Assembly: GCA_028278665.1 (NCBI GenBank)
Contig: JAQAJI010000004.1
Location: 1 to 37,983 of the forward strand
DNA length: 37,983 nt
Origin: Candidatus Rariloculus versatilis
GTDB taxonomy: Bacteria; Pseudomonadota; Gammaproteobacteria; Steroidobacterales; Rariloculaceae
Reading direction: 5' to 3'
This document shows, in pieces, positions 1 through 37,983 of this stretch. Both the position numbers and the translations under genes were made by a program. Under the pieces are notes generated by a model, which saw only the letters and a list, made by a program, of their open reading frames with translations, had not been told where the DNA came from and ran no database searches. The stretch's first letter is position 1; every line of letters begins with the position of its first letter.

Positions 1-1
1 C

Positions 2-1471
2 GGCGTGTTCCTGCCGGCCTCTACGTTCGCCGCGCAATGCGTGAATCCCCGCACCGGCAACGACCCCAGGGACGACCTACTCTGGCCCGACATCCAGGGC
101 CGTACAGTGGACGAGAACAACTGGCTGCGATCCTGGAGCAACGAAACCTATCTGTGGTACGACGAGATCGAGGATCGGGATCCGGGCCTGTACGACGATC
201 CGCTGCAGTATTTCGACCTGCTCAGGAGCATGGAACTGACGCCCTCTGGCGCGCCCAAGGATCAATTGCACTACACATACGACACGGCAGAGTGGTATGC
301 GAGGTCGCAGGCGGGGGAATCCGCCGGTTATGGCGCGACCTGGACGATCATTGCGCGCGCGCCTCCGCGGGAAGCGCTGGTCGCCTACACGGACCCGGAC
401 ACCCCGGCGTCCGACGCGGGGGTCCGGCGCGGCGCTCAGCTTGTAAGCGTTGACGGGATCGATTTCGTCAACGCGGGTGACCGGGCGAGCGTCGATCTGA
501 TCAATCAAGCCCTGTTTCCGGACTCGGCTGGCGAAACGCACGTGTTCGAGTTCCGCAATGCCGGTTCGGAAACGACCCAAACTGTGTCACTGACTTCGGA
601 GATCATAGCGTCCACGCCGGTCCAGCATGTGGGCACGGTGACATCCCCGGCCGGCGCCACCGTTGGTTACATGCTCTTCAACGACCACCTGCGAACCGCC
701 GAGACGGGGCTGATCGACGCATTCCGCACGTTCAACGATGTACCCGGCGGAATCGAGGATCTGATCATCGACATGCGCTACAACGGCGGCGGGTTCCTGT
801 ACATCGCCAGCCAACTCGGTTACATGATCGCCGGTGAGGCGGCAACAGCCGGACAGGTGTTCGAGCGCTTGATATTCAACGACAAGCACCCGGAAACCAA
901 CCCCGTGACCGGCGCTCCGCTGCGGCCGATACCCTTCTACAGCGAAACGGAAGCCGCGGCGAGCGGCCTGCCGTTGCCGACGCTCGATCTGCGCAGAGTC
1001 ATCCTCCTCACCGGCCCGAACACCTGCTCCGCCAGCGAGTCGTTGATCAACGCCTTGCGAGGCATTGACATCGAGGTCATTCTGATCGGCGAGCCCACCT
1101 GCGGAAAACCCTTTGGCTTCTATCCGACGGACAATTGCGGAACGACCTACTTCACCGTTCAGTTCCGCGGTGTCAACGCCAAGGGCTTCGGAGACTATGG
1201 TGACGGATTCGTGCCCGCGGAGGGGGCTGCCGGGGACGGATCCATCGTACGCGGATGCCGCGTCGCCGACGACTTCAGCCATGCACTTGGCGATCCCGCC
1301 GAAGGCAGGCTTGCGACGGCCTTGAGCTATCGCGATTCGTCTACTTGCCCGGTATCCGCGTCAGCGGTGCTGCCGGTCGGCGGCAAAACCACGTCCGCGC
1401 ACGTCCCGGACGCCTGGGACGGCACGGTGTACAAGCCGCCGTGGCTGACCAACCGGATCCTGCAGGAATGA
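2..1471 (+). CDS. S41-family (C-terminal processing-like) peptidase, 5' truncated by the window
   Basis: Secreted serine protease of the S41/Ctp family, which cleaves peptides with a Ser-Lys dyad. Counting from the GTG at 5, a PDZ-like segment spans about residues 105-200 (TPASDAGVRRGAQLVSVDG is the typical carboxylate-binding half). The catalytic domain follows, with LIIDMRYNGGG near 253-263, the nucleophile region NTCSASE at 339-345 and the candidate general-base lysine in GEPTCGK at 368. The N-terminus reads GVFLPASTFAAQC, which resembles the end of a signal peptide, so the true start probably lies just outside the window. Cysteines in CVNP, NTCSAS, PTCGK and DNCGT suggest an oxidising extracytoplasmic location. 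It stands apart from the downstream toxin-antitoxin pair by about 250 bp. Family assignment is firm; substrate is unknown. Confidence 0.87.
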   Translation, partial: GVFLPASTFAAQCVNPRTGNDPRDDLLWPDIQGRTVDENNWLRSWSNETYLWYDEIEDRDPGLYDDPLQYFDLLRSMELTPSGAPKDQLHYTYDTAEWYARSQAGESAGYGATWTIIARAPPREALVAYTDPDTPASDAGVRRGAQLVSVDGIDFVNAGDRASVDLINQALFPDSAGETHVFEFRNAGSETTQTVSLTSEIIASTPVQHVGTVTSPAGATVGYMLFNDHLRTAETGLIDAFRTFNDVPGGIEDLIIDMRYNGGGFLYIASQLGYMIAGEAATAGQVFERLIFNDKHPETNPVTGAPLRPIPFYSETEAAASGLPLPTLDLRRVILLTGPNTCSASESLINALRGIDIEVILIGEPTCGKPFGFYPTDNCGTTYFTVQFRGVNAKGFGDYGDGFVPAEGAAGDGSIVRGCRVADDFSHALGDPAEGRLATALSYRDSSTCPVSASAVLPVGGKTTSAHVPDAWDGTVYKPPWLTNRILQE

Positions 1472-1662
1472 CCGGGCCTAGACGAGAAGCACAAAATCCA
1501 AGTGGGCATGGCAAACTGACGGTCGGCGTCAGCGACTCGGTGTCGAGAAGTTGGACCAGCGGTGGCACTAGCACCGCCGGTTGTGAAAAACGTAACGGGG
1601 AAGCTCCTTGGCCGAAAAAAGCGAAGGTCTTGGGAAACTCCTCCATATCGGTTGGCAGGGGC

Positions 1663-1710
1663 TTGCGCACTGTAATGTCGCTGGATAGAGTGTGTATCCG
1701 ACTACACACT
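1663..1710 (+). promoter_or_regulatory. Candidate promoter and operator of the RHH/PIN toxin-antitoxin pair
   Basis: A perfect 8-bp inverted repeat, AGTGTGTA at 1689-1696 and TACACACT at 1703-1710 with a 6-nt spacer, ends 15 nt before the antitoxin ATG. A possible sigma70 promoter, TTGCGC (1663-1668), 17 nt, TAGAGT (1686-1691), has its -10 box overlapping the left arm. Bound antitoxin would therefore block the promoter, as expected for an autoregulated RHH antitoxin. The repeat is seen directly; the promoter and regulation are inferred. Confidence 0.55.
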
Positions 1711-1725
1711 ACCGGACTGCCGACC

Positions 1726-1962
1726 ATGAGCCAGCGAATCAATATCATCGTCCAGGATGACATTTGGCGCCTTCTGAAGCGTATTCCGCACGGAGAGCGA
1801 AGCCGCACAATCAACCAGGCCTTGCGCGAGTGGGTTGTCAACCGGCGCCGGCTCGATGCGATTGCCGAGATGGATGAGTACCGCGACACCATGGCTGCGG
1901 AGCCCGTAACGGCCGAAGAAATCGTGCGCTGGGTAAGGGCGGATCGCGACGGCGCGCATTGA
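1726..1962 (+). CDS. Ribbon-helix-helix antitoxin (VapB/CopG-like)
   Basis: A 78-residue antitoxin that probably neutralises the PIN-domain toxin directly downstream and represses its own operon. The N-terminal half (MSQRINIIVQDDIWRLLKRI, then SRTINQALREWVV) has the beta strand and two helices of the ribbon-helix-helix DNA-binding fold. The C-terminal half (EYRDTMAAEPVTAEEIVRWV) is the acidic tail that usually wraps the toxin. The ATG at 1726 is chosen because it gives the standard RHH N-terminus and lies just after the palindromic operator. The frame is open further upstream, but that stretch has no antitoxin character. The stop codon overlaps the toxin ATG (TGATG), implying translational coupling. 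Confidence 0.85.
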   Translation: MSQRINIIVQDDIWRLLKRIPHGERSRTINQALREWVVNRRRLDAIAEMDEYRDTMAAEPVTAEEIVRWVRADRDGAH

Positions 1963-2423
1963 TGGCGACGCTGGTCGTCGTCCCGGATGCCTCGGTCATT
2001 CTGAAATGGGTTCTGCCGCCGGCGACTGAATCGGATGTACGGCACGCGCTCGTACTGCGCGACGCCATCGCCACCGGTAGTGTCCGCGCGCTTGTGCCTA
2101 CGCTTTGGATTTACGAAGTCGGCAACTTGCTGGCGCGGGAACGCCCCGGTGAGGCAAGCCGATTGCTCGATGTGCTTGTCCGCTTCGGTTTGGCCGACGC
2201 GCCCCGCTCGCCGGCTTGGCTCGGTTCTGTGCTCAAACTGACGAAGCGCTACGGTGTGACGTTTTACGACGCTGCATACCACGCGCACGCCATTGTCGAA
2301 CGGGGCGTGTTGGTGACCGCGGACGAACGCTACGTCGACCGGGCAAGAGCGGCTGGCTTCGTAGTGCGGCTGTCGGAATGGGACGATGGAGCGCCAGCGC
2401 GTTTGCGCAATCCGACCGGCTGA
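1962..2423 (+). CDS. PIN-domain ribonuclease toxin (VapC-like)
   Basis: A 153-residue PIN-domain protein, the likely toxin of the pair, expected to be a Mg-dependent endoribonuclease acting on tRNA or rRNA. The four acidic active-site positions are visible: Asp in VVVPDASVILKW near the N-terminus, Glu in LWIYEVGNLL, Asp in VTFYDAAYHAHA, and Asp in VTADERYVDRA. The ATG at 1962 shares its A with the antitoxin TGA stop, so no separate ribosome binding site is needed. A TTG three bases upstream is in frame but less likely. The length is normal for a PIN toxin and no catalytic residue is missing, so the module is probably functional. The RNA target cannot be read from sequence. Confidence 0.9.
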   Translation: MATLVVVPDASVILKWVLPPATESDVRHALVLRDAIATGSVRALVPTLWIYEVGNLLARERPGEASRLLDVLVRFGLADAPRSPAWLGSVLKLTKRYGVTFYDAAYHAHAIVERGVLVTADERYVDRARAAGFVVRLSEWDDGAPARLRNPTG

Positions 2424-2603
2424 TCGAGAAGTGCCCCAAGCGAAGCGTATTCAATCGGCGATCGTGAACCAAGACGCGCAACGATCAGTGGAATCGAGGC
2501 AGTCACCGAGACTACGCTTCTGGCGGCTGCTGCACTTGCCAGCTTGCCCGGCGTCGGGGCGGCCTCTGGCTCCGTGGTCAGTCGCCGAAGTCGAACGTCG
2601 TGC

Positions 2604-3923
2604 TCAACGGATTTTCGAACTCGAGCGCCCCGGAAACACGCGGTGGGTCGCTTCTATCCGCTTGGCGTCGCGCTTTTCAACATCCGCCTCAGCCGCCCAC
2701 CGACGCCACTTGCTCACGGCGGAAAACACCTCATCGAATATCCGCCTCGTTTCGTGCCGCCCAATGCCGGATGACTTGGCGAACGTGAGCATGTCCTCCA
2801 GTGTGAAGTCGTTGTATTTCCCCGCCAGGCTCATCTGGTGGTCTCGGGTCCAGAACCCGGCCGGGTTGTACGCGTAGGTGACATCGTACGCCGGCGAGAG
2901 ACGCCACTCGCCGCTTCGGTTCATGAGAAACGAGATGTTCTTGACATGATCGTCCTGGTTCCTGGCCGCGATGTTGAATATCGCCCGGCGAACCTGCTCG
3001 CTGACGTCCGCCGCCCCCATGTTAAGGCGGCGAATCGCCTGAACGGCCTGTTCGTATGAGTGGGCGCGCGATTCCCGGTAATCGAAATGACACATCGCCC
3101 CGAGCGATTGGATGTGGATTTTGCGACCCTCGGGCGTTCGGTCGAACCGGCGGGTCATGAAGTGACTCCGGCCACCTTCATCGTGCAATCGGCAGTCCGA
3201 GATCCGAATGCCGGCGGCACGCGCCATGCGGTAGTAGGCGTACTCGATGCGGCCGTATCCGGCAGGGTCCGCCAGCTCGCCGGCCCGGCGGGCGGAAACG
3301 CCGTCAAACTTCAGCAACCACTGCTCGAAGCCGGCTGCAGCATGGACCTGACCGGATCGAAACTCGCCGGTTTCGGGGTTCCAGGCGACCACGGCCTTCG
3401 CTCGCGCGCCGCCTGCCGACGTGCCGACGCTCAGGATCTGTTCGAGCGCCTCCCGGTCGCGATCCGTACCGAGCTGTCCTGCAAGTTCGTGGCGCTCGTC
3501 CAGCACCCGATTGGCAAGATCGACCAATGCTTCGAAGTCGAGCGAGTGCTGCTTTCTGTCGGGGTCCAGCGCAGGTTCGAATTCCAGCGCACCGACTGCC
3601 CGGGTGCCGACATAGCAGAGCCAATCCACGGGGTTGAAGTCCTCGCGCCGCCGGCCGGTTTCCGCCAGCCACACATCGATGAGACGGCTTCCGTACCGGT
3701 CGGGCAGCGCGTCGGCGAGCATTCCGGGCAATCCCCGGAAAGTGTTCCGGTTCAGGGCGGGAAAGGAAAACGGGTCCGCCCGCACAGGCATGGTCAAAGG
3801 CGCGACCTCGACTCCGGCCGAGAGGAAGTTGGGGTCGTACTGAAACACGCCGACATTGCGGGAAGCGTCCCAGGAGACCGCCCCGATCCTGTGCCCCCAC
3901 AGATTCACACTGGCGTCAGTCAC
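2604..3923 (-). CDS. hipA: HipA-family serine/threonine kinase toxin
   Basis: A 439-residue HipA-type kinase. In E. coli the homologue phosphorylates glutamyl-tRNA synthetase and induces dormancy. The N-terminal HipA_N region includes FRGLPGMLADALPDRYG (62-78). A glycine-rich loop follows at 164-177 (LSVGTSAGGARAKA), then HFMTRRFDR (254-262), the catalytic loop NQDDHVKN (322-329) and the metal-binding LSPAYDV (342-348). All kinase landmarks are present. The start overlaps the end of hipB by 8 bp, the usual coupling. The last 10 or so residues are low in similarity to anything I recognise, and another frame continues past the stop to 2578, so a late frameshift is possible. The gene converges on the PIN toxin, with 180 bp between them and no gene seen there. 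Confidence 0.9.
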   Translation of the reverse strand: MTDASVNLWGHRIGAVSWDASRNVGVFQYDPNFLSAGVEVAPLTMPVRADPFSFPALNRNTFRGLPGMLADALPDRYGSRLIDVWLAETGRRREDFNPVDWLCYVGTRAVGALEFEPALDPDRKQHSLDFEALVDLANRVLDERHELAGQLGTDRDREALEQILSVGTSAGGARAKAVVAWNPETGEFRSGQVHAAAGFEQWLLKFDGVSARRAGELADPAGYGRIEYAYYRMARAAGIRISDCRLHDEGGRSHFMTRRFDRTPEGRKIHIQSLGAMCHFDYRESRAHSYEQAVQAIRRLNMGAADVSEQVRRAIFNIAARNQDDHVKNISFLMNRSGEWRLSPAYDVTYAYNPAGFWTRDHQMSLAGKYNDFTLEDMLTFAKSSGIGRHETRRIFDEVFSAVSKWRRWAAEADVEKRDAKRIEATHRVFPGRSSSKIR

Positions 3924-4248
3924 CCCAAACCCCTCGGCCCGTGCGGTCGGCGATTTTTTTCGGTCGCGCCCGTTGCCGTTCGGCGCCTCGGCGGGAATCG
4001 ACGCGCTCGATGGGACGAATGTCGTGCGAGGGGATTGCGTTCAGCAGGTGATCGTCCAGTTCGAGCGCCTGTGCGATGCGCAGAAAGCTGTCCAGCGTCG
4101 AAGGGTGCCCGGCTTCGATTCGGCGAAGCGTACGCACGCCGATCCCGGCCCGCTCAGCCAGGTGTTCCTGGGTGATGTTCCGTGACAATCGAATCTTGGC
4201 GAAGCGGCTGCCCATCTCGACTGCCAAGTGCTGTGCGCTAATATCCAT
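3916..4248 (-). CDS. hipB: HipB-like XRE-family antitoxin
   Basis: A 110-residue antitoxin and autorepressor paired with HipA. Residues 14-68 form a Cro/C1-type helix-turn-helix (FAKIRLSRNITQEHLAERAG, then GVRTLRRIEAGHPSTLDSFL). The C-terminal 35 residues are Arg/Lys-rich (SRRGAERQRARPKKIADRTG), longer than the short tail of E. coli HipB, and may contact HipA or DNA. The ATG at 4248 lies just downstream of the AT-rich TATTG/CAATA repeat cluster, which supports both the start and autoregulation. No strong Shine-Dalgarno sequence is visible. The pair is complete and in the canonical order antitoxin then toxin. Confidence 0.88.
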   Translation of the reverse strand: MDISAQHLAVEMGSRFAKIRLSRNITQEHLAERAGIGVRTLRRIEAGHPSTLDSFLRIAQALELDDHLLNAIPSHDIRPIERVDSRRGAERQRARPKKIADRTGRGVWGD

Positions 4249-4261
4249 TTTTGTGGCCTGA

Positions 4262-4307
4262 TATTGTTAATAAATCGCAATAACAGGCCAACAATAACCT
4301 ATTGTTG
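4262..4307 (-). promoter_or_regulatory. Candidate HipB operator cluster
   Basis: Four TATTG-type half sites lie 14-59 nt upstream of hipB: TATTG 4262-4266, CAATA 4278-4282, CAATA 4292-4296 and TATTG 4300-4304. The distal pair sits in a perfect 8-bp inverted repeat, CAACAATA (4289-4296), acc, TATTGTTG (4300-4307). This AT-rich patch stands out from the GC-rich surroundings. E. coli HipB also binds spaced palindromes upstream of its gene. Binding by this HipB is inferred. Confidence 0.55.
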
Positions 4308-4520
4308 AAGGCAGATCAACGGAAGGCCGACGGCGGCGATCAATAAGCAGGAAGCGCCCCACAGGTGCGAGCAGAGAAGCAGCAATTCTCGTGTTGGCAT
4401 CCCGAATCACTGCCAGGCGCAAGACATTCCACCTTTCCGACTCAATCCGGGCCAAATCGACTGCCAGAGCCGTTCACGTGCAACGGAAGCGAACGCTTGG
4501 TGATCCTGTCGATTGACTAG

Positions 4521-4670
4521 AACGAGCGCCTCAAGCGCCGCGACCGTAAGGCCGTTGCCGTCGAGGATCTGTCCGATCGCGAGATCGCGGCGATTCGCGA
4601 GGCGGATCCGCCAGCCGAAGCCACCCGGCATGATCGCGAGTTGGCAGCGGAGCGTGGCACGGATACCTGA
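4521..4670 (+). pseudogene. Antitoxin-like remnant in the gap between hipB and tRNA-Thr
   Basis: The gap 4308-4773 holds no intact gene. One short plus-strand frame stands out, opening right after a TAG (4518-4520) and ending at TGA (4668-4670). It reads LKRRDRKAVAVEDLSDREIA, then AIREADPPAEATRHDRELAA. The acidic/basic pattern and the ADPPAEA-x-x-x-D segment resemble C-terminal halves of small type II antitoxins. It has no start codon of its own and no toxin gene follows. It could be the decayed tail of a third toxin-antitoxin module, or chance. A minus-strand open frame covers the same bases (4407-4808), but it runs into the tRNA and I do not recognise it. Confidence 0.25.
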
Positions 4671-4745
4671 CCTGACGTCCGGCCCCGTCATTCGCCACGC
4701 CGGTCTCTGGCGGAACGAAGCGACACAGGATCGTGCGGAAGTGCC

Positions 4746-4772
4746 AAAAAAACTCGTAATTGTCAGTGAGTT
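4746..4772 (-). terminator. Candidate Rho-independent terminator of tRNA-Thr
   Basis: Read on the minus strand, directly after the tRNA CCA end, AACTC (4772-4768) and GAGTT (4755-4751) can pair across a 12-nt loop. They run into seven T residues (complement of the A run 4746-4752). The stem is short (5 bp), so efficiency is uncertain, but the placement and U tract fit. Confidence 0.45.
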
Positions 4773-4773
4773 A

Positions 4774-4849
4774 TGGTGCCGGTGGACGGATTCGAACCGC
4801 CGACCCACGCATTACGAATGCGTTGCTCTACCGACTGAGCTACACCGGC
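4774..4849 (-). tRNA. tRNA-Thr (anticodon CGT)
   Basis: A 76-nt tRNA on the minus strand. The acceptor stem pairs GCCGGTG (4849-4843) with CACCGGC (4784-4778). It is followed by discriminator A and an encoded CCA (4776-4774). The D arm (GCTCAGTCGGTAGAGC), the anticodon stem ACGCA/TGCGT with loop TTCGTAA, and the T loop GGTTCGAATCC are all canonical. The anticodon CGT reads ACG, threonine. tRNA genes like this are frequent integration sites, and two toxin-antitoxin modules lie on its 3' side, but I see no integrase gene. Confidence 0.96.
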
Positions 4850-4909
4850 TTCGATGGCTGCCCGGTGAAGGGCGGGCGCCTAAAGGCGAGTGCCTTTGAG
4901 CGGTTGGGA

Positions 4910-4915
4910 ATTGTA
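4910..4915 (-). promoter_or_regulatory. Possible -10 box of the tRNA-Thr promoter
   Basis: The minus-strand hexamer TACAAT (complement of 4910-4915) matches the sigma70 -10 consensus at five of six positions. It lies about 60 bp upstream of the mature tRNA 5' end. No convincing -35 box is seen at 16-18 bp. Between it and the tRNA lies a small hairpin (AAAGGC 4882-4887, GCCTTT 4892-4897). Confidence 0.3.
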
Positions 4916-5033
4916 CCCGTTTTCGGTTTGCTCTGTGGCGCCCCGTGGTCCGTGTCCAGCCACTCAGCGGTCGTGATTGAAAGCGCCGGACCGTGTACCC
5001 GAAACGACTTGATCCATACGTCGCCCGCGGTTT

Positions 5034-6101
5034 CTACGCTTCGCCGCCGCCTCGCTGCTCGCGCCACATGCCGAGCTTCACCTGCGCGGCCTGATCGCAG
5101 GCGCTGAAGATCGTCGACTCCGTCGCCGCAGCGATCCGGAACTCCTGCCAGCTCGGAATCACGAAGATGTCCCACGGTCGGTACTCGATCGCAGGCGTCG
5201 CCGCGCCGGGCAGTTCCACCGTTCCCGTGCCCTCAACGGGACAATAGATCGTGCCCGCCGTCGTCCGGTAGCTCGCGGTCCTGAAGCCGGCAGGCAGAAG
5301 CTGCATGTGCGCTGAAATCGTCGGCATCGCCGGGCCGCCGGTGGTCGGGTCGACATATTCCATCTTCAACCCGTGGCAGGCATCGAGTTCGGAGTGGTCC
5401 TTGAGCCGTTCGAGCACTTCTCGTGTGCGCTCGTAGGGATAGCTGAAGATCGGCGAGGCGCCCTGGCCGCGTTCATGGCCTTCCGGGAGCATGTTCATGC
5501 CGTATCGATACAGCGTATCGAGCGGTTCTGTTGGCTCCGGTCGGCCATTCTCGGGATAGTGCTCCGTGAACGTCGCGTTGAAGAGATGCGTCATCGCGAC
5601 GTCGAGCACATCGAGCCAGACCGTCGGGCCGTCGCCCTCGTGGCCATGGTCGTGCCAGGTCCAGGCCGGCGTGATGATGAAGTCGCCGGGCTTCATGTAG
5701 CTGCGCTCGCCGTTGACCGCCGTGTAGGCGCCGTTGCTCTCGAGCACGAACCGCATTGCGCTCGGCGTATGCCGATGGCACGGTGCGATCTCGCCCGGCA
5801 TCATGAGCTGAAGGCCCGCATACAGCGATTCGGTGGCCAGGTGCCGGCCCGCCAGGCCGGGATTTTCCAGTGCCAGCACGCGCCGCTCGGCTTCGACGGG
5901 GTCGACGACCCCGGCCGACTCGAGGATCGTTTCGCGCAGGGCCTCGTACGACCAGACGTGCGGTTGCGAGCGGACCCGCGGCGTGAGCGTGAACCAGTCC
6001 TTGAAGAACAGCCACAGGGGGATGAGCTGCTGCTCGCCGACGCGCGCGTAGTATTCGTTGCGCCGCGCCTCGATGCCGTCCGGTTTCGGTTTGGCGCCCA
6101 T
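5034..6101 (-). CDS. Gentisate 1,2-dioxygenase-like bicupin
   Basis: A 355-residue cytosolic bicupin of the gentisate/1-hydroxy-2-naphthoate/salicylate dioxygenase family. These Fe(II) enzymes open the ring of a hydroxylated benzoate with O2. The N-terminal cupin shows the metal ligands H109-x-H111 (PCHRHTPSAMRF) and H150 (WTWHDHGHE). The second cupin (about residues 245-345, ending PWDIFVIPSWQEFRI) lacks an obvious His triad, as is usual in this family. Length is normal. It is the last gene of a same-strand run with the MetE-like gene 33 bp upstream. No maleylpyruvate isomerase or fumarylpyruvate hydrolase, the next steps of the gentisate route, is in the window. A related hydroxybenzoate or naphthoate could therefore be the substrate. 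Confidence 0.82.
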   Translation of the reverse strand: MGAKPKPDGIEARRNEYYARVGEQQLIPLWLFFKDWFTLTPRVRSQPHVWSYEALRETILESAGVVDPVEAERRVLALENPGLAGRHLATESLYAGLQLMMPGEIAPCHRHTPSAMRFVLESNGAYTAVNGERSYMKPGDFIITPAWTWHDHGHEGDGPTVWLDVLDVAMTHLFNATFTEHYPENGRPEPTEPLDTLYRYGMNMLPEGHERGQGASPIFSYPYERTREVLERLKDHSELDACHGLKMEYVDPTTGGPAMPTISAHMQLLPAGFRTASYRTTAGTIYCPVEGTGTVELPGAATPAIEYRPWDIFVIPSWQEFRIAAATESTIFSACDQAAQVKLGMWREQRGGGEA

Positions 6102-6134
6102 ATTGCGATGTTAGCAGTCAGTGTTCGCCCGGGA

Positions 6135-7226
6135 TCATCCCCAGACTTCGTCCGCAACTTCCACGATGCGCTCGAGCTTCGCCCATTGCTCGTCCTCGGT
6201 CAGCAGATTGCCTTCCTCGGTCGACGCGAAGCCGCACTGGCACGACAGGCAAAGCTGGTCGATGTCGGCGAATCGGGCGGCCTCGTCGATTCGCCGGAGG
6301 AGTTCGTCCCTGCCTTCGAGCCCACCGCGCTTGCTCGTCATGATGCCGAGCACCACTCGCTTGTCTTTCGGCAACTGCCGGAGCGGCTCGAATCCGCCGG
6401 AACGTTCGTCGTCGTATTCCATGAAGTAGCCATCGACGTCGATCTCGCCGAAGAGCACCTCCTGAACGGCTTCGTAGCCGCCCGCGCCCATGTAGGTCGA
6501 GCGGAAGTTGCCTCGGCACATGTGCATCGTGACGGTCATGTCATCCGGTATCCCGGATATCGCTTCGTTGATCAGGCGACCGTAGAGCAACAGAAGCGCG
6601 CCGGGATCGTCGCCGCGCTCGATCATCTGGCGCCGGTAGCGTTCGTCGCATAGCATCGCGACAAAGACCTCGTCGAGCTGCAGGTAGCGGCAACCCGCGT
6701 CGGCGAACGCGTGAACCGCCTGGCGGTAGGCTTGACCGAGGTCGGCGAAGAAGCTGTCTGGATCCGGATAGATGTCCGGATCGATCGGCGGCCTGACCGG
6801 CCGGCCGTAGATTGCCGAAGGCGACGGGATCGTCATCTTCGGCACGCGGCTCGTGTGCGCCTGCAGGAACCTGAAGTGATCGAGCATCGCGTGCCCGGAG
6901 AAGCCGAGCTTGCCGGCGACCCGGGCGCCCTCGGCGCGCGTTGCGAGTCCCGCAAACTGCACACCTTTGCCGAGTTCGAGTCGTTCGACGCCGTCGAGAC
7001 CCCAGAGGAAGTCGAGGTGCCACCAGGAGCGCCGAAACTCTCCGTCCGTCACGGCCTTGAGGCCGATTGCTTCCTGCTTCGCGACGACGCGCCGGATCTC
7101 GGCATTCTCGACGGCTTCTAGCGCCGCGGCATCGATCTCGCCGCGCGAGTACTTCTCACGCGCATCTCTGAGCGGTGCGGGTCTGAGCAGGCTGCCGACG
7201 TGGTCGGCCCGAAAGGGAGGCCGCAT
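6135..7226 (-). CDS. MetE C-terminal-domain-type methyltransferase
   Basis: A 363-residue protein corresponding to the catalytic C-terminal half of cobalamin-independent methionine synthase, without the N-terminal half (MetE is about 750 residues). These stand-alone forms move a methyl group to a thiol with zinc activation. The N-terminus has the typical FRADHVGSLLRP. Zinc ligands can be assigned to H235 and C237 (HMCRGN), E270 (FMEYDD) and C331 (SCQCGF). LQLDEV near 182-187 matches the acidic substrate-binding segment. It lies 12 bp downstream of the KamA-like gene and 33 bp upstream of the gentisate dioxygenase-like gene, so the three are probably cotranscribed. Such stand-alone homologues often use substrates other than homocysteine plus polyglutamylated folate, so I give no gene symbol. 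Confidence 0.85.
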   Translation of the reverse strand: MRPPFRADHVGSLLRPAPLRDAREKYSRGEIDAAALEAVENAEIRRVVAKQEAIGLKAVTDGEFRRSWWHLDFLWGLDGVERLELGKGVQFAGLATRAEGARVAGKLGFSGHAMLDHFRFLQAHTSRVPKMTIPSPSAIYGRPVRPPIDPDIYPDPDSFFADLGQAYRQAVHAFADAGCRYLQLDEVFVAMLCDERYRRQMIERGDDPGALLLLYGRLINEAISGIPDDMTVTMHMCRGNFRSTYMGAGGYEAVQEVLFGEIDVDGYFMEYDDERSGGFEPLRQLPKDKRVVLGIMTSKRGGLEGRDELLRRIDEAARFADIDQLCLSCQCGFASTEEGNLLTEDEQWAKLERIVEVADEVWG

Positions 7227-7238
7227 GGCCGGGCAGCG

Positions 7239-8588
7239 CTACGCGGTCATCCGCCGGAACTCCGGCTCGAAGAAGAATTCGCTTGCGCCCCAGGCGGGCT
7301 CAAGCTCGTCGAGCCATGTCGCGTTCTCGTCGTATCGCGCGAAAAACGGCCGCTGCACCCAGTCGCTGTTGCGGCCCTGGATGAACCGCAGCACGAAGAC
7401 CTTCTCCCCGCCAAGCTCTGAGACGCCCTGGATCTCGACCTTGCCCGGGCTCGTGCTCATCGACGGGCCGCGGGCTGTCCTGGCAAGACCGGAGACCTGT
7501 TTCATCGCTTCGCGGTAGATCTCCCAGCCTCGCGCGAGCGGCACCTCGAAGTATTGGCGTGCGCCCGTGTCGCGCTCGACGAACATGTAGTAGGGGACGA
7601 CGCCGAGGCGAACCTGGTCGTTCCAGAGCCGGGCCCAGACATCGCTCGAGTCGTTGATGTGCCTGAGCAGTGGGCCTTGCGAGCGGATCACGGCTCCGGT
7701 GCCGCGGATCCTGCGGATCGCCTCGCGCGCAATCGGCGTGTCGAGTTCGCGCCAGTGGTTGTAGTGCGCCATGATGGCAACGTGCTTGCCCGCGCGCACC
7801 CAGCGTTCCAGCAGACGCAGCAGTTCCGGCGCGTCGGCGTCGCAAACGTAGCGCTGCGGCCAGAAGGTCAGGGATTTCGTGCCGATGCGGATCGTGCGCA
7901 GATGCTCGAGCTCGGGCGCAAGCAGCGGCTTGACGTAGCTCTCAAGATGATGCGCCAGCATGACCATGGGATCGCCGCCCGTGATTAGAAGATCGCTGAC
8001 TTGCGGGTTCTTCCTGAAATACCTTGCGAGAAGTTCCGGCCGCGAGGAGGCGAACCTCAGACTGCGGTCGCCGACGAACTGCGCCCAGCGGAAGCAGAAC
8101 GTGCAATAGCTGTGGCAGACCTGACCCCGCGCGGGAAAGAACAGCACGGTTTCGTCGTACTTGTGCTGCACGCCGTCGAGCCTGCGACCGTCGACCTGCG
8201 CAGTGTTGAGTTCCGCCTGGTCGGCAGGATGAGGATTGAGCGTGGCGCGAATTCCATTCGCGAGCGCCGCAACTTCCGCCCGGGACGCACGCTTGCGCAA
8301 TAGCCCCGCAATCGCGGCGAAGTCCTCCGGATCGAGCATTTCGCGTTGCGGAAAGACCAGGCGAAAAATCGGATCGTCGGGCACGCGGCTCCAGTCGATG
8401 AGGTGTTCGCATACGTACCGGTTGACGCGAAACGGCAGGACGCTTGACACCACCTCGATCTCGAACCGTTGCGCGGCGGACAGGGCCGCCAGTTGCGGCA
8501 ATTCCGCCAGGTTGCGCTGCGTATGGACCTGAAATCGTTCGCGCGGAGCCGCGTCCGCAATACGAAGAGTCGAAACCGAACGGCTCAA
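7239..8588 (-). CDS. KamA-family radical SAM protein (lysine 2,3-aminomutase-like)
   Basis: A 449-residue radical SAM, PLP-dependent aminomutase-like enzyme. The [4Fe-4S] motif is C158-x3-C162-x2-C165 (VCHSYCTFCFRW). The GGDPM motif (LLITGGDPMVM) follows at about 203-208. The PLP lysine is probably K383 in STSPGKVEI, matching the PGGGGK region of true lysine 2,3-aminomutases. The family's INDS and PYYMF segments are also present (near 311 and 332-336). It is longer than EpmB (about 340 residues), which modifies elongation factor P, so it is not obviously EpmB. The start is a TTG preceded by GGGGGA. An upstream ATG is out of frame. It is the first gene of the probable operon with the MetE-like and gentisate dioxygenase-like genes. 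The substrate amino acid is not evident. Confidence 0.85.
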   Translation of the reverse strand: MSRSVSTLRIADAAPRERFQVHTQRNLAELPQLAALSAAQRFEIEVVSSVLPFRVNRYVCEHLIDWSRVPDDPIFRLVFPQREMLDPEDFAAIAGLLRKRASRAEVAALANGIRATLNPHPADQAELNTAQVDGRRLDGVQHKYDETVLFFPARGQVCHSYCTFCFRWAQFVGDRSLRFASSRPELLARYFRKNPQVSDLLITGGDPMVMLAHHLESYVKPLLAPELEHLRTIRIGTKSLTFWPQRYVCDADAPELLRLLERWVRAGKHVAIMAHYNHWRELDTPIAREAIRRIRGTGAVIRSQGPLLRHINDSSDVWARLWNDQVRLGVVPYYMFVERDTGARQYFEVPLARGWEIYREAMKQVSGLARTARGPSMSTSPGKVEIQGVSELGGEKVFVLRFIQGRNSDWVQRPFFARYDENATWLDELEPAWGASEFFFEPEFRRMTA

Positions 8589-8739
8589 GGATTCCCCCGA
8601 ATTTTCATGCGGATAGCGCAGCCCACCGACTCATTGCCGGGAAAGTTCCGCGGGAACCCGGCTCCTGGCGCGCGCCACGATTGGAAGTGGCGGAAAAGGG
8701 GCAGCCAGGCAAGTGGACCTTTGATGCAGTAGAGGCGCG

Positions 8740-8768
8740 ATTCTACACAAATCGCGGTTGCTCGGCAG
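8740..8768 (-). promoter_or_regulatory. Possible promoter of the kamA-like operon
   Basis: On the minus strand TAGAAT (complement of 8740-8745) is a good -10 box, with CTGCCG (complement of 8763-8768) 17 bp upstream as a weak -35 box. It lies about 150 bp before the TTG start. The leader contains the perfect inverted repeat GTTCC-GCG-GGAAC at 8645-8657. Confidence 0.3.
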
Positions 8769-8788
8769 ACGGCCGCGGCGGCGGGCGC

Positions 8789-9763
8789 TCAGTCCGTCAC
8801 GTGCGGTTTATGGCCCCCATACAGGTCGACGCCGGCCGGCGCCTCGAACTTGATGCGTCTCACGTCTTTCGGATCTGCCCGTTCGACGCCGACTACGGGC
8901 CCGCCGCGAATCGTGACGCGTTCCATGTAGCGGCGCTGCGGAAAGTAGTCGTGCACCGCGTAGTGCTGGACGGAACGGTTGTCCCACATGACGAGCGTAT
9001 GCGGCGCCCAGCGATGCCGATACTGGTACTCGGGTACGAGCGCCTGGCGGTACAGCACCTCGAGCAATGCGCGGCCCTCGTTCTCGTCCATGTCCTTGAT
9101 GCCGAGCGTGAACACCGGGTTCACAAACAGCACCTTGCGCCCCGAGACCGGGTGAACGCGCACGACCGGATGGACCTGAAGCGGATACTTGAGTTCGAAG
9201 CGTTGCAACTCGCGACGGTCGCTCGCGCTATTGCCGAACAACGGTCTGAACGGGAGAATGTCGTGGATCGCCTCGAGCCCGGAAACGAACCGCTGCATCC
9301 GGTCGCTTAGCCCCTCGAACGCTGCGGACATGCTCGCATACATCGTGTCGCCGCCCAGGGCCGGCACCACTTTTGCACAGAGCACCGTCGCCATCGGAGG
9401 TTCGGCACGGAACGTCTCGTCGGAGTGCCAGTTGTCGGTACCGTACGGCGCGGAGTTTTCGTCATTGCGGAACTGGATGACCTCGGGGGCCGCCTCGTCC
9501 ATCGGCGCAAACGGATGCACGCTGAGTTCGCCGAACCGACGGCCGAACGCCGTCAGGTGGTCCGACGTGATGTTCTGATCCCGAAAGACGATGACTTCGT
9601 GTTCGACGAGTGCGGCGTCGATGGCATTGAACTGATCATCGGGCAACGGCTTGGTCAGATCCACGCCGCTGATTTCCGCGCCGAGGCTCACACCGGTGCG
9701 GGTCACGGTGACGCCGTCGGATTCGGTCACGATGCGCTCGGTATCGACGGGTCTGACGGGCAC
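8789..9763 (-). CDS. TauD/TfdA-family Fe(II)/2-oxoglutarate dioxygenase
   Basis: A 324-residue dioxygenase that couples 2-oxoglutarate decarboxylation to substrate hydroxylation, often releasing sulfite or cleaving an ether. The iron ligands H113-x-D115 (DNWHSDETF) and H267 (DNRSVQHYA) are clear. The 2-oxoglutarate-binding arginine lies in RRYMERVTI (277-285). The segment LGGDTMYASM is typical of the family. The start is a GTG with an AGGAG ribosome binding site about 8 nt upstream. It lies 200 bp upstream of the kamA-like operon, with its own possible promoter in between, and 48 bp downstream of the DUF2231-like gene. The substrate cannot be told apart (taurine, alkylsulfate, phenoxyacetate or other). 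No sulfonate ABC transporter is nearby. Confidence 0.9.
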   Translation of the reverse strand: MPVRPVDTERIVTESDGVTVTRTGVSLGAEISGVDLTKPLPDDQFNAIDAALVEHEVIVFRDQNITSDHLTAFGRRFGELSVHPFAPMDEAAPEVIQFRNDENSAPYGTDNWHSDETFRAEPPMATVLCAKVVPALGGDTMYASMSAAFEGLSDRMQRFVSGLEAIHDILPFRPLFGNSASDRRELQRFELKYPLQVHPVVRVHPVSGRKVLFVNPVFTLGIKDMDENEGRALLEVLYRQALVPEYQYRHRWAPHTLVMWDNRSVQHYAVHDYFPQRRYMERVTIRGGPVVGVERADPKDVRRIKFEAPAGVDLYGGHKPHVTD

Positions 9764-9811
9764 TGCTGATGCTCCTGGCCGATGCGGTCGCCGGCAATTC
9801 GTCGCGGGCGG

Positions 9812-10321
9812 CTACGGCCTGACGCGCACGTGTTTCTGCGCCTGCGCCGGGCGCGGTTCGCCACCGTAGATGTTGCCGTCGGGGTCGGCCATCGCGCCGC
9901 CGACGGCGCCGAACAGGTAGCTCGACCCGTGAGTCAGGCTGCCGCCGTAATGGCCGGTCGTGAAGACGAGGATGATCAGGACGATTGCAAGCGCGAGCCG
10001 GGACTTCTCGTAAAGCGCCTGCGAGCGCGTGCGCAGTATCCAGACGATCGTCGTGACAACGGCCAGCGCCGTGCCGAGGATCCTGTGAAGATTGCCCGCG
10101 TTTCCCTCGTAGCCGCCCTCCGCATAGTGCATGTATCCGAAGATCACCGTGACGATTGCCGTAATGGCTGCCGTCGCCCACAGCAGCGGTGCCGCCGATT
10201 CGAACCGGGCGTACCTCTCGTTGCGCGCTGCGAACTCAAGCGCAATCGTGACGAGAATGATGCCGATCGGCAGATGCAGAACGAGCACGTGGAATCTGCC
10301 GAGGAAAAAAACGAAGTCCAT
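9812..10321 (-). CDS. DUF2231-like small integral membrane protein
   Basis: A 169-residue membrane protein. It opens with a histidine-bearing first helix (MDFVFFLGRFHVLVLHLPIG, continuing IILVTIALEF). A second helix follows (WATAAITAIVTVIFGYMHYA), then a Gly-rich loop, a third (LHRILGTALAVVTTIVWIL) and a fourth (LALAIVLIILVFTTGHYGGS). The paired histidines in FHVLVLH, the MHYAEGGYEG loop and the H in NLHRILGT resemble DUF2231/cytochrome-like membrane proteins, where such residues may bind haem. That role is inference. The C-terminal tail (PDGNIYGGEPRPAQAQKH) is soluble. It is transcribed away from the pilin operon and could share a transcript with the downstream dioxygenase gene. Confidence 0.65.
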   Translation of the reverse strand: MDFVFFLGRFHVLVLHLPIGIILVTIALEFAARNERYARFESAAPLLWATAAITAIVTVIFGYMHYAEGGYEGNAGNLHRILGTALAVVTTIVWILRTRSQALYEKSRLALAIVLIILVFTTGHYGGSLTHGSSYLFGAVGGAMADPDGNIYGGEPRPAQAQKHVRVRP

Positions 10322-10457
10322 GTTGTGACTCCCTGACTTGGGTTGGTCCTGTGTTCAGTTTGCCACGATATCCCAACGCGCAGGCGCGGTGCGGCCGGCA
10401 GCACGTCCCGGCTGGGCGGCAGCGGCGCGCGTTCGTCGCTGGTTACCGTGCTTGCCG

Positions 10458-10486
10458 TTAACAATCAGTGACTTGGGAAGTATACG
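10458..10486 (+). promoter_or_regulatory. Promoter of the minor pilin operon, in the 367-bp gap before fimT
   Basis: TTAACA (10458-10463), 17 nt, TATACG (10481-10486) is a good sigma70-like promoter on the plus strand, about 200 nt upstream of the first pilin ATG. The rest of 10322-10688 carries no gene I can support. The fimT frame stays open upstream to 10338, but that stretch has no pilin character and would place the prepilin cleavage site over 100 residues in. Confidence 0.5.
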
Positions 10487-10688
10487 CGGACCTTGCCCAA
10501 ATTCAACGCCGTCCATTTCGACCGACTTCGCCCAAATAAGCCGCTGGCTCGATGCGTCGGCGACGGCTAGTGTCGATTCGCTGGCGGGCGCGCGTTCGCA
10601 GTCCGCCGACGATGCCTCCCCGCGCGGCGCGTGGCCTGAGGCGACTCGCGGGCAGGGTACTGCCTGGCCGGAACAGGGACGTTCATCG

Positions 10689-11222
10689 ATGGCACGTTGT
10701 TCGGGAATGACGCTGACGGAGCTGCTGTTTACGCTGCTCGTCGTCGCAACGGTACTCGGCTGGGGTCTGCCGGGCGTCGAGGCGCTTGTCGCCGACTCGA
10801 GGCAGACGGCCGACATCAACGCCTTCGTTACCGCCGTGCAACTCGCGAGAAGCGAAGCGGCGAAGCGCGGACGTGCCGTCGTGCTCTGCAACACGGCCGA
10901 TTACGCAGCTTGCCGCGACGACGCGGCCGGCTACGGCGCAGGCTGGATGGTATTCGTCAACGAAGACGGCACGAGCCCTCCCGCGCGGTCCGACGACGAA
11001 CCCTTGCTCTACGGATACCGACCGGGGAGCGAAGGCCCGATCGTGTCCAATCGACGATTGTTCGAGTTTCGGGCATTTCGCAAGCGCAGCACCAACGGAA
11101 CTGTGACCTTTTGCGATCGGCGCGGAGCCGATGCCGCGCGCGCGCTCATCGTTAGCTACACGGGACGTCCCCGCGTGTCGGCCTCCGGACCGGGCGGCCG
11201 TGCGCTGGAATGCCCCGCGTAG
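10689..11222 (+). CDS. fimT: Minor type IV pilin, FimT/FimU (GspH) family
   Basis: A 177-residue minor pilin that helps prime assembly of type IV pili. The ATG at 10689 gives a six-residue leader, MARCSG, cleaved before MTLTELLFTLLVVATVLGWG. Gly at -1 and Glu at +5 are the class III prepilin signal for PilD. The globular part carries the GspH features: DINAFVTAVQLARSEAAKRG, paired cysteines (VLCNTADYAAC), GWMVFVNEDG and a C-terminal VSYTGRPRV. It opens a six-gene operon. FimT and FimU cannot be separated by eye; position fits either. Confidence 0.9.
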   Translation: MARCSGMTLTELLFTLLVVATVLGWGLPGVEALVADSRQTADINAFVTAVQLARSEAAKRGRAVVLCNTADYAACRDDAAGYGAGWMVFVNEDGTSPPARSDDEPLLYGYRPGSEGPIVSNRRLFEFRAFRKRSTNGTVTFCDRRGADAARALIVSYTGRPRVSASGPGGRALECPA

Positions 11223-11239
11223 GCATGCCGGGGGGTTGC

Positions 11240-11719
11240 ATGAGCGCTACAAGGACAATGCGATCCGTGACCGCGCAGCCGGGCTTCAGTCTCGTGGAGT
11301 CGATGGTCGCATTGCTCGTGATCTCGGTCGGCATGCTCGGTATCGCGGCGCTCACGACCCAGGGCCTTGGCGCCGGCCGCACCGCGCAATTCCGGGTCCA
11401 AGCCGTCAATCTTGCCGCCGACATGGCGGAGCGGATCCGGGCCAATCGGCTCGGTCGATCCGGGTACGCCGAGGTGGGTGAGGCTGACGACTGCGATCCG
11501 GAGGAGCTTGGCCACGCCGACTGCGTCCCGGGTGCGGTCGCTGCGCGGGATCTCTCCGAATGGACGCGGAGCGTTGTGGCCGCACTGCCCGATGGCGAAG
11601 GTGCCGTACGGTACGACGAATCCACGGTACCGCCGTCGTTCGCCATCGAAGTGAGCTGGACCGAGATCGGCGTCGGCCGCATCGCTTACCGCAGCGTCGT
11701 TCAGGTTGCGGGGTCCTGA
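11240..11719 (+). CDS. pilV: Minor type IV pilin PilV
   Basis: A 159-residue minor pilin. After a short basic leader ending in AQPG it continues FSLVESMVALLVISVGMLGI, with Gly -1, Phe +1 and Glu +5, the PilD signal. LAADMAERIRANR and the cysteine pair in DDCDPEELGHADC are typical of PilV. Three in-frame ATGs could start it: 11210 (overlapping fimT), 11240 (after GGGGGG) and 11258 (after AAGGA). All keep the cleavage site. I chose 11240 as the compromise; the mature protein is the same in every case. Confidence 0.88.
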   Translation: MSATRTMRSVTAQPGFSLVESMVALLVISVGMLGIAALTTQGLGAGRTAQFRVQAVNLAADMAERIRANRLGRSGYAEVGEADDCDPEELGHADCVPGAVAARDLSEWTRSVVAALPDGEGAVRYDESTVPPSFAIEVSWTEIGVGRIAYRSVVQVAGS

Positions 11720-11733
11720 GGGCACGACCAGTC

Positions 11734-12759
11734 ATGCGATTTGCCGCCACAGTGAAGACTTCCGCTGCGCTGCGCCGAACTCACTCGGGGCTCACGCTGA
11801 TCGAGTTGACCGTGGCGCTCGCGATCGGGGCTTTCCTGCTGCTCGGCGCGATGACCGTGTTCGTGCAGGGCAGAACGACTTTCCGCATTGCCGAATCCAC
11901 GTCTCGCCTGTACGAAAACGCGCAGTTCGCTCTGCAACGGCTTGAGGCCGACATCCGCATGGCCGGCTACTGGGGCCTGACCGCGCGCTCGAACAGCGTC
12001 GCAGGCCGGGCGGGACCCGCCGACACTGTCGCGTTCACTGTCGGTAACGACTGCGCGAACAACTGGTCGGTGGACCTGAATCGTGCGGTCGACGGCAGCA
12101 ACAACGGTCTGCCCACGCTGGCATGTTCGAGCCGTTACAGCAGGGCGGCGCAACCCTTCGCCGACATGCTGGTCGTGCGCCGCGTTGCGGTGGAGCCCGA
12201 CCCGGAGCCGGATGTGGGCACGCTGTACGTGCAGTCTGCACGCTTCCGGGAGAGCCGCCTGTTCCTCGGGCCGGTCGTGCCTGCAGGCTACGCGGCGAGC
12301 ACGTCGCAAGCTCACCGGCTGATCGTCAACGGCTACTACCTGAGTCGGGAATCGACGATTTCGGAACGGGAAAATCCCGTGCCTTCGCTGCGCGTCAAGA
12401 CCCTGGCTGGCGGTTCGCGCGGGGCGAGGGTCGTCGACCAGGAAGTCTTCCCGGGCGTCGAGGACATGCAGGTTCAACTGGGCGTCGATACCGACAGTCC
12501 GGGCATGCCAAACCGAGGTCTGGTCGACCGTTATGTCGATTTCGGCAGCCCGTTGCTCGACCCGGCGCTTCATCCGGACAACGTCATCGTGGCCGTGCGA
12601 CTCTGGCTCAGGGTTCGCGCCGAACGTCCCGAACAAGGCTTCGTTGACCTGGCGAGCTACGACTATGCCGACCGACGCGTGCCGGCGCCCGGGGACCGGT
12701 TTCGGCGCGTGGTCGTCGAAAGGACCATCTACCTGCGCAATCTGCGTCCGGCGACATGA
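11734..12759 (+). CDS. pilW: Minor type IV pilin PilW
   Basis: A 341-residue minor pilin of the PilW family, part of the tip/priming complex. The leader ends RRTHSG, followed by LTLIELTVALAIGAFLLLGA with Glu at +5. The segment YENAQFALQRLEADIRMAGY, continuing WGL, is the PilW hallmark. Cysteines in GNDCANNW and TLACSSRY may form a disulfide. The ATG at 11734 lies 14 nt after the pilV stop. The reading frame is open upstream but overlaps pilV without pilin character. Its TGA overlaps the pilX start (ATGA). Confidence 0.92.
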   Translation: MRFAATVKTSAALRRTHSGLTLIELTVALAIGAFLLLGAMTVFVQGRTTFRIAESTSRLYENAQFALQRLEADIRMAGYWGLTARSNSVAGRAGPADTVAFTVGNDCANNWSVDLNRAVDGSNNGLPTLACSSRYSRAAQPFADMLVVRRVAVEPDPEPDVGTLYVQSARFRESRLFLGPVVPAGYAASTSQAHRLIVNGYYLSRESTISERENPVPSLRVKTLAGGSRGARVVDQEVFPGVEDMQVQLGVDTDSPGMPNRGLVDRYVDFGSPLLDPALHPDNVIVAVRLWLRVRAERPEQGFVDLASYDYADRRVPAPGDRFRRVVVERTIYLRNLRPAT

Positions 12760-13229
12760 AGGGCCACCACGAACGCACCGCAGACGCCGGTTCCCGTCGT
12801 CAGGGCGGCGCGGCGCTCGTGGTCTCGCTCGTGCTCATGCTTGCGTTGACCGTACTCGGCGTCTCCGCCATGAACACGGCCATGCTTGAACTTGCGATGG
12901 CGAACAGCACAGAGTCGCAGCAGGGCGCCTTCGAGGCGGCCGAGACCGGTATAGAGATTGCGCTCGCCGAGTCCCGGTTCACCACGGGAGGGCCGTCGGT
13001 TGTTCCGGCCGCGCCCATTGGCGACGGCCCATACGAAACCCGGACCTCAACGCGCTGCGTGACGACGACGGCGGTCCCCGATCGCGCCTTCAGCATCGGG
13101 GCCGGATCGGGTGGCGTGCAGGCTTTTCATTTTGAGATCGTTTCCATAGGTACCGGGCCCCGCGGCGCGGTATCGACGCACCGGCAAGGTTTTTATGTCA
13201 TCGGTCCGGCAGGTTCTGGCGGCTGCTGA
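12756..13229 (+). CDS. pilX: Type IV pilus assembly protein PilX
   Basis: A 157-residue PilX-family protein. After a basic N-terminus (RRQGGAALVVSLVLMLALTV) comes a single hydrophobic helix without the Glu +5 of true pilins, as is usual for PilX. QQGAFEAAETGIEIALAESR is the family's conserved amphipathic segment. The C-terminal part is short, with one cysteine in TRCVTTTA and one at the very end. It overlaps pilW by 4 bp and the pilY1 start by about 35 bp, so the operon is tightly coupled. Confidence 0.9.
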   Translation: MKGHHERTADAGSRRQGGAALVVSLVLMLALTVLGVSAMNTAMLELAMANSTESQQGAFEAAETGIEIALAESRFTTGGPSVVPAAPIGDGPYETRTSTRCVTTTAVPDRAFSIGAGSGGVQAFHFEIVSIGTGPRGAVSTHRQGFYVIGPAGSGGC

Positions 13230-16200
13230 GCGGCAGCCGCGCCATCGCATGGCGCCGCCCGTGGCGGGGCGCGTGCGTCTCCCGCTGCGGGTCGCGTGGT
13301 TCATCGCCGGGCTTGCGATCGCGGCGCTCGTCGGGCGGCCCGCCGTTGCCGACGACACGGAGCTTTTCCTGGGCACGAGTTCGCCCACTGTACAGGGACG
13401 GCCGAACATCGTGCTGCTGTTCGATGATTCGGTGAGCATGGGCACGACCATGAGGGCGCGAGCGGCCTACGATCCCGCAACGACGTATGCCGGGGGCTGC
13501 GCGGCGGATCGGATCTACTGGAAAACGGCCAACCGGACCGATGAGCCCCCCGACTGCGGGACCCGCCGATACTTCGACGCCGGCGCACTCCGATGCCGGC
13601 GGGGCATGACCGCTCTGGCCGAGAACGGCGTCTATCGGGGCACGCTGGCACAGTTCGACGCCGTCGGCGACATCCAGTGGGAGGCTGTCAGCCAGAACGA
13701 ACGGGCATCCCCCGTCGAATGCGCCGCGGACAGTGGCTCCGTCAATCCGCCGGGGCATGGCGACGGCGTCGATTCCGCTGCGGTCTACGCGCAGAACGGC
13801 GATGCCGCACAACCGTGGAGCACAGTAGCCGCCGACGAGATCGCATGGAGGCGTCACTCCAAATATGTGCTTTACAGCGGCAACTACCTGAACTGGTCGC
13901 ACAACGGCCCGATGACGGACGTCTCGCGCATCGACGTGTTGAAGCAGGCTGCGACGGAACTGCTCGATGCGATCGACGGCGTCAACGTCGGCATCATGCA
14001 GGCCGGCGGCGAGCACGGCATCAGGGTGAGTCACGCGATCGAAAACATCGCAACGGCTCGCGCCTCGCTCAAGGCGGCAGTGGGAACCCTCGAGCCCAAC
14101 GGTACCTCGCCGCTCTCCGAAGCGCTGTACGAAGCGGGGCTCTACCTGATGGGACGAGCCGTCGACCAGGGCGTCCTGAGCGTTCCGGCTGCGACGGATG
14201 CTGCCGGCACGCGTTATGTTTCGCCGCTCGAGTTCAGTTGCCAGAAAAACGTCGTGGTCGCGTTGACGGATGGCGAGCCGACTGACGACGCCAATCGGGA
14301 AGCGCAGATTCGCGCGTTGCGCGACGAGGCCGCACAGGGTTTCGATGAGCTCGTCGGCGGAAGCTGCGACGTCGACGCCTACGCTCCCGGCGTCGATGTC
14401 ACGGGCGACGACTGCCTCGACGAGATGGCCGAGTTCCTCTTCGCCGGCGATCTCTCGGCATTGCCCGGCCGGCAGAACGCGCAGACGTACACAGTGGGCA
14501 TTGGCGTCGATTGGCCGGCACTCAGGGATAGCGCAGAGCGCGGCGGCGGTGAGTTCCGAAGGGCGGGAAGAGCCACGTCGCTTGCGGCGGTACTTTCGGA
14601 CTATGTCGTCGATGCCGTCGATAACGTCAAGACTCAAGCGACGTTTACCCCGCTCGCTGTGCCCGTCGACAGTTTCAATCGAACCCGCCACGTCAACGAT
14701 CTCTTCATCGGCGTGTTCCGGCCAACGACGACGGCGCACTGGCCCGGCAATCTCAAGAAATTCAGCTTGCGCGTTTCGAACAATGCCATCGCCGGGGCGG
14801 ACGGCAGCCCGGCGGTCGATCCCGGCACCGGTTTCTTTCGCAGCGATTCGCGCAGTTTCTGGTCGGCGGTGAACGACCCCGAGGTTGCCGAGGGCGGTGC
14901 GGCCAGCCGCCTGCCTGCGCCGGCGCAACGCAATGTCTACACGCACCTTGACGGAAATCCCGCCGATCTCACGCACGCTGGCAACGCGGTGAGCCACGCC
15001 AACCCGGCGATCGACGACGCGGTGCTCGCAAGCGGACATCCCGGAGGCCCGGCGCGCGATGAGGTCATCGACTTCGTACGAGGGGCCGTAGCCGGAGGTT
15101 CAGAGGTCCGCAGGGGAATGGGCGATCCGCTCCACTCGGCGCCGCTGGCCATGATCTACGATGGCACCGATCCCGATGCCGCGCTGGTTTTTGTCGCGAC
15201 CAACGACGGTTTCCTGCATGCGATCAACGCCAATACCGGCGTCGAGCAGTGGGCCTTCATTCCCAATGAATTTCTCGACGATCAGGTCGAGCTGTACGCG
15301 AATCGCCGGACATCGTCCAGGCACTACGGGATCGACGGGGCGCTGCGGCTGCAGACGCTCGCGGACGACGACGGCTTCATCGACCCCGCAACCGAAAAGG
15401 TCTACCTCTTCTTCGGACTGCGCCGCGGCGGAGCGGTCTACTACGCGCTCGACGTGAGCAACCGGCATTCCCCAAGACTGCTGTGGCGCCTCGGTTCAGC
15501 CGACCTTCCGGGTAACGGACAAAGCTGGGCGGCCCCGGTGCCTGCCCGCATCGACGTGAACTCAGCCGCCCAGGGCGCGGACAAGCTGGTCGTGGTGCTC
15601 GGCGGCGGCTACGACCCGACCCAGGACGGCTATGACAACGCGGCCGATTCCATCGGCAACGCCATCTACATCGTGGACTCGGAGACCGGAGAGTTGCTCT
15701 GGCACGGATCGCGGTTCGAAGGCGACAAGACATTCCCGGCCATGCATTCGTCGTTTGCCGCCGACCTCAAGGTCGTCGACCTCGGTGCGGACGGACTTGC
15801 GGACCGAATGTACGCGGCCGATATGGGCGGGCAGGTCTGGCGCTTCGACATCCACAACGGAAACGGGCCGTCCGGCCTGATCAGCGGCGGCGTCATTGCG
15901 CAACTCGGCGCCGCACCGCTGCCGGCTCCCCCGGACGTGGCGCCGGACGGGCCCGACAACCGGCGCTTTTACTACGCGCCCGACGTCGCACTCGTCAGCA
16001 GCCGCCGCGAACGCTTCATGCATATCGGCATCGGTTCCGGGTATCGCGCCCACCCGCTGAGCACGGCCAACCACGACCGCTTCTACGCGCTGCGCGACCA
16101 CGCTCCGTTTCGCACTCTCAGCGACAGCGACTACGCGAGGATCGAGCCTGTTGTCGACGCCGATCTCGTCGACGTCACCGACAATGCCGATGCGAGTGTA

Positions 16201-16641
16201 CCGCCCGGAGGCCCGGGCTGGCGCCTGGAACTCCGGGACCGGGGATGGATAGGCGAGAAGGTCCACGCCGAAGCCAGGACCTTCAACAACCGGGTCTACT
16301 TCACGACGCTCGTGCCGGGCTCGGCGGACAGCTCAGCCGATCCGTGCTCGCCGGCCCCCACGACGAATCGCCTGTACGTCGTCGATCTGATCGACGGCTC
16401 GCCGGTCACGGACCTCGACGGCGATGCGACACCCGGCGAGCCCGAGGACCGTTACCTCGAGCTGCCGGGTGCGGGCACGAGCGAGGTGGTATTCGTCTTT
16501 CCCGCTCCTGACGACCCGGAAAACTGCCTGGGGAGCGAATGCTCGCCGCCGCCCGTCGCCTGTGTCGGGCTTCACTGTATGGCGACGGACTTCCCTGGCG
16601 GGCCGGTTCGCACGTACTGGGTCCAGGAGGGCATCGACTAA
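13195..16641 (+). CDS. pilY1: PilY1-like type IV pilus tip adhesin/assembly factor
   Basis: An 1148-residue secreted PilY1. The N-terminus has a basic stretch and a hydrophobic signal (VAWFIAGLAIAALVG) ending in AVADD. A von Willebrand A-like region follows, with the MIDAS signature D77-x-S79-x-S81 in IVLLFDDSVSMG and VVVALTDGEPTDD near 350. In PilY1 this region is linked to surface sensing. From about residue 640 comes the PilY beta-propeller domain (GDPLHSAPLAMIYDGTDPDA, later LVFVATNDGFLHAINANTG). The Asp-rich loop GGGYDPTQDGYDN near 800 is the place of the calcium site in the P. aeruginosa protein. The ATG at 13195 has AAGG upstream; an ATG at 13249 would give a shorter signal peptide. 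It sits in the conserved position between pilX and pilE. Confidence 0.93.
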   Translation: MSSVRQVLAAAERQPRHRMAPPVAGRVRLPLRVAWFIAGLAIAALVGRPAVADDTELFLGTSSPTVQGRPNIVLLFDDSVSMGTTMRARAAYDPATTYAGGCAADRIYWKTANRTDEPPDCGTRRYFDAGALRCRRGMTALAENGVYRGTLAQFDAVGDIQWEAVSQNERASPVECAADSGSVNPPGHGDGVDSAAVYAQNGDAAQPWSTVAADEIAWRRHSKYVLYSGNYLNWSHNGPMTDVSRIDVLKQAATELLDAIDGVNVGIMQAGGEHGIRVSHAIENIATARASLKAAVGTLEPNGTSPLSEALYEAGLYLMGRAVDQGVLSVPAATDAAGTRYVSPLEFSCQKNVVVALTDGEPTDDANREAQIRALRDEAAQGFDELVGGSCDVDAYAPGVDVTGDDCLDEMAEFLFAGDLSALPGRQNAQTYTVGIGVDWPALRDSAERGGGEFRRAGRATSLAAVLSDYVVDAVDNVKTQATFTPLAVPVDSFNRTRHVNDLFIGVFRPTTTAHWPGNLKKFSLRVSNNAIAGADGSPAVDPGTGFFRSDSRSFWSAVNDPEVAEGGAASRLPAPAQRNVYTHLDGNPADLTHAGNAVSHANPAIDDAVLASGHPGGPARDEVIDFVRGAVAGGSEVRRGMGDPLHSAPLAMIYDGTDPDAALVFVATNDGFLHAINANTGVEQWAFIPNEFLDDQVELYANRRTSSRHYGIDGALRLQTLADDDGFIDPATEKVYLFFGLRRGGAVYYALDVSNRHSPRLLWRLGSADLPGNGQSWAAPVPARIDVNSAAQGADKLVVVLGGGYDPTQDGYDNAADSIGNAIYIVDSETGELLWHGSRFEGDKTFPAMHSSFAADLKVVDLGADGLADRMYAADMGGQVWRFDIHNGNGPSGLISGGVIAQLGAAPLPAPPDVAPDGPDNRRFYYAPDVALVSSRRERFMHIGIGSGYRAHPLSTANHDRFYALRDHAPFRTLSDSDYARIEPVVDADLVDVTDNADASVPPGGPGWRLELRDRGWIGEKVHAEARTFNNRVYFTTLVPGSADSSADPCSPAPTTNRLYVVDLIDGSPVTDLDGDATPGEPEDRYLELPGAGTSEVVFVFPAPDDPENCLGSECSPPPVACVGLHCMATDFPGGPVRTYWVQEGID

Positions 16642-17079
16642 GTGTCAGGCCGAGCGGCCGGAGTCACGCTCGTTGAGATCATGGTCGTCGTCGGCATCGT
16701 TGCGCTGCTCGCGGCAGTGGCCGTGCCGAGTTACCGGCAGTACACGATCCGCGCACACCGCACGGAAGCCATGGCGGCGCTGTTGCGTCTGGCGACCAAC
16801 CAGGAGCGGTTCTACCTGCAAAACAACCAGTACTCGCTGGATCCGGAGGCGCTCGGATTCCCCGCCGGGCTCAGCGAACAGGGCGTGTATACGCTCGAGA
16901 TCGGCACGGACGCGGGCGTTACTCTCGACTGGTCCGCGACCGCGCGACCCACACCGGGGGGCGGACGCAACGGTGTCGACCAGACGCCGGACACGGAGTG
17001 CACATCGTTCACCCTGACTTCCGCGGGCGTTCGCACGGCGACTCCGTTGCCGAACGGCGCAAACGATCGGTGCTGGTAG
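16642..17079 (+). CDS. pilE: Minor type IV pilin PilE-like
   Basis: A 145-residue type IVa pilin-like protein. A seven-residue leader (MSGRAAG) precedes VTLVEIMVVVGIVALLAAVA, then VPSYRQY. Gly -1 and Glu +5 are kept, but +1 is Val instead of the usual methylated Phe. The segment HRTEAMAALLRLATNQERFY, then LQNNQY, is typical of PilE. Two cysteines near the C-terminus (TECTSF and the penultimate Cys) would form the pilin disulfide loop. It starts with GTG directly after the pilY1 TAA, so it depends on coupled translation. Position at the end of the minor-pilin operon favours PilE over the major pilin PilA. Confidence 0.9.
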   Translation: MSGRAAGVTLVEIMVVVGIVALLAAVAVPSYRQYTIRAHRTEAMAALLRLATNQERFYLQNNQYSLDPEALGFPAGLSEQGVYTLEIGTDAGVTLDWSATARPTPGGGRNGVDQTPDTECTSFTLTSAGVRTATPLPNGANDRCW

Positions 17080-17158
17080 CGGCGGGATTCGGCTTGTGTA
17101 GTTGCGTCGCAGATTGATCGACAAAGCGAACTTTCGCCCACGGCGTTGCCTGGAGTTC

Positions 17159-17682
17159 CTATGGAGCGGGTTCCTTGCTCCGGCGCCAGTCAAGGAAGCT
17201 GTCTAGAAGGAGCAGCCCGACACCGATCGAGATCGACGAGTCGGCCGCATTGAAGGCGGGAAAGTACCAGTCCTGATAGTGGACGCGGATGAAGTCGACG
17301 ACATGGCCCCACAGTATCCTGTCGATGACGTTGCCGATCGCCCCCCCAAGCACGAGCGCAAGCCCCGCCGCGAGCAGCCCGCGGCCCTTCGCCGGCAAGC
17401 GCAGGAGCCAGACCAGGATCCCGCTGCCGACCGCAAGGCCGATACCGATGAACATCCAGCGCTGCCAACCGCCGGCGTTGCTCAGGAAGCTGAACGCCGC
17501 ACCCTCGTTGTGCAGCCGCATGAACTCTAGCACGGGCAACAGCACGAGTCGGTCGAACTCCATGAAGTTCTGCATGATCAGGTGCTTGCTGTACTGATCG
17601 ACGGCGACGACAGCGACCGAGAGCGCAAGCCACTTCCAGGCGCCGGCGGCGATCGTGGGTCGGCCTGGTCCGGTCTGCGGGG

Positions 17683-17686
<4 letters not shown>
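17159..17686 (-). CDS. lspA: Lipoprotein signal peptidase (signal peptidase II)
   Basis: A 175-residue inner-membrane aspartic protease that removes signal peptides from prolipoproteins. Four hydrophobic segments are visible. The catalytic aspartates are D122 in GNVIDRI and D149 in [16 protein letters not shown] (60-68) is the conserved periplasmic motif. The ATG at 17686 overlaps the ileS stop by 4 bp (ATGA). The frame is open further upstream but that is inside ileS. In many gammaproteobacteria fkpB and ispH follow; here the gene instead converges on pilE 79 bp away. Confidence 0.96.
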
Positions 17687-20547
<2,861 letters not shown>

Positions 20548-20635
20548 GGCCGCGGCCTGGCTCGGTGAAATCGGCGGAGGGTCCCGGCCCGGTACCGGTT
20601 TCCGGGCCCGAGATGGGCGCGGAAGTTTAAGCGAT

Positions 20636-21565
20636 TCAGGCGATGAGCGCAGCCCGCGCGTCGAGCACATCCATGTGCATCTGCCGGGTCATCGCATCGA
20701 GACTGTCGTACTTGCGCTCTTCGCGGAGCCGCTTGACAAAGTTGACCGTGATGTAGCGGCCGTAGATGTCGCGGTCGAAGTCGAAGATGAAGACTTCGAG
20801 AAGCGTCTTGCCGCCGCCGATCGTCGGGCGGCTGCCGACGCTCGCAACGCCGTCGAGCGGCTCATCGGCGACGCCCTCCACGCGTACGGCGAATATCCCG
20901 TCAACGGGTGCGAGCCGCCGCTTGAGATTCACGTTGGCCGTCGGGAATCCGAGTTCCTTCCCGAGGGCTGCGCCGGGCACGACCCGGCCCGACATCGAGT
21001 AATCGCGTCCGAGCATGCACTTCGCGCTGTCGAGATCGCCGGCCTTGAGCGCGCCGCGGATTGCCGTACTGCTGATGCGCCGGTCCTGCCATTTCACCGG
21101 GTCGACGATCGTGACTTCGAAACCGAACTCGGCTCCCGCCCGGCGAAGATCTTCAAGCGTGCCCGCCCGTCCTGTACCAAACCTGAAGTCGTGGCCGACG
21201 ATGACGTGTGCGGCGTTGATTCCGTCGACGAGCAACGTCCGGATGAAGGTTTCAGGTGTCAGGCCCCGGACCATCCCGAAGTGGGGGCAGAAGAACTCGT
21301 CGATTCCGGCGGCGGCAATCTGCTCGTAGCGTTCGCGAAAGCAGGTCAGCCGTGCCGGCGGATTGCCCGGCTCGAAAAACTCCGTGGGCATCGGTTCGAA
21401 CGAGCACACGACCGATGGACAGTCGAGCGCGGCCGCGGCGGACTTCGTGCGCGCGAGTATTTCGCGGTGGCCGACGTGCAGCCCGTCGAAGGCGCCTATC
21501 GCCGCAACGCGGCGGTCGATGGCGGAGCGGGTCCCGAGTGCGGGAAAGCTACGATACAGTCGCAT
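20636..21565 (-). CDS. ribF: Bifunctional riboflavin kinase / FAD synthetase
   Basis: A 309-residue enzyme that converts riboflavin to FMN and then FAD. The N-terminal nucleotidyltransferase shows [13 protein letters not shown] (24-36), the HxGH signature, and [18 protein letters not shown] precedes the C-terminal kinase domain, which has GFPTANVNL and the metal-binding PTxN element. Length matches E. coli RibF (about 313). It lies 10 bp downstream of murJ and 88 bp before ileS, the usual gammaproteobacterial order. Confidence 0.97.
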
Positions 21566-21575
21566 GCGGAGCGTC

Positions 21576-23180
21576 TCAGCCCTGGCGGACCGTCGCCGGA
21601 CCGCGAAACTGCGATGGTCTCAGGCCAAACAGCCAGCAGGCGCCGAAGTATACGACCACGGCGGCTGCCGCGAGCGCCACGAGCGCGCCAGCACGCGTCC
21701 AGGCGCCGAGCACGTACCAATCGCCGATTTGGTCGAGCACCCACAGCACGAACACGACCATGACGACGCAGGCACCGACTACCGGGAGCAGCAGCGACTT
21801 CCAGCCCGGCTCGGGTCGATAGACGCCGTCGCTTCGCAAGCCGAGCAACAGGCGTGCGGCGTTGTAGAGGCCCGAGATGCTCGTCGCGGCCGCGAGTCCC
21901 GCATGCGCGGGCGCCCATTCGGTTCTGAGCAGCACGAGCACGAAAGCGACGTTGAGCACGGAGTTCAGAATCAGCGCCTGCACGGCGATCCGGACGGGCG
22001 TGCGCGTGTCCTGGCGCGAGAAGTAGCCGGGCGCAAGCACCTTGACAAGAATGAAGCCCACGAGTCCCGGACCGAAGGCCAGCAGGCTCGCCGTGGCCAT
22101 GAGCGTATCGGTGTCGGTGAACTCGCCGCCGTAGTAGATCGTCGTCGTCAGCGGTTGGGCGAGCAGCATCAGGCCGACCGCCGCCGGCACGCCGATCAGA
22201 AGCACGAGCCTCAGAGCCCAGTCGATCGTCGCGCTGAACGCTTCCATTGAAACCTTCGCGTGCTGTTCGGAAAGGCTCGGCAGGATTGCGGTCGCAAGCG
22301 CGATCCCGAATACGCCCAGCGGAAAGCCCACGAGGCGGTCGGAGTAGTAAAGCCAACTGTAGCTGCCGGCCACGAGAAACGACGCGATCATCATGTCGAT
22401 GAGGATGTTGATCTGGGCGACGGAGGATCCGAACAGGATCGGCACCATGAGCGTCTGAATCCGCTTGACGCCCTCATGAGCGAATCCGAGCTTCGGACGC
22501 GGCAGCAGCTTCGCCCGCAACAGGAACGGGACCTGGAAAGCAAGTTGCACGGCGCCGGCCACAAACACGCCAAGTGCGAGAGCCAGCGCCGGGCGCTCGA
22601 GCAGCGGCGCGACCGCCGTCGCGAATACGATCAGCACGACGTTCAGGAGAACGGGCGTAAAAGCCGGCACCGCGAAGCGGCGGTATGTGTTGAGCACGGA
22701 GCCTGCGAGCGCCGTCAGCGAGATAAAGAGGATATACGGAAAGGTGAAGCGCAGCATGTCGGTCGCGAGCACCGCGCGGCCGTCCTCGCTGAAGCCCGGG
22801 CCCGGTGCGAATACGAGGATCAAAAGCGGAGCCGCGACGACTCCGATCGCGGTCACGACCAGCAGGACAAGCGCCAGGCTTCCGGCGGTCCGGTCGATGA
22901 GGTCTCTTGCTTGCGCGGTCGAACGGGTCGCCCGATACTCGGCCATGACCGGCACGAAGGCTTGCGCGAATGCGCCTTCGGAGAAGAATCGCCTGAGCAG
23001 GTTGGGGATCTTGAAGGCGACGAAAAAGGCGTCCGTTTCGACCCCGGCGCCGAACCCGCGCGAAATGACCATATCGCGCGCCAGCCCCGACACGCGGGAC
23101 AGGAAGGTCATGGCGCCGACGGTCGATGTTGACTTGAGCAGACTGTCGCCGGGCGCCGCCGATTGTTGCGTGGAGGGCAC
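21576..23180 (-). CDS. murJ: Lipid II flippase MurJ (MviN)
   Basis: A 534-residue inner-membrane protein of the MOP superfamily that flips lipid II during peptidoglycan synthesis. Around 14 hydrophobic segments can be traced. MTFLSRVSGLARDMVISRGFG near the N-terminus and the segment RFFSEGAFAQAFVPVMAEYR are the family signatures and contain the essential arginines. It is divergent from rpsT across an 86-bp gap that holds the rpsT promoter. It is probably the first gene of the murJ-ribF-ileS-lspA transcript. Confidence 0.97.
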   Translation of the reverse strand: MPSTQQSAAPGDSLLKSTSTVGAMTFLSRVSGLARDMVISRGFGAGVETDAFFVAFKIPNLLRRFFSEGAFAQAFVPVMAEYRATRSTAQARDLIDRTAGSLALVLLVVTAIGVVAAPLLILVFAPGPGFSEDGRAVLATDMLRFTFPYILFISLTALAGSVLNTYRRFAVPAFTPVLLNVVLIVFATAVAPLLERPALALALGVFVAGAVQLAFQVPFLLRAKLLPRPKLGFAHEGVKRIQTLMVPILFGSSVAQINILIDMMIASFLVAGSYSWLYYSDRLVGFPLGVFGIALATAILPSLSEQHAKVSMEAFSATIDWALRLVLLIGVPAAVGLMLLAQPLTTTIYYGGEFTDTDTLMATASLLAFGPGLVGFILVKVLAPGYFSRQDTRTPVRIAVQALILNSVLNVAFVLVLLRTEWAPAHAGLAAATSISGLYNAARLLLGLRSDGVYRPEPGWKSLLLPVVGACVVMVVFVLWVLDQIGDWYVLGAWTRAGALVALAAAAVVVYFGACWLFGLRPSQFRGPATVRQG

Positions 23181-23190
23181 TATCGTTCGA

Positions 23191-23219
23191 TTGACTTGCC
23201 ATGCGGCGCTCGGAATAAT
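23191..23219 (+). promoter_or_regulatory. Sigma70 promoter of rpsT
   Basis: TTGACT (23191-23196), 17 nt, AATAAT (23214-23219): five of six matches in each box with ideal spacing. It points to rpsT and leaves a leader of about 40 nt with TCGGGCCGTGGCCCCGA, a GC-rich hairpin, just before the start site. Confidence 0.75.
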
Positions 23220-23266
23220 AGCGCCCTTTTTCGGGCCGTGGCCCCGAACCTTCTACGGGAAATACC

Positions 23267-23530
23267 TTGGCGAACATTCAATCCGCTCGGAAACGGGCCA
23301 GGCAGGCCGTCAAACGCCGCGCACACAACGTCGCATTGCGTTCGCGCATGCGCACGGCCATGAAGTTGGTGCTGAAGGCCGTACGGGCGGGTGACAGGGA
23401 CGCCGCCCAGGAGCGTTTCCGGCAGGCCGTTCCCGAGATCGACCGGATGGTCAACAAGGGCATCATCAAGAAGAATCGCGGCGCTCAATACAAGAGCCGC
23501 CTCAACGCCAAACTGCGCGCCATGTCCTGA
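23267..23530 (+). CDS. rpsT: 30S ribosomal protein S20
   Basis: An 87-residue, strongly basic ribosomal protein. The N-terminus (MANIQSARKRARQAVKRRAH) and the C-terminal MVNKGIIKKNRGAQYKSRLN are diagnostic of S20, which binds 16S rRNA. The start codon is TTG (23267-23269), preceded by ACGGGAAATACC. E. coli rpsT also starts with UUG, where the weak start is tied to autogenous repression by free S20. The same control is inferred here. It has its own promoter and converges on obgE across the palindromic-repeat region. Confidence 0.97.
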   Translation: MANIQSARKRARQAVKRRAHNVALRSRMRTAMKLVLKAVRAGDRDAAQERFRQAVPEIDRMVNKGIIKKNRGAQYKSRLNAKLRAMS

Positions 23531-23592
23531 CGGCGCCCCGCGCCACCCCATTCTCCCCGCCGCCGCGGCTATATTCTGTGCGGCTTTGCGGG

Positions 23593-23666
23593 GCACGAGT
23601 ATGCGCAACATGCTTGCGTCCTCCGCTTCGCAAGATCGGCCGCAAGCATGTTGCGCATACTCGTGC
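23593..23666. repeat. Long palindromic element 1 (26-bp perfect arms, 22-nt centre)
   Basis: Left arm 23593-23618 is the exact reverse complement of right arm 23641-23666; the outer end reads GCACGAGTATGCG. The 22-nt centre (23619-23640) begins TCCTCCGCTTCGCAAG and ends ATCGGC. It lies 62 bp after the rpsT stop in a convergent intergenic region. There is no T run after it, so if it ends transcription it does not do so as a standard intrinsic terminator. Its centre is the exact reverse complement of that of element 2. Confidence 0.95.
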
Positions 23667-23779
23667 GTGAGCGTTGTCTGAGGTTTGGGGCGCACAGGTT
23701 GCTCCGAGTGCCAGTCTTTGTGGTTGCCGGCTCTGGCCAGGCGTCGGCTGGTGCGGGGGCACACGAATCTGGCCCCCGA

Positions 23780-23800
23780 CCGATTCTGCGAAGCGGGGGG
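23780..23800. repeat. Decayed third copy of the element centre
   Basis: CCGATTCTGCGAAGCGG (from 23780) matches the centre of element 2 (CCGATCTTGCGAAGCGG) at 17 of 21 positions over the whole stretch, in the same orientation. As in element 2, CCCCCG precedes it (23773-23778) and a G run follows. The flanks no longer pair as long arms. Only a short local hairpin, GGGGGC 23755-23760 with GCCCCC 23772-23777, remains to its left. Confidence 0.6.
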
Positions 23801-23820
23801 ACGAACAGAAGTCGGTTGGT

Positions 23821-23894
23821 GCACGTGTATGCGTAAAAGTCCCCCGGCCGATCTTGCGAAGCGGAGGACGGGGGACTTTTACGCATACACGTGC
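23821..23894. repeat. Long palindromic element 2 (26-bp perfect arms, 22-nt centre)
   Basis: Left arm 23821-23846 and right arm 23869-23894 are exact reverse complements; the outer end reads GCACGTGTATGCG and the inner end AAAAGTCCCCCG. The centre 23847-23868 (GCCGATCTTGCGAAGCGG, then AGGA) is identical to the centre of element 1 read on the other strand. It lies 14 bp past the obgE stop. The adjacent TTGCGCATAC (23895-23904) repeats ten bases of the arm of element 1. Confidence 0.95.
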
Positions 23895-23908
23895 TTGCGC
23901 ATACGTTC

Positions 23909-25426
<1,518 letters not shown>

Positions 25427-25741
25427 TCACGCGCCGCTGATCGAAGTGATCTCGACCTCGGTAAAGTACTGCCGGTGACCGTGCTGGCGCTTGTAGTTGT
25501 TGCGCCGTTTGAACTTCACGACCTCGATCTTCTTGCCGCGTCCCTGCGCGAGCACGATACCCTCGATCTTGCCGCCTTCAACCAGCGGCGACCCGATCTT
25601 GATGTTCGCGCCTTCACCGACGAGCAGTACTTCGTCGAAGCTGACCGTATTGCCGACGCCGGCGTCGAGCCGCTCCAGACGCAAGCGGTCGCCCGTACTC
25701 GCGCGATACTGCTTGCCGCCGGAACGAAAGACTGCATACAC
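25427..25741 (-). CDS. rplU: 50S ribosomal protein L21
   Basis: A 104-residue large-subunit protein. The N-terminus YAVFRSGGKQYRA and the basic block KFKRRNNYKRQHGHRQ are typical of L21. The start is a GTG at 25741 with AGGAG about 8 nt upstream. This gives the expected 103-104 residue length; the open frame upstream is leader sequence. A strong promoter lies about 60 bp upstream, and ispB is divergent on the other side, as in E. coli and Pseudomonas. Confidence 0.97.
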   Translation of the reverse strand: MYAVFRSGGKQYRASTGDRLRLERLDAGVGNTVSFDEVLLVGEGANIKIGSPLVEGGKIEGIVLAQGRGKKIEVVKFKRRNNYKRQHGHRQYFTEVEITSISGA

Positions 25742-25796
25742 GGTGAAGGCTCCTGTGCTGGTTCGGCCGATCCGCGGGCTAGCGGAAAGGGCGCAG

Positions 25797-25825
25797 ATTC
25801 TAGTGTTTCGATGCATCCCGGTCAA
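25797..25825 (-). promoter_or_regulatory. Sigma70 promoter of rplU-rpmA
   Basis: On the minus strand TTGACC (complement of 25820-25825), 17 nt, TAGAAT (complement of 25797-25802): five of six matches in each box with ideal spacing. It gives a leader of about 50 nt before the rplU GTG. Confidence 0.75.
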
Positions 25826-25911
25826 CGCGGAAAGCCGCACGAGGCATGCGGATGTCCGCTGTCCGGAGGGTGGATTCGCGAACCGCAGATCGTTAGGGCA
25901 TCATCCCCGCC

Positions 25912-26910
25912 ATGTCTCTCGTCCAGACCGACCAGCCCGCCGCGGTTCTAGAGGATTTGCGCGCGCTCGTTCGAAGCGAGTGGAGCGAAGTCAACAGGCT
26001 AATCTATCGGCGTCTCGGCAGCGACGTTGCGCTTGTCAACCAGGTCGCCCATCACATCATCAACGACGGCGGCAAGCGCCTGAGGCCCCTGGCCGTCCTG
26101 CTTGCCGCACGGGCCAGCGGCTCGGAGAGGGACGCCAACGTCGCGGTCGCCGCGATCATCGAGTTCATTCACACGGCGACCCTGCTGCACGATGACGTTG
26201 TCGACAATTCAAGTCTCAGGCGCGGCCAGGAAACTGCCAATTCCGTGTTCGGCAACCAGGCCAGCGTGCTCGTCGGCGACTTCCTGTATTCGCGGGCGTT
26301 TCAGATCATGGTCGAGATCGGCGAGATGAGGATTCTGGATGTCCTCGCCGACGCCACGAACACGATCGCCGAAGGCGAGGTGCTGCAGCTCATGAACTGC
26401 AACAACCCCGACATCAGCGAAGCCGATTACATGGAGGTCATCTACCGCAAGACGGCGAAGCTTTTCGAGGCGGGCACTCGCATCGGCGCGATTCTGGCGC
26501 GGCGCGACGAACGGATGGAAGCGGCGCTCGTGAACTACGGACGCCACCTCGGGCGCGCCTTCCAGCTCGTCGACGATGCGCTGGACTACGACGCCACGCC
26601 CGAGGAATTCGGCAAGAACATCGGCGACGATCTGGCCGACGGCAAGATCACATTGCCGCTCATCTACGCGCTGCGGCACGGCACCGCCGCGGAACGCCAC
26701 ATGATCCGCGAAGCGATCGAGACGGGCAGCACGCAGAACTTCAAGTCGATTCAACTTGCCATCGAGACGTCCGGCGGGATTCGCTACACCGCGGAGCGGG
26801 CGCAGGACGAGGCGAACGAGGCGGTACGCGCGCTCGATCCGCTGCCGCGGTCGAAGTTTCGGGAAGGTCTGGCCGGCCTCGCGCGGTTCGCGATCAGCCG
26901 CCGCTACTAG
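25912..26910 (+). CDS. ispB: Trans-polyprenyl (octaprenyl) diphosphate synthase
   Basis: A 332-residue prenyl chain-elongating enzyme supplying the side chain of ubiquinone. The GGKRLRP motif is at 53-59. The first Asp-rich motif is LLHDDVVD (91-98) and the second LVDDALDY (219-226). GDDLADGK follows at 238-245. Chain length cannot be read exactly, but divergence from rplU and overall similarity point to IspB. The gene's last 17 bp overlap the convergent DUF1244 gene. Confidence 0.95.
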   Translation: MSLVQTDQPAAVLEDLRALVRSEWSEVNRLIYRRLGSDVALVNQVAHHIINDGGKRLRPLAVLLAARASGSERDANVAVAAIIEFIHTATLLHDDVVDNSSLRRGQETANSVFGNQASVLVGDFLYSRAFQIMVEIGEMRILDVLADATNTIAEGEVLQLMNCNNPDISEADYMEVIYRKTAKLFEAGTRIGAILARRDERMEAALVNYGRHLGRAFQLVDDALDYDATPEEFGKNIGDDLADGKITLPLIYALRHGTAAERHMIREAIETGSTQNFKSIQLAIETSGGIRYTAERAQDEANEAVRALDPLPRSKFREGLAGLARFAISRRY

Positions 26911-27340
26911 TCCCGGGATCCTTTGGGTTTCCCGTAGCGAAACCCTCCTTGCCCTGCGATTCCTTGAACTTCGCGAGCTGCTCGGGCGTCGCTTCGGCCT
27001 GGTAGCGCGACTTCCACTCACCATAGGGCATGCCGTAGATACGTTCGCGGGCGGCGTCGAGATCGAGGTCGATGCCCTGCTCGCGCGCCGCCTCCAGGTA
27101 CCACTTGCTCAGGCAGTTTCGGCAGAACCCGGCGAGAATCATCAACTCGATGTTCTGCACGTCCTTGCGATCGTCGAAGTGCGAGAGCAGGCGCCGCAGC
27201 ACCGCCGCATCGAGTTCCGTTGCTAGCGCCGCTTCGAGCGGTGTGTCTGCCGCCGTATCATGGGCGCTGTCCGCCGGTGTGTTGCGAGTCTTGTTTTCGT
27301 CCAAGGCTTGCTTCCCGAATCGGCGAGATGCCGTTACCAC
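26894..27340 (-). CDS. DUF1244-family protein
   Basis: A 148-residue protein with the conserved DUF1244 core: LLSHFDDRKDVQNIELMILA, then GFCRNCLSKWYLEAA, and YGMPYGEWKSRYQ. The paired cysteines in FCRNCLSKW could bind metal or be redox-active. No function is established to my knowledge. An N-terminal extension of about 35 residues, rich in Asp, Ala and Thr, and a Gly/Lys-rich C-terminal tail surround the core. The start is a GTG overlapping the stop of the upstream gamma-glutamyltransferase-like gene by 7 bp, so the two are likely coupled. It converges on ispB with a 17-bp overlap. Confidence 0.88.
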   Translation of the reverse strand: MVTASRRFGKQALDENKTRNTPADSAHDTAADTPLEAALATELDAAVLRRLLSHFDDRKDVQNIELMILAGFCRNCLSKWYLEAAREQGIDLDLDAARERIYGMPYGEWKSRYQAEATPEQLAKFKESQGKEGFATGNPKDPGTSSGG

Positions 27341-29214
27341 GCGATCCCGTAGTCGTCACCGAAGTCGCTCGCTCCGCCCCACATCGTGCCGTGCTGCCGA
27401 TCGAAGTGGATGGCCGTGATCGGTCCTGAGGTTTTCTCCCAGGTCTCGACCTCGTAACCCATGCGTCGCAGTTCGCGCATTACGCGAAAAGGCGTATCCG
27501 CCCGGACCAGGAGTCGGCCGGGCTCGCTGCGCTGGGTCCCGAAGGAACTGTGCATCTGGTAGCTGTTGATGTTGGCGGCTTCGACCGCCTGCTGAACGTT
27601 CATGTCGAATTCGACGACGTTCAGAAAGAATTGCAGCAGGTTCTGGTCCTGCGCATCGCCGCCCTGGACAGCGAATGACAGGAAGGGTTGACTGTCCCTG
27701 AGCGCCAGACCCGGGCTCAGCGTCGCACGCGGGCGCTTGCCGGGCTCCACGACGTTGAACGGATTGTGCGACGCGTCGATACCGAAGCTCTGCATGCGCT
27801 GGGAGAGCCCGATGCCGGTCGTGCCGGCAATGAACGCCGGGATCCAGCCGCCGCTCGGTGTGATCGAAACGACCCAGCCGTTTTCGTCCGCCGCCTGGAT
27901 CGACGTTGTGCCGGCGAGGAAGGCCTCGTCGTGAGTCATGCGGTCCGGCGCGTCGATGAGCTCGGCGCGGTTGCGATTCAGGACTCTCGGACGCCACTCG
28001 TCGAGCAGTTCCGTCCAGGGATTGCTTTCGCCCTGAAACGGATAGGGATCGCCGGGACGCACGCCCGGATCGTTGCGGTCCCAGTCGATCTCGGCCTGGC
28101 GCTGGCGCGCGTATTCCTTCGACAACAGGCCCGCGATCGGTTCCGCGGGCGGGAAGTAGGGGTCGCCGTAGTAGAAGTCGCGGTCCGCGAATGCCAGGTT
28201 CATCGCCTGGTAGAGCGCGTGGATGTAGCTCGCGCTGTTGTAGCCCATGCGCTTGAGGTCGATATCCTCGAGGATGTTGAGCGTCTGGAGCATCACGGGT
28301 CCCTGCACCCAGTGGGTCAGTTTGTAGACGTCAATGTCCTTGTACCGGGTGGTCACCGGTTCCTCGACATGGACCTGCCAACGGTCAAGATCGCTCATCT
28401 GGAACAGGCCGCCCTCGGCCTGCACGCCCCGAACGAGGTCGCGAGCGACGTCGCCGCGGTAGAAGCGGTCGTATGCGGCCATGATTGCTTCTTCGCGCGA
28501 CTTGCCGGCTTTTAGCGCTTCTCGCTCCGCCTCGACGAGCTTGTTCAGTGTCGCGAGCAATTCCGGTTGCCGGAACAGCTCGCCCGGAAAGGGCGCGGAC
28601 CAACGGAACGGTGCGTCCTCGTCGTGGTGCGGCAGGAAGATCCGGCGCGACGCTTCCCAGCCGGTCAGCAGCGACTTGTTGTCCTCGATGCTCTCGGCGC
28701 GGCTCTGCTCGATCGGGTAGCCGTCGGCCATCTCGACCGCCGGCGCGAGCACTTCGGCGAGGCTCATCGTGCCGAACTCTGCGAGCATCACCATGAGGCC
28801 GCCGGGCGTGCCCGGCGTCACGGCAGCGAGCGGGCCGTACTCCGGCGGTTGCCGCATGCCGCGCGAGCGGAAGAACTCCGGCGTAGCGTCCGACGGCGCC
28901 GCACCAAGCGCGTTGATCGCCATGACTTCGCCGCTGCGCGGGTCATGGATCAGCGCCTGCGTCTCGCCGCCCCAGCCGAGCGTGTCCCACATGGTCGCGA
29001 CCGCTGCGAGCATCGCGCACGCCGCGTCGACCGCGTTGCCGCCGCGCGCGAAGATCGTCGCGCCGGCCGTCACGCCGAGCGGCTTGCCCGTGATCGCGAC
29101 CCAGTGCTTGCCATGCAATACGGGCTTGTTCGAGTCGCCGGATTCCTGTGCGGCGACGGCCGAACACAGCGCTCCGACAGCGACGCAAACGATCAACTTT
29201 CGAAGAACCGGCAT
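27334..29214 (-). CDS. Gamma-glutamyltransferase-family Ntn hydrolase
   Basis: A 626-residue secreted Ntn hydrolase of the gamma-glutamyltranspeptidase family, which self-cleaves at a threonine and hydrolyses or transfers gamma-glutamyl groups. A signal peptide (VLRKLIVCVAVGALCSAVAA) opens the protein. GGNAVDAACAMLAAV (58-72) and GLAAVTPGTPGG-like PLAAVTPGTPGG (128-139) are family motifs. The likely nucleophile is Thr436 in LAGTTSIQAADENG, where classical enzymes have TTH. The Ser in place of His and the unusual PSGGWIP where GSxM is common suggest a divergent subgroup, perhaps with another amide substrate. The ATG at 29214 is chosen for the signal peptide. Confidence 0.85.
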   Translation of the reverse strand: MPVLRKLIVCVAVGALCSAVAAQESGDSNKPVLHGKHWVAITGKPLGVTAGATIFARGGNAVDAACAMLAAVATMWDTLGWGGETQALIHDPRSGEVMAINALGAAPSDATPEFFRSRGMRQPPEYGPLAAVTPGTPGGLMVMLAEFGTMSLAEVLAPAVEMADGYPIEQSRAESIEDNKSLLTGWEASRRIFLPHHDEDAPFRWSAPFPGELFRQPELLATLNKLVEAEREALKAGKSREEAIMAAYDRFYRGDVARDLVRGVQAEGGLFQMSDLDRWQVHVEEPVTTRYKDIDVYKLTHWVQGPVMLQTLNILEDIDLKRMGYNSASYIHALYQAMNLAFADRDFYYGDPYFPPAEPIAGLLSKEYARQRQAEIDWDRNDPGVRPGDPYPFQGESNPWTELLDEWRPRVLNRNRAELIDAPDRMTHDEAFLAGTTSIQAADENGWVVSITPSGGWIPAFIAGTTGIGLSQRMQSFGIDASHNPFNVVEPGKRPRATLSPGLALRDSQPFLSFAVQGGDAQDQNLLQFFLNVVEFDMNVQQAVEAANINSYQMHSSFGTQRSEPGRLLVRADTPFRVMRELRRMGYEVETWEKTSGPITAIHFDRQHGTMWGGASDFGDDYGIAW

Positions 29215-29630
29215 GTTCGACTCCCTGACCCTGGTCGGCCGCGCGGCACGAGTCGCGCTGCGTTTCCGGGTGCGGCCCGGCACTCTCGCTTCGGACTGCC
29301 TGTTGCGCTGCACGTGGATGACCGCGAAACGTCAAGCATACCGAGGTCGCGTGCCATGTCCACAGGCGGGGTCGGGCAGCGGGCGGTATGCCTGCACCAT
29401 GGACCCGCAATGGTTCCGGTCGCGAGCACGCGCCGGTACGCGAGGTCCCGCGCGATCATCGCGGCCCTAGGGGAGATTCGCGGGCTGACCGGGGCACGAG
29501 CCCGACTCGCCGAAAACGGCTGATCGGCCGACGAGGCGGCGAAGCGCCGCATCCCGCCCTGCTGTGCTTCGCCGGCCCGCGCTACAATCGCGATTCGAAT
29601 GGCAGAAACTCGTGACCAGGGCGGCCGGCA
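29215..29630. promoter_or_regulatory. 416-bp divergent intergenic region
   Basis: No gene is supported here. It must hold promoters for the gamma-glutamyltransferase-like gene (minus) and the permease gene (plus). The best element is a -10 box TACAAT at 29583-29588 (context GCTACAATCG), about 45 bp before the permease ATG; the -35 is unclear. A GC hairpin, GCGGCG-AAG-CGCCGC, lies at 29536-29550. Confidence 0.4.
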
Positions 29631-30962
29631 ATGCTGAGCAACGACACGATTGACCGGACGTTCTTCGTTGCGCTTCTCGTCGTCGTCACGATCGCATTTG
29701 TCTGGCTGGTAAGCGGGTTTCTGCAGCCGGTTTTCTGGGCCGTTGCGCTCGGAATCGTCGTCTTTCCGGTTCATGGTCGTATCGAGCAGAGACTTGGCGG
29801 ACGCAAGTCGCTCGCCGCAGCGGCCAGCATGTTGCTCGTCCTCGTCGTTGTCATCCTGCCGCTTGCCGGCGTAATCGCTGCGGTGACGACGGAAGCCGCC
29901 GGGCTCTACGACCGCCTCGCCGACGGCGAAGTCGATCCGGCCGCGGTGTACCGATTCGTCGAGCAGAATGTGCCGCTTGTCCTGTCACTGCTCCAGTCGC
30001 TGGGTGTCGATGCGGAGCGCCTGCAGGGTCAACTCTCGGCGGGCGCCATCCAAGCCAGCCAGTTCATTGCAACGCAGGCATTGGCGATCGGCCAGGACAC
30101 GGTCCGCGTGACCGTATACTTCTTCCTGATGAGCTATCTGCTGTTCTTCTTTCTGCGCGACGGCCGGCGGATACTCGACGGTGTCGTGCACGCGCTGCCG
30201 CTCGGCGACGAGCGAGAGCGGCACCTGCTCGCGAGGTTCGCGGAGGTCTCGCGCGCGACCATCAAGGGCACCTTCGTCGTCGGCGTCGTGCAGGGAGCGA
30301 TCGGCGGCGCCGCATTTGCGGTGCTCGGCATCGGCGCGCCCGTGCTTTGGGGCGTCCTCATGGCGCTGCTCAGCATCGTCCCGGCAGTGGGGCCGGCACT
30401 GGTCTGGATACCTGCGGCAATTGTGCTGATCGCTGGCGGGAATCTCGTCGGCGGCATCGTCCTGATCGCCGTCGGGGTGTTCATCATCGGGCTCGTCGAC
30501 AACCTGCTGCGTCCGGTCCTCGTCGGCCGCGATACGCGCATGCCCGATTACCTGATCCTGCTGTCGACGCTTGGCGGGCTCGCCGCGTTCGGTCTCGCGG
30601 GCGTCGTGATCGGGCCGATCATCGCGGCGTTCTTCCTGAGCGTGTGGGCGATGGCGGCGGAGGAATTCGAGGAAGAGCCGACACTCGCGGTTGCCGCGGC
30701 GGCCGCGAGTATCGTCGCTGGCGAAGCGGTCTCCGGCGGTGTCGGATCTGGGGCTGACTCCGATGCGCACGACAACCCCGACATGACAACTGACGCCGAC
30801 GCGGGCGACAGCATCGAAGTGGGCGTTGACGCCGACGCCGGCGACAACATCGAAATGGGCGCCGACGCTGACGCGGGCGACAACACCGACACCGATGACG
30901 GCGCCGCTGCCGGAGCCGACCCCGGAAGGGTCAAGGACCCCGGCGCCGGCGCTGCCGACTGA
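29631..30962 (+). CDS. AI-2E-family (PerM/TqsA-type) permease with repetitive acidic tail
   Basis: A 443-residue inner-membrane protein of the AI-2E transporter family. About eight hydrophobic segments are seen, arranged as two N-terminal, one at 55-90, then a cluster from 160 to 350. Signatures are FFLRDGRRI, the LLSIVPAVGPALVWIPAA stretch and DNLLRPVLVGRDTRMPDYLI. Substrates vary in the family and AI-2 export cannot be assumed. The membrane domain ends near residue 350. The last 90 residues are acidic, Gly/Ala/Asp-rich and carry three 12-residue repeats, which most relatives lack. The following gene starts 17 bp downstream, so cotranscription is likely. Confidence 0.85.
   Translation: MLSNDTIDRTFFVALLVVVTIAFVWLVSGFLQPVFWAVALGIVVFPVHGRIEQRLGGRKSLAAAASMLLVLVVVILPLAGVIAAVTTEAAGLYDRLADGEVDPAAVYRFVEQNVPLVLSLLQSLGVDAERLQGQLSAGAIQASQFIATQALAIGQDTVRVTVYFFLMSYLLFFFLRDGRRILDGVVHALPLGDERERHLLARFAEVSRATIKGTFVVGVVQGAIGGAAFAVLGIGAPVLWGVLMALLSIVPAVGPALVWIPAAIVLIAGGNLVGGIVLIAVGVFIIGLVDNLLRPVLVGRDTRMPDYLILLSTLGGLAAFGLAGVVIGPIIAAFFLSVWAMAAEEFEEEPTLAVAAAAASIVAGEAVSGGVGSGADSDAHDNPDMTTDADAGDSIEVGVDADAGDNIEMGADADAGDNTDTDDGAAAGADPGRVKDPGAGAAD
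30792..30899 (+). repeat. Three tandem 36-bp in-frame repeats in the permease tail
   Basis: Units at 30792-30827, 30828-30863 and 30864-30899 encode DADAGDSIEVGV, DADAGDNIEMGA and DADAGDNTDTDD. Differences between units are partly synonymous (GCCGACGCG, GCCGACGCC, GCTGACGCG), so the array is not brand new. It resembles Asp-rich calcium-binding or spacer repeats. Confidence 0.85.
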
Positions 30963-30979
30963 GAACGATCTGGCGCGGC

Positions 30980-33712
30980 GTGGCGGACACGGCTGACTTC
31001 AAGACACTCAGGGAACTCGTCGCGACATTTCCCGGGCGCGGCGGCGCGCCCGCGATCATCGCGTTCGGGCCCGGCAGTCCGGACACGCTCTCCTACGACA
31101 CCCTCTATCGGGACATCCGCCGGGTCGCGGCCGGGTTGCATCGGCGAGGGATCGGACCCGAAGACACGATCCTGCTCTGGGGTCCGAACAGCCCCGCGTG
31201 GGTCGCCGCCTGGTTCGGCATTGTCGAAAACGGTGCGACCGCGATACCGGCCGACGATCAGTATCGGCCGAATGACATCGCCTCTATCCTGAACCACCGC
31301 GGCGCGAAACTCGTGGTGACAACCGCGAGTCACGCGGCGGAACTCCACGAGACGGACGCCGTTCCCGAAATCGAGTTCGTTCTGCTCGACGGCGCGGACT
31401 CCGACGCGCGCAGTTTGCACAGCCTCGCGCACGCCGACAGTGCGGCGGTTCGGGAAGGCTCGGCGGAGGAGGGCGGTCATGCGTCAGGCAACGACGGCTC
31501 GTGGACCGGCCTGCCCTCCGGCGACCCCGATCAACCGCCGGTCGAGGCCGGTCAGGTCGCTTCACTGCTCTACACCTCGGGGACCACCGGAACGCCGAAG
31601 GCCGTGCCGCTTACGCACGGCAACCTCGCCTCGAACGTGAACGCGTTGCTGCGCGCGAGGCTCATCCGCGCGAGCGATCGGGTCGCGGTCCCGTTGCCGT
31701 TCCATCACACCTATCCGTTTACCGTGGGCCTGCTCACGGTGCTCGGCAGCGGTGCCGTGCTCGTGCTGCCCTCCGGTGTCTCGGGCCCCGAGCTTACGCG
31801 TGCAACGACAGAAGCCAAAGCGACGGCACTGCTCGCGGTGCCTGCCTTGTGCGCGGCGCTTTGCAGCGCGATCGAGACGCGCGTCGCGGGCCGCGGCGGG
31901 CGTGCGGCGCGAATGTTTGCGATCCTCATGGCTGTGAGCGTGGCCGCCCGCCGTGCCACTGGGCTCAGGCTCGGCAAGCTCTTCTTCCGTCCGCTGCACA
32001 AGGCCATCGGCGCTCATCTCTCGATGCTCGGCTGCGGCGGCGCAAAACTCGACGGCAAACTCGCCCGCAAGCTCGAAGGCCTCGGCTGGACGGTGCTGAC
32101 CGGTTACGGGCTCACGGAAACGTCGCCCGTCGTGACCTTCAACCAGCGCCGCAAGCGCAGGCTCGGGACCGAAGGGCAAGCGCTTGCGGGCGTGGAACTG
32201 CGGATCGAGCCCGTAGCCGGTCAGGCGCACGGTGAGATTCTTGTGCGGGGACCCAACGTCTTCGCAGGCTACTGGAACAATCCTGAGGCCACGAGTGCAG
32301 TATTCACCGAGGACGGCTGGTTTCGCACGGGCGACCTCGGCTGGTGCGATACCGACGGCTTTCTGCATATCGCCGGTCGAAACAAGGAAGTCATTGTCCT
32401 GCCCGACGGCAAGAATGTGTTTCCCGACGAGGTCGAGGCCGTGTACGCGACGTCGCCCTTGCTGGGCGAGATCGCGGTTCTCGACAACGAGGGCGAACTC
32501 GTGGCGCTCGCGGTGCCGGACGAGGACGCGATGCGCCAGCGAGGCGCGCTCAGGCAAGCGGAACTCGTGCGCGACGATGTCGAACGGCTGTCGATGAGTC
32601 TGCCCGCCTACAAGCGCATCGGCGACTACCGGCTCGCGCGCGAGGCGCTGCCCAGAACGGCGCTCGGCAAGCTCAAGCGCCACCTTCTGCCTGAGATCTA
32701 CGCCGGTGCCAACGTGCGCGAGCGGGTGCCGGCGTCGGCACCGCTCAGCGATGACGACAAGCGCCTGATCGAGTCCGGCATCACGGGAGACGTCTGGCGC
32801 TGGCTCGGCGAACGCTATCCGGACGAGACGCTGTCCCTCGATACGAGCCCGCAGCTCGACCTCAAGATCGATTCGCTCCAATGGGTCACGATGACGCTCG
32901 AGATCGAACGCCGCTTCGGCATTGCACTCAGCGGAGAAGCCGTCGCGCAGATCCTTTCGCTGCGCGACCTGCTCGAGCAGGTTCGAACGGCGCCCGCCGC
33001 CGAAGCGAAGCTTTCGGGCGAGGCCGAGTCGGACCTGCCCGAAGTCGAGCGGCCGAACATCTTCCTGCGGACTCTCGGCGCCTTGTTGTTCGCCATGGAC
33101 AGACTGCTCATGCGAACGTTGTTCCGGCTGCGCGTGCGCGGCCGCGAACACCTGCCGGACAGCGGAACGCCGTGCGTCATCGCCGCGAACCATGTGAGCT
33201 TTCTCGATCCCGCGGCGATCGCCGCCGCGCTGCCGGGCCGCGTGCTGCGCGACACCCACTGGGCCGCCTGGGTCGGCATCATGTTCGCCGGTTCCCTGCA
33301 GCGTCTCGTGAGCCGGGCGACCCGGGTGTTTGCCGTCGATCCGGATCAGGACCTCGCGGGCGCAATCCGGACCGGGCGAGCTGTGCTTGCCGCCGGTCAG
33401 TCGGTCGTCTGGTTTCCCGAGGGGCGCCGCTCACGTACGGGTGAACTGCAGAACTTCCAGCAGGGCATCGGCGTGATGCTCGAAGCCGCCCCGGACGCTC
33501 AGGTCGTGCCGACCGCAATTGCCGGTGCCTACGAGGCCTGGCCGCGGCATCGGCGCCTGCCCCGGTTCGGCCGGGTTGAGGTCGTGTTCGGCGGACCGCT
33601 CAGCGTGGCCGAACTCGGGCAGAGCGGCGCTGGCGAGTCGCAAGCCGAACGGATCGCGAACGCGTTGCAGCAGGCGGTCGCGGAGCTGCTCGATGAGGAG
33701 CGGCGCGGGTAG
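30980..33712 (+). CDS. Fused AMP-binding acyl synthetase / acyl carrier / acylglycerophosphate acyltransferase
   Basis: A 910-residue fusion that could activate a fatty acid, hold it on its own carrier and transfer it to a lysophospholipid. The adenylation domain (1 to about 570) shows LLYTSGTTGTPKAVPLTHGN near 195, GYGLTETSP near 375, GDLGWCDTDGFLHIAGRNKE and the terminal lysine in RTALGKLKRH. A carrier domain follows, with LKIDSLQWVTM near 629, whose Ser would take phosphopantetheine. The PlsC-type domain (about 690-910) has NHVSFLD (the HX4D box) and WFPEGRRSRTG. E. coli Aas has acyltransferase first and synthetase second, and no internal carrier. The GTG start at 30980 has no clear ribosome binding site, so coupling to the upstream permease gene is likely. 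Confidence 0.88.
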   Translation: MADTADFKTLRELVATFPGRGGAPAIIAFGPGSPDTLSYDTLYRDIRRVAAGLHRRGIGPEDTILLWGPNSPAWVAAWFGIVENGATAIPADDQYRPNDIASILNHRGAKLVVTTASHAAELHETDAVPEIEFVLLDGADSDARSLHSLAHADSAAVREGSAEEGGHASGNDGSWTGLPSGDPDQPPVEAGQVASLLYTSGTTGTPKAVPLTHGNLASNVNALLRARLIRASDRVAVPLPFHHTYPFTVGLLTVLGSGAVLVLPSGVSGPELTRATTEAKATALLAVPALCAALCSAIETRVAGRGGRAARMFAILMAVSVAARRATGLRLGKLFFRPLHKAIGAHLSMLGCGGAKLDGKLARKLEGLGWTVLTGYGLTETSPVVTFNQRRKRRLGTEGQALAGVELRIEPVAGQAHGEILVRGPNVFAGYWNNPEATSAVFTEDGWFRTGDLGWCDTDGFLHIAGRNKEVIVLPDGKNVFPDEVEAVYATSPLLGEIAVLDNEGELVALAVPDEDAMRQRGALRQAELVRDDVERLSMSLPAYKRIGDYRLAREALPRTALGKLKRHLLPEIYAGANVRERVPASAPLSDDDKRLIESGITGDVWRWLGERYPDETLSLDTSPQLDLKIDSLQWVTMTLEIERRFGIALSGEAVAQILSLRDLLEQVRTAPAAEAKLSGEAESDLPEVERPNIFLRTLGALLFAMDRLLMRTLFRLRVRGREHLPDSGTPCVIAANHVSFLDPAAIAAALPGRVLRDTHWAAWVGIMFAGSLQRLVSRATRVFAVDPDQDLAGAIRTGRAVLAAGQSVVWFPEGRRSRTGELQNFQQGIGVMLEAAPDAQVVPTAIAGAYEAWPRHRRLPRFGRVEVVFGGPLSVAELGQSGAGESQAERIANALQQAVAELLDEERRG

Positions 33713-33841
33713 GCGCGCGACGCCGCACGGCGAGGACAACTGCGGTCTCCGCTTGATCCGGTGCTGCTGCTCCCGGGCGAGCCCCCTGCGGTCCGCCGGC
33801 CGCGGCGTGGTCCCGGTCCGGCGCGTCTTTGGGCGCTCCTG

Positions 33842-35137
33842 TCAGTCGATGATGGCTTGGCGCACCGCGTTCTCGAACGCTCGCCTGAGCTGGCCGCCCG
33901 ATCCGCCCTGGACCATGTAGAGCGAGATCATGTCTTCGGCGGGCTCGATCCAGAAGCTCACGCCCGTGCCGCCGGCCCAGCCGTATGCGCCCTTCGACAC
34001 GGCCAGCCGCGCGGCTACGGGGTCCTCGACGACCTGCATGCTGAGCCCGAATCCCATGCCGTGCGCGGGCCGTCCGAACTGGCCGTTGACCAGGTCGCCC
34101 GTGTGATTGGCCGTCATGAACTCGACCGTCCGAGCGCCGAGGAAACGCCTGCCGTTGAGTTCGCCGCCGTTGAGCAGCATCTGGGCGAACTGCAGGTAGT
34201 CCTCCGCGGAACTCGCCATGCCGCCGGCGCCTGAGAGATAGATGCGATTGAGCGGGCGCGGCGTCCGGGTCAGGCCCTCGGGAGTGCGCGAGTAATAGGT
34301 CGGTACGCGGTCTGCCTGCCCGCCGTCGAACCAGAATCCGGTATCGGGCATGCCGAGCGGCCCGAGAAGAGTCTCGTTGAGGAAGTCGTCGTAATCCTCG
34401 CCGGAAACGACCTCGACGATCCGGCTCATGACGTCGAAGCCCGCAAGGCCGCTGTAGCGCCACAGCGTTCCGGGCTGAAAGTCGAGCGGCACGGCGGCAA
34501 GCTTCGGGATCCAGCTTGCGAGCGTGTCGCGCTCCGTGCGCGGCGCGATCTCGTTGGCGGCCCGTGCGCCGAGCCCGCCGCTGACGAGCCCGGAACCGTG
34601 GGTAAGCAGGTCGCGCACGGTGATCGGGCGATTCGCGGTGACGAGATCGAACTCGCCGTCCTCGCCGCCCGGTCGCGGCACGGCGACCTTGTCCGAGTCC
34701 GCAAACTCGGGAATGAACCGCGAAACGGGATCGTCGAGCCGGATCTCGCCCTGCTCGACGAGCATCATGATCGCCACCGCGGTGATTGGTTTCGACATCG
34801 ACGCGAGCCGGAAGATCGCGTCAGTCGGCAGCGGCGTCTGCGACTCGATATCGAGAAATCCCTGTGCTTCGAAGTGCGCGATGTGACCACGCCGCGCCAC
34901 CAGCGTCACGGCGCCCGACACGTCACCGGCTTCGATATGCCGGCGCACGACTTCGGTGATGCGCCCGAGCCGCTCCGACGACAGGCCCACTTCCTCGGGC
35001 GTCGCGCGTGGAACCGCGCCTGCGATCGCCGCCAGCGGCAGCGCCAGGGCTGCGATCGCAAGGAATGTCAGGTGCAATGGCCGCGCTGGTGCGCCAGCCA
35101 ATGATCGGTTCGCCTGGCGATTCGCTGTTGCGGTCAT
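33842..35137 (-). CDS. Beta-lactamase-fold serine hydrolase (class C/EstB-like), exported
   Basis: A 431-residue serine hydrolase of the beta-lactamase/penicillin-binding-protein fold. The nucleophile motif SxxK is S113-M-S-K116 (FRLASMSKPITA). YSG at 228-230 stands at the position of YxN. A signal peptide or anchor is at about 20-42 (LHLTFLAIAALALPLAAIAG). DLLTHGSGL (177-185) is common in the esterase-like branch. The ATG at 35137 has a strong AAGGAGG upstream and is preferred over an earlier in-frame ATG at 35176. It converges on the acyltransferase fusion. Substrate may be an ester, peptide or beta-lactam; esterase is the likeliest. Confidence 0.88.
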   Translation of the reverse strand: MTATANRQANRSLAGAPARPLHLTFLAIAALALPLAAIAGAVPRATPEEVGLSSERLGRITEVVRRHIEAGDVSGAVTLVARRGHIAHFEAQGFLDIESQTPLPTDAIFRLASMSKPITAVAIMMLVEQGEIRLDDPVSRFIPEFADSDKVAVPRPGGEDGEFDLVTANRPITVRDLLTHGSGLVSGGLGARAANEIAPRTERDTLASWIPKLAAVPLDFQPGTLWRYSGLAGFDVMSRIVEVVSGEDYDDFLNETLLGPLGMPDTGFWFDGGQADRVPTYYSRTPEGLTRTPRPLNRIYLSGAGGMASSAEDYLQFAQMLLNGGELNGRRFLGARTVEFMTANHTGDLVNGQFGRPAHGMGFGLSMQVVEDPVAARLAVSKGAYGWAGGTGVSFWIEPAEDMISLYMVQGGSGGQLRRAFENAVRQAIID

Positions 35138-35172
35138 GATCTCCCTCCTTCGTGTCTCGTGAATCCCGGTGT

Positions 35173-35412
35173 TCATTCCTCGATTTCGGCTGCAGGCTCA
35201 GGCATCGTCGTTGTAACGGCGTCGGATTCGGATTGCGGGAACCGTAGCGTATCGTGCGAACGAACCGCGGGCCAGGGCAGTACGTAAAGTTGCCCCATCA
35301 TGCTGGCCTGGGCGCGGTCGAGGATGTGGCAATGGGACACTCTCGCACCGGAACGGTCCTCGAACGGAATCGCGATCCGGACTGTGGAGTCGACCGGCAC
35401 GTCGACCGTCAT
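35173..35412 (-). pseudogene. Remnant of a multicopper oxidase C-terminus
   Basis: A 79-codon frame matching only the last cupredoxin domain of a multicopper oxidase: TVDVPVDSTVRIAIPFEDRS, then SHCHILDRAQASMMGQLYVL. In working enzymes this segment reads HCHILEHE-like. Here the His that ligates type 1 copper after HCH is replaced by Arg (HCHILDR), while the axial Met seems kept. The upstream domains are missing, and upstream codons in this frame (SLPPC before the Met) do not continue the fold. I read it as the scar of a deleted gene. It ends 35 bp before the serine hydrolase start. Confidence 0.65.
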
Positions 35413-35531
35413 GCACGGCGGTAAGCTCGCCCGGCTCGGAAAGCCACCAAACGAAGGCGCCGCCGCGTCATATCCATGGACGCTCGCCCCTGGTTTACTG
35501 AGAAGTCGCCGCCCAACGATTACCGGAAACG

Positions 35532-35681
35532 GAGCGCTTGAAAGTACTATCCTTCACCGACGGCAAGGACACACCGGCCTCAATTGCCGATGCAAGGACA
35601 CAAGCCGCGGTTGAACGCAGGTTCGAGATCATCGGCGAAGTGAACCGCTTGCCAAAGAGCCACCCCGTCCCCGCTCTCTGA
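35532..35681 (+). pseudogene. Remnant of a HepT-like (DUF86) toxin
   Basis: A plus-strand frame ending at TGA 35679-35681 reads ERLKVLSFTDGKDTPASIAD, then ARTQAAVERRFEIIGEVNRL, then PKSHPV. AVERxFEIIGE is the signature of HepT, the RNase partner of the MntA nucleotidyltransferase antitoxin. Only the middle helices survive. The first helix is cut by an in-frame TGA at about 35499, and the C-terminal R-x4-6-H active-site segment is missing. No MntA gene is nearby. With the oxidase fragment next to it, it suggests that 35140-35690 is a site of repeated insertion and loss. Too short to be functional. Confidence 0.6.
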
Positions 35682-35690
35682 GACAAACGG

Positions 35691-37094
35691 ATGACAGACC
35701 CACGAGAGCCTGGTTTACCGCATTGCGTGCTCAGCTTCGGCGGCGTCGTCGCCATCGTGATCGTCGGCCTGCTTGGGTTTGGGATCAATCTGCACAGCCT
35801 GCTGATCGTGGCCCTGATCTGGATAGCGGGCAATGCGGCCGCCATCGGCCACGATTACGCTTCGATAAAGACGGCGATGACGTCCGGTATCGCCAAGGGT
35901 CTTGGCGCCATCTACATATTCATCCTCATCGGCGTTCTGGTCGCTTCCCTGCTCGAGGGTGGGACCATCGGAAGCCTTATCTACTACGGTATCGATCTGC
36001 TGCATCCGGCTGTCTTCCTGCCGGCCGGCCTCCTGCTTTGCACGTTCATGTCGCTGGCGACGGGTACGTCCTGGGGCACGATCGCGACGGCGGGCGTTGT
36101 ACTGATCGGTCTCGGAGGGGCGCTGGACATACCACTGCCCATCGTCGCGGGGATGGTGATTTCCGGGGCCAGCTTCGGCGACAAGATGTCCCCGGTATCC
36201 GATACGACCGTCCTGGCCGCCATGACCGCGGAGACGGACATCTACGCCCACATTCGGTCCATGTTCTACACCAGCGGCCCGACCTACATCATCTGCCTGG
36301 CCGCGTTTTCCTTGCTGGGCCTGCGGTTTGCCGGGCACACGCTCTCACCGGAGCAACTGCTCGAGCTCCAGGCGGGTCTCTCGGGCCAGTTCGCCATCGG
36401 TCCGCTGGCGCTGCTGCCGCTGCGCGTATTGCTGGCCCTGAGCCGGAGGCGCGTACCGGCGGAGCCCAGCATGCTCGCCAGCGTCGCGACGGCCGTCATT
36501 CTTGCCGGGGCGGTTCAGCACCGGCCGGGCGTGGACGTTTTCAACAGGCTGCCGGGCGGCTTTGCCCCCAACTCCGGTCACGAGCAGCTCGATTCGCTGC
36601 TCAGCCGCGGCGGCATCCAGAGCATGATGTGGACGCTCTCGCTGGCGTTGATCGCACTGGCGCTGGGCGGACTGCTGGACCGGGCCGGGTTCGTACGCGT
36701 GCTGATGAACGGCATTCTGGCCCGCGTGAGGCGCGCCGCCAGCCTGATGACCGCCACCATCGGCGCCGGCCTGGTGGCCAACATGAGCATGGGCGAAGCC
36801 TACCTGTCGATTATCTTCGGAGGGCAGTTGTTCAAGTCGTCCTACAGGGAACAGAAGCTTGAGAACCACCTGATGTCACGTTGCCTTGAAGAAGGTGCAA
36901 CACTGACCACGCCGTTGATCCCATGGACGACATCCGGGGCATTCTGCATGGGCGTTCTGGGCCTTTCGCCGCTGGCGTATGCACCGTGGGCGTTGTTCAA
37001 TTACATCAATCCGATCCTGTCGATCCTGCTTGCCTACATGGGCTTTGGAATATTTCGGCAGGTCGCCAATGAGCGCCAGGAGCCTGTGCCGTAG
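35691..37094 (+). CDS. NhaC-family Na+/H+ antiporter
   Basis: A 467-residue inner-membrane antiporter that probably exchanges Na+ for H+, or an organic pair such as malate/lactate in MleN-like members. About 11 hydrophobic segments are visible. The family motif GASFGDKMSPVSDTTVLA is at about 160-177, preceded by the LATGTSWGTIATAG segment near 125. EGATLTTPLIPWTTSGAFCM (from about 403) is the second conserved element. The N-terminus, MTDPREPGLPHCVLSFGGVV, is short. It starts 9 bp after the HepT remnant, so its promoter must lie within the remnant region. Exact ion pair is not evident. Confidence 0.9.
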   Translation: MTDPREPGLPHCVLSFGGVVAIVIVGLLGFGINLHSLLIVALIWIAGNAAAIGHDYASIKTAMTSGIAKGLGAIYIFILIGVLVASLLEGGTIGSLIYYGIDLLHPAVFLPAGLLLCTFMSLATGTSWGTIATAGVVLIGLGGALDIPLPIVAGMVISGASFGDKMSPVSDTTVLAAMTAETDIYAHIRSMFYTSGPTYIICLAAFSLLGLRFAGHTLSPEQLLELQAGLSGQFAIGPLALLPLRVLLALSRRRVPAEPSMLASVATAVILAGAVQHRPGVDVFNRLPGGFAPNSGHEQLDSLLSRGGIQSMMWTLSLALIALALGGLLDRAGFVRVLMNGILARVRRAASLMTATIGAGLVANMSMGEAYLSIIFGGQLFKSSYREQKLENHLMSRCLEEGATLTTPLIPWTTSGAFCMGVLGLSPLAYAPWALFNYINPILSILLAYMGFGIFRQVANERQEPVP

Positions 37095-37289
37095 GAAGTC
37101 GCGAAAGCGCAAACTCGCCATCGCCGTGTGCACAATCGATCGATCGAGGTGAATATCGGGCCACATTCGACGAAATCGATCGGGCGACGGGGCGGATGAG
37201 AGCGGATCCGCAGCGGTGAATTCCTGCGGCGCAGGCTCCCGGACCGCCAGGCACAACAGTGGCGCGTGGCCGTGCAGAGGAAACGAATC

Positions 37290-37967
37290 ATGACAACCGG
37301 AACGAATAGGACTCAAGGCGTACGGCGAAAGGCCGGAGAGCGCGATCGCCTGCTGCGTCCCGACTGGCAATACATCGAGCATTGCAACATTGACGACTAC
37401 CGGCAGGAGGACTGGGCGATAATGAATCGGCAGCGCGCCGAATATCTTGCGGAGGAGCGCGCCCGGCAGGCGCTGGAATTGTTTGCCGCTTCGCGAAGCG
37501 CTCCCACGTTCGGCTACCTGATCAACAACTACGAGCACTGCTTGCAGACGGCCACCATGCTGTACCGCGACAGTCACGATGAGGAAACGATCGTTACGGG
37601 CCTGTTCCATGACATCGGGTTCGTCGTCTGTGCCGACAACCACGAAAGATTCGCCGCGGACCTCGTACGCCCTTTCGTTTCGAAAAAGAATGCCTGGATG
37701 CTCGAACACCACGGAATCTTTCAGCGAATACACCTGCACGGATACTATGAGTCGGACGATCCCGACTTCATTCATGCCCGCGAACAATGGCGCGGTCACC
37801 CGTATTTCGACTGGACTGCGGAATTCGTTGAACGATACGACATCGAGGCCATCGATCCCGGTAACGAGAGTTTGCCGCTGGAGTTTTTCGAGCCGATGGT
37901 GCGCAGGCTCATTTCCGGCTCGACTCCGCAGACCCGGAGCACCGCATCACAGCGTGGATCAGGATGA
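37290..37967 (+). CDS. HD-domain protein, probable metal-dependent oxygenase or phosphohydrolase
   Basis: A 225-residue HD-superfamily protein. Candidate metal ligands are H83 (YEHCLQTA), H107-D108 (LFHDIGF), H118 (DNHERFAA) and H140/H141 (LEHHGIFQ). The order E/H, HD, H, H resembles the mixed-valent di-iron HD oxygenases (PhnZ, TmpB, inositol oxygenase) more than the classic nucleotidases. The conserved ending SLPLEFFEPMVRRL marks a distinct subfamily that I know only as an HD-domain protein. The ATG at 37290 is preferred over a GTG at 37266 because GAGG lies about 10 nt upstream. It follows the NhaC-type gene by 195 bp. Substrate unknown; no phosphonate genes are in view. Confidence 0.75.
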   Translation: MTTGTNRTQGVRRKAGERDRLLRPDWQYIEHCNIDDYRQEDWAIMNRQRAEYLAEERARQALELFAASRSAPTFGYLINNYEHCLQTATMLYRDSHDEETIVTGLFHDIGFVVCADNHERFAADLVRPFVSKKNAWMLEHHGIFQRIHLHGYYESDDPDFIHAREQWRGHPYFDWTAEFVERYDIEAIDPGNESLPLEFFEPMVRRLISGSTPQTRSTASQRGSG

Positions 37968-37983
37968 AACCGGAACATGAAGC

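Follow-up and report, generated by a model that had tools for sequence, protein, structure and literature searches.

A perfectly paired hairpin with changing arms and a conserved centre at the rpsT/obg junction of Candidatus Rariloculus versatilis

Introduction

How can the two arms of a long hairpin change in sequence and stay perfectly complementary, and what keeps the centre between them the same? The question is raised by two palindromes, W1 and W2, in a stretch of 37,983 nucleotides from Candidatus Rariloculus versatilis (contig JAQAJI010000004.1, positions 1 to 37,983; the window hereafter), which the original prediction described as inverted copies of a dispersed element, shaped by selection for a hairpin or by copying of one arm onto the other.

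Results

Two inverted palindromes between convergent genes

W1 and W2 occupy the gap between two convergent genes, each of which is adjoined by one copy in its own sense. On the plus strand, rpsT (23267..23530, putative TTG start) encodes ribosomal protein S20, as judged from the translation and a Pfam PF01649 match at 23270-23515 (E 5e-27); W1 begins 62 nt beyond its stop codon (23528-23530) and is in the rpsT sense. A search of viral contigs with the rpsT protein returned no match. On the minus strand, a GTPase gene (23909..24970, putative start), which from established family knowledge we take to be obg/cgtA, has a translation with 89% amino-acid identity to its ortholog in G002, a second genome of the genus, and its stop codon (23909-23911) lies 14 nt from W2, which is in the obg sense.

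Both elements have exactly the predicted positions and layout of 26 + 22 + 26 nt. W1 (23593-23666, plus strand) comprises the left arm GCACGAGTATGCGCAACATGCTTGCG (23593..23618), the centre TCCTCCGCTTCGCAAGATCGGC (23619..23640, in the rpsT sense) and the right arm (23641..23666), and W2 (23821..23894, minus strand) has the arms GCACGTGTATGCGTAAAAGTCCCCCG around the same centre; as predicted, the two centres stand in opposite orientation and agree at 22 of 22 positions once W2 is reverse-complemented. All 26 arm positions form Watson–Crick pairs in W1 and again in W2, with no G-T pair and no mismatch among the 52. Each hairpin scores 26; the best score over 20 simulations of the whole window with a first-order Markov model was 15.5 at most. 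In the window the stem can be extended to 29 pairs with one mismatch, which leaves a loop of 16 nt, TCCGCTTCGCAAGATC.

The arms of W1 and W2 are identical at 18 of 26 positions and different at eight, one in the outer 13 positions and seven in the inner 13. The arms had been described as alike in their outer part only, which is too strong given the 18 shared positions; the greater divergence of the inner half is real. At all eight differing positions both arms have changed, and the claim of perfect self-complementarity despite an altered sequence is thereby borne out. A decayed third copy, W3, occupies about 23754-23805 of the minus strand (boundaries approximate), in the orientation of W2 and inside a 62-nt direct repeat with 71% identity to W2; it has lost its 5' arm, its 3' arm is degenerate, and its centre, CTTCGCAGAATCGG, is the same variant as that of the element in G001, another genome of the genus.

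A single junction in a single genus carries the element

The genome that holds the window (2.9 Mb, 92% complete, a metagenome-assembled draft of 122 contigs) contains three copies, W1, W2 and W3, all at the rpsT/obg junction. Allowing one to two mismatches, the centre recovers no further paired copy in these 2.9 Mb, and the outer-arm pattern has exact matches only in the four arms of W1 and W2, the loci with one mismatch being without such a hairpin. G001 and G002 carry one element each, at the same junction and in the obg sense, and in the three genomes the element next to obg lies 14-36 nt past the obg stop codon.

A covariance model built from the four known elements (W1, W2, G001 and G002) recovered those four and nothing else convincing from 22 genomes of the family, and from 296 genomes of the order only the elements of this genus and one artefact, a match in G161 that proved to be an inverted duplication at a contig end, that is, an assembly chimera. 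Matches in G004, G005, G015 and G020 were also rejected: the ones inspected in G005 form weak hairpins that do not resemble the element, and the other loci yielded no long hairpin. In a scan of 84,980 species the centre was found only in the G002 record JAJEGN010000007.1 (a Gammaproteobacteria metagenome-assembled genome) and as one isolated, unpaired 20-mer in a Deltaproteobacteria contig (L026), which was set aside as chance. At the same rpsT/obg junction in other genera of the family there is no comparable long hairpin.

The W elements are thus specific to one junction in one genus and belong to no genome-wide family, contrary to the dispersed family that had been proposed. Occurrence of the centre here alone, which the original prediction had set against itself, is half borne out: it holds within the organism's own genome and fails in the relatives, where the orthologous junction carries the centre between arms that pair.

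Arms covary while the centre is constrained

The arms of the G002 element have another sequence and form 24 of 26 pairs plus two G-T, and those of the G001 element, again of another sequence, form 21 of 26 pairs plus three G-T and two A-C. Among the four aligned sequences 98.1% of cells are paired, and 11 of the 26 pairs have changed on both sides. Covariation is 0.513; shuffling lowers it to 0.227, and sliding the register to 0.167 at most. None of 500 shuffles reaches the observed value, a count that is not a probability because the four sequences are related. Since the arms still pair with other sequences in G001 and G002, the structure and the centre are maintained. The mismatches in the arms of these two relatives, read in the obg sense, favour G-T over A-C by 5:2, numbers too few to prove a role as RNA. 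The arm test that had been suggested for related genomes came out positive in two further species, and hairpin selection and arm-to-arm copying stay the best causes. On its obg-side flank, which aligns with that of the G001 element over 17 nt (none of 500 shuffles as good), W2 is judged to be the ortholog of the G001 element.

The rate of change at fourfold sites of obg provides a neutral measure for the centre and the arms. Between the window's genome and G002, 60 of 198 such sites differ (17 transitions and 43 transversions), and across the three species 30-35% are different. Because the centre has changed at just one of 22 positions between W and G002 (two-sided binomial P ~0.005 against the 30% at fourfold sites), it is constrained, and its special conservation, as originally proposed, is upheld; judged from these rates, selection appears to maintain it, as though something recognised it. 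The left arms differ from that of G002 at 5 of 26 (W1) or 7 of 26 (W2) positions, near the neutral rate.

The pair changes private to one element lie in columns 6, 19 and 24 (W1) and 14, 17, 20 and 22 (W2), and five of these seven are transversions. Stepwise compensation by way of G-U yields transitions, and transversions cannot use a G-U intermediate. With a transversion share like that of the neutral sites (5/7 and 43/60), the arms fit a copying of one arm onto the other, small as the numbers are. Clustered doubly compensated changes, by which template switching is recognised, are found here, with eight of eight differences compensated and transversions prevailing among the private ones. In addition, the right flanks of W1 and the G002 element align over 37 nt, with one of 500 shuffles as good, which is weak after 16 comparisons; at this flank-matched site the loop of W1 has the opposite orientation to that of G002. 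If the two elements are orthologous, which the flanks suggest and do not prove, one loop would be turned round with respect to the other, an outcome of recombination or template switching between inverted arms.

Dispersed palindromes of the genus and order

About 1.7 Mb of the 2.9-Mb genome was read for hairpins. Family B is a dispersed palindrome of 110 nt with a fixed 52-nt centre and arms of 29-31 bp that vary by copy yet pair. It is found at the 3' ends of genes, with tens of copies to a genome (for example L159, 12696-12805 (+); L069, 1236-1345 (+); L188, 4332-4441 (-); also L227, L228, L230 and many more), and across 31 genomes out of 147 in the order, from several families, the centre is the same and the arms are unrelated. 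By a rough open-reading-frame call, 12 of 23 copies lie between convergent genes and 2 of 23 between divergent ones. Rfam held no credible match. The mismatches in the arms of B comprise 18 G-T and 2 A-C (P 0.0004), which, unlike the 5 G-T and 9 A-C in the palindromes of families C and D of the same genome, points to selection on RNA.

The B centre forms two GGA-loop hairpins, the second being GUACA(G/U)GGAUGU, and GUACAGGGAUGU, present in many copies, agrees with the CsrA SELEX consensus RUACARGGAUGU as quoted in PMC7652899. A csrA gene is present in the window's genome, and from its motif B is a possible distributed CsrA-binding element. The W centre is not significantly similar to two of the three variants of the B centre and is borderline (0.03) against the third, and kinship between the two was not accepted. 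We note that many contigs of G001 and G002 end inside B elements, so that draft assemblies undercount this family.

Three further families were seen in passing. Family C is MITE-like and about 165 nt long; its ends are CTAGGAGCCTGCGCCGTAGGAAGTCGCG, it encloses a palindrome, and it has at least 10 copies in the part of the genome that was read (for example L118, 2190-2356; L152, 13566-13711; L183, 10785-10959). Family D, likewise MITE-like, has ends CTAGCAGCCCGTGG(C/T)AAAAGTCCC (L208, 15318-15483; L127, 5031-5196; L186, 4538-4699). An 11-nt match, AAAAGTCCCCC, shared by the inner end of D and the inner arm of W2 is not significant by itself, is perhaps due to chance and was not taken as a link. 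Family E has terminal repeats CTAGCCCGCAAATCTCACCAAG, probably the termini of an insertion sequence or of its MITE (L182, 884-1051; L185, 610-780; L149, 17606-17773).

Discussion

The reading that we prefer, and to which we would give an even chance, is a locus-specific 3'-end hairpin shared by rpsT and obg, whose arms are kept matched by compensatory change, probably together with template switching. Transcripts of rpsT or obg would run into the element and fold into a stem of 26-29 bp with a loop of 16-22 nt, and the palindrome would serve both directions. A scan of 1.66 Mb of the genome for hairpins followed by a T-run found 13, against 11 in the reversed control, which suggests that ordinary intrinsic terminators are not what this organism depends on; Rho or extragenic palindromes may serve its 3' ends instead. 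In a genome without an excess of U-tail terminators, the W hairpin would most likely mark or protect mRNA 3' ends, and position and structure suggest, as the likeliest role, a bidirectional hairpin that halts exonucleases or aids factor-dependent ending. The loop would be under selection as if recognised, and the arms would drift almost neutrally and stay paired, by compensatory change probably aided by template switching during replication, in which one arm is copied onto the other and the loop may flip. Such switching is documented as a maker and keeper of perfect hairpins whose compensatory changes span several bases (PMC8794818). That other genera of the family have the same junction without the hairpin counts against a 3'-end role, as does the missing U-tract, and the case draws on no more than four sequences, all related.

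Mutation could also account for the element by itself, with template switching (quasipalindrome correction) homogenising the arms and flipping and duplicating the element locally, without any function. The faultless pairing at all 52 arm positions in W1 and W2 together, the double changes of transversion type, the tandem, inverted and decayed copies that are all local, and the flipped centre at a probably orthologous site are what it would leave behind. Arm copying would leave the centre unprotected, and yet the centre hardly varies among three species that differ at 30-35% of fourfold sites; we regard a purely mutational origin as possible but rather doubtful. Another proposal is that W descends from a mobile palindrome of extragenic DNA (MITE- or REP-like, in the broad class of B) and survives only at this junction: the same genomes hold other dispersed palindrome families, of which B shares the fixed centre, the covarying arms and the preference for convergent junctions, but no other copy of W was found in the three genomes or the sampled order, neither a target duplication nor a Y1 transposase was found, and the centre is not significantly like that of B. 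This is an unlikely origin.

Action at the level of DNA, as a cruciform or as a protein-binding centre that affects replication or supercoiling between the convergent genes, seems distinctly improbable. A long, perfect palindrome is able to extrude, supercoiling responds to convergent transcription, and from its anatomy the asymmetric conserved centre could be a recognition site; against this, the orientation of the centre flips between copies, and the mismatches tolerated in the relatives lean to G-T in the obg sense, though too few to decide. That the palindromes arose in assembly or amplification can scarcely be credited: the window is one contig of a 122-contig metagenome-assembled draft and inverted repeats can be chimeras, as in G161, but in two other species, assembled independently, the same junction carries the element with arms of another sequence.

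Returning to a 3'-end hairpin with matched arms, W1, W2 and their two orthologs make a small, clean natural case in which the stem sequence turns over and the pairing stays perfect, and in which it is difficult to separate selection from template switching. Family B repeats this design across the order, with a centre that probably binds a protein, and is directly testable. A broader idea, which we put forward as speculation and think unlikely, is that W is a single-locus cousin of an undescribed extragenic class, in which a recognised centre sits on a long stem free to change while pairing; B would be the abundant form, tens of CsrA-binding hairpins per genome at 3' ends acting as decoys or 3'-end marks, with arms matched by compensation or copying.

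Comparison with known systems

REP/BIME elements with TnpA-REP (RAYT) resemble W in being extragenic palindromes at gene 3' ends and in occurring as an inverted pair, and are defined by a GTAG-type tetranucleotide before the palindrome (PMC8266576). W is found at a single locus, its stem is much longer, its 5' flanks (GCGGG for W1, GCGCAA for W2) are without GTAG, and the RAYT/Y1 transposase (PF01797) that had been suggested as a companion gave no match in the 92% complete genome, the E. coli control being positive. The view that W is not assignable to REP/BIME therefore holds, on copy number, tetranucleotide and transposase. MITEs were rejected in turn, with no dispersal and no target duplication in the flanks, and Rfam gave W no match above the gathering score, only a chance match below it.

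Bidirectional intrinsic terminators between convergent genes are like W in position and in their strong symmetrical hairpin, and W1 and W2 are indeed stable GC-rich hairpins at gene 3' ends. W differs in its conserved loop, in a stem of 26-29 bp and in the U-tract, which a terminator scan found after neither element (plus-strand tails GTGAGCGTTG and TTGCGCATAC). The hairpins attributed to template switching (Monttinen and Loytynoja 2022, PMC8794818; quasipalindrome correction in E. coli) share with W the perfect stems, the multibase compensatory changes including transversions, and a possible inversion of the loop; W differs in being a lone extragenic hairpin at a single bacterial gene junction, in the strong conservation of its loop and in a switching event that is presumed. 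The B palindromes are like W in their fixed centre, freely varying and perfectly paired arms and place at gene 3' ends, and unlike it in being dispersed, with a 52-nt centre that bears two GGA loops where W has a single locus and a centre of 22 nt.
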